Origin: Candidatus Zixiibacteriota bacterium
Lineage (GTDB): Bacteria; Zixibacteria; MSB-5A5; DSPP01
Reading direction: 5' to 3'
Assembly (NCBI GenBank): GCA_022614805.1
Contig: JAKEHY010000008.1
Coordinates: forward strand, 9,040 to 73,039
DNA: 64,000 nucleotides
A program made the translations under genes and the position numbers. Positions within the stretch are counted from its first letter, which is position 1. Every line of letters begins with the position of its first letter. Positions 1 to 64,000 of this stretch are shown one piece after another. A model generated the notes under the pieces. It ran no database searches. It was not told the origin of the DNA and was given only the letters and a program-made list of their open reading frames with translations.

Positions 1-1521
1 GTAAAATTCCAAGGCCGGGTCCGGAAGGAGGGTACCTGTTCCTTTGAAGATTTCAAGTGGCACAGCGACCGGGCGGCCCGCTACGACTTCGGTTTTGTTC
101 AATACACTTGGGGGGATTACCATTGGAATCTCCTGCGGGACCGGGTGGAGGAGATGACCGATTCGCTTTCCAAGGTCTTTAATCTGGCTACTTCCCAAAG
201 GCCGGAGTACTACTTTGCCCCCTGTTTGTTTTCCGACTGGGTCTGGGACGGCCGGTTCTTTTTTTCCCTGGAGCCCTCGCGCCGGCGGGCGGTTTCGGTT
301 TACTGCCGGGAGGCCAACTCTTTTTCCCCCTGGGTGCCCAACCTTTTGCTTTTTTACCTAAGCTGGGGGTATGCACCCGCTCCCTTGGTTGAGGGAGCCG
401 CCGCCTATTTTGACTATCCCCATTTTTTCGCCCGGGAGTACTGGCGGCAGGGGAAGCTGGATTCGCTGGCCCGGCTTTTGTCCACATACCGGTATCGAGG
501 GCTGCCGCCCGAGCGGGGGCTTTCGGAAACGGCTTCCTTCGTCCGTTTTTTGGTTGAAAGATACGGGGCCGGGCTTTTTGAAAAGCTGTATCGGAGCGCC
601 ACCGATTTGACCCTTAAATCCGATTTGGAGGGCCTGTACGGTAAACCGGCTGACTCGCTGGAAGCGGAATGGAAACGGGAGCTGGCCGCCTTCCGGCCCG
701 CGCCCGAACCCTTGCGGCGGCTGGCCCAGGAGGAATTCTGGAACTTTCGTTTTGAGGAAGCCCTGCGCCATTACCGCGCCGCTCTTGAGCTCGACTCCAA
801 TCCACTGCCCGAAGATTTTGCCGACATAGCCAACCAGTTCTACAACCTCGGCCGCTACGACAGCGCGCGGGCCTACTTCGAAAAAGCCTACCGGGCCGAT
901 TCTAATTTCTGGCGGCGGCCCTATGCGGCGGCGAATTTTTCCTTGATTTTGGGGGACACGCTGAAGGCGGACCGGTACTTTCGGCGGGTATTGGCCCTGG
1001 ACAGCTCCGTAAGCGACGGCTTGGTGCGCCTCGGAACCTACTTTTTCGAGGCGGGGGATTTTGCCCGGGCCGAATCCCTTTATCTTTTAGCCCTGAAGAA
1101 AAAAATCCATCCAGGTGATTTGGCCGAATTGAATATGAATTTGGGGTATCTCGCTTGGCGGGTAAAGGGGGATTTCAAAAAAGGGAACGACCTTTTGAAT
1201 GCCGCCTGGGGCGCCTACCGCCGGGCCCGCAGCGATGCGCCCGGCGTTCCGGCTTCCTACTGGCGGCTGGGGGAGCTTTTTTTGTATAAAAACCTTTCCG
1301 ATTCGGCGGAGGCCAATTTACAATTTGCGCTCTACCTGGAAACCCGCCCCTATTACCTGGCCAAAATCCTCATTCGAATGGGAAATTTGTATGACTTGAT
1401 AAATCAGCGTAAGAAAGCCGTCGGGTACTATCGGTCGGCGCTGCGGCAGGCGGCGGCCCCGCCGGACCGCCGCCGGGCACAGGCGTATTTGACCAAGCCG
1501 TTCCGGCTCGGAGTCAATTAG
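1..1521 (+). CDS. TPR-repeat protein with peptidase-MA-like N-terminal region (5' partial)
   Basis: The reading frame is open from the first base of the window, so the true start lies upstream; the first internal ATG is at 145. The front part resembles the gluzincin (peptidase MA-like) fold: a segment with VEGAAAYF is followed by a helix containing VRFLVERYG, as in families where a WLxEGLAxYF motif follows the zinc-binding helix. I see no HExxH in the preceding helix, which reads PNLLLFYLSWGY, so this copy is probably not a zinc peptidase. From about base 720 the protein is tetratricopeptide repeats (for example DFADIANQFYNLGRYDSARA), which suggests a protein-binding role. It ends 3 bases before the GTG of the BatA-like gene, so the two are probably co-transcribed. 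The cellular role is unknown. Confidence 0.75.
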   Translation, partial: VKFQGRVRKEGTCSFEDFKWHSDRAARYDFGFVQYTWGDYHWNLLRDRVEEMTDSLSKVFNLATSQRPEYYFAPCLFSDWVWDGRFFFSLEPSRRRAVSVYCREANSFSPWVPNLLLFYLSWGYAPAPLVEGAAAYFDYPHFFAREYWRQGKLDSLARLLSTYRYRGLPPERGLSETASFVRFLVERYGAGLFEKLYRSATDLTLKSDLEGLYGKPADSLEAEWKRELAAFRPAPEPLRRLAQEEFWNFRFEEALRHYRAALELDSNPLPEDFADIANQFYNLGRYDSARAYFEKAYRADSNFWRRPYAAANFSLILGDTLKADRYFRRVLALDSSVSDGLVRLGTYFFEAGDFARAESLYLLALKKKIHPGDLAELNMNLGYLAWRVKGDFKKGNDLLNAAWGAYRRARSDAPGVPASYWRLGELFLYKNLSDSAEANLQFALYLETRPYYLAKILIRMGNLYDLINQRKKAVGYYRSALRQAAAPPDRRRAQAYLTKPFRLGVN

Positions 1522-1524
1522 CCG

Positions 1525-3597
1525 GTGTTCAGCTTTCTGAACCCCCTATTTCTCTTTTTTTTGCCCCTTTCCGCCCTTCCTTTTTTGATTCATTTTTTAA
1601 ACCGCCGCCGCTCGCAAACCGTCCTTTTTTCCTCCCTCGTTTTCTTGAAAGGGCTGGAAAAAACCCGCCTGCGAAAAATTCAGCTGAAGCAGTGGCTTTT
1701 GCTTCTGGTGCGCACGCTGGTTTTCTTGTTTTCGGTTCTGGCGTTTGCCCGGCCCTCCTGGCATCCGGAGGGGCGCGCGGGCGGCGGGCGCACTTCCGCC
1801 GTTTTGGTTTTCGACGACGGCTACCGCGCCGGCCAGCTGACCAAGGACGGGGTCGTCTGGGAACGGTACCGGGCAGGCGGTGAAAAGCTTTTTGAGCTTT
1901 TTAGAAACGGGGATGAGGTTTTGGTTCGGTTTGCATCCCTTCCCGAGGACCAATCCGGGTTAAGCCACGATTTGACCGTCGAGCAGGAAAAAGTTTTTAA
2001 AAAAGAGGCGGTCTCCATCGCTTCCTCCGAGCCGGCCGCCCTTTTACAAGCGCATCAACTTTTGTCAGTTTCGCACAATCCCAACCGCGAGATTTACCTT
2101 TTTTCAGATGGCCGTTTTTCGCTTTCGTCGGTTGAACGGGCCATGGAAAGACGAAGCGTCTCCCCCACTCAAGCCACGCTTTTCTGGCTGTCGCCGGAAC
2201 TGGAAGACGGCGACAACCGGGCGCTGGTCTCCTTTCGTTTTGCCGACCCGGTTTTGGCCGTTGGCCTGCCGATTCGGGTGGAGGCGGAAGTTTTCAATCA
2301 AAGAAAGTCCACTGCTGCCAGCGTTCTGGTTTCCCTGTACCTGGACGGCAAGAAGGTGAGCCAGCAAGCGGTGGATTTGGCCGCCGGAAAAAGCAAAAAA
2401 GTTTTGCTGGCGGCCCCGGTTTTCGCCTCCGGCTGGCACGGGGGGCATCTGGAGTTGCCGGATGACGACTTGCCGGCGGACAATCGCCTCTATTTTTCGT
2501 TTTACCTGCGTCCGAAGCTGCGGTTGCTTTTGGCTTCGGATTCCCCCAGTTACTGGAGTGCGGCCGAGCTGGTGTTGGCGGCGGGGCAGAAATCGGGAAG
2601 CTGGTTGGAAATCCAGAAGGCCCGGCTTTCCGAATTTTCGCGGCTGGACTGGTCGAAAATAGACGCCGCCTTCGTGGCCCTGCCGGCGTCGTTTGACTAC
2701 GGATGGTGGGAGCGGATTTTGCGCTTTGTCGGCGGCGGCGGCGGAGTTTTTTTGACGCCGGAAGGAGATTTGCGGAAGTATCCTCCCGATGTTATCAAAG
2801 AGGCCGCCGGCCTGCGGCTGGAAGGACTGACCGCTTCGGGCCCTTCGGAATTTTTCTCTTTTTGGCCGGAGGGAGCCCATCCCATTTTTTCCTTTTTGGC
2901 TCGCGAAAATCGGGTTCCTCTTTTGAAGTTTTATTCCCATCACAAAAGCCGGGCCGGCCCGGAGGCCGTCCTGGCGGCGCGGTTTTTAAAGGCCGGGGCG
3001 GCCCTGGTCGAAAGGAGGGGAAAGGCCGGGCGGTTGATATTTTCCACGGCCTCATTTGACCGCGCCAACACCGATTTGTATTTCCACGCTTTTGCCGTGC
3101 CCTTTTTTTTCCGCACGGTGCAATATCTGGCCAGCTTTTCGGCTCCGGTGGAGGATTTCAAGACCGGGGGGAGGGTTTCGTTTTCGCCGCCGGATTTTCC
3201 CAAAAAAGTTCCGCTCCGGCTGGTGGGGCCGGACGGCTCGGCCGGCGGCGTTGGGCTTGCCGGCCGGCGGGAAGGGTATCTGGACCTGGGCGTTCTGACC
3301 CAGCCCGGCGTCTATCGGCTGTACCAGGATACGTCTTTGGTGGGGATTATAGCCGTGAACGTGGATACCAAAAGCTCCTCCTTTTCGCCGGTCGAAGCCG
3401 GCCAATTGGAAAAAGCGTTGCCGGGATTCAAAGTTGTTGAAATTCCGCTGGGGGACCAAATCGAGCCGGTCGTTCGCCAGAGCCGCTCCGGCAGGGAATT
3501 GTGGAAGCTTCTTGTTTTCGCCGTGCTTGGACTTCTGGGGCTGGAGATGGCCGTGGTGCGCTGGGGAGAAAAACCGGCACCGCCCCTGCCCGCTTAA
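1525..3597 (+). CDS. BatA-type membrane protein (aerotolerance regulator N-terminal domain)
   Basis: This 690-residue protein starts at a GTG 3 bases after the preceding stop. Residues 1-80 match the BatA N-terminal domain: a first membrane helix near FLNPLFLFFLPL, the basic stretch HFLNRRRS, and a second helix around QWLLLLVRTLVFLFSVLAFA ending in ARPSW. A von Willebrand A-like region follows, but where active VWA domains have DxSxS it reads DDGYRAG, so metal binding looks lost. Residues about 330-500 resemble a class I glutamine-amidotransferase-like fold without a clear catalytic Cys (LRLLLASDS, then FVGGGGGVFLTPEG). A last membrane helix lies near the C-terminus (LLVFAVLGLLGLEMAVV). The family is common in Bacteroidetes-like bacteria, often beside MoxR ATPases; no moxR is seen here. 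It probably acts in the cell envelope. Function is not established. Confidence 0.8.
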   Translation: MFSFLNPLFLFFLPLSALPFLIHFLNRRRSQTVLFSSLVFLKGLEKTRLRKIQLKQWLLLLVRTLVFLFSVLAFARPSWHPEGRAGGGRTSAVLVFDDGYRAGQLTKDGVVWERYRAGGEKLFELFRNGDEVLVRFASLPEDQSGLSHDLTVEQEKVFKKEAVSIASSEPAALLQAHQLLSVSHNPNREIYLFSDGRFSLSSVERAMERRSVSPTQATLFWLSPELEDGDNRALVSFRFADPVLAVGLPIRVEAEVFNQRKSTAASVLVSLYLDGKKVSQQAVDLAAGKSKKVLLAAPVFASGWHGGHLELPDDDLPADNRLYFSFYLRPKLRLLLASDSPSYWSAAELVLAAGQKSGSWLEIQKARLSEFSRLDWSKIDAAFVALPASFDYGWWERILRFVGGGGGVFLTPEGDLRKYPPDVIKEAAGLRLEGLTASGPSEFFSFWPEGAHPIFSFLARENRVPLLKFYSHHKSRAGPEAVLAARFLKAGAALVERRGKAGRLIFSTASFDRANTDLYFHAFAVPFFFRTVQYLASFSAPVEDFKTGGRVSFSPPDFPKKVPLRLVGPDGSAGGVGLAGRREGYLDLGVLTQPGVYRLYQDTSLVGIIAVNVDTKSSSFSPVEAGQLEKALPGFKVVEIPLGDQIEPVVRQSRSGRELWKLLVFAVLGLLGLEMAVVRWGEKPAPPLPA

Positions 3598-3618
3598 TTC
3601 GACACAATGCCGCAGATT

Positions 3619-3647
3619 GTCATTCCGTGCGAAGCGCGTAATCTCTC
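3619..3647. repeat. short interspersed repeat-like element
   Basis: The 137-base gap before the flavodoxin-like gene holds GTCATTCCGTGCGAAGCG followed by GTAATCTCTC. This resembles the widespread intergenic repeat family of the form GTCATTCCGAGCGAAGCG plus GAATCTC seen in many uncultured bacteria. Only one copy is in the window, so its repeat status rests on similarity recalled from other genomes. Confidence 0.35.
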
Positions 3648-3734
3648 TTTTCCGCTCGTTGCTTGTTGCGTTTCATATGAGAGGAACCGAAATTTGGGCC
3701 TTCCTTTTCGTTTAGCTTCACGTATTTTTCCTTT

Positions 3735-4331
3735 GTGAAAAAACCGTTGCTGCTGGCCTTGAACGGCAGTCCGGTGCCGGGGTCTTCGACGGAAATTCTT
3801 TTGAAGGAATTCTGCCGCGGGGCGGGCTCGGCCGGTTTTGCGGTCGAATGGGTCGATTTGAACAAGAAAAAAATTATGCCCTGCCAGAGCTGCGGAGAAT
3901 CGCCGGAACCGAACCTTTGCTTTTTTGACGACGATATGACCCCCATCTATGAAAAGTTTCTGGCCAGCCGGCTCGTGGCGGTGGGTTCGCCCATCTACTT
4001 TGACTCGGTTTCGGCCCAGGTGAAGCTTTTTATCGACCGGATGAACTGCGTGCGGCCGATGGCGGAAAAGAAAGACGGAGAGATTTATCTCAAAAAAAGG
4101 AAACTGGGCAACCGCGGCGGGTTCGTGATTTTGGTCGGCGGCGAAGACCCCAAGTTTCAGGGGGCGCTCTGGGTGGTGAAGGGGTTTTTCATCTGGGCGG
4201 GCACTCATCCGGAAGGGCATCTTTTGTATTCGCCCAACACGTTTGCGGCCGGCTCGGTCAGAAAAGAAAATAGGGTTTTAACCGAAGCGTTTGAAAAGGG
4301 GAGAAAACTGGCTTTGAAGTGGAAAGGTTGA
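3735..4331 (+). CDS. NADPH-dependent FMN reductase / flavodoxin-like protein
   Basis: The product is a 198-residue single-domain flavoprotein of the NAD(P)H-dependent FMN reductase/multimeric flavodoxin family, presumably a cytoplasmic quinone- or iron-reducing oxidoreductase. The opening beta strand and phosphate-binding loop read LLALNGSPVPGSSTEILL, which matches the family pattern G-S-x-R/P-x-x-S-x-T that binds the FMN phosphate. A PCQSCGE segment sits where many members carry a CxxC between strand 2 and helix 2. The segment LVAVGSPIYFDSVSAQVKLF is the typical FMN-edge strand and helix. The start is a GTG with a weak upstream site; no closer in-frame ATG fits the fold. The gene converges with the minus-strand zinc-ribbon gene. 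Its physiological substrate cannot be read from the sequence. Confidence 0.8.
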   Translation: MKKPLLLALNGSPVPGSSTEILLKEFCRGAGSAGFAVEWVDLNKKKIMPCQSCGESPEPNLCFFDDDMTPIYEKFLASRLVAVGSPIYFDSVSAQVKLFIDRMNCVRPMAEKKDGEIYLKKRKLGNRGGFVILVGGEDPKFQGALWVVKGFFIWAGTHPEGHLLYSPNTFAAGSVRKENRVLTEAFEKGRKLALKWKG

Positions 4332-4355
4332 AGCTCGGAGAAACGGGTTGGGTTG

Positions 4356-4748
4356 CTACTCCCCTTCTTCGGGAAACTCCACGCCGGAAAGCTTGGTTTC
4401 CGGGATGACCTGCTCGGCAATCCCTTCCGCTTCGGCCAAGCGGTCTTCCGGCACCAAAACGGATGCTGGGGCGGCCGGGTTGGGCGCGGTGACGTACTGG
4501 AAGGCGAAATAGGCCGCGCCGATGCCGGATGTTTTCACCAAAGCCGGAATGCCCTCGTTGTCCAAAGCTTCGCGCAACATTTCGGCGTAAAGCTGGCTTA
4601 AATTCTGGCGCAGGGGAACGAAACGGTAGTTTGAATTTTGCTCGTGCAGTTCTTCTTCTTTGGGCGGGTGCAGTTCCAAGAGGCCGCCGCACTCCTGACA
4701 TTCCTCCCGGCCTTCCGGGTATTCCGTTTTGCAACGCGGGCAGTACAT
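4356..4748 (-). CDS. zinc-ribbon protein with DUF2007 (putative signal-transducing) domain
   Basis: This 130-residue cytoplasmic protein begins MYCPRCKTEYPEGREECQEC, a four-cysteine zinc ribbon (CxxC...CxxC). After an acidic linker, residues 45-115 carry a DUF2007-like fold that includes LREALDNEGIPALVKTSG and VLVPEDRLAEAEGIAEQ. That family is annotated as a putative prokaryotic signal-transducing protein because of similarity to the PII-like ferredoxin fold, but no biochemical role is known. The gene is divergent from yggS and convergent with the flavodoxin-like gene. A purine-rich site, AAGGAGG in the upstream leader, precedes the ATG. Confidence 0.8.
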   Translation of the reverse strand: MYCPRCKTEYPEGREECQECGGLLELHPPKEEELHEQNSNYRFVPLRQNLSQLYAEMLREALDNEGIPALVKTSGIGAAYFAFQYVTAPNPAAPASVLVPEDRLAEAEGIAEQVIPETKLSGVEFPEEGE

Positions 4749-4775
4749 CTCTTCTCCCTTTCGCCTCCTTCCTCA

Positions 4776-4803
4776 ATGATACGCCGGTTTTGGCCAAAAG
4801 CAA
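4776..4803 (-). promoter_or_regulatory. sigma70-type promoter for the zinc-ribbon gene
   Basis: Read on the minus strand, TTGCTT (4798-4803) and TATCAT (4776-4781) are separated by 16 bases. The -10 matches the consensus at 5 of 6 positions. The site lies 28 bases upstream of the ATG at 4748. Confidence 0.45.
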
Positions 4804-4832
4804 CAAGTTTTGTTTTCGCTCGGAAAAAGGGG

Positions 4833-4861
4833 TTGATTTTTGAGTTTTTTGGGGCTATCCT
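4833..4861 (+). promoter_or_regulatory. sigma70-type promoter for yggS, possibly giving a leaderless mRNA
   Basis: TTGATT (4833-4838) and TATCCT (4856-4861) are spaced by 17 bases. The -10 ends only 9 bases before the yggS ATG at 4871 and no Shine-Dalgarno sequence lies between, so transcription would start at or almost at the start codon. Confidence 0.4.
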
Positions 4862-4870
4862 TTTCGGCTA

Positions 4871-5623
4871 ATGAATTTCGCTTCGAGCGTGGCGGAGGCG
4901 CTGGATGCCGTCTGCCGGAACATTCTGGAAGCGCAAAAAAAATCGGGACGGAAACAAGGGGTTCAGGTCGTCGCGGTGACCAAAAACGTGGGAATGGAAA
5001 AAATGCGGGAAGCCATCGAAGCCGGGCTTTCCTCCTTTGGCGAAAACCGGGTTCAAGAGGCCCTCCCGAAAATCGAAGCTATTGGGAAGAAAGTCAGCTG
5101 GCGGATGGTCGGGCATTTGCAAAGCAACAAGGTGAAAAAAGCGGTCGAATATTTCGACGCCATCGATTCGGTCGATTCGTTCGGGCTGGCAGCCGAAATT
5201 TCCAAAGCGGCCAAGGCTAAAAACCGTATAATGCCCGTTTTGTTGGAAGTGAACACCTCCGGCGAGCCGTCCAAATACGGCCTTTCGCCGGAAAAAACCC
5301 TTGAAGAAGCGGAAAAGATTGCCGGCCTGGAGAATCTTTCCGTGGATGGTTTGATGACCGTCGGGCCGTTGGCGAACGAAGAAAAAAAACTGCGCGCGGC
5401 TTTCGCTCGGTTGCGGCAGCTTTTTGAAGAAATTGAGCAAAAGAAAATTTTCGGCCTGTTGTTTCGCCATCTTTCGATGGGAATGTCGGCCGATTACCCC
5501 ATGGCCGTGGAGGAGGGGGCAACGATGGTTCGGCTGGGAACGGCGATTTTTGGGCCGCGAACTCAAAATATCGAAAACCCTTCGGCAAGCTCAGGGTTCA
5601 TCCCTCGGCAAGCCTCGGGATGA
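4871..5623 (+). CDS. yggS: YggS/PROSC-type pyridoxal phosphate homeostasis protein
   Basis: The product is a 250-residue TIM-barrel PLP-binding protein that buffers free pyridoxal 5'-phosphate; it has no known catalytic reaction. Family signatures are clear: VVAVTKNVG holds the PLP-binding lysine, followed by FGENRVQEA, WRMVGHLQSNKVKKAV, LLEVNTSGEPSKYG, DGLMTVGPL, LSMGMSADYPMAV and the end motif VRLGTAIFGPR. Homologues stop shortly after IFGPR. Here about 16 more residues (TQNIENPSASSGFIPRQASG) are encoded by two tandem repeat-like units at 5576-5623, so the C-terminus looks captured from an inserted repeat. The divIVA gene starts 10 bases downstream, an arrangement also seen in Gram-positive yggS-sepF-divIVA clusters. 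Confidence 0.92.
   Translation: MNFASSVAEALDAVCRNILEAQKKSGRKQGVQVVAVTKNVGMEKMREAIEAGLSSFGENRVQEALPKIEAIGKKVSWRMVGHLQSNKVKKAVEYFDAIDSVDSFGLAAEISKAAKAKNRIMPVLLEVNTSGEPSKYGLSPEKTLEEAEKIAGLENLSVDGLMTVGPLANEEKKLRAAFARLRQLFEEIEQKKIFGLLFRHLSMGMSADYPMAVEEGATMVRLGTAIFGPRTQNIENPSASSGFIPRQASG
5576..5623. repeat. tandem REP-like repeat inside the 3' end of yggS
   Basis: Two imperfect units lie side by side: CCTTCGGCAAGCTCAGGGTT (5579-5598) and CCCTCGGCAAGCCTCGGGAT (5602-5621). The motif TCGGCAAGC-CTCAGGG resembles a family of short repeats common in uncultured bacterial genomes. The second unit supplies the yggS stop codon. Confidence 0.5.
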
Positions 5624-5633
5624 AGGAGGCTAT

Positions 5634-6191
5634 ATGACCTTAACGGCGGTGGATTTGCGCTCGATTGAGTTCCCCAAACGGTTCCGGGGGTACGACCGGG
5701 CCGAAGTCGATTCGTTTTTGAGAACGCTGTCCGACGAGTTGGAGGAAAAAGACCGCGAACTGGCGGAACTGCGCAACCGCACAACGCGCCTGGAGGCCGA
5801 GCTGGAGGAATTTCGCGGGCTGGAGGGCTCCTTGCAGGAGGTTTTGATGGCCGCCCAGAAGACGGCCGAAGATACCCGTTTGAATTCGGTCAAGGAGGCG
5901 GAGCTGCTTTTGCGGGAGGCGCAGTTGAAGGCAGAAGAGCTGATTCACAAGACGCAGGAGAGCTTGGGGAACGTAAAGCGGGAGTTGGTGGAACTGTACC
6001 AACTCCGTTCGAACTATGTGATGCAGTTTCGGGGGATGATAGATTCGCACCGCGCGATGCTGGAAGAAATGGAAAAGTCGCAGGAAGGAGCCAGACATCT
6101 GCGTTTTGTGAAGAAGGCGGACGCCGCCGAGGCGCAGGCGCTGCGGGCCGCGGAACCGGTTGAAGAATTGAAACAACGATTGGAAGAGTAA
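5634..6191 (+). CDS. divIVA: DivIVA-domain coiled-coil protein
   Basis: The product is 185 residues and starts at the ATG at 5634, just after a strong AAGGAGG site (5623-5629). An upstream in-frame ATG at 5424 lies inside yggS and is rejected. The N-terminus MTLTAVDLRSIEFPKRFRGY then DRAEVDSFL is the DivIVA lipid-binding head, with the conserved FxxxxRGYxxxEVDxFL pattern. The rest is a long coiled coil (EELEEKDRELAELR and onward), as expected of a protein that oligomerises at curved membrane such as septa and poles. It is followed 9 bases later by the phosphorylase gene. Whether it organises growth or division here is inference from family members. Confidence 0.85.
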   Translation: MTLTAVDLRSIEFPKRFRGYDRAEVDSFLRTLSDELEEKDRELAELRNRTTRLEAELEEFRGLEGSLQEVLMAAQKTAEDTRLNSVKEAELLLREAQLKAEELIHKTQESLGNVKRELVELYQLRSNYVMQFRGMIDSHRAMLEEMEKSQEGARHLRFVKKADAAEAQALRAAEPVEELKQRLEE

Positions 6192-6200
6192 GAGAATAGA

Positions 6201-7043
6201 TTGACCAAAAAACCAGCGGATAATTTGAAAGCGCGCATTGATGAAGCAGTAAGCTACGTTCGCACCCAGACCAAGCTGGCGCCGCAAATCGGCATCGTTC
6301 TGGGCACCGGGCTGGGGGGGCTGGCGGAAAAGATTAAGGCGGAGAAATCCGTATCTTACGAAAACATCCCCCACTTTCCGGTTTCGACCGTGGAAAGCCA
6401 TGCCGGGCGTTTGATTTTCGGCGAACTCGAAGGGAAAAAAGTGGTGGCAATGCAGGGACGTTTCCATTTTTACGAAGGGTACTCGATGCAGGAGGTGACT
6501 TTTCCGGTGCGGGTGATGAAGGCCTTGGGCGCCAATATCCTCATCGTTTCCAACGCCTGCGGCGGGTTGAATCCGCAATTCAGAGCCGGGGACATAATGG
6601 TCATCAGCGACCACATCAATATGCAGGGGGCCCATCCGCTTATCGGGCCGAATGACGATTCGCTTGGCGTGCGTTTTCCGGATATGTACCAGTGCTACGA
6701 CCCGGCCTTGATTGCCACGGCGGAAGAGGCGGCCCTGGATCTTAAACTACGGGTCTGGAAGGGGGTTTACGTTTCGGTCACCGGGCCGACTCTGGAAACG
6801 GCGGCGGAGTATCGCTTCTTGCGCATCATCGGCGCCGACGTGGTGGGGATGTCCACCGTGCCGGAAGTCATCGTTGCCCGCCACGGCGGAATGCGCGTTC
6901 TGGGCTTTTCCATCATCACCGATATGGGGCTGCCGGATGCCTTGAAGCCCTGCTCGCTGGAAGAAATCATCCACACCGCTAACAAAACCGAGCCCTTGCT
7001 GACCGCTTTGATGAGCGAGACGGTAAAGAGGATAAAGGTTTAG
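6201..7043 (+). CDS. punA: purine-nucleoside phosphorylase (trimeric, PNP/MTAP family)
   Basis: This 280-residue enzyme phosphorolyses purine nucleosides to the free base and (deoxy)ribose 1-phosphate in purine salvage. It has the family's phosphate loop GIVLGTGLGGL near residue 30, VESHAGRLIFG, the GRFHFYEGY segment, the base-site motif SNACGGLNPQF, and the C-terminal block GPTLETAAEYRFLRIIGAD then VGMSTVPEVIVARH. Length is usual for the trimeric class. The start is a TTG at 6201 placed after GAGAATAG; no ATG fits before the first conserved strand. Some members prefer S-methyl-5'-thioadenosine, but the ETAAEYR context favours PNP. It sits between divIVA and an AT-rich insert that separates it from ileS. 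Confidence 0.92.
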   Translation: MTKKPADNLKARIDEAVSYVRTQTKLAPQIGIVLGTGLGGLAEKIKAEKSVSYENIPHFPVSTVESHAGRLIFGELEGKKVVAMQGRFHFYEGYSMQEVTFPVRVMKALGANILIVSNACGGLNPQFRAGDIMVISDHINMQGAHPLIGPNDDSLGVRFPDMYQCYDPALIATAEEAALDLKLRVWKGVYVSVTGPTLETAAEYRFLRIIGADVVGMSTVPEVIVARHGGMRVLGFSIITDMGLPDALKPCSLEEIIHTANKTEPLLTALMSETVKRIKV

Positions 7044-7049
7044 TATCAA

Positions 7050-8093
7050 ATGGGTGAGTTAAGCGTTCGTGAATCTCAGGTTGAAGATGTTTTGGCAATC
7101 TACCCAGATATTGCCCGAGAAATTTTGGATTTCAGGGATGAATTAACTCTTTTGAGTCGACAAAAAATCCTTCCTTCGGGAAACAAGCTTGATTTACTAT
7201 TTGCGTCAGGGAGAAAATTAGTTTTGCTGGAATTAAAAGTGGAAAATTTTCAAACACAATTTTTGAATCAAACTATAAATTATAGAGAAGAGCTTATCGG
7301 TCTCCAGAAAAAAGGTAAGTTGTTAGACGGCCCTATAGAAGCCTACCTTTTGTGCCCTTTCTTTAGTTCAGGCAACATATCTACTTGTGAAAAGGAAAGC
7401 GTAATTCCTGTAAGATATCTTCCAGAGAAGGTTTTAATGCACTTTTTTGCCCGTTTGAGAGAACTTGCGAATTTCATTACTTTGAAACCTTCCAATCATG
7501 GCTTATGGAATCTGAAATTATTAAACCGACTCTTATATTTGTTAATCTCTCCTCGCCATACTGCCTATCTCGTAGAACACACCAGACTTTCCAGAAGCAC
7601 TGTAGGAAGTTATTTGCGCCTTGCAAACGAACTAAAATTGGTACAGGAATACAAAGACGGAACGTTTGTGCTTACCGATTTAGGTCAAAGCTATTTTCGT
7701 CTTCGCGATAAGGATGCCGATGATGACAATATCTCAGATGAACAGGCCAAAGTTCTACAAGAGTTCATAATTAAAGATCCGTTCGCAAGCCCTGCCATTT
7801 TTGGAATTTACTCAATCGTGGATGTTGTGTTTACATTATCAAAAAATACTTATCCGGTTTCTCAAAAGCTGGTTGTCAATTATTTCCGGGATACCGTCGG
7901 CAAAAACTTTGAATGGTCGCATAAGGCGGCCTCCGACGCAGCGCGGATGTATTCAAACTATGCTGCGGAACTGGGGTTAGTCGGAAGAATTGGAGGCAGC
8001 TTTTTCATAACCCCGAACGGAACGAGATTTATTATTCTGCTACAATTGCACAAATCCATAAAGGTTGTTGATGCACTTCAAACCATCCATTAG
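7050..8093 (+). CDS. PD-(D/E)XK nuclease-like protein with winged-helix regions
   Basis: This 347-residue protein has visibly more AT-rich codon use than its neighbours, which suggests recent acquisition. Residues 45-75 read GNKLDLLF, then GRKLVLLELKVENFQTQF, the D...ExK core of PD-(D/E)XK nucleases, closest to the NucS/DUF91 pattern. From about residue 160 come helical winged-helix-like segments (TRLSRSTVGSYLRLANELKL followed by a basic wing) and a second helical region. I do not recognise a named family. The gene follows the phosphorylase by 6 bases and is followed by a small acidic protein 14 bases later. A DNA-targeting or defence role is inferred only from the nuclease core, composition and position inside a housekeeping run. 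Confidence 0.65.
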   Translation: MGELSVRESQVEDVLAIYPDIAREILDFRDELTLLSRQKILPSGNKLDLLFASGRKLVLLELKVENFQTQFLNQTINYREELIGLQKKGKLLDGPIEAYLLCPFFSSGNISTCEKESVIPVRYLPEKVLMHFFARLRELANFITLKPSNHGLWNLKLLNRLLYLLISPRHTAYLVEHTRLSRSTVGSYLRLANELKLVQEYKDGTFVLTDLGQSYFRLRDKDADDDNISDEQAKVLQEFIIKDPFASPAIFGIYSIVDVVFTLSKNTYPVSQKLVVNYFRDTVGKNFEWSHKAASDAARMYSNYAAELGLVGRIGGSFFITPNGTRFIILLQLHKSIKVVDALQTIH

Positions 8094-8107
8094 TTTGCGG
8101 AGGCAAT

Positions 8108-8365
8108 ATGGACGAATGGCATGAAAGAAAAGAGGCAATTCGGGAAGAGCTTGAGGGTTTAATTTCTTGTAAACAAGCGGAATTAGACTTTCTGCATGCT
8201 ATTTCTGAAAAACTTGACGGGATAAAGTCATCAGAAGAGTTCGAGAATTTTGTAGAGGGTCACATATCGCAAAATTTCGACTCATTTGTCCGTGATGAAT
8301 TGCAAAGCATTGTTGACAACTTGGGATATAGCGGACTTACGGAATTGAGTGGAAGGGAAGAGTAA
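8108..8365 (+). CDS. small acidic helical protein, unknown
   Basis: The predicted protein is 85 residues, strongly acidic and helical, with repeated Glu/Asp (for example AIREELEGLISCKQAELDFL). I do not recognise it. The ATG is preceded by GCGGAGGC, a good ribosome site. It is AT-rich like the nuclease-like gene just upstream and lies 14 bases from it, so the two probably form one acquired unit. A role as an inhibitor or partner of the nuclease is possible from size, charge and order but is not shown by any motif. Confidence 0.5.
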   Translation: MDEWHERKEAIREELEGLISCKQAELDFLHAISEKLDGIKSSEEFENFVEGHISQNFDSFVRDELQSIVDNLGYSGLTELSGREE

Positions 8366-8373
8366 TTCTAACG

Positions 8374-11300
8374 GTGTTTGACGAACTGAAAGAAGGGTTT
8401 TCATTTCCGAAAATCGAAGCCGAGGTTCTGGAGTTCTGGCGGAAGAACAAGGTTTTTGAAAAAACGCTGGAGCTTGGCGCCGGGAGGCCGGAGTTTGTTT
8501 TTTACGAAGGGCCGCCGACGGCCAACGGGCGGCCGGGAATTCACCACGTCATCTCCCGCACCATCAAGGACTTGGTCTGCCGCTACAAGACGATGCAGGG
8601 GTACCGGGTCGAGCGCAAGGCGGGTTGGGATACGCACGGGCTGCCGGTGGAGTTGGAAGTCGAGAAAGAGCTGGGGCTGAACTCAAAGCCCAAAATCGAA
8701 GAATACGGCATCGAGAAGTTCAATGCCAAGTGCCGCGAGTCGGTCTTTCGCTACAAGAAGGAATGGGACGAGTTGACCGAGCGGATTGGTTACTGGCTCG
8801 ATTTGGAAAACCCGTATATCACTTTCAAAAACGAGTATATCGAATCGGTCTGGTGGATTTTAACGCAGTTTTTCAAGAAAGGTTTGATTTACCGCGGCTT
8901 CAAAGTGGTTCCTTACTGCCCGCGCTGCGGCACGGGTTTATCCTCGCACGAGGTGGCGCAGGGGTACGAAGAGGTCACCGAGACCTCGATTTATGTCAAA
9001 TTTCGTCTGAAGGGCCAGGAGGATACTTTCATCCTTTCCTGGACGACCACCCCCTGGACTTTGCCGGGGAATGTGGCTTTGGCGGTCGGCGAGAGTATCG
9101 ACTACGTCAAGGTCAAGCAGGGCTCGGAGTTTTATTGGCTGGCGGAAGCGCGGCTGGGAATTTTAAAAGGAGAATATGAAATCGTTGAGCGCAAGAAGGG
9201 AAAAGAATTAGCCGGTCTCACTTACGAGCCGCTTTTTGCCTATATCAATCCGGAAGGAAAACCGGCGTTTTTGGTCGCCACGGCCGATTTCGTAACCACC
9301 GAAGAAGGGACCGGCGTGGTGCATACGGCGGTGATGTACGGCGCGGATGATTATACGTTAGGCGAAAAACTGGGACTGCCAAAGGTACACACGGTGGATG
9401 ACGCCGGGCACTTCAAGGATTTCGTCAGCGATTTTGCCGGGAAATTCGTCAAGGAAGCCGAGCCGGATATCATCAAGAATTTGAAAACGCACGGGCTTTT
9501 GTACAAGCCGGAAAAATACACTCACTCCTATCCTTTCTGCTGGCGGTGCGATTCGCCCCTTCTCTATTACGCCCGACCATCCTGGTATATCAAAACCTCG
9601 CAGTTCCGGGAAAATTTGTTGCGCGCCAACGGAAGCGTGAAATGGTACCCGCCGGAAATCGGCTCCGGCCGGTTTGGAGAATGGCTGGTGGGGAACGTGG
9701 ACTGGGCGCTTTCGCGCGAACGGTACTGGGGAACACCTTTGAACATCTGGGTTTGCCACGGGTGCAAGAAAGAGATTTCGGTCGAGTCGCTTTCCGAATT
9801 GCGGAAATTGTCCGACCAGAAACTGGAAAACCTGGACCTGCACCGGCCGTATGTGGATGCCGTTCTTCTTCCCTGCGCGGATTGCAAAAAGCCGATGCGG
9901 CGGACGCCGGAGGTGATTGACGTCTGGTTTGACTCCGGGGCGATGCCGGTGGCGCAGTGGCATTATCCGTTCGAGAATAAAGAAAAGTTCGAAAAATTTT
10001 TCCCGGCTGATTTTATTTCTGAAGGGATGGACCAGACCCGCGGCTGGTTTTACTCCCTTCTGGCGATTTCGGTCTTGCTCTTCGACCGAACTCCTTACAA
10101 AAGCGTGGTGGTAACCGAGTTCATTTTGGACAAACAAGGGCAAAAAATGTCCAAGCACAAAGGGAATGTGGTGGACCCGTGGGAGGTCATCAATAAATAT
10201 GGCGCCGACCCCTTACGCTGGTATCTCATTTCGGTCTCCGCTCCCTGGCTGCCGACCCGTTTTGACGTCGCCGGCGTGGTCGATACCGTCCGCAATTTTT
10301 TCGACACCCTGCGCAACATCTATTCTTTTTTCGCTCTCTATGCCAACATTGACGGCTGGATGCCGGAAAAGCTGTCCGGACCGCAAAACCCATCTGAATT
10401 GGACCGCTGGATTATCTCACGGCTTAATTCCCTGGTCAAAGAAGCGACCGCCGACTATGAGACGTACGAGATTACCAACGCAGCCCGCAAAATTGAACGC
10501 TTTACGGTGGAAGAGCTTTCCAACTGGTACGTGCGGCGCAACCGCAAACGCTTCTGGCGTGGCGGTTGGGACGCCGACAAGGCGGCGGCCTATGCCACTT
10601 TGCATCAAGCGCTGGTCACCGCGATCAAACTGGCTGCGCCGATTGCGCCGTTTATTTCAGAAAAGCTATATCAGGAGCTGACGGCCAGGTTCAAAACCGA
10701 AACGGACAGCATCCACTGGGCGGCTTTTCCGATATTCGATGAAAAGAAAATCGACGCCGCCCTGGAGCGGAAGATGGGGGATTTGATTCAGCTCGTGGTT
10801 CTGGGACGGGCGGCGCGCAACAAGAGCAAAATCAAGGTGCGCCAGCCCCTGCCGGAGCTTTTTGCCGTCGTCCCGGGCGGGCAGTTGGAGGTGGCGCTGG
10901 TCGAACTGGCCCCCATTATGGCCGAGGAACTGAACGTCAAAAAAGTCTCTTTCCTTTCCTCCTCGGAAAAGTTATTTTCCCTCTCCGCCAAACCGGTCTT
11001 TTCGGCCTTGGGGCCGAAACTGGGTAAAAAAATCCGGACGGCGGCCGAGAAAATCAAAAGCCTGGAAACGGCTGAACTTTTGCGTTTGAAGCAAAAAGGG
11101 GAACTGGAGTTGGTTATAGACGGTGAGGTGGTTACGGTCACCCAGGGGGAAGTTGAAATCGTGGAAAAAAGCCCGGAAGGATTGGTGGGGGAAACTTCCG
11201 GCGGATATGCGGTGGCCTTGGATACCCGGCTTTCGGAAGAGTTAAAACTTGAGGGGTTGGCACGGGAGTTGGTGAACAAAATCCAGAATTTGCGCAAGGA

Positions 11301-11526
11301 GTCCGGGTTTCTTGTGACCGACCGCATCCAACTTTCGGTCGCCGGAACGCCGGCGGTGGCAAAGGCCCTCGAACGGTTCGGCAGCTACATTCAAAAGGAA
11401 ACCCTCACCGAGCGCATCGCCGACCGGTTGTCGAAGGCGGAGGCATCCGCCGAAGTGAATGTGAACGGAGAAAAAGTGAAACTTTCTGTGGCCCGGGTCG
11501 GTATGGCTGAAAACGTGACATCGTAA
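8374..11526 (+). CDS. ileS: isoleucyl-tRNA synthetase
   Basis: The 1050-residue cytoplasmic class I synthetase charges tRNA-Ile. The HIGH-type motif is PGIHH at residues 54-58 within GPPTANGRPGIHHV, and the KMSKS loop is KMSKH at 591-595. The editing (CP1) domain shows LSWTTTPWTLPGN and GTGVVHTAVMYGADDY. The WYVRRNRKRFW motif of the anticodon-binding helical domain is present. The C-terminal tail has conserved LARELVNKIQNLRKESGF, typical of the longer eukaryote-like (type 2) IleRS, which is often less sensitive to mupirocin. The GTG start lies 8 bases after the small acidic gene. No T-box leader is visible upstream. Confidence 0.97.
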   Translation: MFDELKEGFSFPKIEAEVLEFWRKNKVFEKTLELGAGRPEFVFYEGPPTANGRPGIHHVISRTIKDLVCRYKTMQGYRVERKAGWDTHGLPVELEVEKELGLNSKPKIEEYGIEKFNAKCRESVFRYKKEWDELTERIGYWLDLENPYITFKNEYIESVWWILTQFFKKGLIYRGFKVVPYCPRCGTGLSSHEVAQGYEEVTETSIYVKFRLKGQEDTFILSWTTTPWTLPGNVALAVGESIDYVKVKQGSEFYWLAEARLGILKGEYEIVERKKGKELAGLTYEPLFAYINPEGKPAFLVATADFVTTEEGTGVVHTAVMYGADDYTLGEKLGLPKVHTVDDAGHFKDFVSDFAGKFVKEAEPDIIKNLKTHGLLYKPEKYTHSYPFCWRCDSPLLYYARPSWYIKTSQFRENLLRANGSVKWYPPEIGSGRFGEWLVGNVDWALSRERYWGTPLNIWVCHGCKKEISVESLSELRKLSDQKLENLDLHRPYVDAVLLPCADCKKPMRRTPEVIDVWFDSGAMPVAQWHYPFENKEKFEKFFPADFISEGMDQTRGWFYSLLAISVLLFDRTPYKSVVVTEFILDKQGQKMSKHKGNVVDPWEVINKYGADPLRWYLISVSAPWLPTRFDVAGVVDTVRNFFDTLRNIYSFFALYANIDGWMPEKLSGPQNPSELDRWIISRLNSLVKEATADYETYEITNAARKIERFTVEELSNWYVRRNRKRFWRGGWDADKAAAYATLHQALVTAIKLAAPIAPFISEKLYQELTARFKTETDSIHWAAFPIFDEKKIDAALERKMGDLIQLVVLGRAARNKSKIKVRQPLPELFAVVPGGQLEVALVELAPIMAEELNVKKVSFLSSSEKLFSLSAKPVFSALGPKLGKKIRTAAEKIKSLETAELLRLKQKGELELVIDGEVVTVTQGEVEIVEKSPEGLVGETSGGYAVALDTRLSEELKLEGLARELVNKIQNLRKESGFLVTDRIQLSVAGTPAVAKALERFGSYIQKETLTERIADRLSKAEASAEVNVNGEKVKLSVARVGMAENVTS

Positions 11527-11549
11527 ATTTCTTAGAAAGAGGAAAACGG

Positions 11550-11939
11550 ATGAAAAAGAAGGATTTGGAAAAATACGAGAAGCTGCTTTTGGCCAGACGG
11601 GCCGAGCTGGTGGAGGAGATGGGGCTTTTGAAAAAAGCGGCTTTGGAGACGACCATCAAAGACTCCTCCGGCGATTTGTCCTCCTATTCCTACCATATGG
11701 CCGACCAGGGGACCGACGCAATGGAACGGGAAAAAGCCTTTTTGATGGCCTCGAAGTCGGGGCGATTGCTCTACCATATCGACGAAGCCCTGCGCCGGAT
11801 TAAGGACGGAACGTTTGGAAAATGCCAGGAATGCGGCGACGAGATTTCGGCCGCCCGGCTGGAGGCCGTGCCGCACGCCCGCTTGTGCATCGCCTGCAAG
11901 GAAAAGGAAGAGCAGGCCAAGCTGAAAGAAAATATGTAG
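11550..11939 (+). CDS. DksA/TraR-family zinc-finger protein
   Basis: The 129-residue protein has a long N-terminal coiled coil, the segment SSYSYHMADQGTDAMEREK at the coiled-coil tip region, and a C-terminal four-cysteine finger, CQECGDEI then CIACKEKEE. Family members bind the RNA polymerase secondary channel and adjust transcription with ppGpp. The tip does not show the exact DxxDxA of E. coli DksA and is nearer the YteA-like branch, so a DksA-like effect is likely but unproven. The stop TAG is directly followed by the lspA ATG. Confidence 0.88.
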   Translation: MKKKDLEKYEKLLLARRAELVEEMGLLKKAALETTIKDSSGDLSSYSYHMADQGTDAMEREKAFLMASKSGRLLYHIDEALRRIKDGTFGKCQECGDEISAARLEAVPHARLCIACKEKEEQAKLKENM

Positions 11940-12500
11940 ATGGCGGCCGGATTCGCTCGCCTGGCGTCCTACCGAGCGTATTTCTTCATCGTTTTATCCA
12001 TCTGGATTTTGGACCGGCTGACCAAATGGCTGGTCAAAAAAAACTTCGAGCTGGGGGAATCGGCTTCGGTTTTAGGCAATTTCTTTCTGCTCACCTACGT
12101 TGAAAACAAGGGAGGGGCTTTCGGAATACAGTTGGGGGGGAGCACGTTTTACTTTGTGGCTTCGGTGGTCGTGGTCGGCTACATTCTGGCCTATCTCTGG
12201 CGCCATCCGGAGGATGGCCGGCTTTCTCGAATCTCTCTGGCCTTGATTTTGGGAGGGGCCTTCGGCAACCTGTACGACCGGGCATTATACGGTTCGGTCA
12301 CCGATTTTTTTGATTTTGAGTTCCTTGACATTCCCCCCTTCCATTTAGGCCCCTTGCACTTTTCCGGTCTGGAGCGCTGGCCGGTTTTCAACATCGCCGA
12401 CTCGGCGGTAACAATGGGGATAATTTTGCTTCTTGCATCCTCCGTTTTCTCGAAAAAGGAAGTTTCTTCACCGGCAGCGGTTGCCGATGCAAAGCTTTAA
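11940..12500 (+). CDS. lspA: lipoprotein signal peptidase (signal peptidase II)
   Basis: The 186-residue inner-membrane aspartyl protease cuts the signal peptide from prolipoproteins after lipid attachment. The family blocks are present: LDRLTKWLVKK near the first helix, the ENKGGAFGI motif, GGAFGNLYDRALYGSVTDFF with the first catalytic Asp, and FNIADSAVTMGI with the second. Four membrane helices can be read. It begins on the base after the dksA-like stop, and the rluD ATG overlaps its last codons, so translation is probably coupled across the three genes. Confidence 0.96.
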   Translation: MAAGFARLASYRAYFFIVLSIWILDRLTKWLVKKNFELGESASVLGNFFLLTYVENKGGAFGIQLGGSTFYFVASVVVVGYILAYLWRHPEDGRLSRISLALILGGAFGNLYDRALYGSVTDFFDFEFLDIPPFHLGPLHFSGLERWPVFNIADSAVTMGIILLLASSVFSKKEVSSPAAVADAKL

Positions 12501-13452
12501 AGTCGGCCCCAAAGAAGCGAATCTTCGTTTAGATAAATTTCTGGCATTGGAACTGGAGCAGGTGCTCTCCCGCTCGGCCGTGCAACGTTTAATTGACGAA
12601 GGAAAAGTTACGGTCGGCGGCAGAGTTCAGAAAGCCTCCTACAAGGTTCAGGCCGGGGATTCAATCGAAGTGGAGATTCCCCCCCGGCCGGTGTATGAGA
12701 TTACGGCGGAAAAACTTCCACTCACCATTTATTACGAGGATGAGGAGCTTCTGGTTCTGGAAAAGCCGGCCGGGATGGTTTCCCATCCGGCCGTCGGCCA
12801 CTGGACGGGGACTCTGGTCAACGCTCTTTTGTATCATTTCGGGCTGGAGAAAACAGACGAAGCGAATTTTCGGCTGGGGTTGGTGCACCGGCTGGATAAG
12901 GATACCTCCGGACTTCTGCTGGTGGCCAAAACGATGACCGCGCACGCCCAAATGCAGAAACAGTTGAAAGACCGAACGATAAAAAGACAGTATAAAGCGG
13001 TTTGCTGGGGACACCTGAAAGGAAAAAAAGGGCTCATCGATTTGCCCTTAGGGCGCTCGATTTCCGACCGGAAGAAAGTGGTGGTGACCAAAGAGCATTC
13101 GCGGCCGGCTTTGACCGAATACGAGGTTTTGGAAAATTTTGATTTTACCCAGCTTTTACGGGTTGCCTTGCGCACCGGCCGGACCCATCAAATCCGGGCC
13201 CATCTTTCGCATTTGGGCCATCCGGTCTTCGGCGACCCGGAATACGGGGGGCGGGAGAAAGCCCAAGCGGGAATAAAGGGGGAATATCGTCAGCAGGCCG
13301 CCCAAGCGCTGGAGTTGATAAACCGCCAGGCCTTGCACGCCTTTTACCTTTCCTTTGTGCATCCGGTAACGAAAGAAAAAAAAGATTTTTTTTCGGAATT
13401 ACCGGGTGACTTTCAGGCACTTTTGGGTTATCTTAAAACTTTGGAAAAATGA
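12487..13452 (+). CDS. rluD: RluA/RluD-family 23S rRNA pseudouridine synthase
   Basis: The 321-residue enzyme isomerises uridines in rRNA. The chosen ATG at 12487 overlaps the end of lspA and begins [19 protein letters not shown], the standard opening before the S4 RNA-binding domain (residues 14-75). An in-frame ATG at 12433 would add an lspA-overlapping peptide and is rejected. The catalytic motif is [18 protein letters not shown] with its Asp, followed by KRQYKAV and [22 protein letters not shown]. It is of RluD type (23S U1911/1915/1917) by overall pattern, but RluC/RluB-like specificity cannot be excluded. ATGA overlap with carA follows. Confidence 0.92.
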
Positions 13453-14585
13453 AGGCCCCTTTTTGGAAGAAAGAGAAAACCAAAGGGGTTTTGGTTTTGG
13501 CTTCCGGCGAAGTTTTTTCCGGGTGTCTCTTCGGGCATATTCAGGAAGCTTTCGGCGAGGTTGTTTTCAACACCTCCATGATGGGGTACCAGGAAATTTT
13601 GACCGACCCCTCGTACGAGGGGCAGATGGTGGCGATGACCTACCCCTTGGTCGGCAATTACGGCCTAAACTCCCAGGATTTTGAATCGCGTAAAAGCTGG
13701 GTGCGGGGATTTATCATTCGGGAGGGCTGCCGTTTTCCATCCAACTGGCGCTCGGAGTTTTCACTGGATGAATTCTTAAAGGCACAGCAAGTGGTCGGCA
13801 TCGAGGGGGTAGACACCCGTGCGTTGACGTTGAGCCTGCGCGAGCGCGGCGCGGCGATGGGGATTATTTCGCCGGAGGTTTCCCGCCTCAAGGAGCTGAA
13901 AGAGAAAGCGGCCCGCCTGCCCGGAATGGAAGGGCAGGATTTGGCCAAGAAAGTTTCGGTCGAAAAGCCCTACTTTTGGGAGGAGAAAACTTTCGCCGAA
14001 TCCAATGGCCGCCCTTGGAAAGTGGTAGCGTTCGACTTTGGAATTAAACATAACATTTTGAGAAAATTAGCGGCGGTCGGCTGCCGGGTGCGGGTCGTTC
14101 CGGCGGGAACGAGCGCGGAAGAAGTCCTGGCTTACCGGCCGGACGGGATTTTTTTGTCCAACGGCCCGGGCGACCCGGCGGCCTGCCGCTACGCCGTTCA
14201 CAGCGTTGAACGTCTAATCGGTTTAAAGCCGATTTTTGGCATCTGTTTGGGGCATCAGATTCTCGGGCTGGCGCTGGGGGCGAAAACTTTCAAGCTGAAG
14301 TTTGGCCATCACGGGGGGAACCATCCGGTCAAAAATCTTATTTCCGGAAAAGTTGAAATTACGGCCCAAAATCACGGTTTTGCCGTGGACCCGGCCTCGC
14401 TTAAGAGCACGGGGCTCGCGGTCACACACATCAATCTGAACGACCAGACGGTGGAGGGAACAAGGCACTCCGATTATCCCATCTTTTCGGTGCAGTACCA
14501 TCCGGAAGCCTCCCCCGGGCCGCACGACGCCGATTATTTGTTCGATGAGTTTATCGTTTTAATGAGAAAGTGGCGGGAATATTGA
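13449..14585 (+). CDS. carA: carbamoyl-phosphate synthase small (glutaminase) subunit
   Basis: The 378-residue subunit hydrolyses glutamine and channels ammonia to CarB for arginine and pyrimidine synthesis. The N-terminal domain has [17 protein letters not shown] and EGVDTRALT. The class I amidotransferase domain has SNGPGDP, the nucleophile elbow [13 protein letters not shown] with Cys266, [11 protein letters not shown], and the [10 protein letters not shown] motif with catalytic His and Glu. Length is normal. The ATG overlaps the rluD stop as ATGA, and carB begins one base after the stop. Confidence 0.97.
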
Positions 14586-14586
14586 A

Positions 14587-17500
14587 ATGCCAAAACGAAC
14601 AGATATAAGCTCAATCCTCATAATCGGCTCCGGGCCGATTGTCATCGGCCAGGCCTGCGAGTTTGACTACTCCGGCACGCAAGCCTGCCGGGCCTTGCGG
14701 GAGGAAGGGTATCGGGTGATTTTAGTCAACTCCAATCCGGCCACGATTATGACCGACCCGGAAATGGCGGACGCGACTTACGTAGAGCCGTTGGTGACCG
14801 AAGTCGTGGCCAAGATCATCGAGAAGGAACGGCCGGATGCGCTTTTGCCAACTTTGGGCGGTCAGACCGGCCTCAATTTGGCGATGGAGCTTTTTAACTC
14901 CGGCGTTCTGGAGCGTTTCGGCGTGGAGATGATTGGGGCCAAACCGGAGGCGATAAAGACCGCCGAGGATAGAAGGCTTTTCAAAGAGGCGATGCGCCAA
15001 ATCGGAGTGGATGTGCCCAAAAGCGAGCTGGCCACCTCGGTGAAAGAGACGCAGGGGATTGCCAAAAAACTGGGTTATCCGGTGGTTCTTCGCCCCAGCT
15101 TTACTCTGGGTGGCACAGGCGGTGGGATTGTCTACAATCCGGAAGAGCTGAAGGCCATCGTTTCGCTTGGGCTGGAACTTTCCCCAGTGCACTCCGTTCT
15201 AATCGAGGAATCGGTCATCGGCTGGAAGGAGTTTGAACTGGAGGTGATGCGGGATAAAAAAGATAACGTGGTCATCGTCTGCTCCATCGAGAATCTGGAC
15301 CCGATGGGGGTGCATACGGGGGATTCGATTACGGTCGCCCCCGCTCAAACCCTGACCGACAAGGAATATCAAAAAATGCGGGACTGGTCTTTGGCCATCA
15401 TCCGCAAAATCGGGGTGGAGACGGGCGGGTCAAACATACAGTTTGCCGTAGACGGGCATTCCGGACGGATGGTGGCGATTGAAGCCAATCCGCGCGTTTC
15501 CCGCTCCTCGGCTCTGGCCTCCAAAGCGACCGGTTTTCCCATCGCCAAAATCGCCGCCAAGCTGGCCTGCGGGTACACGCTGGACGAACTGCCGAACGAC
15601 ATCACAAAGAAAACTCCGGCCTCTTTTGAGCCGGCCATCGACTATGTGGTCGTCAAGGTTCCCCGTTTTAATTTCGAGAAGTTTCCGGACGCCGCGCCGG
15701 AGCTGACCACGTCGATGAAATCGGTCGGAGAGGCCCTCGCCTTTGGGCGGAATTTCAAGGAAGCGTTGGGAAAGGGATTTTTCTCCACGGAAGCGGGTTA
15801 TGCCGGGTTTGTTTGGAATAAGAAAGAAAAGTTTACGCTTGAGAAAATCAGGCAGGTGCTGGCGGGTTCCCATCCGGAACGGTTTTTCTATCTCAAGGCC
15901 GGCTTTGAACAGGGTCTTTCCATCGATGAAGCGTACGAGTTGACCAAAATTGACCCCTGGTTTTTGCATCATATCGAAGAATTGGCCCGACTCGAGGCTG
16001 AAATTAGAACCCACGCCCGCCAGGAGCCGGAGCTTTTTGCTAAAAACAATTTTGACGCACTTCCCGACGAACTCTTGCGGATGGCCAAGGAGTGGGGGTT
16101 CACTGACCCGCACTTGGCCAAACTGCTGAACACGTCAGAGGAAAGTGTTGCCCGCTTGCGGCAGAGAAGGTCGGTTCTCCCGGTTTTCAAGTCGGTGGAT
16201 ACCTGTGCGGGGGAGTTTGAGGCGGCCACCCCCTACTTTTATTCTACGTACGATTTTGTCGGTGACCCTGTGAAAAGGTCGGGGAAAAAATCGGTCGTTG
16301 TTCTGGGTTCCGGGCCGAACCGCATCGGGCAGGGGATTGAGTTCGACTACGCCTGCGTGCATGCGGTCTGGGCCATCCGGGAGGAGGGCTACGATGCCGT
16401 TATGATTAACTCCAATCCGGAAACGGTTTCCACCGATTACGACACCGCCGACCGGTTGTATTTTGAACCGATAACCCGCGAGAACGTCTGGGCCATTTTG
16501 GAACGGGAAAGCCCCTTGGGGGTTTTCGTCGGCTTCGGCGGCCAGACCCCGCTCAAGCTGGCCAAAGCACTGTCGAAGTCCCGCTGGAAAATTCTGGGAA
16601 CACCTTACGAAGCCATAGACATCGCCGAAGACCGCAAGCGGTTTGCCCGGCTTTTGTCGGAACTGGGGATTCCGCAGCCGCCGGGCGGCACGGCGGTAAC
16701 CTTTGCGCGGGCCATCAAAACCGCGGCCTTACTCGGCTATCCGGTTTTGGCTCGTCCTTCGTATGTGTTGGGCGGACAGGCAATGAAGCTGGCCTACTCC
16801 TCGCGCGAGCTGGCGGATTATTTGCAGAGCGCCTTGGAAGTGACGCCGGAACGGCCGGTTTTAATCGACAAGTTTTTGGAGGATGCCATCGAACTGGATT
16901 TGGATTTGGTCTCGGACGGCAGGGAGGTTTTCATCGGCGGAATTATGGAGCATATCGAGGAGGCCGGCATTCATTCCGGCGATTCGATTGCCGTTCTGCC
17001 GCCGTTTTCGGTTTCAGATTCGATTCTGAAAAAAGTGGAAGATTACGCCGTCAAAATTGCCCGGGCGTTGAAGGTGGTCGGGCATTTGAACATTCAGTTT
17101 GCGGTCAAGGATGACACGATTTACGTTTTGGAAGCCAATCTCCGCTCCAGCCGCACGGTGCCTTTCGTTTCCAAAGCCATCGGCGTTCCATTGGCGAGGC
17201 TTGCCGCCAAGGTCGGACTTGGGCGTCGGCTCAAGGAATTTGATTTACCGGCCAGCTATCAGAAGCTGCATTACGCCGTCAAGTTTCCGGTTTTCCCTTT
17301 TTCCCGCTTTCCCGGAGCCGAGGTTTCTTTTGGGCCGCAGATGAAATCGACCGGGGAAGTGATGGGGATGGACTTGGATTTGGGGATTGCTTTCTTGAAA
17401 GGCCAGTTAAGTTTAGCCGGGGGATTGCCCTACAAAGGGCAGATTTTCATTTCCGTGCGCAACCGGGATAAGCGGGCCTCCGTTTTTCTGGCAAAGCATT

Positions 17501-17859
17501 TGGTCGAGCTCGGGTTTGCTCTTTGCGCCACCTCCGGCACGGCGAAAGCTCTGACGGCCTCCGGCATTCCGGTCAAGCCGGTCAAAAAGGTTTCCGAAGG
17601 GCGGCCGCATATCGTCGATTCCATCAAGGCGGGTGAAATCGCCTGGGTCATCAACACGCCGGAAGGGGAAACGTCGCAAAAAGACTCGCAGGCCATCCGC
17701 CGGGCGGCGGTGGAGCACGGCGTCACCCTGATTACCACCCTGGCCGGCGCCCAGGCGGCCGTAAACGCCGTGCAGTCGCTCAAAAGAGGGAAACTGGAAG
17801 TCCGTTCCCTGCAGGAGTACTTCCCGGCCAAGCCGGTTGAGGTCTTGCAGTCGGTTTAG
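14587..17859 (+). CDS. carB: carbamoyl-phosphate synthase large subunit
   Basis: The 1090-residue subunit makes carbamoyl phosphate from bicarbonate, ammonia and two ATP. It has two homologous ATP-grasp halves: the first opens [20 protein letters not shown] and the second [20 protein letters not shown]. Each half has its glycine-rich loop and the [18 protein letters not shown] or [18 protein letters not shown] block. A C-terminal MGS-like allosteric domain (about 940-1070) reads [21 protein letters not shown]. Length is usual. The last four bases overlap the convergent dockerin gene on the minus strand, with no terminator visible between them. Confidence 0.97.
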
Positions 17860-20836
17860 TTACACGGCAGCGGCCGGTCGTCAAAGATATTCACCAAAAA
17901 CCAAACTATATCGGCTGCCGAAGGTCGTCCGTCGCAGTTCATATCAGCTTCGGAAGCGTCGAAGATTTCAAACTGTCGCTCCAGAAAGACCCAATTTAAA
18001 AGCTCAATTACATCTTCAACCCTGCGGAGACCATCTCGGTCTAAATCCCCTTGGGAAAATTTTCCTGAACCCCCAAATCGGTCAACGCTTGACGGAAAGC
18101 CTTTTTGGAGGAATCTTCGTTCATATAATACAGCGGGAAGTTGAACCATACAAAACCGCCGCCAGTGGCTGGGTCTAAATGCTTTTTGGCCACCGTTTGG
18201 CCGTGCTTGGGGTCGGAGCCGCCTAAAATTGAACCGAACGTGTAAAGGTCTTCCAAAGGATAGCGGTTAGTCAGGTAATTGATATTCGGCACGGTGGGAT
18301 ATTGGTAGTGCCGGTCCGAAGGGATGCTCCGTACAAAAAGGTTCACTTTGAGCGATTCGGCAAACATTACTGGATAGGGAGGCTGGTTGGGTGCTGCAAA
18401 TAGAAAGCTATTGGCAAGCAAGGAACTGTCGATAGGATAAACCGGGGAAAAGAAAAGGCAATCAAAGCCAAATACATTTCTCGTCGTATCCCAGATGGGC
18501 TGTGTGATGCCAAGCAAAAAGCTTGAGTAATCACACAGGGAAAAACTTGAATTCACATTGACGGGTGCCCAGTGACCATCTATTATCAGTTTTCCTCCCG
18601 CTTTCAAGTAATCGACAAACAACGAGAGAAAAGAGGGATTATCGGCAATAGGGGTTACTAATTCAGAGGAATGTGCTACAATAACTGGATTGCGGGAAAC
18701 AAAGGCCGGGTCGACATTAAGTCCGAAATAATAATCCTCGCTCAAATTCAGCATATCAAAATCAAAGCGTCGCAGCAACCGAGAGTGAAAACGGAGCAAG
18801 GAGTCACGGGCTGCAACTTCTGAACCAAATCGCATTATTATGTAACTGGTACGATCCACCAAGAGTGCTTTATTCCCGAAGACAAACCGCATGGCTCGAA
18901 CGGTGTCAGAAAATGAGCTTTCTAGGCCAAAGGTATCCACGGCCGTTACCAGATACCAAAATCGCTGGCCGGCTATGAAACCCGGATCTACATAAACGGT
19001 ATCGCTTGTATTGACAGAATCTAATAGCGAAAAGACGAAGGGGCCAGGGATTGGAGCGCTGTAAATTCTAAAACGCAAAAGGTCTCCTTCCAGCGGATGT
19101 TTCCAGGAAAGATAAATATTGCCGAATTTGTCCGACCAGTCGGTCAGGTTGGTGGGTGCTCTTGGACGGCCGGGGATGGCCGGGCCAATTCTTCCGCCTA
19201 AGGGTCCGTCAATATCAGAGATAGATACGGTAGAAAATTTGTACCAATAATTTTGGTTTTCTACCAACGGAGAATCATCATAGATAGTGTCTATGACTGG
19301 AGTTGCGTTTACTATAACATAGGTTCCGTTGGAATCGGTGGAGCGGTAAATGTTAAAGCCATTTTCCAGGTCCGAGAGTTGGGGAAAAAAGAGGCGGAGG
19401 GTGGAACTGTCAAATTCGGTGAATCGAACGTTAACGGGTGGGCCCAGCACCAGATTTTGAAATCCGGTATTCCACAGGCTTTCAGCCAACAGAACATTAT
19501 GAATTAAGCTGCCAAAGCGAAGTCCGCGCAAGTACTGGTTGATTCTTGCAGAATCGAGATAATTGGAAGACGTAAAGCCCAGATTGTTAGCGAAATTGGC
19601 TGGGCTAATGTGTAAATTTATTCCCGGTGCAGCGGCAAAGACCAAAACCAGAGTATCGCCGGGCGGCAAGTCAAATGAGCCATACGAGAAAAGATAGCGG
19701 GCATCAAAGCCATTGGCTATATCAATGGCTGCAGACTGTGGTGAAAGTGGAGGCAGCCAGCCCTCGGAAGACTGGTTTATTACGCTCCTTACTTGTGGGT
19801 AGTCGATTTCCCCGTTGGAAAGGTAATAATACTTCATTGCGTCCCCTTCTGGCTGACCGCGGCCTCCGGATTGATTTAAGCGTCCTGGTGCTTTTTGTGG
19901 CCCCCAATCCAGTGCTACTGTCCCATTCGGCGTCCACCAGTTGAAACTCTTTTTTGTGACTGGTTGAGAAGAGCCGATGAGTTTGACTCCGGTCACAGCA
20001 GTAGCGCTGGTGGAGCGAAAAGAGCCAGCCGAAGGGTCACCATCGTTATCCCAGACAAAAGCAATGTCCCCTTGGAGTGGGGTGCCCGGTATCAAGCTGG
20101 AATCTACAAAACCTGCCAAGTCATCAACGAAGTAGCTTGAGGTATTGAAGTGTCCGACGTCCGCATCCATAAAGAGCCCGAAGTAAAGGCTTTCAATTGC
20201 ATTCGTACCGATGTTTTGCATTTGGAGGTAAATGATTGCAAAAGAATCGGCTCCGGCGGCGGGGCGGAAGACAAAGCTTTTCTGCAGAAAAGAAAAATTC
20301 AGCGGTCGGTGAAGGCGGGCATCGTCCGGATCTCCGTCAACGAATGCCGGGTCGGTCAGAGTATCGGTATAGTTGAAAATGATTTCCTGTGCTCCGCCTC
20401 CGATTTTTTTAGCCGTGATTTCAGCCGGGTTTGAAGAAGGATTGATCTCGTAAAGACCAAGCCAGCCATCGGTGCCTGTGGAAACCAAAGTATCTCCCGC
20501 AACAATACCACCCACCCAGAAAGCGCCTTGAAATAGATATTCAATTTTTGAGTTCAATGGAAATTCGAAAGAAACCGTAAGAAGGCTGTCGAAGGAATCG
20601 CGGAGATATAGATTGCCTTGGTTTCCGAGAAGCCCATAGTTCGTTACAGTAAGCCCGAATGTATTGTTGCGATGGGTGCCTTGTTTGGTGATGGGAACGC
20701 CCGATGACGATATTGCAGATGAATGGCTTCGGGATGGGTCCCTTTTAGAAGGGACAGCAAGGGCTTGAGAAAAAGAAAGAAGACAAGCGCTTAAAATTGC
20801 GGCCCAACGCTTGTGCAGCCTCTCATAGAAGAACAT
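17856..20836 (-). pseudogene. secreted Fn3/GATase-like/dockerin protein, frameshifted before the dockerin tag
   Basis: The ATG at 20836 follows AAAGGAG and opens a signal peptide (RWAAILSACLLSFSQALA). The first 500 residues are a unique beta-rich region. Two fibronectin-III-like domains follow (APTNLTDWSDKFGNIYLSW begins the second), then a roughly 350-residue module shared with the next two genes: LLVDRTSY, YLKAGGKLIIDGHW, FGFDC, YPTVPNINYL and GGGFVWFNFPLYYM. The frame ends at a TAG (18041-18043) just after NFPKG. One base later in phase the sequence continues as GDLDRDG and a complete dockerin ending RPLPCN at 17856. The homologues need GGGGG where this gene has GGGG (minus strand, 18047-18050), so one G is missing. 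It may be mutation, assembly error or phase variation. Confidence 0.8.
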
Positions 20837-20899
20837 AAAATTCTCCTTTCCCGCCGAGCGAGCCCTGCCTCCCTTGCCTCCGAGAGAGTACGTGTCCTT

Positions 20900-20929
20900 A
20901 AATTAGCCCTTCTGGTTTTGGGTTGTCAA
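20900..20929 (-). promoter_or_regulatory. promoter for the first secreted paralogue
   Basis: On the minus strand TTGACA (20924-20929) and TAATTT (20900-20905) are separated by 18 bases, 64 bases upstream of the ATG at 20836. The -35 is a perfect match and the -10 is weak. Confidence 0.45.
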
Positions 20930-20936
20930 GTCCTGT

Positions 20937-23594
20937 TTAGTTGCACGGCAGCGGCCGGTCGTCAAAGTAATTCGCCAAAAACCAAACTATATCGGCCCCC
21001 GAAGGTCGCCCATCGCAGTTCAAATCTGCCTCCGCGGCGTCGAAGACCGGGAAAGGGATTCCCACAAAGATATAATTTATGAGGTAGGCAATGTCCGGAA
21101 AATCCCTGCTTCCGTTATGGTTCAGGTCTCCTTTCGGGAAGCTCTCCGGAATTATCTCCAGAACGCCCAAATCGGTCAGCGCTTGGCGAAAGGCTTTTTT
21201 GGCGGAGTCCTCCCGCATAAAAAACAGCGGAAAGTGAAACCAGACAAAGCCGCCGCCGTTGGGGTCGATATGTTTTTTTGCCACCGGTTGTCCATCTTTT
21301 GGGTCAAAGTTGCCTAAAATTGAGCCAAAAGCGTAAAGGTCTTCGGCGGAATTCCGGTTGTCCAAATAGCCCACATTGGGAACGGTGGGGTACTGGTACT
21401 GGGTGCGGCCGCCGGTTGTATAGGCAAACCGGACCACCCGAAGGGAGTCGGCAGAAAGATTGGGATAGGAGGAATTCAAAGACCGGGCGGAAAGAAAGCT
21501 GTGGGCCTCCAGGCTGCTGTCATAGGGATACAGTATCCGGGGATAGGTCAGACAGTCGAAACCGAAAGCGCTGCGGACGCTGTCCCAAATAGCGGTGGTG
21601 GCGTTGGGCAAAAAAGTTGAATTGAAGGCGCAGAGGTGGTCGGTCGTGCCGTTGAAAAGGGGCCAGTGTCCCTCCATCACCAGCTTCCCCCCGGCTTTCA
21701 GGTAATCGATAAAAAAGGATAAAAAAGAGGGGTTGTCGTCCCGGGCGGTGGTGATAAGCTCGGAGGAGTGCAAAACGATGGCCGGATGGCGGGATACAAA
21801 AGCCGGGCCGACGGCAAATCGCACCTCGCAGTCGTTCAGTTCGAGCGTATCGAAATCCCAGCGGCGCAAAAGCCGGCTGTGGAAAGCCAAAAGCGAATCC
21901 TGGGCCGCAAAAAAATTTTTGAGGTGGGGCAGGCAGTAGGCAGTCCGGTCCACCAGCAGGATTTTGGAGCCGAAAACCATGCGCATCGTTTTCACCGCGG
22001 GAGACAAAGGGCTGGAATAACCCAGCGAATTTACGGCCGCAACACGGTAGGAAAAGCGTTCCCCCGGATTGGAGCCGAGATCCACATAAGTACTTTCGTC
22101 GGGGCCCACGGAAGCTATAAGCGAAAAGTTGACCGTGTCAGTCAAGGAGGTGCGGTACACGCGGAAGCCGGTGAGGTTGGCGTCTGGCGGGTGCTGCCAG
22201 GAAAGATGGATGTTGCCGAGTCCGTCCGGGCGGGCATTTAAGTTCTGCGGCGTGCCGGGCAGAAAAGAAGTGGGCTTCAGCCGGATGGTGCCCAGGTCGA
22301 TGGTGTCGTTGAAGACAGCCGCCACGCTTACGGTTTCCGGAATGAAGCTGGGAAGGAAAAATTCCAGGTCATACGACCCGGAATCGGTGTGGAGTAAAAA
22401 ATTTCCAGACGGGTCGGTCTTGGTCCGGAAGGAAGTTCCGAGCAGGCGAAGGGTGACATCCGAGAGTAGTTGGCCGGAAAGAGAGTCCGTCACCGTCCCA
22501 ATAAGCCGGCCGGCGCGGGCGCCGTTGAAGTGCAAAAGAGACATTCCGGCCGGACCGGAGTAGTTGGAGGCCAGAAGGTTTCCGGAAGGGAAGTAGGGGA
22601 AAAAATCCCAGCAGCCGGCGTAGCCGATAGAACTATCGTTGGGGCTTGTGTCATAATGCCCTACTTCCACCGGTTGAACGGGATCTTCGATGTCCAGAAT
22701 AACGACACCATCCGCATAGTAAGCGACATATAGGAAATTTCCTTTGACTTGTACGTTGTGGATGATGGAAGGCCGTCCGGGCGGCATCCATTCCGCCACC
22801 TGCAAGGGATTGGCGGGGTCGTGGATGTCCCAAACGCGCAGGTGGCCGCTGCCCGGTATTTCGTCGGTCGTGAAAAGATATTTTCCATCCTCGCTGATCC
22901 AGCAGTTGTGGGTGAAGGCGTTGGGATAGAGGATGTCGGCAATTCTTATGGGGAGACTTTTGTCGCGAATATCCACGATGGAAAAACCGCTGGACAAGAA
23001 GGCGATGTAGGCCGTGTCCCCATTCACGTAGCTATCGTGGGATTGCCAGTAGTTTTGACTGGGTCTGGAGGTCATATACTCTCCCACTTGAATGGGATTG
23101 AGCGGCTCGGCAATGTCAATGATGCGCCAACTGTAGGGAGAGTTTCCGTTCATCCCCAGATAGGCATAGTGGCCGTCGATATGAACGGTGTGGGCGCCTC
23201 CCAGATTGCTCGTGGTCACATACTCCAAAACGGTAAAGGCGCTGTCCGGATTGGTCATATCGATTATTTGCAAGCCCACACCGCCTTGGTTGACAGCCAG
23301 CGCATAGTGCGAATAAGGGCGAACCTGCTTCAAGTCGGTGCCGCGGGCCAGTACGCTCGGTTTGCGCACCGGATTGCGGGGGTCGGTAACGTCCCAGATT
23401 TCGAGTCGGTTGCCGGCACAAATTAAAGCGTATTCATTTCCGTTTGCATCCACATATCCCCAGCAACCACGGGTGCCGGAAATCGCCGTATCCGAGAGTA
23501 ATCCGATGTTGAAATTTGGGCGGGCCAAAACGTCCGAAGCCGTTAAAAAGAGGAAAAACGTCAGAAGCAGAAATTTTGATTTTCGAGCTGGCAT
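20937..23594 (-). CDS. choice-of-anchor-B (LVIVD repeat) secreted protein with dockerin tag
   Basis: The start is taken at 23594, where MPARKSKFLLLTFFLFLTAS forms a clean signal peptide; an upstream in-frame ATG at 23663 adds an unlikely leader. Mature residues up to about 380 are LVIVD beta-propeller repeats of choice-of-anchor-B type (GCWGYVDANGNEYALICA, then LEIWDVTDPRNPV and VVILDIEDPVQPVEVGHYDT). A carboxypeptidase-regulatory-like domain (LIGTVTDSLSGQLLSDVTLR) and a fibronectin-III domain follow. The shared C-terminal module comes next (LLVDRTAY, YLKAGGKLVMEGHW, GGGFVWFHFPLFFM). The end is a two-repeat dockerin: GDLNHNGSRDFPD and ADLNCDGRPSGAD, closing RPLPCN. It is probably displayed on the cell surface. 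The ligand is unknown. Confidence 0.85.
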   Translation of the reverse strand: MPARKSKFLLLTFFLFLTASDVLARPNFNIGLLSDTAISGTRGCWGYVDANGNEYALICAGNRLEIWDVTDPRNPVRKPSVLARGTDLKQVRPYSHYALAVNQGGVGLQIIDMTNPDSAFTVLEYVTTSNLGGAHTVHIDGHYAYLGMNGNSPYSWRIIDIAEPLNPIQVGEYMTSRPSQNYWQSHDSYVNGDTAYIAFLSSGFSIVDIRDKSLPIRIADILYPNAFTHNCWISEDGKYLFTTDEIPGSGHLRVWDIHDPANPLQVAEWMPPGRPSIIHNVQVKGNFLYVAYYADGVVILDIEDPVQPVEVGHYDTSPNDSSIGYAGCWDFFPYFPSGNLLASNYSGPAGMSLLHFNGARAGRLIGTVTDSLSGQLLSDVTLRLLGTSFRTKTDPSGNFLLHTDSGSYDLEFFLPSFIPETVSVAAVFNDTIDLGTIRLKPTSFLPGTPQNLNARPDGLGNIHLSWQHPPDANLTGFRVYRTSLTDTVNFSLIASVGPDESTYVDLGSNPGERFSYRVAAVNSLGYSSPLSPAVKTMRMVFGSKILLVDRTAYCLPHLKNFFAAQDSLLAFHSRLLRRWDFDTLELNDCEVRFAVGPAFVSRHPAIVLHSSELITTARDDNPSFLSFFIDYLKAGGKLVMEGHWPLFNGTTDHLCAFNSTFLPNATTAIWDSVRSAFGFDCLTYPRILYPYDSSLEAHSFLSARSLNSSYPNLSADSLRVVRFAYTTGGRTQYQYPTVPNVGYLDNRNSAEDLYAFGSILGNFDPKDGQPVAKKHIDPNGGGFVWFHFPLFFMREDSAKKAFRQALTDLGVLEIIPESFPKGDLNHNGSRDFPDIAYLINYIFVGIPFPVFDAAEADLNCDGRPSGADIVWFLANYFDDRPLPCN

Positions 23595-23653
23595 TGCATG
23601 GCACCTGTCAGATGGTGGTTTTGGTTTAAATGGGCACGCCCGCCTGGGAACGG

Positions 23654-26344
23654 TTAATCGCATGGAAGGGGTTGACCGTGATAAATGGCGTATAATAAGG
23701 TCACCACGTCGGCCGCGGAGGCTCGGCTGTCACAGTTAAAGTCGGCTTCGTCGGCGTCAAAGAAAGGGAATTGCTGCCCCAGAAAGACCCAGTTTAGAAG
23801 CACAATGACATCCTTCACCCAAGGGATTCCATCCCGGTCCAAGTCTCCTTTCGGAAAGTCTTCTGCCACCCCCAAATCGGCCAAGGCCCGGCGGATGGCG
23901 ACCTTGGCGGAGTCCTCCTGCATATAGTAAAGGGGGAAGTTGAACCAGACGAAGCCGCCGCCGGAGGCAGGGTTAAGATGTTTTTTGGCCACCGTTTGTC
24001 CCTCTTTCGGGTCGTTTCCGGGGGAGAAGGAGCCGAAGCTGTATAAATCTTCGGCCGGGTTTCGATTGGCGAGGTATCCGATAACTGGAACGGTAGGGTA
24101 GCCGTAGGAGATGTTATTGGAAATAAATGCTTTTACCCCGGCGGCGGCACGGCTGGAATCAGCCGTCAGCAGCGGATAACCGGCTTGTTCGGGTTGGGCA
24201 AAAAGAAAGGAGCGGTTGACCAAGCTGTCGTCGAACGGCAAATAACGCGGGAAAAAGATGCAGTCGAAGCCAAATACGCTGCGCAGAGTGTCCCAGATTT
24301 CCGAACTTGCCAAAAAAGGGGGGTCGCTTGGGGCACATTTCAAGAAAGAAGAGGTGTTTGTTCCCTTGACCCAGTGGCCATCCATCACCAGTTTTCCGCC
24401 GGCTTTGAAAAAGTCCGTGAAGTAAGAAAGAAAAGTCGGATTGTCGTTGCTGTTGAAGGGGCGCAGTTCGGCGGAATGAACGAAAACAGCCCGGTTTTGC
24501 GCCATAAAGTTTGGGGGGATTCCAGTAGGAAGCGAGAATGATTCGTCTTTCAGATTCAGCGTATCGAAGTCGTAGCGGCGCAAGGCCCGAAAGTAGAAGT
24601 CTTGAATGGTATCCCGGAAAAAGGGATAGACCGTCGTAACCGGCTGGCCGGTGCGATTGACCAAAAGCAGCTTTGGCCCAAACACAAAGCGCATCGATTT
24701 TACAACAGGGGAAAGGAAGCTTTCAAACAACGGATTGACGCTGGCGACCCGGTAGAAGTGCCGCTCCCCGGCTATTGCTCCGAGGTCCGTATAACTGGTT
24801 TCAGCCACACTCACCGAATCGAACAGTGAAAACGTGATGGTATCCGTAAGCGGGGTTCGGTAAATGCGGAAGGACACCAAGTCGGCGTCGGGCGGTCTCT
24901 GCCAGAAAAGCTGAATGTTGCCGCCGTCGGCGGGAATGGCCGTAAAGCCTTGGGGAGTGGTAGGGAGGAAGGAAGTTGGAATTAATTTCACCGTGTCAAC
25001 TTCAGTTGTGTCATTAAATACCGCCGCTACGCTTACGGTTTCCGGGCGGAAATTGGGCAGGGAAAACTCCAATTGAACGGTTCCCCCTTCCGTTCGAATG
25101 ACATAGTTCCCGGAGGAATCGGTTTTGGTTTGACGGGGGAGGCCGACGAAACGGACGTTGACGTCCGGCAGCGAGTCGCCGGTTTCCCAGTTTACCACCT
25201 TTCCCGAGAGCTTGCCAGCCTTCGTTTGATTGAAGCGCAGAAGCGACATCCCGGCCGGGCCGGAAACGTTGGAAGCCAGCAAAGTTCCCGAGGGAAAGTA
25301 GGGAAAAAAGTCCCAACAGCCGGCGTAACTGCCGCTGGGGGGCGCATCAGGAGCGGTATCGTAGTGGCCCACCTCGACCGGCTGGGTCGGGTCTTCGATG
25401 TCCAAAATCACGACCCCATCGGCGTAATAGGAAGCATAAAGAAAATCCCCTTTGACCTGCACGTTGTGGATGATGGAGGCGATACCCGGCGGAGACCATT
25501 CGGCAACCTGCACGGGGCTGGAGGGGTTGCGGATATCCCAGACCCGCAGGTGGCCGCCAGGCTCTTCGTCAGTCGTGAAAAGATATTGGTGGTCTTCGGT
25601 CGGCCAGCAGTTGTGGGTGAAAGCGCCCGGATAGCAGACGTCCGCTATTTTCACAGGCACTGGTTGTTCTCTCAAATCAACGATGGAAAACCCCAACCCG
25701 AGGAAAGCAATGTAGCCGGTATCGTTTTTAACGTAGCTGTCGTGGGATTGGGGTGTGGACCCACCGCAGCCAGACGTGCTCAAATAATCTCCCACCTTTA
25801 CGGGCAAAAGCGGGTCTACCAGCGATATAACGTACCATTCGTTATCCCAGCCGTTCATTCCCAAATAGGCGGAATCCCCTTCGATATGAATGGTGTGGGC
25901 GCCATTAGGAAGGGTGCGGCCGACGGGCGTCGTATCCGGCCAGACGGCCACGGTTTTGGCTGATTCGGGCTTGGAGACATCGATAATTTGCATGGCGGCC
26001 CGGCGAGCGCCCCCGTTCTGGTTTACGGCTATGACGTAGTTTTTATACGGACGGACCTGTTTTAAGTCGGCTGGAAATCCGTCTCCCGCGGTCGGCACGG
26101 GATTTTTCCGTTGGGGATTGGCCGGGTTGGTGACATCCCAAATCTCCAGATGGTCAAATGCACAGATTAGGGCATATTCGTTTCCAAAGGAATCGACGTA
26201 GCCCCAGCAGCCGCGGGTATTGGCAATGTTCCGGAAGAAAAGCAAATCAACGTTGAAGTTCGGACGGGATAGGACGGGGGAAGCGGAAAAGAGGATTGTT
26301 GCAAGAAAGAAAAAACTACCGGCGAGGCGGCCAAGAATAATCAC
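23654..26344 (-). CDS. choice-of-anchor-B (LVIVD repeat) secreted protein with dockerin tag, second copy
   Basis: This gene is a full-length paralogue of the preceding downstream gene with the same domain order. I favour the GTG at 26344 (leader GAAAGGACAGCT), which gives the signal peptide LAGSFFFLATILFSASPVLS; an ATG at 26392 adds 16 residues of basic leader. The LVIVD propeller begins TRGCWGYVDSFGNEYALICA and includes HTIHIEGDSAYLGMNGW and IIHNVQVKGDFLYASYYADG. The regulatory-like domain, fibronectin-III domain and shared module follow, the module showing LLVNRTGQ, FFKAGGKLVMDGHW and GGFVWFNFPLYYM. The dockerin is intact: GDLDRDGIPWVKD and ADFNCDSRASAAD, ending QPLPCD. The next gene's ATG lies 60 bases downstream, so the pair may be co-transcribed. 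Confidence 0.85.
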   Translation of the reverse strand: MIILGRLAGSFFFLATILFSASPVLSRPNFNVDLLFFRNIANTRGCWGYVDSFGNEYALICAFDHLEIWDVTNPANPQRKNPVPTAGDGFPADLKQVRPYKNYVIAVNQNGGARRAAMQIIDVSKPESAKTVAVWPDTTPVGRTLPNGAHTIHIEGDSAYLGMNGWDNEWYVISLVDPLLPVKVGDYLSTSGCGGSTPQSHDSYVKNDTGYIAFLGLGFSIVDLREQPVPVKIADVCYPGAFTHNCWPTEDHQYLFTTDEEPGGHLRVWDIRNPSSPVQVAEWSPPGIASIIHNVQVKGDFLYASYYADGVVILDIEDPTQPVEVGHYDTAPDAPPSGSYAGCWDFFPYFPSGTLLASNVSGPAGMSLLRFNQTKAGKLSGKVVNWETGDSLPDVNVRFVGLPRQTKTDSSGNYVIRTEGGTVQLEFSLPNFRPETVSVAAVFNDTTEVDTVKLIPTSFLPTTPQGFTAIPADGGNIQLFWQRPPDADLVSFRIYRTPLTDTITFSLFDSVSVAETSYTDLGAIAGERHFYRVASVNPLFESFLSPVVKSMRFVFGPKLLLVNRTGQPVTTVYPFFRDTIQDFYFRALRRYDFDTLNLKDESFSLPTGIPPNFMAQNRAVFVHSAELRPFNSNDNPTFLSYFTDFFKAGGKLVMDGHWVKGTNTSSFLKCAPSDPPFLASSEIWDTLRSVFGFDCIFFPRYLPFDDSLVNRSFLFAQPEQAGYPLLTADSSRAAAGVKAFISNNISYGYPTVPVIGYLANRNPAEDLYSFGSFSPGNDPKEGQTVAKKHLNPASGGGFVWFNFPLYYMQEDSAKVAIRRALADLGVAEDFPKGDLDRDGIPWVKDVIVLLNWVFLGQQFPFFDADEADFNCDSRASAADVVTLLYAIYHGQPLPCD

Positions 26345-26407
26345 AGCTGTCCTTTCATCCTTTTTGGCGAGAATCCGAACGAACCCTACCAACCGCCTCT
26401 GGAAACA

Positions 26408-26435
26408 AAGTTAAGCGTTTTACGGCCCCCGTCAA
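26408..26435 (-). promoter_or_regulatory. possible promoter for the secreted choice-of-anchor-B genes
   Basis: On the minus strand TTGACG (26430-26435) and TAACTT (26408-26413) are 16 bases apart, about 64 bases before the proposed GTG at 26344. The -10 is weak. Confidence 0.35.
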
Positions 26436-26453
26436 GCCTTTAATTTTCCAGTC

Positions 26454-26482
26454 TTGACAGAGGGGGAAATAAAGGATAGATT
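26454..26482 (+). promoter_or_regulatory. promoter for rplU
   Basis: TTGACA (26454-26459) and TAGATT (26477-26482) have the ideal 17-base spacing. The predicted start falls near 26489, giving a short leader with GGAGG at 26498-26502 before the GTG at 26507. Confidence 0.65.
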
Positions 26483-26506
26483 GAGGGGCTTCAAAACGGA
26501 GGATTT

Positions 26507-26821
26507 GTGTACGCATTAGTGGAAATTGGCGGGTTGCAGTTCCGGCTGGAAGAAGGGGAAAAAATCAAAGTCCCCAAGCTGGAAGCCGCCCCGCAGGATA
26601 CAATTGAAATAGACAAGGTGATGCTCCTTTCGGGCGAGAAGGGAGTTGTAGTCGGGCGGCCTTACGTGGAGGGGGCTAAAGTCAAAGCGACAGTCACCGA
26701 TGTGGGGAAAGACCCGAAAGTCATCGTTTTCAAGTTCAAACGTCGCACCAAATACCGCCGCAAACGGGGCCACCGGCAGGATTTCACCCAGTTGGCCATC
26801 GACAAGATTGTTTGGCCGTAG
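26507..26821 (+). CDS. rplU: 50S ribosomal protein L21
   Basis: The 104-residue protein of the large ribosomal subunit binds 23S rRNA. It opens MYALVEIGGLQFRLEEGEKI, the standard L21 start, and keeps VVVGRPYVEGAKVKATV and the basic KFKRRTKYRRKRGHRQDFT signature. The GTG start is set by the GGAGG 4 bases upstream. In most bacteria rpmA (L27) follows, but here a terminator comes 26 bases after the stop and no L27 gene lies in the window, so the pair has been split. Confidence 0.97.
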   Translation: MYALVEIGGLQFRLEEGEKIKVPKLEAAPQDTIEIDKVMLLSGEKGVVVGRPYVEGAKVKATVTDVGKDPKVIVFKFKRRTKYRRKRGHRQDFTQLAIDKIVWP

Positions 26822-26847
26822 TGGATTAGACCTTCGCACGCGTGAAA

Positions 26848-26870
26848 GGCCGGGAATCCCCGGCCTTTTT
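26848..26870 (+). terminator. Rho-independent terminator after rplU
   Basis: GGCCGGG (26848-26854) pairs with CCCGGCC (26859-26865) around a 4-base loop and runs directly into TTTTT. Confidence 0.85.
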
Positions 26871-26944
26871 ACTATTGCCTTGCCCGTTCGAATCTTTATC
26901 TTTGGATGACAAAGTTTAAGCGTGCGTAGAAAGGAAGGAATTTA

Positions 26945-28258
26945 ATGGCGACCAACATTGTAATCCCGCAGATGGGAGAAAGCGTGGTCGAGGCGACCAT
27001 CGGCAAATGGCTGAAAAAAGAGGGCGACCCGGTCAAAAAAGATGAGCCGGTGGTGGAGATAATGACCGACAAGATTAACGCCGAAATCCCGGCCCACAAA
27101 TCGGGCGTTTTAGGCAAAATTTTAATCGGCGAAGGGACGGTAGTACCCATTGGGACGGAAATCGGCGTTTTGCTGGAATCCGCCAACGAACCGATTCCGG
27201 AAAAATACTTGAAAGGAAACGGCGGCGGCGTGTCCTCCGTCCATTCCAGTGCTTCCAGTTCAGTTTCCCCCTCGCCTTCTGCTCCGGCGGTAGTACCTGC
27301 GGTAGAGGAAGAGGATTTGAAAGGAGTTAAGACCTCCCCGGCGGTGCGGCGGCTGGCCCGCGAACACGGAATCGATTTGACCCAAATCAAAGGGACCGGC
27401 GGCGGGGGACGGATTACCAAAGAAGATGTGGAGGCCTTTGTCGCTTCCGGCAAGGCGGCGCCGGCGATGGCCCCCTCGGCTCCAACGAAGACTCCGGCAT
27501 CACCTTCAGGTCCAAAACAGCCGATTCCGGCTGCGCCTTCCACCCGTCCATCCGGCCCGCGCGAAGAAGTGGTTCCCTATGCCGGGGTGCGCAAGGTTAT
27601 CGGCGACCATATGGTTCGCTCCAAGCAGACGGCGATGCACTACACCACTTTCGATGAGTGCGATTTTAACTCGCTGGTGGAACTGCGCGCCCGTCTCAAG
27701 CCGCAAGTTCAGGAAAAATACGGCGTCAGTTTGACCTATTTGCCCTTTATCATCAAGGCCGCCTGCTTCGCCTTGAAGGAATTTCCGGTCGTCAACGCCT
27801 CCATTGCCGGGGACAAAATCGTTTACAAGAAATACTGCAACATCGGCGTGGCGGTGGGGCGGGATTCCGGCTTAATCGTGCCGGTCATCAAGGACGCCGA
27901 TGCGAAAAATGTTTTGCAATTGGCGGCGGCGATAGCCGAACTTTCCAAAAAGGCGCATTCCGACAAACTGACTTTGGATGATATTCAGGGGGGCACCTTT
28001 ACCGTCACCAACGCCGGGATGTTCGGGGCTTTGGCTTCTGCGCCGATTATCAACTATCCCGAAGTGGCGATTCTGGGGGTGCATATGATTCAAAAGCGGC
28101 CGGTCGTTCGTAATGACCAGATTGTCATACGGGATATGATGACTTTCTCGCTCTCCCTCGACCACCGGCTCGTGGACGGGCACGTGGGGGTTCAGTTTTT
28201 GCGCCGGCTCATCAATTACCTCGAAAACCCCTGGGAATGGATGATGACCAATGTTTAA
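26945..28258 (+). CDS. 2-oxo acid dehydrogenase E2 component (dihydrolipoyl acyltransferase)
   Basis: The 437-residue enzyme transfers acyl groups from E1 to CoA in a pyruvate, 2-oxoglutarate or branched-chain complex. Residues 1-78 are a lipoyl domain with the modified lysine at K43 in IMTDKINAE. After a Ser/Pro-rich linker, residues about 125-165 are the E1/E3-binding domain (KTSPAVRRLAREHGIDL). The catalytic domain runs from about 205 and ends with SLSLDHRLVDGHVG, the DHRxxDG active-site motif. The DKINAEIP lipoyl sequence is commonest in branched-chain or mixed-substrate E2, but substrate is not certain. No E1 or E3 gene is adjacent. lipB, which supplies the octanoyl group for lipoate, lies just downstream. 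Confidence 0.92.
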   Translation: MATNIVIPQMGESVVEATIGKWLKKEGDPVKKDEPVVEIMTDKINAEIPAHKSGVLGKILIGEGTVVPIGTEIGVLLESANEPIPEKYLKGNGGGVSSVHSSASSSVSPSPSAPAVVPAVEEEDLKGVKTSPAVRRLAREHGIDLTQIKGTGGGGRITKEDVEAFVASGKAAPAMAPSAPTKTPASPSGPKQPIPAAPSTRPSGPREEVVPYAGVRKVIGDHMVRSKQTAMHYTTFDECDFNSLVELRARLKPQVQEKYGVSLTYLPFIIKAACFALKEFPVVNASIAGDKIVYKKYCNIGVAVGRDSGLIVPVIKDADAKNVLQLAAAIAELSKKAHSDKLTLDDIQGGTFTVTNAGMFGALASAPIINYPEVAILGVHMIQKRPVVRNDQIVIRDMMTFSLSLDHRLVDGHVGVQFLRRLINYLENPWEWMMTNV

Positions 28259-28280
28259 GGGGTTTAATTTGGTTTGATTT

Positions 28281-28334
28281 TGTAGGAGTTGAATCCCTCG
28301 ACTACGCTCGGGACAAGTATATTCAACCCCTACA
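28281..28334. repeat. palindromic REP/MITE-like element between the E2 gene and lipB
   Basis: TGTAGGAGTTGAAT (28281-28294) and ATTCAACCCCTACA (28321-28334) are inverted repeats with one mismatch. They enclose TCCCTCGACTACGCTCGGGA, itself partly self-complementary. A transcript would fold a long hairpin here. The core resembles short repeats that are common in uncultured bacterial genomes. Confidence 0.6.
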
Positions 28335-28350
28335 GTTTTTACATGGTCTT

Positions 28351-29055
28351 ATGTCTGACGAATTGACAGTTGTTGATTGGGGGCATCTGGCCTACGGAGC
28401 CGCCCTTGCCCGACAAGAGGAAGCGGTGCGGCTCCGCTTGGAAGGAAAAATCGGTGACCGGTTGTTTTTGGTCGAACATCCGCCCGTAATCACCTTTGGC
28501 CGGGGGGGTAAAGCGGAGCATCTTTTGGCTTCCAAGGAAGAATTGGCCCGGCGGGGGGTTGAACTTTTTCATATCACCCGCGGGGGGGACGTGACCTTTC
28601 ACGGGCCGGGGCAACTGGTGGCGTATTTAATAGCTGATTTGACCGCGCGCGGGCGGGATTTGCACCGTTTTTTGCGCGAATTGGAAAACGCAGTCATCGA
28701 TTTTCTGGCCAAATATCATCTTAAAGGGGAGCGAATTGCCGGAAAGACGGGCGTTTGGGTGGAGGGTCGAAAGATTTGCGCAATGGGGTTGGCCGTGCGC
28801 AACTGGGTTACCTTTCACGGGCTGGCGTTAAACGTGGCAACCTCGCTGGACTATTTTTCCCTCATCCTCCCCTGCGGGCTGGCCGACCCGGTTACCAATA
28901 TGGAGTTGGAGTTGAAAGAGAAAGTGGACTTCGAAAAGGCAAAAGGGTGGTTGGGGGTGTCGATGGCTTCTGTTTTCGGTTATGAGCTGGTACGGGGTGC
29001 GAACGCCTCTTTCCCCCTATCAAACCCTGTTTCTAAAGAAAGTATATGGCGTTGA
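28351..29055 (+). CDS. lipB: lipoyl(octanoyl) transferase
   Basis: The 234-residue enzyme moves the octanoyl group from octanoyl-ACP to lipoyl domains, the first step of lipoate assembly. Conserved blocks include [31 protein letters not shown], Lys141 in [17 protein letters not shown], and the nucleophile Cys175 in ILPCGLADP. The ATG at 28351 gives the normal start; an in-frame ATG at 28237 would read through the palindromic repeat and the end of the E2 gene, so it is rejected. Its likely substrate in this neighbourhood is Lys43 of the E2 protein. The peroxiredoxin ATG overlaps its 3' end by 10 bases. Confidence 0.95.
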
Positions 29056-29510
29056 AAATTGGCGACCCTGCGCCGGATTTTTCGCTCCCGGCGACGGCCG
29101 GCGGGAAAATTTCGCTTTCCGATTATCGGGGAAAACGAAACGTTCTTCTGGCCTTCTACGCCCTCTCTTGGACCGGGGTTTGAACGGCGGAGATGTCCGC
29201 CTTCCGGGACGGGCTTTCCCGGTTTGACGGGCTGACTACCCAGGTCCTGGGTATTTCGGTTGACCCTTCTCCCAGCCAGCGAGCTTGGGCCCGGCATTTG
29301 GGGATTGCCAACTATCCGTTCCTTTCCGATTTCTGGCCGCACGGTGAGGTGGCGCAAAAGTACGGGCTTCTCCGTGCCGACGGGTTTTCGGAAAGGGCGA
29401 TTGTAATAATCGACAAGCTGGGCATTATCCGTTATTTCAAGGTTCACGAGTTGGAAACGGTTCCTTTGGTTGACGAGTTGATAAAAGAAGTGGAAAAGCT
29501 CCCGCGGTAG
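29046..29510 (+). CDS. AhpE-like peroxiredoxin, probable selenoprotein (Sec46 encoded by TGA)
   Basis: Read through one in-frame TGA (29181-29183), this is a complete 154-residue AhpE-type peroxiredoxin that would reduce hydroperoxides. It starts [20 protein letters not shown], typical of the thioredoxin-like fold. The active site reads [19 protein letters not shown], with TGA exactly where AhpE proteins have the peroxidatic Cys of TGxC. The rest is intact: [17 protein letters not shown] and [15 protein letters not shown], the latter with the conserved Arg. No other Cys is present, so it would be a one-Sec enzyme needing an external reductant. The proline usual in PxxxTxxC is Ala. A hairpin fitting a bacterial SECIS lies at 29204-29222. 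If UGA is not decoded as Sec, the product ends at 45 residues. The ATG overlaps lipB. Confidence 0.82.
29204..29222 (+). promoter_or_regulatory. candidate bacterial SECIS element
   Basis: CCGGGA (29204-29209) pairs with TCCCGG (29217-29222) and encloses the loop CGGGCTT. The apical loop begins 27 bases after the TGA and has G at its second position. Both fit the known bacterial SECIS rule (loop 16-37 bases downstream, G in the first two loop bases). It lies inside the coding sequence, as in other bacterial selenoprotein genes. Confidence 0.65.
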
Positions 29511-29628
29511 TCTGCTTTATTCTTGACTTCGTTTTGGTTATCTTTGAAATTGTTTGACTTTTTCTCCGTCCAGAAGGCTTTGAAAATGCCGGCTGTGAGG
29601 AAGTGGATGGAGGAACGGAATAAAATTT

Positions 29629-29702
29629 GGCGGAGTAGCTCAGTTGGTTAGAGCAGCGGAATCATAATCCGCGTGTCGGGGGTTCGAATCCCTCCTCCGC
29701 TA
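29629..29702 (+). tRNA. tRNA-Met (CAT), elongator type
   Basis: A full cloverleaf can be drawn. Acceptor GGCGGAG pairs with CTCCGCT (one G-T pair), the D arm is GCTC/GAGC, the anticodon stem GCGGA/TCCGC has loop ATCATAA with anticodon CAT, and the T arm is GGGGG-TTCGAAT-CCCTC. The sequence TAGCTCAGTTGGTTAGAGC matches elongator tRNA-Met rather than initiator tRNA, whose anticodon stem would have three G-C pairs. CCA is not encoded. Confidence 0.93.
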
Positions 29703-29706
29703 TTAA

Positions 29707-29720
29707 AAACCGGCGGGTTT
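29707..29720. terminator. weak terminator hairpin between tRNA-Met and the Crp/Fnr gene
   Basis: AAACC (29707-29711) pairs with GGTTT (29716-29720), with A/T-rich flanks on both sides. It could serve both convergent transcripts, but the stem is only 5 base pairs. Confidence 0.3.
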
Positions 29721-30417
29721 ATTCCGTTAATTTCGTCAAACGGGGCAGGTCTAAAATAAAAATATGTTTGGATTCGGTGGCAAGAATTTTCTGCTTCTGA
29801 AAGCGGGAAAGCGTCCGGATGGTGGTTTCCACCGTGGCGCCGACCGCATCGCCAATGTCCTTGCGGGTCAAGGGGATATTGATGCGGACCCCTTTGGGCG
29901 TTTGGCTGCCGTGATGTTCGGCCAGTTTCACCAGGACCGAGGCGATGCGGGTTTCCACTTTGGAGGTGACCAGACCGGTAATGGTATCGTGGGCCGATTT
30001 CAAGCGGCTGCCGAGATATTGGATGACCGCCTTGGCCATCTGGGGCGTGCCGTAAACGAACTTTTCCAGTTCGCTCCGGCGCAGGCCGAAGGCCGTGGTG
30101 GAACTTTCCGCCACGGCGGAGGAAAGATGGGTTGGTGAATAGATGACCGCCGTGCCGCAAACCTGACCGGGCGGCACCATTTCCAAAACCATTTCCTTGC
30201 CGTTTGGGCCGGATTTTATCAGTTTGATTTTTCCCTCTTTGACGACGTAAAGCCAGTCGGCCGGGTCCCCCTCCCAAAACAGATATTCTCCCCGTTTGAC
30301 TGTTCGTTCCACCAACAAATCGGCGATTTTTTTGGCGTCGGCGCCGGAAAGGGAGGCGAAAAAGGGGATTTTGCGAACCAACTCGGTTTTGTCCACAAGC
30401 GGAACCGCCGTTTTCAT
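29719..30417 (-). CDS. Crp/Fnr-family transcriptional regulator
   Basis: The ATG at 30417 gives MKTAVPLVDKTELVRKIPFF, a normal family start, and a 232-residue protein; an ATG at 30525 would add an unsupported leader. The N-terminal cyclic-nucleotide-binding barrel includes KRGEYLFWEGDPADWLYVV and PGQVCGTAVIYSP. A dimer helix follows, then a winged helix-turn-helix, PLTRKDIGDAVGATVETTIR, whose last part is the recognition helix. The cysteine set of oxygen-sensing FNR is absent, so the signal may be a nucleotide or another ligand. The DNA targets are unknown. It is divergent from the hydrolase gene. Confidence 0.9.
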   Translation of the reverse strand: MKTAVPLVDKTELVRKIPFFASLSGADAKKIADLLVERTVKRGEYLFWEGDPADWLYVVKEGKIKLIKSGPNGKEMVLEMVPPGQVCGTAVIYSPTHLSSAVAESSTTAFGLRRSELEKFVYGTPQMAKAVIQYLGSRLKSAHDTITGLVTSKVETRIASVLVKLAEHHGSQTPKGVRINIPLTRKDIGDAVGATVETTIRTLSRFQKQKILATESKHIFILDLPRLTKLTE

Positions 30418-30530
30418 AGCGAAGTTAGATACCGAAACGAGCCTTGATTTGTCAATAGCCGGGCGCATATGCGCCGATAAAAAAAGGGGTTGGACGAGCA
30501 TCAAAACGGCCATACCTTCTGACAAACTTT

Positions 30531-31523
30531 ATGGATGGACAAAGAGTTAAAAAGATTTGGGTTTGGCGGTTCTTCAAAATCGTCTGGATGGCCGTCTTAA
30601 TTTATCTTTTGCTAAGTCTGGTGCTGGCGGTCCCCTTTTCCAACCTGCTTTTCAAACCTCCGGCCCTTCCGGGGGGCGTACCTTCTCTGGTGATGCCAGG
30701 AGCCAACAAGGTCCGAGAGGTCTGGATGGGAGCTTACAACCTTCAGGTTGATATTTTAACGATATCATCTACTGCCGGGCCGAATCCGATACAGCTCTCC
30801 GCCTGGTGGGTGTATCGGGATTCCAGCTCGGGAAAGCCGACCGTGGCGTTTCTGGCCGGCAATGGGGGGCTCGACCCGGTCGCTTTTGACGACGAGGTTC
30901 GGCTTTGCAGCCGTATGGGTTTCAACTGTCTTCTCTTAGACCAGCGGGGCTACGGTGCCTCGGCGGGGGAGCTTTTGAGTCACGGTTGGTACGAGCGAGG
31001 GGATTTTGCGGCAGTGCTCGACACTATCGCTGGCCGTTACTGCATTGATACCGGCCGAATCGGCGTCTGGGGGTATTCAATGGGGGCCTCAAATGTGGTC
31101 TGCCTTGCCGCCCGGCGGCCGGGGATAAAGCGGATTCTACTTTATGCTCCCTGGTCTGATCCCCTCCCGATGGCCGTGCATTACGTTTGGAGAAGCTATT
31201 CCGTGCCGAGGTTTTTACTTTATTTTCCCGTGTGGATGGCCATCCAAATTGGAACCTGGCGGAACGAGGGTGGAATTTTGGACCCGGCGGAGGAGGCGGG
31301 AAAAGTTCGGTGTCCGGCGCTGGTGGTATATGGCGAAGCGGACGATATTGTCCCGCCGGAGCTGGCCGAGGGACTATACCGTTCCTTGGCCGGGCCCAAA
31401 GAACGGGTGGTCGTTCCGGGGGCCCAGCACAACGATTTGTTTGCGGTTATGGGACGAGAAAGGTATCTGGAGCAATTAAGAGATTTTTTCAGTCCACTGC
31501 TGGCCGCCGAGCCCGGTCGATAG
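30531..31523 (+). CDS. membrane-anchored alpha/beta hydrolase
   Basis: The 330-residue protein has one N-terminal membrane helix (IVWMAVLIYLLLSLVLAVPF) and an alpha/beta-hydrolase domain probably outside the membrane. The nucleophile is Ser183 in GVWGYSMGAS, the acid is in VVYGEADDIVPPE, and the His is in VPGAQHNDLF. LLLDQRGYGASAG is the usual oxyanion-side strand. This is the pattern of the YfhR/BEM46-like (ABHD13-like) family, which has thioesterase or esterase activity on uncertain substrates. The glycosyltransferase gene starts 7 bases after its stop. Confidence 0.85.
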   Translation: MDGQRVKKIWVWRFFKIVWMAVLIYLLLSLVLAVPFSNLLFKPPALPGGVPSLVMPGANKVREVWMGAYNLQVDILTISSTAGPNPIQLSAWWVYRDSSSGKPTVAFLAGNGGLDPVAFDDEVRLCSRMGFNCLLLDQRGYGASAGELLSHGWYERGDFAAVLDTIAGRYCIDTGRIGVWGYSMGASNVVCLAARRPGIKRILLYAPWSDPLPMAVHYVWRSYSVPRFLLYFPVWMAIQIGTWRNEGGILDPAEEAGKVRCPALVVYGEADDIVPPELAEGLYRSLAGPKERVVVPGAQHNDLFAVMGRERYLEQLRDFFSPLLAAEPGR

Positions 31524-31530
31524 CCGCCAG

Positions 31531-33210
31531 ATGGACGAGAAAACAGCGGCCAAAAAGATTTTTTACCGGTTTTTCTCTTCCTGGCACGGTCTTTTGCTTC
31601 TTCTGTCCGTTTCTTTTCTCTACTTTCTTTTCGGCATCACCGGCGTGGTGGATGTGTACGACGAGGGGATCCCTGTTTACGGGGCGGAAAGAATATTGAA
31701 CGGAGAGGTTCCCTATCGGGACTTTTGGACCATCTATGCCCCGGGACAGTTTTATGTTTTGGCGGGTCTTTTTAAGATTTTTGGTTCGTCTCTTTTGGCG
31801 GAGCGATTGTATGATACGGCCGTTCGCGCACTCGTTTCAGGAACGGTCTATTTAATCGCTTTACGGCTCGCCTCGCCGGGTTGGGGGCTTCTTTTCTGGG
31901 TGGTCGTCACGGCCTGGCTCAAGTTTTTCGGCTATCATGCTTCTTCCACCTTTCCGGCGATTCTTTTTGTCCTCGTTAGTTTATGGGCTGTTTCCGGCCT
32001 GCCGGCGCAAGAAAAGCCGAAAAGATGGATTTTTATCTCGGGCCTCTTGGCCGGACTCGCCACCCTTTTCCGGCACGACTTCGGATTTTACACTTTTTTA
32101 TCGGAAATTTCGGCAATCCTTTTTTTCCCCTTTTGGCACCGGAAGCTAACGCGTGGAGGAAAGGTCTCTTCCAACTGGGCCAGCGTCCTGATCGCCTCTC
32201 TTTGGCCCTATCTTCTGGGTTTTGGGGCCGTTCTTTTTTTTCCGCTGGCCTTTTTTTTGAGCGCCGTGCCCGTGAAAGACCTCTGGTACGACTTGGTGAC
32301 CTTTCCGGCAACAATTTTTCCGCTCGTGCGGGACCTCCCGTATCCCGCCCCCCTGCCTGACCCGGCTCGGATTTTCCGGGGGGAACTCTCTTTTTTCCGC
32401 GCCTTCACGGACCTCTCGCACCGTTGGGCTTTTTATGTCGTTCCGCTGACGTTCGCCGCCGTTTTCTTTTTCCTTCTTTTCGGGAACCGTCGAAAGCCTC
32501 ACCCAAAGGGAGGCGGCGACGGGGATGCGGCTTGGGAGTGGGGAGTGGGAGTATTTTTGGTTTTTGGCATTTTGTCGTTCAATAACGTCCGGGTCCGCTC
32601 CGACCTGCCGCACCTGTTTCCCTCCTTTGTTGCGGCCGGCCTGCTTTTTCCCGCTTTGGTTGCAAAGATTTTGGAACTGCGGTTGTTTCGCAGGGGGTTG
32701 GTTTTCGGCGTGGGGCTGGCGGCCGCTCTTCTTCTCTTCCCTCATCCCCTACAAGAGCTGCAAAAACCGGGGGTTGACGAGCGCTACCGGCATCTCCTTT
32801 ACGTTCACAATCTTAGGCGGGCCGGCCTCGTCGGGGTAAATCCCTTTCAAGCCCAAACCGTCCATTACGTTCAGAGCGTCACTTTCCCCTGGGAACGCAT
32901 CTTTGTGGGAAGCCACCGGCACGACCAGATATACAACAGCGACGTTATTTTCTACTTCCTTTCCGAAAGGAATTGCGCCACCCGTTACCACGAGCTTTCC
33001 CCCGGCTCGGCCACTTCCCGGGAAGTCCAAGCCGCCATCATCGACGACCTGCAGAGAAATCACGTCCGCTATATCGTGATACTATCCCGGATTCCCATCC
33101 GCGGGGTGACCAACGAACCGGTGCCGGTGCGGCTCTTGGATGAATTCATAAAAGTGAATTACCAGCAAGTTGAGAAATTTGGAGACTGGTTCGTGTTAAA
33201 GAGAAGGTAG
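31531..33210 (+). CDS. polytopic membrane glycosyltransferase (GT39/PMT-like, GT-C fold)
   Basis: The 559-residue protein has about ten hydrophobic helices and a soluble C-terminal part. After the first helix comes VVDVYDEGIPVYGAERILNG and VPYRDFWTIYAPGQFY, the acidic DE motif and PYRDFW/YxPG pattern of GT-C transferases in the PMT family. Such enzymes transfer sugars from polyprenyl-phosphate donors on the outer face of the inner membrane, for example in lipid, protein or polysaccharide modification. Neither donor nor acceptor is shown by the sequence. It probably shares a transcript with the hydrolase upstream. Confidence 0.8.
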   Translation: MDEKTAAKKIFYRFFSSWHGLLLLLSVSFLYFLFGITGVVDVYDEGIPVYGAERILNGEVPYRDFWTIYAPGQFYVLAGLFKIFGSSLLAERLYDTAVRALVSGTVYLIALRLASPGWGLLFWVVVTAWLKFFGYHASSTFPAILFVLVSLWAVSGLPAQEKPKRWIFISGLLAGLATLFRHDFGFYTFLSEISAILFFPFWHRKLTRGGKVSSNWASVLIASLWPYLLGFGAVLFFPLAFFLSAVPVKDLWYDLVTFPATIFPLVRDLPYPAPLPDPARIFRGELSFFRAFTDLSHRWAFYVVPLTFAAVFFFLLFGNRRKPHPKGGGDGDAAWEWGVGVFLVFGILSFNNVRVRSDLPHLFPSFVAAGLLFPALVAKILELRLFRRGLVFGVGLAAALLLFPHPLQELQKPGVDERYRHLLYVHNLRRAGLVGVNPFQAQTVHYVQSVTFPWERIFVGSHRHDQIYNSDVIFYFLSERNCATRYHELSPGSATSREVQAAIIDDLQRNHVRYIVILSRIPIRGVTNEPVPVRLLDEFIKVNYQQVEKFGDWFVLKRR

Positions 33211-33447
33211 GCTCCTGCGCTGCTAAGATACCGAAAAATATTCGTGAAAGTTTTGCTGTAATTTACTATTTTCTTTTCCTGTGTTTGACACTGGTTCGCC
33301 CGGCGGGTATGCGGTTTTGAAAAAATGCGTTTTTTCGCCATATTCAGATACAATGGAAGGGATTTCAAAGCGAAGGGGGAGGGACCAAATGAGGGGTGGC
33401 CCTCGAGCGGAACTTGGAAAAAAACAGAGCGAGATAAGGAGGAGGCT

Positions 33448-35691
33448 ATGAAGGTCAAGCGCGCAACGCACAGGGAAGCGGAGGTTTCCATAAACCAGTT
33501 TGGACCCCATCGTTTTGGGGTTTTAGCGGCACTTGTTTTCAGCCAAGTCGTTTTTTGGGTTTCATTGGGCCGTTCGACGGAGGCGCCGCCGGCTCCGGCA
33601 ACCCCCAAAAAACCGGTCACGGATACCTATCAAGGTGTTTTGGTTGCCGAGGATTATCGCTGGCTGGAGGATTACAAAAATCCGGAGGTGCGCAATTGGA
33701 GCGAAGCGCAAAACCAGCTCACCCGGGCTTTCCTGGACAAGCTGCCCGGACGGGAGCAGATTCAAAAACGTTTGAAAGGCATCTACGGCGCCCAGTCCGC
33801 CAGCTATTTTGGCCTGCAGTACCGCCGGGGAACGCTTTTTGCCCTGAAATTTCAGCCCCCCAAAGAGCAGCCCTTTCTGGTCACGCTGGCGTCGGCCGAT
33901 GACCCGGCCTCCGAGCAGGTGGTGGTGAACCCGAATACCTTGAATCCCAAGGGAACCACGGCGATTGACTTTTACTCCCCATCCCTCGACGGCAAGCTGG
34001 TGGCCGTGTCGCTTTCGGAAGGGGGGAGCGAGGACGGCACCGTTCACGTGTACGAAGTTTCCTCCGGCAAGGAGCTTTCGGACATCATCCCGCGGGTCAA
34101 TTATCCCACCGCGGGTGGAGACGTGGCTTGGAATCCGGACGGCAGCGGCTTTTATTATACCCGCTACCCCCAAGGAAGCGAACGTTCCAAGGAAGATATA
34201 AATTTCTATCAGCAGGTGTGGTTTCACAAGCTGGGCACCCCGGCTGGCGAGGACGTTTACGTCATCGGCAAAGAGTTTCCGCGCATCGCCGAAATTCAGC
34301 TGGAAACCACGGACGACGGGGGCTACCTCTTGGTCACCGTGTCAAACGGGGATGGCGGGGAGTACGCCCACTATCTTTTGGACCCTTCCGGCAAATGGAC
34401 CGAAATTACCCGATTTGCCGACTGGATTACCCGGGCCAGCCTGGGACCGGACGGCGCTCTGTCTATGCTTTCTTTGAAAGATTCCCCCCGCGGCAAGATT
34501 TTGCGCCTGCCTCTGGAAAATCCGGTTTTGGAAAAGGCCTCCGTTTTCATAGCGGAAGATGCGGAATTGGTCATCGAGCACTTCGTTCCCACCGCCAACC
34601 GGCTGTACGTGATTGACCAGGTGGGCGGGCCTTCAGAGATACGGGTTTTCGACCATGAGGGCAAGCTTTTGTCTCCGGTGGAACTTGCGCCGGTTTCTTC
34701 AGTCGGCCAGGTTCTGCGGATGGGAGGGGACGAAGTTTTGATTTCCAGTTCCACCTATCTCACCCCGACGGCCTGGTACCAGTTCAACCCTCCCACGGCA
34801 GTGGCCCGGCGCACCGCGCTTTTTGAAACCTCGCCAGCCGATTTTTCGGACTGCGAAGTGGTGCGGGAGTTCGCCACTTCCAAAGACGGCGCCAAAGTTC
34901 CGGTAAACATCATCCGTTTGAAAGGAACCAAGCTGAACGGCAAAAATCCGACTTTGTTGACCGGCTACGGCGGCTACGGCATCAGCCTGCGCCCGAACTT
35001 TAGCAACGCGCGGCGGGTCTGGCTGGAGCAGGGAGGAGTTTGGGTGATTGCCAACCTGCGCGGGGGAGGCGAATATGGGGAAGCGTGGCATAAAGCCGGA
35101 AATTTGACCAAAAAGCAGAACGTCTTTGACGATTTTGCCGCCTGCGCCCAGTATTTAATAAAAGCCGGCTATACCAATCCTGCCAAACTGGTCATCGAAG
35201 GGGGGAGCAACGGCGGGCTTTTGATGGGAGCCGCGCTGACCCAGCATCCGGACCTTTTTGCCGCCGTGGTCTCCCACGTGGGGGTTTACGATATGCTGCG
35301 GGTGGAGCTGGACCCCAACGGGGCCTTCAACGTCACCGAGTTCGGCACGGTCAAAGACCCTGAACAGTTCAAAGCGCTCTATGCCTATTCCCCCTACCAC
35401 CACGTAAAGGACAAAACGGCCTATCCGGCGGTTTTTCTTTTGACCGGCGAGAACGACGGACGGGTGAACCCGGCCAATTCCCGCAAGATGGCGGCCCGCT
35501 TACAGGCGGCCACCGGCTCCAAACATCCGATTCTGCTCTGGACTTCCCGCTCCGGCCACGGTATCGGCAGTTCCCTTTCGGAAAAGATTTCGCGGAGTGC
35601 GGATGTTTTTGCCTTTATGTTCGACCAGTTGGGTGTTCCCTATCTGGACCGCAAGACGCATCTTCAGTCAACCGAGGTTGAACTGAAGTGA
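33448..35691 (+). CDS. prolyl oligopeptidase family (S9A) exported peptidase
   Basis: The chosen ATG at 33448 follows AAGGAGG (33436-33442); an in-frame ATG at 33325 has no such site. This gives 747 residues with a signal peptide (FGVLAALVFSQVVFWVSLG), so export is likely. The N-terminal cap begins DYRWLEDYKNPEVRNWSEAQ and is followed by the seven-bladed propeller. The catalytic domain has YGGYGISLRPNF and NLRGGGEYGEAWHKAG. The Ser is S587 in IEGGSNGGLLMGA, the Asp is in GENDGRVNP, and the His is in RSGHGIGSS. It should cut short peptides after proline. It seems a single-gene unit with no close partner. Confidence 0.94.
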   Translation: MKVKRATHREAEVSINQFGPHRFGVLAALVFSQVVFWVSLGRSTEAPPAPATPKKPVTDTYQGVLVAEDYRWLEDYKNPEVRNWSEAQNQLTRAFLDKLPGREQIQKRLKGIYGAQSASYFGLQYRRGTLFALKFQPPKEQPFLVTLASADDPASEQVVVNPNTLNPKGTTAIDFYSPSLDGKLVAVSLSEGGSEDGTVHVYEVSSGKELSDIIPRVNYPTAGGDVAWNPDGSGFYYTRYPQGSERSKEDINFYQQVWFHKLGTPAGEDVYVIGKEFPRIAEIQLETTDDGGYLLVTVSNGDGGEYAHYLLDPSGKWTEITRFADWITRASLGPDGALSMLSLKDSPRGKILRLPLENPVLEKASVFIAEDAELVIEHFVPTANRLYVIDQVGGPSEIRVFDHEGKLLSPVELAPVSSVGQVLRMGGDEVLISSSTYLTPTAWYQFNPPTAVARRTALFETSPADFSDCEVVREFATSKDGAKVPVNIIRLKGTKLNGKNPTLLTGYGGYGISLRPNFSNARRVWLEQGGVWVIANLRGGGEYGEAWHKAGNLTKKQNVFDDFAACAQYLIKAGYTNPAKLVIEGGSNGGLLMGAALTQHPDLFAAVVSHVGVYDMLRVELDPNGAFNVTEFGTVKDPEQFKALYAYSPYHHVKDKTAYPAVFLLTGENDGRVNPANSRKMAARLQAATGSKHPILLWTSRSGHGIGSSLSEKISRSADVFAFMFDQLGVPYLDRKTHLQSTEVELK

Positions 35692-35716
35692 CACCCTCGA
35701 GCGGGTAGGAAGAAAA

Positions 35717-35820
35717 ATGGCGGCTGAAAGGCCGCCCTCACCACCGCCGGAGTGGCCAGTGTCTGCTTTGGCCTTTTTCTGGCCTACCAGATTGGATTTA
35801 TCGAGGGGTTGTTTTGTAAG
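35717..35820 (+). pseudogene. possible remnant of a membrane transporter C-terminus
   Basis: The gap between the S9 gene and the next minus-strand gene holds a hairpin, GGCGGC (35719-35724)/GCCGCC (35731-35736). A frame beside it reads GVASVCFGLFLAYQIGFIEG. This looks like the last membrane helix of a NicO/UreH-like metal transporter, but no start or upstream domain exists. It is listed as a weak remnant only. Confidence 0.22.
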
Positions 35821-35845
35821 TCCGAAAGGATAACTACAGTTTGTT

Positions 35846-36403
35846 CTAACCAGCAATCAGCGGTATTTCTTTTAGTTCTTCTAAGGGCTTATTATGCCAC
35901 ATTACCAGGATTTTATCTTCATAGTTTTTTAATATATCTTTTGAAGTTTTCAGAATTTCTACCCGCAAAGTTTCTTCATTATTATTACCGTAGATAAGCA
36001 TAACCCCGCGATAGTAATTCGCATTTTCAACAAATCCCTTCAGTTTTTTTAGATCCTCCCCCAATTCTTTAAGTTCAACATCGGCGGGTTTTACCTCAAT
36101 TATTGCTAAGTTTTGAGCCATACATCCAGACTTGTGAACAACGAAATCCGGTTTTCTATCTCCCTTAATTATCTCATGTCCACGTTTATCAAGTTCTCCA
36201 TCTAATTCAAAAGAAAACTCATCGGTTAGAGCTTCACGAAGCTGATGATAAAGTTCGTAGCAGTAGACCCTTTCTCGGAAAATTTGTTTTTCGGAGCCTG
36301 CAACGTGTATCCTAAAATAATGAGCCCCTATTTTTGTTGTAGCCAGTCTCAGATGCCGGATAAATTCTTGAAAGACCTTTTCTTTTTGAGCTTGATTATC
36401 CAC
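35846..36403 (-). CDS. PD-(D/E)XK-like protein of unknown role
   Basis: The 185-residue protein is AT-rich compared with its surroundings. Its middle reads GDRKPDFVVHKSG and then NLAIIEVKPADVELKELGED, a PD...ExK arrangement consistent with the restriction-endonuclease-like fold. Around it are helices (VFQEFIRHLRLATTKIG at the front). I do not recognise a named family; similar stand-alone proteins occur as accessory genes and in defence islands. The gene is the last of a minus-strand series but is separated from gyrB by another AT-rich gene. Function is not assigned. Confidence 0.6.
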   Translation of the reverse strand: MDNQAQKEKVFQEFIRHLRLATTKIGAHYFRIHVAGSEKQIFRERVYCYELYHQLREALTDEFSFELDGELDKRGHEIIKGDRKPDFVVHKSGCMAQNLAIIEVKPADVELKELGEDLKKLKGFVENANYYRGVMLIYGNNNEETLRVEILKTSKDILKNYEDKILVMWHNKPLEELKEIPLIAG

Positions 36404-36475
36404 GGAACACGCAGCAAATCAATTTTAAATATCCAAGCGCAGCCAATTTAGAACAGCGTATCTCTTTTCGACTTC

Positions 36476-37084
36476 CTATTTTTCCTTGGTGCGTACTTTT
36501 GTTTTATCCCATTGCCTGAAAATTTGTCTATTTTTTCTTTCTTCCTTTAAAACTTTATTATCAAAGTTTATGACAATATTTTCACATTGCCTCTCTATAT
36601 CCGAACCTATTGATAGCCATTGGTCTTTAAATCGTTCTATTAGAACCGACGAGCCTGTTTCTTTGGGTTCGAATATTTCATCAATTGATTTATCACAATG
36701 GGTCTGTAAGCTATCCCAATTGCAGGATGCCATTAGTTGTTGTTTTTTTACTCTGATTGCAATCCGCAAAACTTCTAACTGGTCGATAACCCTTAGTGCA
36801 GTGGCTGAAATAGCGTATCCGAGAGATTTTGTTTCTTCAACCTTTGCCGGAACTACCATTACTGACAATTTCCATTCAGGACTAATGTCTGTGACAATTA
36901 CATCTCCAATTTTTCGTAGGTGCCTTGAAATGTAGCTTTGAGCGCGGTCTCTTGCGTCGGCATCGAACTCTCCGCTTACCTCGACTTGCACTTTAATATT
37001 CGAATTTTCATCTTTTTCTTGGCAAAGCAGATTATGGAGGGGGGTAAGAAAACTTAAAAAAATGACGGAGGCAACCAATCGCAT
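36476..37084 (-). CDS. small exported protein, unknown
   Basis: The start is taken at the ATG at 37084, preceded by AAAAGGAGAATCCAT; an in-frame ATG at 37282 lies within gyrB and is rejected. The 202-residue product opens with a signal peptide (MRLVASVIFLSFLTPLHNLL) followed by Cys, which is not a good lipobox. The mature part has VEVSGEFDADARDRAQSYIS, suggesting a small alpha/beta domain, and a basic C-terminus. I do not recognise a family. Codon use is AT-rich, like the nuclease-like gene beyond it, so both may be acquired. Confidence 0.6.
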   Translation of the reverse strand: MRLVASVIFLSFLTPLHNLLCQEKDENSNIKVQVEVSGEFDADARDRAQSYISRHLRKIGDVIVTDISPEWKLSVMVVPAKVEETKSLGYAISATALRVIDQLEVLRIAIRVKKQQLMASCNWDSLQTHCDKSIDEIFEPKETGSSVLIERFKDQWLSIGSDIERQCENIVINFDNKVLKEERKNRQIFRQWDKTKVRTKEK

Positions 37085-37116
37085 ATGGATTCTCCTTTTA
37101 AGGTATTTTGTAAAAT

Positions 37117-39425
<2,309 letters not shown>

Positions 39426-39433
39426 GCTTTTCC

Positions 39434-39462
39434 AAGTTAATAAAAATCAAGGGGATTGGCAA
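39434..39462 (-). promoter_or_regulatory. promoter for dciA-gyrB
   Basis: On the minus strand TTGCCA (39457-39462) and TAACTT (39434-39439) are spaced by 17 bases, just upstream of the dciA ATG at 39425. The -10 ends 9 bases before the ATG, so the leader would be very short. Confidence 0.4.
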
Positions 39463-39598
39463 GGGAAATGAAGCAGAGACCGGCCCTTTGATTATATATT
39501 AAGCCGTTGTATCACAACATCTTATGGCCAATCTCTGGTTTTTGGTTGGATTTTTGGAGCGGTTCGATTGGAAACAGTGTAAGTTGTGTTTGGAGCAA

Positions 39599-40204
39599 TC
39601 AAAAATCGACTTTTATTTTGACCAGAAAACTCTTTTTTTCCGCGTCCGATTCAAAGAAAATGTTTCCGATTTTTGGCACCCCTTCCCCCGTATCCTGCGA
39701 CAGGTGGGCATCCACATAGGCGTCCAGCATCGAAACCGCCGTGGCGGCGGCATAGAGCCATAAAAACAGATTACGGTTGTTGGTATGGACCCGGTAACCC
39801 TCCAAGTCCAAATCATCTTTGGCATCCGAAGCCCGCTTCCACTCCACAACCGCCGTTCCCAGCAAGGTCCCCTGCCCCCCGGCGATGATTACGGCCTTGA
39901 AATATTTTTTGTTGTAGAGCTGTCCCCAACCGGGGATGGCCAAAGAGCGCAAAAGCGCTCCGGAAGGGGAAGGGAAATTTGTTTTTTTCTCCGGCACCAA
40001 AGTTTTTTTCCCGGAAGTGTCGGTTGCCGAAGGAAGGGCGAGTGTGTCGGCTCCCCGGGAGGAAGTGTCCCTCCCTTGAACAAGAACCGTGTCGGTTGGC
40101 GGTTTTGGTTGCAGGGAATCGGCGCCGGTCGTATCCGGTGCGGCAACTTGAGCGGATGCGTCCGCGGCCAGTCCGAAAATCAACCCCAATAAAAATCTTC
40201 TCAT
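39599..40204 (-). CDS. DUF5683-domain envelope protein
   Basis: The 201-residue protein starts with a signal peptide (MRRFLLGLIFGLAADASAQ), followed by a Thr/Asp/Pro-rich low-complexity stretch. The conserved DUF5683 block is ALLRSLAIPGWGQLYNKKYF, where the PGxGQxYN motif precedes membrane-inserting hydrophobic segments. The family is typical of Bacteroidetes and relatives, and its role is unknown. The ATG overlaps the lipid kinase stop by 4 bases, so the two are translationally linked. Confidence 0.8.
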   Translation of the reverse strand: MRRFLLGLIFGLAADASAQVAAPDTTGADSLQPKPPTDTVLVQGRDTSSRGADTLALPSATDTSGKKTLVPEKKTNFPSPSGALLRSLAIPGWGQLYNKKYFKAVIIAGGQGTLLGTAVVEWKRASDAKDDLDLEGYRVHTNNRNLFLWLYAAATAVSMLDAYVDAHLSQDTGEGVPKIGNIFFESDAEKKSFLVKIKVDF

Positions 40205-41085
40205 TGCCGCACCAGAAAGGTGAGTTTTTGGGGGGCCAAACCGATGGTTATCGGGAAACTGATTTGCACGGGGTCGCCGTCAATGTGCACGGGCGTTCCG
40301 GCCGGGGCGTTGATGGCGATGTTTTTGGCCCGGTAGATTTTGGTGAACTCCAGCCGGGTATGGCGGCCTTTGAAAAGCCGGGGAAAGTTCCAAAGGATTT
40401 GCCTTTTGCTCACCGCCTCCACCAAACAAAGGTCCAAAATGCCGTCATCCGGGACGGCGTCCGGCGTCAGGAAAAATCCCCCTCCCACCCGGGGGCCGTT
40501 GCCGACCGACAGAGAAGTGGCTTTGACCGTGCGGGCAAGGGATTCGAATTTCAGTTCGAGGTCGAAAGGGGTTAAATTTTTGGTCTGGGATAGGAGGGCC
40601 CGGACGTAGCGCAGCTTGCCCGGCCAGTTTTTGAACGTGCCGCTGGCGGCGGCCACCTGGGCATCGAAACCTACACCGAAAGAATTAAAAAAGTAATGGC
40701 CGTTGGCGGTTCCCACGTCCAATTTTTTTTCCCGGGCGCGCAGGTATTCAAAAGTGAACCTTTTGGGGTTGGTCGGAAAACGGGAAAGATGACAAATGTC
40801 GTTTCCGGCGCCGGCGGGATACAGATTGACCGGGATGTTTTTCCCCAAAAAGTACGGGGCGACTTTGGCAAAGGCGCCGTCGCCGCCGACCACCAAAACC
40901 CGGCTCCAGCGCAGCTCGGCGCTTTTCCACCAGCGGTTGAAATCCTCTAAATTGGGGCAAAGGTAACTTCCCACTTCAAAGTTTTCGCTCAAAGTCCTTG
41001 TCAAGACCGGGAGCAAGTCTTTGACCTTGCCGCTCCCGGCGGCGGGGTTGCCCCACAAAAGCAGTTTCGGTTTCAACGCTGCCAT
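40201..41085 (-). CDS. diacylglycerol kinase-family lipid kinase
   Basis: The 294-residue protein belongs to the DAGK catalytic family (YegS/DgkB-like). The phosphate-binding start reads LLLWGNPAAGSGK, the nucleotide motif is VVGGDGAF at 66-73, and NLYPAGAGNDICHLSRFP matches the usual P-x-G-T-x-N-D block with Ala in place of Thr. FNSFGVGFDAQVA and a C-terminal GTPVHIDGDPVQISFP complete the fold. It should phosphorylate a membrane lipid, with diacylglycerol the best guess. It forms a two-gene unit with the DUF5683 gene. Confidence 0.87.
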   Translation of the reverse strand: MAALKPKLLLWGNPAAGSGKVKDLLPVLTRTLSENFEVGSYLCPNLEDFNRWWKSAELRWSRVLVVGGDGAFAKVAPYFLGKNIPVNLYPAGAGNDICHLSRFPTNPKRFTFEYLRAREKKLDVGTANGHYFFNSFGVGFDAQVAAASGTFKNWPGKLRYVRALLSQTKNLTPFDLELKFESLARTVKATSLSVGNGPRVGGGFFLTPDAVPDDGILDLCLVEAVSKRQILWNFPRLFKGRHTRLEFTKIYRAKNIAINAPAGTPVHIDGDPVQISFPITIGLAPQKLTFLVRQ

Positions 41086-41212
41086 AGCCGGCTATAATAT
41101 CGAAAAAAGACGAAGCCGCCAAGTTTTTTGTCGGGGTGGTAATCAAATTTCGAAAAGAGCTTGATTTCTTAATTTTTTGCTCTACCTTACCAATCGCAAG
41201 GAGATATCTTCA

Positions 41213-42445
41213 ATGTCGGTAAAGAAATCTGCGACAGCCATCACCTTAGGCGTAATATTACTTCTTTCCGGGGTCGCTTTTTCCAAATCCGCCTGGCGGC
41301 GGGTGGACAGCGGCACGCAATACTTTATGAAATCCATTTCCGCCCCGGACTCCTTGCACGTCTGGGTGACGGGAAGCGGACGCGTTTTACGTTCCACGGA
41401 TGGGGGATTAAGTTGGAGCATTCAATTCAATTCGCCAAGTGTGGGGTTCGATATAGTCAGATTTGTTGACTCTTTGCACGGCTGGGGTTTGGGGGCTTTT
41501 TGTTGCTATGTTTCGGTTGTCTATAGAACGGTTGATGGCGGCAGTACTTGGAATCAGGTCAACTTTCCACCTACGATACAACCAATACGTGCGGCCAGTT
41601 TCGTAGATACCCTTAACGGCTGGGCGGCCGCCGATGGAGATACAATATATCGTACTACAAACGGAGGTTTAAGTTGGACCCCTCATTTCGTGGGAGAAAG
41701 TTCCTTTATCCCCTTTCAAATTCAGTTTGTGGACAGTTTGAGAGGATGGGTGGCAGGGTCAAAGTTCACCGGCAATGAATACCCCCGAATTTTTCACAGT
41801 TCGGATGGGGGGAGAAATTGGGTGATGCAGAGTTTGAATCTGGCCGATACGGGTGGTTACGTCAAAGATATTGACTTCATTGACGGCAATATCGGCTGGC
41901 TTTTGACGGCGGTGGCAGGAGAGAGAATTTATCGTACTACGGATGGGGGTGTCACTTGGGCAGTTATGTATGGGGAAGCCGGCGGGCCCATCAGAAAAGC
42001 ATTGGATTTTATTGACGATTCGAGAGGATGGATGGCTGGAACAACATTCTTTGGCGGCTTCGTTTCAACCATCGGCCACAGCATTGACAGCGGCAAAAGT
42101 TTTGTTGATACGGTGATTCAGGAAGGCGGTGATGCTCAAAAAATCAAGATGTTCAATGAAAACATCGGGTGGGCTGTCGATGATGCAGGAGGTGTCCTGC
42201 TATATGCGCCGCCGACACTGGGGGACGTGAACTGGGACGGGAATTTTACCAGCGCTGATGTCGTGCTTGAAATAAATAAGGTATTTCTGGAAGAACCTTT
42301 TCCCGCTCCGGCGGAGGCAGGCGACGTTAATTGCGACAGCCGGTTTAGTGCTGCGGATGTAGTTTGGCTGTTGCAAGCGATATTTATGGAAAGACCGTTT
42401 CCTTGTAGTATTGCTTCACAGACCGATTTGGCAAACTTAAGTTAG
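41213..42445 (+). CDS. secreted YCF48/BNR-repeat protein with dockerin tag
   Basis: The ATG at 41213 follows AAGGAGATATCTTCA; an in-frame ATG at 41177 lacks a site. The product is 410 residues with a signal peptide (ATAITLGVILLLSGVAFS). The mature region is a beta-propeller of YCF48/BNR-type repeats, each close to YRTTDGGVTWAVMY and DSLHGWGLG (for example IYRTTNGGLSWTPHF). The last 65 residues are a dockerin: GDVNWDGNFTSADVV and GDVNCDSRFSAADVV, followed by RPFPC and a 10-residue tail. An amber stop at 42443 ends the frame, and a T9SS-like tail follows in the same phase. The protein is probably surface-displayed. Its ligand is unknown. Confidence 0.82.
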   Translation: MSVKKSATAITLGVILLLSGVAFSKSAWRRVDSGTQYFMKSISAPDSLHVWVTGSGRVLRSTDGGLSWSIQFNSPSVGFDIVRFVDSLHGWGLGAFCCYVSVVYRTVDGGSTWNQVNFPPTIQPIRAASFVDTLNGWAAADGDTIYRTTNGGLSWTPHFVGESSFIPFQIQFVDSLRGWVAGSKFTGNEYPRIFHSSDGGRNWVMQSLNLADTGGYVKDIDFIDGNIGWLLTAVAGERIYRTTDGGVTWAVMYGEAGGPIRKALDFIDDSRGWMAGTTFFGGFVSTIGHSIDSGKSFVDTVIQEGGDAQKIKMFNENIGWAVDDAGGVLLYAPPTLGDVNWDGNFTSADVVLEINKVFLEEPFPAPAEAGDVNCDSRFSAADVVWLLQAIFMERPFPCSIASQTDLANLS

Positions 42446-42544
42446 TTTGAAAGAACCATTGCCGTCCTTGCGGTCGGAATTTATCTCTACAAAATCCGAG
42501 CGGGAAGTTATGTGGAAACGAAGAAGATGCAGCTGGTGAAATAG
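42446..42544 (+). pseudogene. in-frame remnant of a T9SS C-terminal sorting domain
   Basis: Directly after the TAG stop of the preceding gene, and in the same frame, the sequence stays open for 32 codons and reads GIYLYKIRAGSYVETKKMQL, then VK and a stop. This matches the last part of T9SS type A tails (SGxYxYxLxAGxxxxTKKMxLxK). The earlier NYPNPFNP part is missing. It is either debris of an older sorting domain or a tail reached only by amber readthrough. Confidence 0.6.
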
Positions 42545-42563
42545 AAATTCACTTAGTCAGAAA

Positions 42564-42588
42564 AGCCGCTCGCAAGGGCGGCTTTTTG
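42564..42588 (+). terminator. Rho-independent terminator before the SRP RNA gene
   Basis: AGCCGCTC (42564-42571) pairs with GGGCGGCT (42576-42583) around a GCAA tetraloop and is followed by TTTTT. Confidence 0.85.
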
Positions 42589-42592
42589 TTTG

Positions 42593-42621
42593 TTGCGAAC
42601 TTTCCGCTTTCCGGCTATCTT
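42593..42621 (+). promoter_or_regulatory. promoter of the SRP RNA gene
   Basis: TTGCGA (42593-42598) and TATCTT (42616-42621) are spaced by 17 bases. The predicted transcription start coincides with the base of the RNA's closing stem at 42628. Confidence 0.6.
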
Positions 42622-42627
42622 CCTTTC

Positions 42628-42724
42628 GGCCAGGTCCGGCGCACAGAAGGAGTGTCAAACCCCGCCAGGGCCGGAAGGCAGCAACGGTAGATAACGACTT
42701 TTGGTGCCGCCGGGTAGCCTGGCC
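42628..42724 (+). ncRNA. ffs: signal recognition particle RNA (4.5S, small bacterial type)
   Basis: The conserved tip is present: CCAGGGCCGGAAGGCAGCAA followed by the asymmetric internal loop strand. The ends GGCCAGG (42628-42634) and CCTGGCC (42718-42724) close a long hairpin of about 97 bases, and TTTT follows. SRP RNA binds Ffh to target membrane and exported proteins. Its place just before dnaX and ybaB is the usual one. Confidence 0.92.
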
Positions 42725-42827
42725 TTTTAAATACAGAGATTAGAGACTGGAGATTGGAGATTGGTTAAAGACGGGTCCAGGTTTGGTGCCCGAACCGGAA
42801 GTCGGTTATGCCGCTGAAAGGCCTTGA

Positions 42828-44579
42828 ATGTCCTATCTGGTTTTAGCGCGAAAGTACCGCCCGGCTGCCTTTGACGAGGTGGTGGCGCAGGATTTGGTTG
42901 TTTCCACCCTAAAAAACGCCATCGAAAGAGGAAAAGTCTCCCACGCCTATTTGTTCACCGGGCCGCGCGGTTCGGGAAAGACCACCGTCGCCCGCATTTT
43001 AGCCAAGGCCTTAAACTGCGAAAAGGGGCCGACCGCCAAACCCTGCAACGTCTGCCCCCGCTGCCGGGACATAACCGCCGGGGTCAGTTTGGACGTCATC
43101 GAAATCGACGGCGCCTCCCACAACTCGGTCGATGACGTGCGCGAGTTGAACGAAAACGTCCGCTATGCCACCGCCGGCGGGCGCCGGATTTACATCATCG
43201 ACGAGGTGCATATGCTTTCGGGGGCGGCCTTCAATGCCCTTTTGAAAACGTTGGAAGAGCCGCCCCCCCACGCCGTTTTCGTTTTGGCCACCACCGAAGT
43301 CTCCAAAATCCCCGCCACCATCCTTTCCCGCTGCCAGCGTTTCGATTTCCGCCGCATCCCGCCGCCCGCCCTCACCTCCACCTTGCAAAATATCTGTGCT
43401 AAGGAGGGCATTGAAGTGGAGCCGGAGGCCCTGGCCATCCTCGTCCGCAAGGCGGACGGCTCCCTGCGGGACGGGCTTTCGCTTTTGGACCAGGTCTGGA
43501 CTCTTTCCGGGGGAAGGATAACCAAAGAGAAAGTCGAGCAGGCCCTGGGTCTTTTGGGATTGGAGGTTTTTTTTGAATTAACCGACGCCCTTGCCCAAAA
43601 GGATGCCGCCCGGACCCTTTCGGTTTTTGACCGAGTAATGGAAAAGGGGGCGGACGTCGAGGATTTTTTGGACCAGTTGCTTTACCATCTGCGCAATTTG
43701 TTGGTGGCCCGCTTGAAAGAGCATTCGGAAGAGCTTTTGCCGTTTTCGGAAACGGAACGGCAGGAGTACGCCGGGCGGGCCAGGCAGTTTGCCGAAGGGG
43801 ATGTTCTGCGAATGATGAAGGCGGTTTCCGATTTGAAGCTGAATTTGAGCCGCTTGGCCGACCCCAAGATTCTGGTGGAAGCGGAGCTGGTCAAACTGGC
43901 CTGGCTGGATTCGACCGTTGAGTTGAAAGAGGTTCTGGAAAACTTGGAAGAAGGCGGCGGTTTGTCTTCGTCCGGTTCGGCACCAAAGAGGAGTTTTTCG
44001 GGCAACCCACCCGGGTCGTTTCCCACGGCCGGAGGGGCATCGGCCGAATCTTCTGTCCGCGCATCCGGCTCCGGCGGCAGACCCTCGGTTTCACGGGGTC
44101 CGCAAAGTTTTGGAAGTGGCGAACCTTCCCCGAAAACCGCGCCTCCGGCGGTTTTTACCCCGCCCGGCAAGGCGGTGGAAGGCACGGTTTGGAGGCAGGT
44201 TTTGGACCGGATGCGCAAGGAAAACCCGGGTGACGTTATCTTCTTGGAACAATCACAACCGTACTTCTCCGAAAAGGATGAATTGATTTTACCGTTCGGC
44301 CGGTCTTACGAAGCAATAGTAAAAAAGAAATTCGGCGGGGTTGGCAACGGCCGGAAGATTCTGGACGAAGTGTTGTCGGATGTTTTGGGGCGGAGGGTTG
44401 TCTTGAAAATCGAATTCGTTGCCAATGGGCCGGCCGCCGCACCCGTTGCTCCGGCAGCCGCTTCCGCCCGCATTTCAGTCGCTGACTGGCTGGAAAAACA
44501 CCCCGACTGGAAGGAGATTTGGGATAAGCTGCAATTGGAAGCGATAGAAAGAAAGCCGAATACGTCCGGGGCCAACTGA
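42828..44579 (+). CDS. dnaX: DNA polymerase III gamma/tau subunit
   Basis: The 583-residue clamp-loader ATPase opens MSYLVLARKYRPAAFDEVVA. It has Walker A (FTGPRGSGKTTVARIL), the zinc cysteines CNVCPRC, Walker B with IIDEVHMLSGAAFNALLKTL, the arginine-bearing SRCQRFDFRR, and sensor motifs. After domain III a Gly/Ser/Pro-rich linker leads to a C-terminal tau-like domain (WRQVLDRMRKENPG onward). An in-phase A AAA AAG heptamer lies at 44321-44327, the same slippery sequence used for gamma/tau frameshifting in E. coli, but close to the C-terminus. ybaB follows 39 bases later, and recR is not seen. Confidence 0.95.
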   Translation: MSYLVLARKYRPAAFDEVVAQDLVVSTLKNAIERGKVSHAYLFTGPRGSGKTTVARILAKALNCEKGPTAKPCNVCPRCRDITAGVSLDVIEIDGASHNSVDDVRELNENVRYATAGGRRIYIIDEVHMLSGAAFNALLKTLEEPPPHAVFVLATTEVSKIPATILSRCQRFDFRRIPPPALTSTLQNICAKEGIEVEPEALAILVRKADGSLRDGLSLLDQVWTLSGGRITKEKVEQALGLLGLEVFFELTDALAQKDAARTLSVFDRVMEKGADVEDFLDQLLYHLRNLLVARLKEHSEELLPFSETERQEYAGRARQFAEGDVLRMMKAVSDLKLNLSRLADPKILVEAELVKLAWLDSTVELKEVLENLEEGGGLSSSGSAPKRSFSGNPPGSFPTAGGASAESSVRASGSGGRPSVSRGPQSFGSGEPSPKTAPPAVFTPPGKAVEGTVWRQVLDRMRKENPGDVIFLEQSQPYFSEKDELILPFGRSYEAIVKKKFGGVGNGRKILDEVLSDVLGRRVVLKIEFVANGPAAAPVAPAAASARISVADWLEKHPDWKEIWDKLQLEAIERKPNTSGAN

Positions 44580-44618
44580 TTTTCTTTCAATTTCGATGGG
44601 GTTTTCTATGGAGATTCG

Positions 44619-44942
44619 ATGAAAGGTTTTGGTGACATCTTTAAGCAGGCCCAGCAGTTTCAGCAAAAATTGGAGCAAATTCAGGCCGAACTTGCCCAGA
44701 CCCGGGTGGAAGGCACGGCCGGGGGAGGAATGGTTCGGGTGATCGCCAACGGCAAACAGGAAATCGTGGAGCTCAAAATTGAACGGGAAGTGGTTAACCC
44801 GGAGGAAGTGGAGATGTTGCAGGACTTAATCTTGGCCGCTTTGGCCCAAGCCCGCGAAAAAGCGGCCGCCTTGGCGCAGGAAAAGATGATGGCTTTGACC
44901 GGCGGGTTGAAAATCCCCGGCCTGCCCGGATTTGGAATGTAA
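44619..44942 (+). CDS. ybaB: YbaB/EbfC nucleoid-associated protein
   Basis: The 107-residue DNA-binding protein starts MKGFGDIFKQAQQFQQKLEQ. It has the family block VEGTAGGGMVRVIANGKQEI and the tail LPGFGM after a Lys/Met-rich helix. YbaB dimers bind DNA as tweezers and co-occur with dnaX and recR. The ATG is preceded by GGAGATTCG. It is the last gene of the ffs-dnaX-ybaB group here. Confidence 0.93.
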   Translation: MKGFGDIFKQAQQFQQKLEQIQAELAQTRVEGTAGGGMVRVIANGKQEIVELKIEREVVNPEEVEMLQDLILAALAQAREKAAALAQEKMMALTGGLKIPGLPGFGM

Positions 44943-45014
44943 GTGGTTGTTAGAGAAATAATTAACAAATTTCACCTTCCCCCTATCAGAATCCGTTTGG
45001 AAGCAAGATTTCCC

Positions 45015-45043
45015 TTGACACTAAAGTACTTCCCCGCTAAATT
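45015..45043 (+). promoter_or_regulatory. promoter of the large lamin-tail/clostripain-like gene
   Basis: TTGACA (45015-45020) and TAAATT (45038-45043) have 17-base spacing. The leader of about 80 bases ends with AAGGGGAGG (45118-45126) before the ATG at 45131. Confidence 0.6.
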
Positions 45044-45130
45044 TGGTTTGCTACTACAGTTTCGGAGAGGAGCTTTTGGAGGCTTAAAGCGAGTTTTTAA
45101 AACTTCACATATTTCTTAAGGGGAGGCTTT

Positions 45131-48100
45131 ATGAAACAGGTGTGGCTTTGGCTCACCGTGGGGTTTGTTTTTTTTTCCGTTGGGGGGGGATTCGCAGAGG
45201 AAAGCTTTTTGCCGCAGGATTTGGCGGCATTGCCATCCGGAGTCATAAAATACGACTCGTACGACCCGGATAGCACCCCATTTGGGAGGTCTATTAAGAA
45301 TTTTAGCAACTATTGGGTGGGGGTGAAATTTGTTCTCCCTTCCGATGAATGTATTTGCTTCGGTTTCACCCTTACTCATTTAGCCTTTAAAATCGATAAT
45401 TCCTCCTTAAATACGGACGATACCGCTTATTTCTATGTCGTCAGACACGATGCCAATTCAGGTTTGCCGGACTTTCAAAACGGAGTTTTGGAAAGTCTAA
45501 AGATAGTTGCCCCCTTGGACCGGCTCCAGGGAGTTCCCTTAATTTCCGAGCATAGCTTCGGAAATGAACCTTTCTGGATTGTCTTGGGGCCGGTACCCGG
45601 AGGACCCGATAACGAGCAGCGGGGTGAGGGTTGGTGGGCTTTTACCGACACGACTCCTAACGAGAATAGCTTCTATTCATCCAATAGATTAATTTGGACC
45701 CAAGATTTTATGACCAATCCGGGAAATTTTGTCATCCGTGCTCACGGAAATTTTAGCGCGACTCCGCAGGTTGTCGTCAACGAGGTGATGTTCAACGCCG
45801 ACCCATCTTCTGCCGATCCTGCGCGTGACCACGAATGGGTGGAGCTTTATAATCCCGCGGAAATACAAACATTGGCAGACTGGTCTATAATAGATGGCTA
45901 TCGCAGTACTTCAGAGCGCGATTCTTTTAAACTACCATCGGTCGATATGCCCACCGGCAGTTATTTGGTCGTACATTTTGACACCAGCACCACCGGCACC
46001 GACCTTGACCTAACGGACGGTGTCGGCCATATTTACACGGGCACTACCCACGGAGTTTTTCACGACAGCAAAGATGCCTGTGCGCTTTTGCTGCCGGAGC
46101 TTGCCGGCAGTAGAACCTACCGCGACGTGGTTGGCTGGAATGTGGAAAATTTAAGATTAGGAGAGGAAGGCACAGCGGCCCTGACGCCTACCGAGCAACA
46201 CGCGCGCTTTTCAATTGAGCTAGATACGGTGAGGAGAGTAATGCCAGTGGGCACGGTGGGGCCTCTTTTTTCTTCCGGGATTGGTTTAAGCGTTGGGCGA
46301 AATGGTGCAGGAACGGATGATACGACAGGAACGACACAAGACATAGCTTTTGTGGGAGGAACAACGGCGGCTGGTCCAACGTTGGGACGGAGCAATGTTT
46401 TACCAATGATTGTTGACAATTCCAATGTCCAGACTCCTGCAGCTTCGAATGCTCTGTGGACACTTATGTTTTATATCGCGGCGGATAACGGCAGTGGCAT
46501 TTTCACTCAAAGCCGGTGGTGCTACGACCTTTTGAACCAAGTCGAAAGAGTACTCCCCGCCAGTCCGGAAAACATAAATGTGGTTGTACTGTTTGACTCT
46601 TGGGGTGTCTCTCCGCAGGTCGGTTCACCAGCGGGGCCAAGCGCAACCTATAGGGGGGTATTGCGGCGTGACCTATCTGACACGGTACGCAATCTGGGCT
46701 TTATTTCTTCAAGCTTTAACACCGGAGACCCGGATTCGCTGGCCGGTTTTATAACGTGGGCGAAAGGTTTGTTTCCCGCCAGCAACTATGCCTTAGTGCT
46801 TAAAGGAGACGGTGCTGGTTGGCAGGGTTTATGCGGCGATGCCAGCAGTATAGACCGAATAGAGATGGGCGAGTTGAAATCCGCGCTGGGAGCGGGTTTG
46901 GGAACAGACAGTTTGGGCCTTCTTATCTTTGATGCTCCTTTTATGAGCCAGTTGGAAGTGGCCACGCAGGTAAAGAATTTTGCCCACTTTATGGTGGCTT
47001 CTCCGGAAATGACCGGACCGGCCGATTTTGATTATGCCCATTTGGTGAGCAAGCTTAATAGCCAACCTTCAATATCCAGAACGGATTTGGCCGGTTTTGC
47101 CGTTGACAGCATTTTAGACAGACGGTTACGATTAGATCCTTTTTCAGTATGGACGGCTATTCGCCTGGACGGTTTGGGTCCCCTTTTGGCTTGGGTGGAT
47201 TCGCTGGCTCGCCATTCGGAAGCCGGTGTTAAGGACGCCTGTGGGTCCGATAATTTTTCCGATAATTATCAGCTGAGAATACGGAGTTTTTTACGGAGGA
47301 TTAGCACCGACCATTACGGCATACAAGCTCAAGGAATGGCCGACTTTGTAGATTTGAAGCGGCTGGCCCAATCTTTGAAAGAACTCATTCCCTCGACCTG
47401 CACTCAAGGCCAGCATAACAAAGGAGCTATTGAAGTAGAAAACCTCCTGATACCCGAAGGCCCCATAATCACGGCCCTTGGGGGGGGCGGAACGGAACTG
47501 GGGGGATACCACTACGGGGTGGGTCCCGCCGGAGGACTGTCAATTTATTTTCCTTCCGCGAGGCAAAGGGACATTCCCATTGCCCCCAAGGGTTTTAGAC
47601 TTCGACCCTACACATCCCGCAGCGACCATCCCTTTGACTCGGCGGGTTTGGAAACAGAGGGAGGTATTTCTCAAGGCCGCAGGATATACGCCGCGGATTT
47701 AACTGCTTGCTATCCGCACGCAGGCGACACCTGCTCAACGAGCGATTCCAGCGACGCACGAAATCATCCCTTTCAACCGGTTGCCGACTTTGATTTTGTT
47801 CGGGACTATCATTGGGACGAGTTTTTAATTCGTTATTACAAACCTGTGGCGGATGCAGGCCCTGGGATTCCGATAGACAGACAACTAAATGAAGTGTTTT
47901 CTCTGGATGCCTCTGGAACATCCGACCCTGACGATAGCCTCTCAACTCTTTCTTATTATTGGGATCTTTTCGCCGCCGATGATCCTTCTACCTCATGTTC
48001 GGATTATCGGCTTGATGACCTTGACAAAGACTGCGTTAACAACGGCAACGATGATGCTGATTCAAATAGCCAAATAATTTCTCTTAAATACACGACCAGC

Positions 48101-49087
48101 GGAACACACTGGGTTTGGCTCCATGTATGGGACCCGACGGATAATAACTTGGACGATTCTCGCCGCCGGTTCCAAACTTCGAAAGACAGCGTAGAAATTC
48201 AAATTCAGTTCAGAGGGATACACCTCGTTTATGAAGACGCCGTAGTAAGACCTGTTTATACAGGTTCATTTCCTGATGTTCCGTCGACTAGGCAGCTTAA
48301 CGCCACCAGTACCTCCACGAGAAACGGTTTACCCGAGGATACATTTATTGTTTATGTTCCCTCCGCCACCACGGGCGAACCCCATGTTATCTGGGCCACA
48401 GGAAGCGCTTCTCCCCCGCTTTTTCCCTCTGCCTGCCAAAAGGCTATTAACAAATCCTTGGCGCACGAAGGAATGGGCTTTTTAATATTTGGGCCTGGGG
48501 TGGCAGGTGACCCGGAAGCTAAGCGGTATTTCGACTCGCTCGGATTTGCAATCGATCCAACACCTACTCCATCGGCAAACTTTATTGTACCGGACTCCAC
48601 TTATCCCCAGCATTTTCTTTTCGAACTTGATTCGCTTCACCTTTCTCCTCCGGGGGTGCAACTTGGCTTAGATGCAGCAAGTTTGGATTCTTGTGTTTTT
48701 CCCATCTTGAAAACAGATGCCGGCAAAATAGTAGCAGCCGCAAAAGTTACAGACAGCGGTAAACATGCGGTTGTCTACTTCGCCTTCGATCTGGGCCAGT
48801 TAGGGAACTCTTCCGATAGAATCGCTCTTTTGGCCAAGGCCTTGGGTTGGCTGGCTTCACCCGTTCCGCCTCAAAATGTGCCGGTTTGCTGCGTGAAGGG
48901 AGATGTAAATCAGGATGGTACTCTAAGCGCTGCTGATGTGATAAAATTAGTTAATTGTAGTTTCTCACAAACCGAAAGTTGCCTCCTTTGTGCCGCCGAT
49001 GTGAATTGTTCTGGCGATTTGTCGGGAGGTGATATTGTGATTTTGCTTCAAATGGCATTCAATAATGCCAACGACGAATGTCCGTAG
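45131..49087 (+). CDS. giant secreted protein: lamin-tail, clostripain-like (inactive), PKD and dockerin domains
   Basis: The 1318-residue product has a signal peptide (LWLTVGFVFFSVGGGFA). Residues about 215-320 are a lamin-tail domain (VVNEVMFNADP, HEWVELYNPAE). From about 445 a clostripain-like (C11) domain starts WTLMFYIAADNGSG and includes NINVVVLFDSWG and DSLAGFITWAKGLFP. In active members the next blocks hold His (HGxGW) and Cys (DACLM); here they read KGDGAGW with Asp560 and FDAPFM with Pro603, so catalysis should be lost. A PKD-like domain follows near 900 (PVADAGPGIPIDRQLNEVFS), then an unassigned region, and a dockerin with GDVNQDGTLSAADVI and ADVNCSGDLSGGDIV ending NDECP. It was probably a surface binding or scaffold protein. 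Confidence 0.83.
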   Translation: MKQVWLWLTVGFVFFSVGGGFAEESFLPQDLAALPSGVIKYDSYDPDSTPFGRSIKNFSNYWVGVKFVLPSDECICFGFTLTHLAFKIDNSSLNTDDTAYFYVVRHDANSGLPDFQNGVLESLKIVAPLDRLQGVPLISEHSFGNEPFWIVLGPVPGGPDNEQRGEGWWAFTDTTPNENSFYSSNRLIWTQDFMTNPGNFVIRAHGNFSATPQVVVNEVMFNADPSSADPARDHEWVELYNPAEIQTLADWSIIDGYRSTSERDSFKLPSVDMPTGSYLVVHFDTSTTGTDLDLTDGVGHIYTGTTHGVFHDSKDACALLLPELAGSRTYRDVVGWNVENLRLGEEGTAALTPTEQHARFSIELDTVRRVMPVGTVGPLFSSGIGLSVGRNGAGTDDTTGTTQDIAFVGGTTAAGPTLGRSNVLPMIVDNSNVQTPAASNALWTLMFYIAADNGSGIFTQSRWCYDLLNQVERVLPASPENINVVVLFDSWGVSPQVGSPAGPSATYRGVLRRDLSDTVRNLGFISSSFNTGDPDSLAGFITWAKGLFPASNYALVLKGDGAGWQGLCGDASSIDRIEMGELKSALGAGLGTDSLGLLIFDAPFMSQLEVATQVKNFAHFMVASPEMTGPADFDYAHLVSKLNSQPSISRTDLAGFAVDSILDRRLRLDPFSVWTAIRLDGLGPLLAWVDSLARHSEAGVKDACGSDNFSDNYQLRIRSFLRRISTDHYGIQAQGMADFVDLKRLAQSLKELIPSTCTQGQHNKGAIEVENLLIPEGPIITALGGGGTELGGYHYGVGPAGGLSIYFPSARQRDIPIAPKGFRLRPYTSRSDHPFDSAGLETEGGISQGRRIYAADLTACYPHAGDTCSTSDSSDARNHPFQPVADFDFVRDYHWDEFLIRYYKPVADAGPGIPIDRQLNEVFSLDASGTSDPDDSLSTLSYYWDLFAADDPSTSCSDYRLDDLDKDCVNNGNDDADSNSQIISLKYTTSGTHWVWLHVWDPTDNNLDDSRRRFQTSKDSVEIQIQFRGIHLVYEDAVVRPVYTGSFPDVPSTRQLNATSTSTRNGLPEDTFIVYVPSATTGEPHVIWATGSASPPLFPSACQKAINKSLAHEGMGFLIFGPGVAGDPEAKRYFDSLGFAIDPTPTPSANFIVPDSTYPQHFLFELDSLHLSPPGVQLGLDAASLDSCVFPILKTDAGKIVAAAKVTDSGKHAVVYFAFDLGQLGNSSDRIALLAKALGWLASPVPPQNVPVCCVKGDVNQDGTLSAADVIKLVNCSFSQTESCLLCAADVNCSGDLSGGDIVILLQMAFNNANDECP

Positions 49088-49324
49088 CCGTAAGTGGCTC
49101 GGATGTCTTGGGTTAGGGGACAGGAGTATAGGGTCGAGTAAGAGGCTAAAAAAAGACGATGGCTAAGTTAATTTGGTTGGTGTAGAGCTAAAAAGCTCTT
49201 CCGAAAGGCCGATAGATAGAAGGGGGGCTTTTGGAGTGTGTGGGGGGATTGGGTCATGGGTTTTGGAGCGAAACTGGGTTGGGGGCAGGGGGATAGCCTC
49301 AGGCTTGGGAGGGCAAAAAAACCC

Positions 49325-49354
49325 TTGACAAAATGGCATTTGGATGCGTATTTA
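49325..49354 (+). promoter_or_regulatory. possible promoter of the cohesin-like/T9SS gene
   Basis: TTGACA (49325-49330), in the context CCCTTGACA also seen at 45012, and TATTTA (49349-49354) are 18 bases apart. Transcription from here would give a leader of about 180 bases carrying the hairpin at 49367-49399. Confidence 0.4.
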
Positions 49355-49366
49355 TGGATGTAGAAA

Positions 49367-49399
49367 CGGAGTTCCCCACACTGAGCCGAAGGAACACCG
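49367..49399. repeat. REP-like hairpin in the leader of the cohesin-like gene
   Basis: CGGAGTTCC (49367-49375) and GGAACACCG (49391-49399) are inverted repeats with one mismatch, enclosing CACACTGAGCCGAA. The CTGAGCCGAAGG core is related in style to the CTTCGGC-CTCAGG motif in the yggS repeat. Confidence 0.45.
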
Positions 49400-49537
49400 A
49401 CTACCAACTGGTGGTATGATGGGATGGGGGTGGAAAAAAGTTGTTAGGAACGCCCGGACCAACCTTTTGCGAAAAAGGGGATGGGTCAAAAAAGTTAGGT
49501 TTGTAAAAATGTTAACCCAAACGATGGGAGGTTTATA

Positions 49538-50413
49538 ATGAAGCGCACACTGACGCTTGCCGTCTTAGTGGCCTTCTTAGTGCCGGCTTTTGTATTTGCG
49601 GCCATGGCTCCCGGTTCAAGACCCGACCCAGGAAACCCGGATAAGGTTTACTTTGGTGAACCCAGTTTTCCGGCCGATAATAAGGTCGTGGTGGCCATCA
49701 ACGTAAAGAACGACGAGCCGGTAACGGCCCTCGATATCCCCTTGAAGTACGGGAATCCCGACGAAGGCGTCATTCTGGAGAAAGTGGACTTTGAATTCCC
49801 GGATAACCGGGTAGGCAATTTCCAGTTCAAATTCTCCAAAATAAACGATAAGGCCAAAACGGTCTTGATCGGTCTGGTCTCCTCCGCTATGAGTTTGGAG
49901 GAAGATATGCAGCCCGGCTCCGGCCCGGTTGCTTACCTCCATTTCACGGTTACGGATGACCGGATGACCGAATTTACGCTGGATCTCGACAATTCCAAGG
50001 CCCCCTCACACACCCTGACGCTTATTGAGAACCGGGTGGTTGGGGAGAATGGCCGGGATGTTATCGACTTCAAGCCGGGCTTTACCCCGACACCTATAAA
50101 GCTGGATAGGGCGGGGAGTGGAGCAACCCTGCCGAAGGAATATTCCTTGCGGGGTAACTACCCGAATCCATTCAATGCCAAAACCGTCATCTCCTTCGCT
50201 CTGCCGAAGGAATCCAGAGTCTCCTTGGATATCTACAATATCCTCGGTCAGAAAGTGAAGACTTTGGTGAATGGAATGATGCCGGCCGGGTATCAGAAAA
50301 TAGAATGGGACGGCACGGACCACAACGGTCTGGGGGTTTCTTCCGGCGTTTATCTCTATAAGCTGAAAGCCGACGAATTCTCGCGGGTCAATCGAATGAC
50401 CCTCTTGAAGTAG
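49538..50413 (+). CDS. cohesin-like domain protein with T9SS C-terminal sorting domain
   Basis: The 291-residue protein starts with a signal peptide (LTLAVLVAFLVPAFVFA). Residues 35-185 form one beta-sandwich with the run of cohesin-type motifs: VVVAINVKNDEPVTALDIPL, GVILEKVDFE, TVLIGLVSSAM and GPVAYLHFTVTDD. Residues 200-291 are a textbook T9SS type A tail: YSLRGNYPNPFNAKTVISFA, VSLDIYNILGQKVKTLV and SSGVYLYKLKADEF to the end MTLLK. It is therefore likely to be exported across the outer membrane and fixed at the surface. Cohesins bind dockerins, and six dockerin-ended proteins are encoded nearby, so it may be their anchor; that link is inference. A strong terminator follows. Confidence 0.85.
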   Translation: MKRTLTLAVLVAFLVPAFVFAAMAPGSRPDPGNPDKVYFGEPSFPADNKVVVAINVKNDEPVTALDIPLKYGNPDEGVILEKVDFEFPDNRVGNFQFKFSKINDKAKTVLIGLVSSAMSLEEDMQPGSGPVAYLHFTVTDDRMTEFTLDLDNSKAPSHTLTLIENRVVGENGRDVIDFKPGFTPTPIKLDRAGSGATLPKEYSLRGNYPNPFNAKTVISFALPKESRVSLDIYNILGQKVKTLVNGMMPAGYQKIEWDGTDHNGLGVSSGVYLYKLKADEFSRVNRMTLLK

Positions 50414-50430
50414 CCGGTCCGGCTTTAGAA

Positions 50431-50457
50431 AAAGCCCCGCGCAAGCGGGGCTTTTTT
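50431..50457 (+). terminator. Rho-independent terminator after the cohesin-like gene
   Basis: AAAGCCCCGC (50431-50440) pairs with GCGGGGCTTT (50445-50454) around a GCAA tetraloop, and the T run extends to 50457. Confidence 0.93.
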
Positions 50458-50534
50458 ATTACCCGGCTTCCCCCCAATGCTTGGGCCGACCTTGGGAGTT
50501 TGACTTTTTCTGTCGATTTCGGGAATTTGGGTGT

Positions 50535-50969
50535 ATGAAGGAAATCGTCAAATATTCCGGCTGTTTTGTCTGCGGGGATAAAAACCCAATCGGGCTGGCT
50601 GTACGGTTTTACGAAAAGGACGGCGGCGCAGCGGCGGAATTTGTTCCAAAGGAAATGGTAGAAGGCTACAAGGGTCTGCTACACGGCGGTATTCTGGCTT
50701 CCCTTCTCGATGAGGTTATGATAAAAGCGGTACTGGTCAAAAACGTCTATTGCGTCACCGCGGAGCTTTTGGTCCGCTACAAAAAGCCGGTAAAAATTTC
50801 GGAGCCGCTTTCCCTCTTCGGCTGCGTTGAAGTGGAAAACGGCCGGATTTACACCACCAAAGGGTGGGTCAAAAACCAAAAGGGGGAGAAGGTGGCCGAA
50901 GGGAAAGGAAAGTACCTCATCCCAAAATCACAAGAAGTGGAAAAGCTCAAAGAGAGCTTGGAGGTCTGA
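50535..50969 (+). CDS. PaaI-type hotdog-fold thioesterase
   Basis: The ATG at 50535 gives a 144-residue protein; an in-frame ATG at 50481 adds a leader overlapping untranslated sequence and is rejected. It has the YSGCFVCGDKNPIGLAVRFY start and the hotdog helix KGLLHGGILASLLDEVM, where the HGG is the acyl-CoA thioesterase signature. VTAELLVRYKKPV is the long central strand. Members hydrolyse acyl-CoAs or act on acyl-ACP, and the substrate is not determinable. CFVCGxxNPxGL is a feature of the FcoT/YbgC-like subgroup that often carries this short Cys-containing start. Confidence 0.82.
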   Translation: MKEIVKYSGCFVCGDKNPIGLAVRFYEKDGGAAAEFVPKEMVEGYKGLLHGGILASLLDEVMIKAVLVKNVYCVTAELLVRYKKPVKISEPLSLFGCVEVENGRIYTTKGWVKNQKGEKVAEGKGKYLIPKSQEVEKLKESLEV

Positions 50970-51165
50970 TATCCCCCTCCACGAGAGAGGATCGTTTTCT
51001 TCCGGAGTGAATTCTCCTGCCTAATCTATAATTCATGCTGTATCAGAACCTGTTGGCTGTTTCATGGCATAGCAAAACGCTTCGCCAACCCCTTGTCATA
51101 CAGGCGGTTGCTTTTTGTTCTTTCGGGCAGGGGTGGAGGCATAACGCTTGCTTGAATGAATCGAA

Positions 51166-51696
51166 GTGAAATTATATTTTTATGGAACCAGCCGGCGGGA
51201 AAACCGGGAGGAAACCGGCTCGGGGGTAATCTCCTTTGCCGTTCCGGACATCGGTTTTGTTTTTCGTTCGGCACACAGAGGGACCTCCTCGGAATGCGAG
51301 TATCAGGCCCTTTTATCCCTCTGTTTGTTTGTAGAGGCCAACGCCGGGGTGTTCAAGGGGCAAAATTTGGAGTTTCTCGGGGATTCCGCTACGGTGGTCT
51401 ATCAGGTCGGCCGGACGGCCGTTTCAACCCATCTTTCCGGCCGGGCCCTCCGGGGCCTTTCGACCGATGGCGGCGTTCCATCCCGGCCGGCCGGCGTTCT
51501 GGAAAGAATTCGGGCTTTCAAAAAAAAACTCGGTTTTTCCGTCCACTGGGTGCCGGTTTTGGAAAACCGCGCCGCCGAACAGGCGGCGTTGCATCCCACC
51601 GTCAAGAACTTCCCCCTGTCGGAAAAGCTCGACACCTCCTTTCTGGAAGCGTTTAAGCTGAAAAAAAGCTCCGATTCCGGTCTCTCCTCTTTTTAG
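51166..51696 (+). CDS. RNase H-like fold protein, possibly inactive
   Basis: The 176-residue protein starts at a GTG, since no in-frame ATG fits. The order of motifs is that of RNase HI-like/reverse-transcriptase RNase H proteins: strand 1 LYFYGTSR, the helix with SECEYQALLSLCLF, strand 4 LEFLGDSATVVYQV, and WVPVLENRAAEQAAL near the end. The first catalytic Asp (TDGAS in active enzymes) is Tyr here, while the Glu and second Asp remain. Activity on RNA-DNA hybrids is therefore doubtful. It stands between the thioesterase and the subtilase genes with no clear operon partner. Confidence 0.62.
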   Translation: MKLYFYGTSRRENREETGSGVISFAVPDIGFVFRSAHRGTSSECEYQALLSLCLFVEANAGVFKGQNLEFLGDSATVVYQVGRTAVSTHLSGRALRGLSTDGGVPSRPAGVLERIRAFKKKLGFSVHWVPVLENRAAEQAALHPTVKNFPLSEKLDTSFLEAFKLKKSSDSGLSSF

Positions 51697-51734
51697 TTGC
51701 CTTTTCTTCTTTATGGTCGTATAATTTAGCGGTT

Positions 51735-54131
51735 ATGCGGGGTTTAATTGGACTCCTTCTTTTTTCTCTTGCCACCTCGACTACCTTTGCCGTTCCCCGT
51801 CCCAAGCTGTTCGGAGCCGGTCAGCTCTCCCAATCCAGCAGGGACAGCATAAAAGTCTGGATTTTCTTTCGGGATAAAGGAACCCCCCGCACTTTTCAGG
51901 CGATTTCTCAAAAAGCGACTGCGCGGACGGCCCGGAAGGGGAATGTTTCCGTCTCGACCGAAGCTGAAAGGCCCGTTTCTTCAGCTTACTTGCGGGCCGT
52001 TGAACGTTTAGGCGGCCGGGTCTGGCACACCAGCCGCTGGCTGAATGCCGCTTCGGTCTGGATTACGCCCCAAATGCTCTCGGCCATTGAGCAGCTGCCT
52101 TTTGTAGCCGGCTTTAGGCCGGTGGCAAGATATATTCGCCGGCCCGACCCGGAACCGTCCGAGCCAGCCGGATTGGTCCTACAGAAACCGCTGGAGGCGA
52201 CTTATGCCGATTCGTATGGTCCAACCATCACACAACTCGATTCCCTTAACATTCCCATCGTGCACACCCTCGGGTACCGCGGGGACAGCGTTTTGGTGGC
52301 GATGCTGGACGATGGGTACCGAAAGAACCATACAGTGTTCAGCGCTCTATACGCTAACAATCAGGTGTTGGCGGAATATGATTTCATTCAGAAGGATTCT
52401 GATACGGCCCCGGGAGCGGGCGATTCTCCCACCCAGGGAAATCACGGCACCTCGACCTGGTCGGTGGTGGGCGGCACGGTACCGGGAAGTTTTCTGGGGG
52501 GCGCTTATAAAGCCAACTTTATTCTGGCCAAAACCGAGTACATCCCCGCCGAGAATCGGGTGGAGGAAGACAACTGGGTAGCGGCTCTGGAATGGGCCGA
52601 CAGCATCGGCGCCGATGTGGTATCCAGTTCCTTGGCCTATCTCGACTTTGACGACACGTGCGGTTGCGATTACTCTTTTGCCGATTTGGACGGAATGACA
52701 ACCATCGTTTCTTCCGCCGCTTCCACGGCCGCTGATTTAGGGATACTGGTCTGCAACGCCGCTGGCAACAATGGCCCTCCCGACAGCTCAATATGGGCCC
52801 CGGCGGATGCGTTCGACGTACTGGCCTGTGGAGCAATCGATAGCAATGGCAATCTGGCTTCCTTTTCCTCCACAGGGCCGATAGCGGACGAGCGGATCAA
52901 GCCAGAGGTGGTGGCGCAGGGTGTCAGAACGTATTTAGCCAACCCACTTAATTTATCGGGTTACGCACGCGGCGACGGCACCTCATTTTCCACCCCTTTA
53001 ATCGCTTCCGCTTCCGCCGTATTGATGTCCGTCCATCCGGACTGGCCCCCCCGGCAAATCCGCGAGGCGTTAATGCTGACCGCCAGCAACGTAGGTTCGC
53101 CAAACATACAGAGGGGCTGGGGTGTTCCCGATGTGTATAAAGCGGCCGTTTTCCGGCCCGACAGTACCATCACTTTGGAAGTTGTCAGAGAAGGTCCGGT
53201 AGTCAACGTACCGCCCGGAACTTCCTCTTATCCGGTAAAGGTTGTGGTGCATAATCCGCGGGCTTTTCCGGTTACCTCGCCCCAGCTATTTTTTAAGGAA
53301 ATTTCCGGTTCCGGCTTCTCTTCCGTGCCTTTGACCCCGGCGACCGGCGACACCTTTACCGCCAGCCTTACCATCGGTTCGGGAGACCGGGAAATTGTTT
53401 TTTACGCCTCGGCCAACGGCGGGGTGGTTAAAGACCCTGTTTTTGCTCCCGCCTGGCTGTATCGCCTTCCCGCCCGCCCCTGGTTCAAGAGCGAGGCCGA
53501 TTTGGGACCTTTCGATTGGAATACTTCCGGCACCAGTTTAACCTGGGGGCCTTCGGGGCGGCAGTCCTATTCCGGCTATTTATCCTTCGGAGATTCCCCC
53601 CGCGGGAGCTACCGCAACAACGCGGATGAGCGCTGGGAGATGCGAAGCGGGGTGAACTTCAACCCCGCCACCAACTACTTTCTGCGATATTTCGAGCGCC
53701 ATGCGCTCGCCACAGCGGGAGATTCGGTTTGGGTAGAGGCCTCCACCGATGGCGGTTTGAACTGGACCCCCCTGCCGGGAACGAGGAGAACGGGCAACCT
53801 TTCCACCTGGACGGAGAGAATCGTGTCTTTGGGCACGTATGTCCAGTCCCCCGATTTTAGAATCCGCTTTCGCCTGAAAAGCGACGCCTCCGGCGTGGCG
53901 GATGGGTGGTTTGTGGACGACATCTCCATTTTGCCTCGCGGCGACCTGAACGGAGACGGTCTTTTTTCGGCTGCCGATGTGGTTGCCCTGGTCAACTTTA
54001 TTTTCAACGACGTAGCTCCTCCCGTGCCCTTGGCCGCCGCCGACGTGAACGGAAACTTGGCCTACTCTGGGGCGGATATCGTTTGCTTGGTGCAGTCTGT
54101 TTTTAACGCCGTTCCCTGTCCGGCTCCGTAA
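51735..54131 (+). CDS. secreted subtilisin-like (S8) peptidase with dockerin tag
   Basis: The 798-residue protein has a signal peptide (LIGLLLFSLATSTTFA) and a prodomain up to about residue 130. The catalytic triad reads Asp192 or Asp193 in VAMLDDGYR, His237 in GNHGTSTWSVVGG, and Ser417 in GDGTSFSTPLIASAS, with the oxyanion Asn in CNAAGNNG. After the peptidase come an Ig-like domain and a MAM/jellyroll-like domain (YLSFGDSPRG to WFVDDISI). The end is a dockerin: GDLNGDGLFSAADVV and ADVNGNLAYSGADIV, closing AVPCPAP. This is the only dockerin gene in the window with a complete hydrolase active site. Confidence 0.92.
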   Translation: MRGLIGLLLFSLATSTTFAVPRPKLFGAGQLSQSSRDSIKVWIFFRDKGTPRTFQAISQKATARTARKGNVSVSTEAERPVSSAYLRAVERLGGRVWHTSRWLNAASVWITPQMLSAIEQLPFVAGFRPVARYIRRPDPEPSEPAGLVLQKPLEATYADSYGPTITQLDSLNIPIVHTLGYRGDSVLVAMLDDGYRKNHTVFSALYANNQVLAEYDFIQKDSDTAPGAGDSPTQGNHGTSTWSVVGGTVPGSFLGGAYKANFILAKTEYIPAENRVEEDNWVAALEWADSIGADVVSSSLAYLDFDDTCGCDYSFADLDGMTTIVSSAASTAADLGILVCNAAGNNGPPDSSIWAPADAFDVLACGAIDSNGNLASFSSTGPIADERIKPEVVAQGVRTYLANPLNLSGYARGDGTSFSTPLIASASAVLMSVHPDWPPRQIREALMLTASNVGSPNIQRGWGVPDVYKAAVFRPDSTITLEVVREGPVVNVPPGTSSYPVKVVVHNPRAFPVTSPQLFFKEISGSGFSSVPLTPATGDTFTASLTIGSGDREIVFYASANGGVVKDPVFAPAWLYRLPARPWFKSEADLGPFDWNTSGTSLTWGPSGRQSYSGYLSFGDSPRGSYRNNADERWEMRSGVNFNPATNYFLRYFERHALATAGDSVWVEASTDGGLNWTPLPGTRRTGNLSTWTERIVSLGTYVQSPDFRIRFRLKSDASGVADGWFVDDISILPRGDLNGDGLFSAADVVALVNFIFNDVAPPVPLAAADVNGNLAYSGADIVCLVQSVFNAVPCPAP

Positions 54132-54212
54132 CCCCCGTTTTCTTTGAACGAAAAGACCGCCTTCTTATTATGGCTTGACATTTATCGGCTTCGAGAATAG
54201 CTTACCCTTCCT

Positions 54213-54719
54213 ATGAAAATCGAACTTTTTCCCGGGCGGCGGGAAATTGAAGAGCAGTACTGGAGCTTTGAATACAGCGAGATTGACTTGGGGGCTTTCT
54301 TGACCGATTTTTACCAAAAAGGCCGGGTCCGTCTCTCTACGCAGGTAGTGGGTAAGGATTACCACATAACCGGCGAGGCGTTTGCCCCGCTAATTTTGGA
54401 ATGCAGCCGTTGCCTGGAACCCTCTCGTCATCCCCTGCGTCTGGCTTTAAGTTGGGTGGTGCGGCGGGTTGAGATGTTGACGCCGGAGGAGGAGCTGTCG
54501 GGAGAAGAGTTCGAGATTTTGCCGGAAACCCAGGAGCTGGATTTTACCGCCCGAATCCGGGAAGCGATTATTTTCAACCTTCCGGCCAAGCCCCTCTGCC
54601 GCTTTGACTGCAAGGGGCTTTGCCCGGTATGCGGGCAGAATTTGAACGTCCGGCCTTGCAGCTGTCGCCGGGAGGCGGACGACCCCCGCTGGGATGGGCT
54701 TCGGCGGCTGTTACAGTAA
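54213..54719 (+). CDS. yceD: YceD/DUF177 family protein
   Basis: The 168-residue protein has the DUF177 pattern: VVGKDYHITGEAFAPLILEC then SRCLEP, an acidic middle, and the tail FDCKGLCPVCGQNLN with Cys pairs. The family lies next to rpmF in most bacteria and is linked to 23S rRNA maturation in plants and some bacteria. It heads the lipid-synthesis operon. Its exact role is unknown. Confidence 0.88.
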   Translation: MKIELFPGRREIEEQYWSFEYSEIDLGAFLTDFYQKGRVRLSTQVVGKDYHITGEAFAPLILECSRCLEPSRHPLRLALSWVVRRVEMLTPEEELSGEEFEILPETQELDFTARIREAIIFNLPAKPLCRFDCKGLCPVCGQNLNVRPCSCRREADDPRWDGLRRLLQ

Positions 54720-54770
54720 AACGGGTCTATTGGGAAACTGTCCGTGAACGTATAAGAAAGAGAGGATATT

Positions 54771-54953
54771 GTGCCGTTACCTAAACGAAGACATTCCAAA
54801 ACGCGGGGCAAAAAACGCCGCACCCACTGGAAACTGGCCCTGCCGGCGTTGGTGGAATGCAGCCAGTGCCATCAAAAACACCGGGCTCACCATGTTTGTC
54901 CCCATTGCGGGTATTACGCCGGCAAGCCGGTCGCCGAGCCGGAGGAAGTTTAA
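54771..54953 (+). CDS. rpmF: 50S ribosomal protein L32
   Basis: The 60-residue protein opens MPLPKRRHSKTRGKKRRTHW, the L32 signature. It keeps the four zinc cysteines CSQCHQKHRAHHVCPHCG, as in zinc-binding (C+) L32. The GTG start follows AGAGGA. It sits between yceD and plsX in the classic order. Confidence 0.97.
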   Translation: MPLPKRRHSKTRGKKRRTHWKLALPALVECSQCHQKHRAHHVCPHCGYYAGKPVAEPEEV

Positions 54954-54956
54954 GGT

Positions 54957-55985
54957 TTGAATGAAGCAACCGGTCCGGTCCGGATAGCGGTCGACGCTAT
55001 GGGGTCGGATTTCGGCCCCCGACCCGTGGTAGCCGGAGCTTTGGAGTTTTTGGCCGAGGACCGCGGGCGTGAGTACCGGCTGACGCTGGTCGGAGACCGA
55101 AAAAAAATCGAAACCGAGTTGGCCCGCCATCGTGCCGCTGACGGGAATTTCGAAATCGCGCCCGCTTCCGAGGTGGTGGCAATGGGTGAATCCCCCAGCG
55201 AGGCGGTAAAGAAGAAAGATTCCTCCATTGCCGTGGCCGCCCGATTGGTGCGGGAGGGACAGGCCGATGCCTGGCTTTCGGGCGGAAATACGGGAGCCGT
55301 TATGGCTTCCGCCCTTTTGACTTTGGGGCGGTTGGAGGGGGTTTCCCGCCCCGCCATAGCCATCGTTTTTCCCACCGTAAAGTCGCCGGCCATGCTTTTG
55401 GATGTGGGGGCCAATGCGGAATGCAAGCCGGTTCATTTGGAGCAGTTTGGGCTGATGGGCGCCATTTACTACAGCTACGTATTTAAGCAGCCGGATCCGG
55501 CTGTCGGGCTTTTGTCTATTGGCGAGGAGCCGACCAAAGGGAACGAGCTGGTTTTGGCCGGCCACAAGCTCTTATCCGAAAGCGGACTTAACTTCATCGG
55601 CAACGTGGAGGGGCGCGATGTGATGGCCGGGGACTGCCAGGTTATCGTCACCGACGGCTTTACGGGCAACGTGATTTTGAAATTTGCGGAAGGGCTGTAC
55701 GGCTTCTTGGCGAAAAAAATCCGTCACCAGATTTCCACCAACGTTTTTTCCCGGTTTGCCGTTTTTCTTCTGGCCCCTTTTTTGCGTCGTTTGAAGAAGA
55801 CTTTGGACTATGCTGAATACGGCGGCGCGCCGCTTCTGGGGGTCAACGGCGTAACCGTCATCTGTCATGGCGGCTCCTCCTCGCGGGCCATTAAAAACGG
55901 CATCAAGCTGGCCGCCACGATGTTTCGGGCCCGCGTGAACGAGCATATACAGGAAAAGCTCGCGGGATGGAAGGAGATCGACTGA
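54957..55985 (+). CDS. plsX: phosphate acyltransferase PlsX
   Basis: The 342-residue enzyme makes acyl-phosphate from acyl-ACP for phospholipid synthesis. It has RIAVDAMGSDFGPRPVVAGA, AWLSGGNTGAVMASALLTLG, NVEGRDVMAGDCQVIVTDGF and GGAPLLGVNGVTVICHGGSS. The TTG start is 3 bases after the rpmF stop, with GGAGGAAG upstream. The end overlaps fabH by 19 bases, so translation is likely coupled. Confidence 0.95.
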   Translation: MNEATGPVRIAVDAMGSDFGPRPVVAGALEFLAEDRGREYRLTLVGDRKKIETELARHRAADGNFEIAPASEVVAMGESPSEAVKKKDSSIAVAARLVREGQADAWLSGGNTGAVMASALLTLGRLEGVSRPAIAIVFPTVKSPAMLLDVGANAECKPVHLEQFGLMGAIYYSYVFKQPDPAVGLLSIGEEPTKGNELVLAGHKLLSESGLNFIGNVEGRDVMAGDCQVIVTDGFTGNVILKFAEGLYGFLAKKIRHQISTNVFSRFAVFLLAPFLRRLKKTLDYAEYGGAPLLGVNGVTVICHGGSSSRAIKNGIKLAATMFRARVNEHIQEKLAGWKEID

Positions 55986-56968
55986 AAAAGGCCCTCCTTA
56001 CCGGGGTGGGCGCGGCCGCGCCCACCCGGATTTTGACCAACTACGATTTTGAGAAGATGGTCGATACTTCGGACGAGTGGATTGTCACCCGCACCGGTAT
56101 CCGGGAACGGCACGTGGTGGAAGACGGAATGGTGGGAACGGACCTGGCTCTGGAAGCCTCCCGGCAGGCCCTGCGGGAAGCGGAACTTTCGGCGGATGAA
56201 CTGGATTTGATTCTTTTGGGAACGGTCACGCCGGATTTTATCGTTCCCTCCTCCGCCTGCATTTTACAGAAAAAAATTGGAGCCACGAAGGCGGCGGCGA
56301 TGGATGTGGTGGCGGGCTGCACCGGATTCATTTATGGTCTGGCGACCGCCAACGCTTTTATCCGCTCCGGGATGTATGAAAACATTTTGGTCATCGGCGT
56401 GGAGGTCTTGTCCAAACTGACCGACTACAAGGACCGCAACACCTGTGTGCTTTTCGGCGATGCCGCCGGCGCCGTGGTCGTACAGGCGGCTCCGCCCGAT
56501 GAAAAGCGGGGGATTTTATCCGCTTTCCTGGCGGCGGACGGGAATCTGGCCAATCTGTTGCACGTGCCGATGGGAGGGACGGTTGACCCGCTTACGCCGG
56601 CAAATTTCGAGCGGCGCGGACAGTACATCAAGATGGCCGGCAACGAGGTTTTCAAGTCAGCCGTGCGGGAAATGGGGGAGGCGGCCACCCTCGCCCTGGA
56701 AAAAGCTGGATGCTCACCCGATGAACTGACGCTTCTAATTCCCCATCAGGCCAACATCCGCATCATCGAAGCGACGGCCAAGCGGCTGGGGTTGCCGATG
56801 GAAAAGGTTTATGTCAACATCGACCGGTACGGAAACACCTCGTCGGCTTCGGTCCCTTTGGCCCTGTGGGAAGCCCGGCGGGAGGGGAAAGTAAAAGACG
56901 GGGATTTGGTTTTACTGGTGGCCTTTGGGGCCGGCTTTACCTGGGGTTCGGTCCTGGTGCGGTTATGA
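55967..56968 (+). CDS. fabH: 3-oxoacyl-ACP synthase III (KAS III)
   Basis: The 333-residue enzyme starts fatty acid synthesis by condensing acetyl- or branched acyl-CoA with malonyl-ACP. The catalytic triad is Cys118 in VAGCTGF, His in IPHQANIRI and Asn in YGNTSSASVP. The opening DEWIVTRTGIRER is the CoA-binding side. Length is usual. Whether the primer is straight or branched cannot be told. The stop overlaps the fabD ATG. Confidence 0.96.
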   Translation: MEGDRLKKALLTGVGAAAPTRILTNYDFEKMVDTSDEWIVTRTGIRERHVVEDGMVGTDLALEASRQALREAELSADELDLILLGTVTPDFIVPSSACILQKKIGATKAAAMDVVAGCTGFIYGLATANAFIRSGMYENILVIGVEVLSKLTDYKDRNTCVLFGDAAGAVVVQAAPPDEKRGILSAFLAADGNLANLLHVPMGGTVDPLTPANFERRGQYIKMAGNEVFKSAVREMGEAATLALEKAGCSPDELTLLIPHQANIRIIEATAKRLGLPMEKVYVNIDRYGNTSSASVPLALWEARREGKVKDGDLVLLVAFGAGFTWGSVLVRL

Positions 56969-57891
56969 GGCGGGCGGTTCTTTTTCCCGGACAGGGATCG
57001 CAAAAAGTCGGAATGGGAAGGAAGCTGTATGATTCTTTCCCGGAAGCGCGAAGAATTTTTGAGGAAGCGGACGAGGTATTGGGGTATTCCCTTTCGGACG
57101 TTTGCTTCAACGGGCCGGAGGAGAAACTGGTAGAGACGGCTTTCACCCAGCCGGCGGTTTTTGTCACCTCCCTGGCCGTCTGGGAGGTTTTACAAAGGCA
57201 AAATGAAACCTTTGACTATGCCGCCGGACATTCGCTCGGGGAGTACAGCGCCTTGGTGGCTGCCGGCGTTTTGGAGTTCAAAGACGGCCTCTTGGCCGTG
57301 GCGGCGCGGGCCCATTTTATGCAGGAGGCCTGTTTGCAAAACCCGGGAACGATGGCGGCTTTAATCGGGGTCACGCCGGCTGAAGCGGACGATATTTGCC
57401 GACGGGCATCCGCGTCCGGCGTCGTGGTGCCGGCCAATTTCAACGCTCCGGGGCAGGTGGCCGTTTCGGGAGAGCGTCCGGCGGTCGAGCGTGCGGTGGA
57501 GGTGGCCAAAGCCTCCGGCAAAAAAGGAATGTTGTTGCCGGTGGGTGGCGCTTTCCATTCCCCTTTGATGGAGCCGGGAAAAAAGAAACTTGCGGATTTT
57601 CTGGATTCGATTACTTTTTCCCCCGCCCAAATCCCGGTGGCGGCCAACGTCACGGCCCGGGAGGAGACCCGGCCGGAGGAGTTTCGCAGGCTGTTGAAAG
57701 AGCAAATTACCTCCCCGGTGCGCTGGGAGGAAACCCTTTTACGGTTTTCCGAGTTGGGGGTGGAAGAATTTATGGAAGTGGGACCGGGCAAAGTTCTGTC
57801 CGGCCTGGTCAAAAGAACCTTGAAACGGGCGCAGACGCGTAATTTCGAAACGCCGACGGACTTTGCCATTTTCTCGGCGGCGGCGAAGTAA
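56965..57891 (+). CDS. fabD: malonyl-CoA:ACP transacylase
   Basis: The 308-residue enzyme loads malonyl groups onto ACP. The ATG at 56965 overlaps the fabH stop as ATGA and gives MRRAVLFPGQGSQKVGMG, the normal start. The nucleophile is Ser90 in AAGHSLGEYSAL, the loop FNAPGQVAVSG is present, and the catalytic His is in VGGAFHSPLM. EVGPGKVLSGLVKR closes the domain. Its stop overlaps the fabG ATG by one base. Confidence 0.96.
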   Translation: MRRAVLFPGQGSQKVGMGRKLYDSFPEARRIFEEADEVLGYSLSDVCFNGPEEKLVETAFTQPAVFVTSLAVWEVLQRQNETFDYAAGHSLGEYSALVAAGVLEFKDGLLAVAARAHFMQEACLQNPGTMAALIGVTPAEADDICRRASASGVVVPANFNAPGQVAVSGERPAVERAVEVAKASGKKGMLLPVGGAFHSPLMEPGKKKLADFLDSITFSPAQIPVAANVTAREETRPEEFRRLLKEQITSPVRWEETLLRFSELGVEEFMEVGPGKVLSGLVKRTLKRAQTRNFETPTDFAIFSAAAK

Positions 57892-58670
57892 TGCAGACGG
57901 AAACCAACGTTTTGGAAAAAACGATTCAAAAAGATTTGACCGGAAAGGTGGCTTTGGTCACCGGCGCGGCCCGAGGCATCGGCCGTGTCATTGTCCATCG
58001 GCTGGCCGGGCGGGGTGCTTCGGTGGTCATTTCCGATTTGCTGGCGGACGCCGCCGGTGCCGTGGCGGAAGAACTCAAATCCGAAGGTTGTTCAGCCCTG
58101 GCTCTGGCCGGCGACGTTTCGTCGGCCGACTCGGTGGAGGAAACCGTTAACAAAACGGTGGAGGCGTTCGGCTCGCTTGACGTCTTGGTCAACAATGCCG
58201 GCATCACCAAGGATGGCCTGCTTTTCCGGATGAGCGAAGCGGACTGGGACGAGGTGCTGGCGGTAAATTTGAAGGGGGTTTTTCTGGCGACCAAGGCGGC
58301 CGCCCGGGTGATGGCCCAAAGGCGATGGGGGCGCATCGTAAACATCAGTTCCGTCGTCGGGCTGATGGGTAACGCCGGGCAGGCGAACTACGCCGCTTCC
58401 AAAGCGGGCGTGGTCGGTTTTACCAAGGCCTGCGCCAAGGAGCTGGCGGGACGGAACATCACCGTCAACGCCGTGGCGCCCGGATACATTCAGACCGAAA
58501 TGACGGAGAAGTTGCCGGAACGGGCCAAGGAAGCTTTTCTTTCGGCCATCCCGTTGGGACGGGCCGGCACGGCGGAAGATGTGGCGGCGGCCGTCGGTTT
58601 TCTGGTTTCCGATGAAGCCGGTTACATAACCGGACAGGTGTTGCAAATAGACGGCGGACTGTTAATGTGA
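57891..58670 (+). CDS. fabG: 3-oxoacyl-ACP reductase
   Basis: The 259-residue NADPH-dependent short-chain dehydrogenase reduces 3-oxoacyl-ACP in each elongation round. The cofactor loop is VTGAARGIGR at 23-32, the NNAGITKDGL motif follows, and the catalytic residues are Ser153/154 in NISSVVG and Tyr167-Lys171 in NYAASK. The end GYITGQVLQIDGGLLM is typical of FabG. A leader of about 15 residues is longer than in E. coli. Position in the operon supports the assignment. Confidence 0.95.
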   Translation: MQTETNVLEKTIQKDLTGKVALVTGAARGIGRVIVHRLAGRGASVVISDLLADAAGAVAEELKSEGCSALALAGDVSSADSVEETVNKTVEAFGSLDVLVNNAGITKDGLLFRMSEADWDEVLAVNLKGVFLATKAAARVMAQRRWGRIVNISSVVGLMGNAGQANYAASKAGVVGFTKACAKELAGRNITVNAVAPGYIQTEMTEKLPERAKEAFLSAIPLGRAGTAEDVAAAVGFLVSDEAGYITGQVLQIDGGLLM

Positions 58671-58715
58671 TGGCCGGCCCCGAGCCTCGGGGCGGCCGTA
58701 ATGAGGAGGAGGACT

Positions 58716-58970
58716 ATGGCATCGCAAATCGAGCAAAAAGTACGGGAAATCATCGTCGAGCAACTGGGGGTCGACCCCGAGCAGGTAACCCACGAGGCAT
58801 CCTTCGTGGATGACCTGGGCGCCGATTCGCTGGATACGGTGGAGCTGGTGATGGCCCTGGAAGAGGAGTTTGATTTGGAAATTCCGGACGAGGACGCCGA
58901 AAAAATAACCACCGTGGGGGAGGCGATTGAATACATCGAAAGAAACATGGAAAAAGAAGAGACGGAATGA
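58716..58970 (+). CDS. acpP: acyl carrier protein
   Basis: The 84-residue carrier holds growing acyl chains on phosphopantetheine at Ser38 in [14 protein letters not shown]. The ATG at 58716 follows GAGGAGGA; an in-frame ATG at 58701 is part of that site and is rejected. The helix after the Ser and the acidic tail fit AcpP. The ATG of fabF overlaps its stop. Confidence 0.97.
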
Positions 58971-60211
58971 ACCGCGTGGTGGTGACCGGAATGGGGGTTT
59001 TGACCCCCGTCGGTCATGGCGTCAAAGAGTTCTGGGATAGTCTCGTCGCCGGCCGCTCCGGGGTCGCCAAAATCACCCGCTTCGACGCCGGCAATTACGA
59101 TTGCCAAATCGCCGGGGAAGTGAAGGGGTTTGACCCCTCCAAGTTTTTGGATAAAAAGGACGCCCGTCGGGCCGACCTGTTCGAGCAGTACGCCTTGGCG
59201 GCCACCGGCCAGGCACTGGCCGATGCCGGTCTGGATGTCTCTAAAATCAACCCGGAGCGGGTGGGAGTCGTTTTGGGCTCCGGCATCGGCGGCATCGACA
59301 CCTTCGAGCGGCAGCATCAGGCCTTGCTTTCCGGCGGGCCGGGCCGGGTATCTCCTTTCTTTATCCCGATGATGATTATCGATATGGGCCCGGGGCTGGT
59401 GTCGATACGATACGGGCTTAAGGGTCCCAATTACGCCACCGTTTCGGCGTGCTCCTCCTCCGCGCACGCCATCGGCGACGCTTTTCACATCATCCAGCGC
59501 GGGGAAGCGGAGGCGATGGTCACCGGCGGCTGCGAAGCGACCATCACCCCCACCTCTCTGGCCGGTTTCTGCTCGGCGCGGGCGCTTTCCACCCGCAACG
59601 ACGAGCCCGAGCGGGCCTCGCGCCCCTTCGACAAAAATCGGGACGGGTTCGTTATGGGAGAGGGGGGGGGAATTTTGATTTTGGAAGAACTGGAGCATGC
59701 CAGGAAGCGGGGAGCCCGCATTTACGCCGAGCTTCTCGGTTTCGGGATGACCGGGGATGCCTACCATATGACCGCGCCGGCCCCCAAAGGAGAGGGAGCG
59801 GCCCGGGCGATGCGGGAGGCACTGCGTTCTGCCAAACTGGAACCGGAACAAATCGGCTACATCAACGCTCACGGCACGTCCACCGACCAGGGGGACATAG
59901 CCGAAACGGAAGCGACCAAGACCGTTTTCGGGGAGTATGCCTACCAGGTGCCGATTTCCTCCACCAAGTCTATGACCGGCCATTTGTTGGGAGCGGCCGG
60001 TGCCACTGAACTAATTGTTTCCATCCTCTCCATTCATACGGGCGTTTTGCATCCCACCATCAATCTCGAAGAGCCGGACCCGGCCTGCGATCTGGACTAC
60101 ATCCCCAAGGTCGCCCGCGAGAAAAAAATCGATTACGCCCTATCCAACTCCTTCGGTTTCGGCGGTCACAACGTTTCCATTTTAGTCGGCCGCTTTAATG
60201 GCCAAAGGTAG
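58967..60211 (+). CDS. fabF: 3-oxoacyl-ACP synthase II (KAS II)
   Basis: The 414-residue elongating condensing enzyme has Cys162 in [15 protein letters not shown] and the two histidines in [12 protein letters not shown] and [12 protein letters not shown]. It ends [14 protein letters not shown]. Length is normal. It lies in the fab order acpP-fabF-rnc typical of many bacteria. Confidence 0.97.
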
Positions 60212-60213
60212 GT

Positions 60214-61002
60214 ATGCCGCGCCGGGCGGTAACGCAGCTTCGCGCACTTTTACGCCGATTGTTCGGTGACCATCCCTACGAGGAAAAAGAACTCTCCGAA
60301 CTGCTGGACTATCGTTTTCGCGACCGGGGGCTTCTGGAGCAGGCCCTGACCCATCGCTCGGCGGCGCGCCTTTCCGGGAAAACCTTCTCCCGCTCGGCCG
60401 CCAACGAGCGGCTGGAGTTTTTGGGGGACGCCGTTTTGGGGCTGGTCACCAGCCGGTTTTTATACGAGCATTTTTCAGACAAGGATGAAGGGGAACTTTC
60501 CAAACTTAAAGCTGCGCTGGTAAACAAGGTGACCCTGTCGCGGGTGTCCAAGGAAATTGGGTTGGGGAAGTTCGTCAAGCTTTCCCCCGAAGAGGAACGG
60601 ATGGGGGGACGCCACCGCCATTCCATCATCGCCGACGCCTACGAGGCGCTTTTGGGGGCCGTTTATCTGGACGGCGGTTTGGAAGCCGCCACCGAGATGA
60701 TTGAAACCCAGGTGCTTTCCCGGATGAGCGAGCTGGTTTCCGACCGGGCCCATTATAACTACAAGGGGGAACTGCTCGAATACCTGCAAGGGAGGGGGAT
60801 GGGTGCGCCCCGTTACGTGCTGGACACCGAAGAAGGGCCAGACCATAGCAAAAGTTTCACGATGGCGGTGATCGTTTTGGGCACCCGGCTGGCGGTCGGC
60901 GCCGGCCCCTCCAAAAAGGAGGCGGAGCAAAAAGCGGCCCGGCTGGCCTTGATGGCCTTGCGCCAAAAAGAGGACAAATTGCCCCGTCCGGTTGAGCACT
61001 AA
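60214..61002 (+). CDS. rnc: ribonuclease III
   Basis: The 262-residue enzyme cuts double-stranded RNA in rRNA and mRNA processing. The nuclease signature is NERLEFLGDAVLGLV at 64-78, and a second acidic site is in IIADAYEALLGAVYLDGG. The C-terminal dsRNA-binding domain runs from YKGELLEYLQGRG to KKEAEQKAARLALMAL. The start ATG is 3 bases after fabF. The N-terminus has about 30 extra residues before the domain. Confidence 0.95.
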   Translation: MPRRAVTQLRALLRRLFGDHPYEEKELSELLDYRFRDRGLLEQALTHRSAARLSGKTFSRSAANERLEFLGDAVLGLVTSRFLYEHFSDKDEGELSKLKAALVNKVTLSRVSKEIGLGKFVKLSPEEERMGGRHRHSIIADAYEALLGAVYLDGGLEAATEMIETQVLSRMSELVSDRAHYNYKGELLEYLQGRGMGAPRYVLDTEEGPDHSKSFTMAVIVLGTRLAVGAGPSKKEAEQKAARLALMALRQKEDKLPRPVEH

Positions 61003-61011
61003 GGAGAATTT

Positions 61012-61797
61012 TTGCACATCGTCGTTTGCTGCAAGCAGGTTCCGGAGATTGCCGGGATAAAAGTGGCCCCCGACGGCTCGGGCGTTCTCCCGCCGCCCGG
61101 GGGAGGAATGGTAAATCCCTTCGACGTATATGCCATCGAAGAAGGGGTTAGAATTAAAGAGAAAACCTCCGGCAAGCTCTCGGTTATTTCCTCCGGGGGG
61201 CCCACCGGGGAGGCCGGCCTGCGCGAGGCCTTGGCGCTCGGTGCCGACGAGGCCTACTTGCTCTCCGACCCCCTTTTTCTCACCGCCGACCCCCTGCGCA
61301 CGGCTCTCGTTTTGGCGGCCGGAATCAAAAAAATCGGCGCATTCGATCTGGTCCTGTGCGGCAAGCAGGCGGTGGATGACGACAGCTCCGCCGTGCCGGC
61401 GGCGCTGGCACAAAATCTCGAGCTTCCGCAGGTCATTTTTGTCAAAAAATTCGAGGAATTGCAGCCAAAAATGGCGAAGGTTTTCCGGATGACCGACGAC
61501 GGCTATGAAGTGGTTGAAACGTCCCTTCCGGCGGTGGTCGGCGTGGTGAAGGAAATCAACGAACCCCGGCTCCCTTCCCTCAAGGGAAAAATGCGGGCCA
61601 AATCGGCCAAAGTTACCACTTGGAGCGCCGCCGATTTGGAGCTGGATGCGCAGGCCTTAAATCCTTCCGGTTTCGGTTACAAAGTGGAACAGTTTTACCC
61701 GCCGCCTCCCCGCCCCAAGGGGGAAATGCTAACCGGTACGCCGGAAGAAATCGCCGAAAAGCTTTTCCAAAAACTGCGCCAAGCCCAGGTTATTTGA
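61012..61797 (+). CDS. etfB: electron transfer flavoprotein beta subunit
   Basis: The 261-residue protein opens HIVVCCKQVPEIAGIKVAPD and carries NPFDVYAIEEGVRIKEK, EALALGADEAYLLSD, LVLCGKQAVDDDSSAVPA and VVGVVKEINEPRLPSLKGKM, all EtfB hallmarks. EtfB with EtfA carries electrons between dehydrogenases and the quinone pool. The TTG start has AAGGAG at 61001-61006. No etfA follows, although the two are nearly always paired, so the partner must be elsewhere or lost. The strict AMP site pattern looks intact. Confidence 0.93.
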   Translation: MHIVVCCKQVPEIAGIKVAPDGSGVLPPPGGGMVNPFDVYAIEEGVRIKEKTSGKLSVISSGGPTGEAGLREALALGADEAYLLSDPLFLTADPLRTALVLAAGIKKIGAFDLVLCGKQAVDDDSSAVPAALAQNLELPQVIFVKKFEELQPKMAKVFRMTDDGYEVVETSLPAVVGVVKEINEPRLPSLKGKMRAKSAKVTTWSAADLELDAQALNPSGFGYKVEQFYPPPPRPKGEMLTGTPEEIAEKLFQKLRQAQVI

Positions 61798-61925
61798 GAT
61801 TTAAAACTTCACCCGCCGTCGAAGACAACTCAAGCCGCTGGTATCCATCCGTTTGCCAATTGCGATATTCCTTTGCTTCCCAAAAACCGCTGATGTATTT
61901 TCCGGCCTGTGGATAGACCCACCCT
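61791..61925 (-). pseudogene. possible minus-strand gene remnant between etfB and the PASTA gene
   Basis: On the minus strand a frame reads GGWLGWVYPQAGKYISGF, WEAKEYRNWQTDGYQRLE and LSSTAGEVLNLK before a stop. Composition is protein-like, but no start or known domain is seen. It could be a leftover gene end. Confidence 0.2.
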
Positions 61926-62679
61926 AACCATCCACCCGCAGGCGGCCAGCCGGGCGCGCAAATTTTTCTTTCTCCTTTTGGCGATGGGAATGGCCTTTTT
62001 GATTTCTATGGTCCTCTTCGATAAGATTTTTATGCCCCTCGCGGTGCGCCACAACGACGACCGGCTGGTCCCTTCGGTGACCGGCCTTTCGGTCGATTCG
62101 GCCGGCGCCATTTTGAAATCGGTCGATTTGGGCGTCGCCGTGGTGGGAGAAGAATTTTCCAGCGCCTATCCGGTCGGCACCATCATCACTCAACTTCCCC
62201 CGCCGGGAATGCGGGTGCGGGAGGGGCGCTTGATACGGGTTTCGGTCTCCAAAGGAAGCCCCAAGTTGGTCGTTCCCAACATGGTGGGAATGGGGCGGCG
62301 GCAGGCGGAGCTTTTGCTTCTGGACTACGGCCTCTACGTCGGCGAAATCGTGGAAGTGGACACCGCCGGAGTCGCAAAAGGAACCGTTTTGGGGAGCTTT
62401 CCCCAATCGGGGGCCGGCGTGGCCCCCCAAAGCCGGGTCACATTGACCATCGCCGCTGGCGGAGTGGAACCGGATTCCACCTGGGTGCCCTCCGTGGTCG
62501 GCCGCAGCCTGGAGGAAGCCAAAAAGCGCATCGCCGCCTCCGGTTTGGAGCTGGGAAAGCTGGAATATGAAGATAACGAACTCGTGCTCCCCGGCACGGT
62601 TTTGCAGCAGGAGCCGCCCGGCGGGATGGCGGCCCGCAGAGGGGAAAGGGTAAAGCTTTTGGTGGCTCGCTCGGAGTGA
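61909..62679 (+). CDS. membrane-anchored PASTA-repeat protein
   Basis: The 256-residue protein starts at a GTG and has one membrane helix (FFFLLLAMGMAFLISMVLF). Three PASTA domains follow (about 52-115, 118-185 and 192-256), each with the V-P-x-V/M-x-G pattern, as in LVVPNMVGMGRRQAE and WVPSVVGRSLEEAKKRI. Unlike PknB or class A/B penicillin-binding proteins, no kinase or transpeptidase domain is attached. PASTA units bind peptidoglycan or act as spacers. A periplasmic wall-sensing or scaffold role is inferred. The rpe GTG overlaps its stop. Confidence 0.85.
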   Translation: MDRPTLTIHPQAASRARKFFFLLLAMGMAFLISMVLFDKIFMPLAVRHNDDRLVPSVTGLSVDSAGAILKSVDLGVAVVGEEFSSAYPVGTIITQLPPPGMRVREGRLIRVSVSKGSPKLVVPNMVGMGRRQAELLLLDYGLYVGEIVEVDTAGVAKGTVLGSFPQSGAGVAPQSRVTLTIAAGGVEPDSTWVPSVVGRSLEEAKKRIAASGLELGKLEYEDNELVLPGTVLQQEPPGGMAARRGERVKLLVARSE

Positions 62680-63338
62680 GGATGGCCAAATCCCCCCTCA
62701 TCTCCGCCTCCATCATCGCCGCCGGCTTTCATCAACTGGAAAAAGAAATCTCCCGCGTCAGTGCCGCCGGGGCCGACTGGCTGCACGTGGACGTGATGGA
62801 CGGGCATTTCGTCCCCAACCTCACCTTCGGCCCGATGATTGTGGCGGCCCTGAACAAGCTCTGGAAGAAAACCTTGGACGTGCATCTGATGATTTCCAAC
62901 CCGGAAAAATATCTGGAGGCATACCGCAAATCCGGGGCGGACGTCATCTCCATCCATTACGAAGTCATCGGCCCTTCCCCCACTCTTTTGGACCAAATCC
63001 GCCGCCTGGGGGCCAAGGCGGGGCTGGCCATCAACCCCTCCACCCCTCTGGATGTCGTCGATTCGCTCATCGGTCATTTTGACCTGCTTTTGATTATGTC
63101 GGTCGTCCCCGGCTTTGCCGGGCAAAAGTTCATCGCCGAAGTAATGTCCAAAATCAAGGAAGCCACCGCTTTGAAAAAGCGATTGGGGGCCAAATTCCTA
63201 ATCGAAGTGGACGGCGGTATCTCCAAGCGAAACGCCGCCAGCATCAGCCGTGCCGGCGGTGAGGTCTTGGTCGCTGGCAAGGGCATCTTCGGCGAGCGGG
63301 ATTACCGGGCGGCGGTCAAGCGATTGAGGCGAGTGTAG
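62676..63338 (+). CDS. rpe: ribulose-phosphate 3-epimerase
   Basis: The 220-residue TIM-barrel enzyme interconverts ribulose 5-phosphate and xylulose 5-phosphate in the pentose phosphate pathway. Metal and catalytic residues are in WLHVDVMDGHFVPN (His, Asp) and LIEVDGGIS (Asp), with DVHLMISNP and LIMSVVPGFAGQKF in between. The first codon may be the GTG at 62676 or the ATG at 62682 (MAKSPLISAS), and the ATG gives the more usual N-terminus. It is the last gene of this plus-strand series. Confidence 0.93.
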   Translation: MRMAKSPLISASIIAAGFHQLEKEISRVSAAGADWLHVDVMDGHFVPNLTFGPMIVAALNKLWKKTLDVHLMISNPEKYLEAYRKSGADVISIHYEVIGPSPTLLDQIRRLGAKAGLAINPSTPLDVVDSLIGHFDLLLIMSVVPGFAGQKFIAEVMSKIKEATALKKRLGAKFLIEVDGGISKRNAASISRAGGEVLVAGKGIFGERDYRAAVKRLRRV

Positions 63339-63360
63339 CTTTTATTACTTAACTAAAAGC
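63338..63360. terminator. AT-rich hairpin between rpe and the convergent TPR gene
   Basis: GCTTTTA (63338-63344) and TAAAAGC (63354-63360) are perfect inverted repeats with a 9-base loop. It could stop both convergent transcripts, though the stem is A/T rich. Confidence 0.4.
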
Positions 63361-63900
63361 GACCAGATCCGAGAGGAGGTGAGACTAAACCCTTGTCGAC
63401 CACAACCGTTGGGTCTAAAGCAACCTCCTTTTCTAGCTCAATTGGTCCAACTTTCAATTTTTTCAATTGCGGTAAGAAAGCCGCAATAATTGCGAAGATA
63501 AATAAGAAGGCAAAAACCACGCCGAACTGATTTGTATCGATTTCTTCGAGGTCGAAATCTGAATCCACGAGTTTCATGAAAAATAATGCAAGTGTTACGA
63601 AGCACAATGAAGCTAGGGCGAGAAAAAGATAGTGAGAAATCTTCTTAACAATGTTAGGCAGTTTCTGTTCTTCGAGAACTTTATTCATCTCCCGTAAATT
63701 TCTTTTTGCTTTGAAATGTTCATTATTTAGTTGCAGCGATTTCTGAAAATCGCTTTTAGCTTCAGCGAATTTTTTTAGTTTGGCGTATGTGTAGCCCCTT
63801 AAATTATAAATATTAGCTTGGTGGGTTTCATGGACGTCACCTTGTTTCGTTATTAGTTCAATAGCACAATTTGATTCTTCGATAGAGTCATGGTAGAGAT
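63353..63900 (-). pseudogene. TPR membrane protein gene, 5' end cut off by an insertion sequence
   Basis: On the minus strand the retained part reads from about base 63900 to the stop at 63353. It contains TPR helices (NIYNLRGYTYAKLKKFAEAK then SDFQKSLQLNNEHFKAKRNL) and two membrane helices (LFLALASLCFVTLALFFM; FGVVFAFLFIFAIIAAFLP), then a short tail. The frame stays open into the neighbouring IS-derived sequence up to 63961, but those first 20 codons come from the insertion end. The original start is therefore missing. Codon use is AT-rich. Function is unknown. Confidence 0.7.
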
Positions 63901-63901
63901 C

Positions 63902-64000
63902 TGTACTGCCCCACCTAATTTTGGACAGGCATTCTCTTGATTTTTGACAACCAATCGGCATAGAACTGCGTGGGAGACTTCATCCCCAGCGCGCTGTGCG
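63902..64000 (-). mobile_element. IS3-type insertion sequence, one end only
   Basis: The base run TGTACTGCCCCACCTAATTT at 63902-63921 looks like an IS3-family terminal inverted repeat, which starts with TG. A transposase end reads inward from it on the minus strand. The rest lies beyond the window. Confidence 0.7.
63915..64000 (-). CDS. IS3-family transposase (OrfB integrase), C-terminal fragment
   Basis: The partial frame reads HSALGMKSPTQFYADWLSKI and ends VQN before the stop. HSALGxxSPxxFY is the standard end of the DDE integrase core in IS3-family OrfB proteins, which cut and join the element's ends. The catalytic residues lie outside the window. Confidence 0.8.
   Translation of the reverse strand, partial: HSALGMKSPTQFYADWLSKIKRMPVQN

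Follow-up and report, generated by a model that had tools for sequence, protein, structure and literature searches.

In the window, i.e., the entire 64-kb stretch of DNA that was analysed, genes for the lipoyl-bearing E2 component of a 2-oxoacid dehydrogenase, a LipB-like octanoyltransferase, a peroxiredoxin and a tRNA with a CAU anticodon follow one another in this order (Table 1). The peroxiredoxin gene runs from an ATG at 29046 to a TAG at 29508-29510, both of which are in frame with an internal TGA codon, and translation of this TGA as selenocysteine (Sec) yields a continuous product of 154 residues with one Sec (U46) and, as the sequence-only reading of this locus had stated, no Cys. A complete AhpC-TSA domain (PF00578; profile match of 119.7 bits) extends over residues 5-130, with the TGA located inside it; automatic annotation would miss such an enzyme or end it at the TGA. 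A scan of the 64-kb window for other TGA-interrupted genes returned none that was convincing.

Table 1. Features of the peroxiredoxin locus (window coordinates).
Feature	Position	Strand	Basis or remark
Lipoyl-bearing E2 of 2-oxoacid dehydrogenase	26945-28258	+	Upstream of lipB; possible electron source; order kept in same-genus relative
lipB-like octanoyltransferase gene	28237-29055	+	Ends with TGA 29053-29055; 10-nt overlap with peroxiredoxin start
Predicted selenocysteine AhpE-type peroxiredoxin gene (154 residues including Sec46)	29046-29510	+	ORF read with TGA as Sec; domain; sequence and fold matches
In-frame TGA, predicted Sec at peroxidatic position	29181-29183	+	Alignment with Cys of homologues
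Bacterial SECIS-type hairpin	29204-29222	+	Stem CCGGGA/UCCCGG, loop CGGGCUU; G at conserved loop position 29211
tRNA, CAU anticodon (called tRNA-Met)	29628-29703	+	3′ side of presence/absence difference with same-genus genome

The solved structures closest in sequence to the read-through protein are the AhpE entries of Mycobacterium tuberculosis (E about 1e-30, top match 1.5e-30), and in these alignments the TGA-encoded residue falls on the peroxidatic Cys of AhpE. An AlphaFold model of the read-through protein (pLDDT 89.8) likewise returned AhpE first in a fold search, with TM scores of 0.92-0.94 and rmsd values of 1.4-1.6. The assignment to the AhpE type and the exact placement of the TGA at the peroxidatic position, both proposed in the sequence-only reading, are thus borne out by sequence, and the former by fold as well. 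Residue 46 lies near the N-terminus of helix 44-62 in the model, and peroxiredoxins carry their peroxidatic residue near the start of a helix. The active-site set is represented by T43, U46 and R117; the Pro of the PxxxTxxC motif, which is kept in nearly all relatives, is replaced by Ala39 (ALSWTGVU; codon at 29160-29162), and this substitution would count against the gene being a Sec-containing AhpE.

Orthologues were sought among relatives of the same class, in sets of 98 and 132 genomes. At the peroxidatic codon, the 56 genes of the AhpE clade that were examined in the phylum possess either TGA (14 genes) or TGC/TGT (42 genes) and nothing else, while TGG, TAA or random codons at this position had been named in advance as evidence against a Sec codon. 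The TGA forms, which besides the window gene comprise those of 13 other genomes in two other families, belong to three family-level groups (f1, which includes the window, f18 and f19), and a tree of the AhpE clade requires at least five changes of state between Sec and Cys, with the position of the window gene itself being poorly supported. No close orthologue of the window gene was found among the relatives, the best being 54-55% identical, and the named genomes scanned with the protein contained distant relatives alone, all of the Cys form. Some relatives have extra Cys residues at +19, +23, +31 or +57; their presence varies, and some are shared by Sec and Cys forms, and a Sec-linked resolving Cys is therefore not claimed. 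A search for selA covered 98 relatives; the gene is present in all 11 TGA genomes among them, and it is absent from G074, which has the Cys form; since nearly the whole class has selA, this co-occurrence adds little.

Bacterial SECIS (bSECIS) elements, as defined in PMC13188914, have a loop of 3-9 nt, a stem of 4-16 bp, a G in the first two loop positions, a spacing of 16-37 nt and a minimum free energy of at most -7.5. The hairpin that the sequence-only reading had singled out for its spacing and loop G lies within every one of these limits, with a 6-bp stem, a 7-nt loop starting 26 nt after the UGA and having G at its second position, and an energy of -8.9 kcal/mol. Taken alone it is only mildly unusual, as 20 of 200 dinucleotide-shuffled sequences give an equally good fold and a synonymous-codon control gives p = 0.085. 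The comparative data are what render it convincing: in 13 of the 14 TGA forms the best G-loop hairpin has its loop start at nt 29-30 (with the T of UGA numbered 0, i.e., 26-27 nt after the UGA), whereas hairpin positions are scattered among the 26 Cys forms tested, with one weak case at nt 29-30. For L022, the exception at this exact position, an alternative hairpin with stem CCAG/CTGG and a loop starting at nt 27 can be drawn by eye. A G at position 30 is found in all 14 TGA forms compared to 26 of 42 Cys forms. Furthermore, energies at the hairpin position are much lower in TGA than in Cys forms (Mann-Whitney p = 3e-7), and 10 of 14 TGA forms surpass synonymous-codon randomisation at p ≤ 0.05, the sequences being related and the p-values of both comparisons therefore not independent. 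Within the ten sequences from f18, 89% of cells are paired and 10 cells are changed on both sides, with a covariation score above that of every one of 500 shuffles and of every slid version.

The genome containing the window (2.56 Mb, 93% complete) was searched for selA, selB, selC and selD, a search specified beforehand as one capable of refuting the Sec assignment, and all four predicted genes were found. A single tRNA-Sec (selC) exceeds the Rfam cut-off (65.4 bits; anticodon TCA, i.e., UCA) and is adjoined on the same contig by profile matches to selA (521 bits) and selB (357 bits); selD (351 bits) is located on another contig. The selD gene is itself a selenoprotein gene, whose catalytic motif GGUAGK includes a TGA codon (GGUAGKVSP; L017:1411-2631, + strand, contig C32), and since SelD needs read-through of this codon, at least one other gene of the genome requires UGA recoding.

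Comparison with the same-genus genome G001 revealed the same E2-lipB-tRNA order with the peroxiredoxin gene precisely absent (L091:1480-1771): homology to the window ends near the end of lipB and returns around the peroxiredoxin TAG, a difference that may represent horizontal gain or loss within the genus. In the alignment, the TAG of the window's peroxiredoxin gene coincides with the lipB stop codon of G001, which is also a TAG. Elsewhere in the class, ahpE of G067 (f19) follows a ferritin-like gene (rubrerythrin family) and precedes a second peroxiredoxin-like gene, then nadA, E2 and lipB; G070 and G092 have similar gene sets, ahpE of G041 (f9) lies upstream of nadA and lipB, and f18 genomes have ahpE together with the ferritin-like gene and nadA. 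These arrangements indicate that the linkage of ahpE with the E2-lipB pair extends beyond the window, and the ferritin-like genes, which several families of the class have next to ahpE, point to peroxide defence. An AhpE-like Sec gene beside lipB had initially been considered notable; this part of the reading is weaker, given that Sec-peroxiredoxins (TxxU, PF00578) are long known (PMC1794560, PMC13188914), and that the pairing with lipB is one version of a ferritin-like/ahpE/nadA/E2/lipB cluster found more widely in the class. As separate observations, G070 possesses beside its Sec-AhpE gene a second peroxiredoxin of PrxQ/BCP appearance with a TGA at the peroxidatic site (NNTPGUNRQ; L098:5231-5800, - strand), and the matching second peroxiredoxin-like gene of G067 (L099:4241-4603) seems to be without the active-site segment (DGSRDSAFRLAALEGE), which looks like the loss of an internal stretch.

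A dead gene or a sequencing error, in which a Cys codon was mutated or misread to TGA, could be suspected from the occurrence of a lone TGA in a mostly-Cys family, the lack of the gene in G001 and the loss of the motif Pro. This is nevertheless very improbable, as the same TGA recurs with a covarying hairpin in other families, the gene contains no further frameshift or stop, its coding G+C pattern is present both 5′ and 3′ of the TGA, and the genome has a full Sec machinery. An ORF at 29193-29510 does exist mechanically, and would permit the locus to be divided into a gene for a 45-aa peptide and another for a 105-aa product initiated at ATG 29193; there is hardly any likelihood of this, however, since the second product would be devoid of the catalytic residue and of the first strands of what is a single AhpC-TSA domain, which in Cys relatives is specified by one uninterrupted gene.

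The in-frame TGA, if considered by itself, would also be compatible with suppressor read-through or with a general reassignment of UGA (e.g., to Trp or Gly), such that the inserted residue is not Sec. UGA is still a stop in this genome, however, with TGA terminating 14 of the 43 large ORFs of the window; lipB is among these, its stop codon falling within the first codons of the peroxiredoxin gene, so that a stop-UGA and the presumed Sec-UGA are separated by ~130 nt on one strand. The exclusive alternation of the codon with Cys and the presence of a canonical tRNA-Sec with a UCA anticodon further argue against such a reassignment, to which we assign a negligible probability. The Sec machinery, codon alternation, SECIS-type hairpin and fold provide computed support for the remaining reading: judging from the sequence data, the TGA is almost certainly decoded as selenocysteine, and we estimate a probability of roughly 95% that this is a genuine selenoprotein gene, whose UGA would be recoded by SelB and Sec-tRNA(UCA), the product being an AhpE-subfamily peroxiredoxin of the 1-Sec type.

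Sec insertion itself, peroxidase activity and the nature of the electron donor are what we infer for this gene product. In peroxiredoxins the peroxidatic residue, together with Thr and Arg, attacks peroxide. In the proposed mechanism, the hairpin would guide SelB, with Sec-tRNA(UCA), in recoding UGA 29181; the selenolate of Sec46, with Thr43 and Arg117 holding it in place, would then attack peroxide to form a selenenic acid, which an external thiol or selenol donor would reduce. An external reductant would be needed because the protein has no Cys, and a 1-Sec peroxidase with such a reductant is the most likely function. Candidate donors are a Sec-glutaredoxin (UIFC motif) of the same genome and a dihydrolipoyl relay from the upstream E2. 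The former is a glutaredoxin-type selenoprotein with TGA at its first active-site Cys (PGUIFC; L089:1456-1689, - strand, contig C17); an AhpD-like CMD-family gene lies nearby (L089:27-416). Published accounts describe the reduction of M. tuberculosis AhpE by mycothiol and the glutaredoxin-like mycoredoxin-1 (PMC4360819), and of other thiol peroxidases by lipoyl E2, either via AhpD or directly (PMC8945050); by analogy with these precedents, the Sec-glutaredoxin, the AhpD-like gene and E2 may be regarded as possible donors. A broader scenario, which we put forward tentatively and consider rather unlikely, would combine repeated swapping of Sec and Cys in the AhpE subfamily across the phylum with a relay dedicated to recycling the Cys-free Sec enzyme here, based either on selenium (the Sec-glutaredoxin) or on lipoyl groups (the E2 of the same gene string), constituting a peroxidase circuit so far undescribed.

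It is well supported that the window gene represents a new member of the established Sec-peroxiredoxin family and not a new kind. Knowledge of TxxU Sec-peroxiredoxins goes back to 2001 (Sohling et al., cited in PMC13188914), and comparative surveys have counted them (PMC1794560, PMC2398784). AhpE is not named for Sec-peroxiredoxins in the corresponding passages of these three sources, and a full-text literature search for selenocysteine with AhpE returned no report of a Sec-AhpE as judged by title and abstract; since surveys lump subfamilies, earlier cases of the AhpE type are possible. The value of the present set lies in the occurrence of 14 Sec and 42 Cys forms in one phylum, with a SECIS-type hairpin tracking the codon, which amounts to a natural experiment on Sec/Cys interchange at the peroxidatic site and which includes a Cys-free, putative 1-Sec peroxiredoxin needing an external reductant.

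With thiol peroxidase Prx-SUH and the Prx-like thiol:disulfide selenoproteins (UxxC), the window protein shares the thioredoxin fold of a selenoprotein, while it scores 38 bits against the Prx-SUH model (NF045827; cut-off 298) and is without the UxxC motif of the latter. With Sec-peroxiredoxins of the TxxU type (PF00578), e.g., PrxU of Eubacterium acidaminophilum, it has in common a TGA at the peroxidatic Cys of an AhpC-TSA protein and a downstream hairpin; its score of 64 bits against the PrxU model (NF040737), for which the cut-off is 270, places it in a different subfamily. The 1-Cys peroxiredoxin AhpE of M. tuberculosis (Rv2238c) is of the same length, its active-site Thr and Arg align with Thr43 and Arg117, and neither protein has a resolving Cys. 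AhpE employs mycoredoxin/mycothiol as reductant (PMC4360819), whereas the donors of the window enzyme would be among the candidates proposed above, and the window protein differs further in having Ala for the Pro of PxxxTxxC and, by prediction, Sec where AhpE has its peroxidatic Cys.
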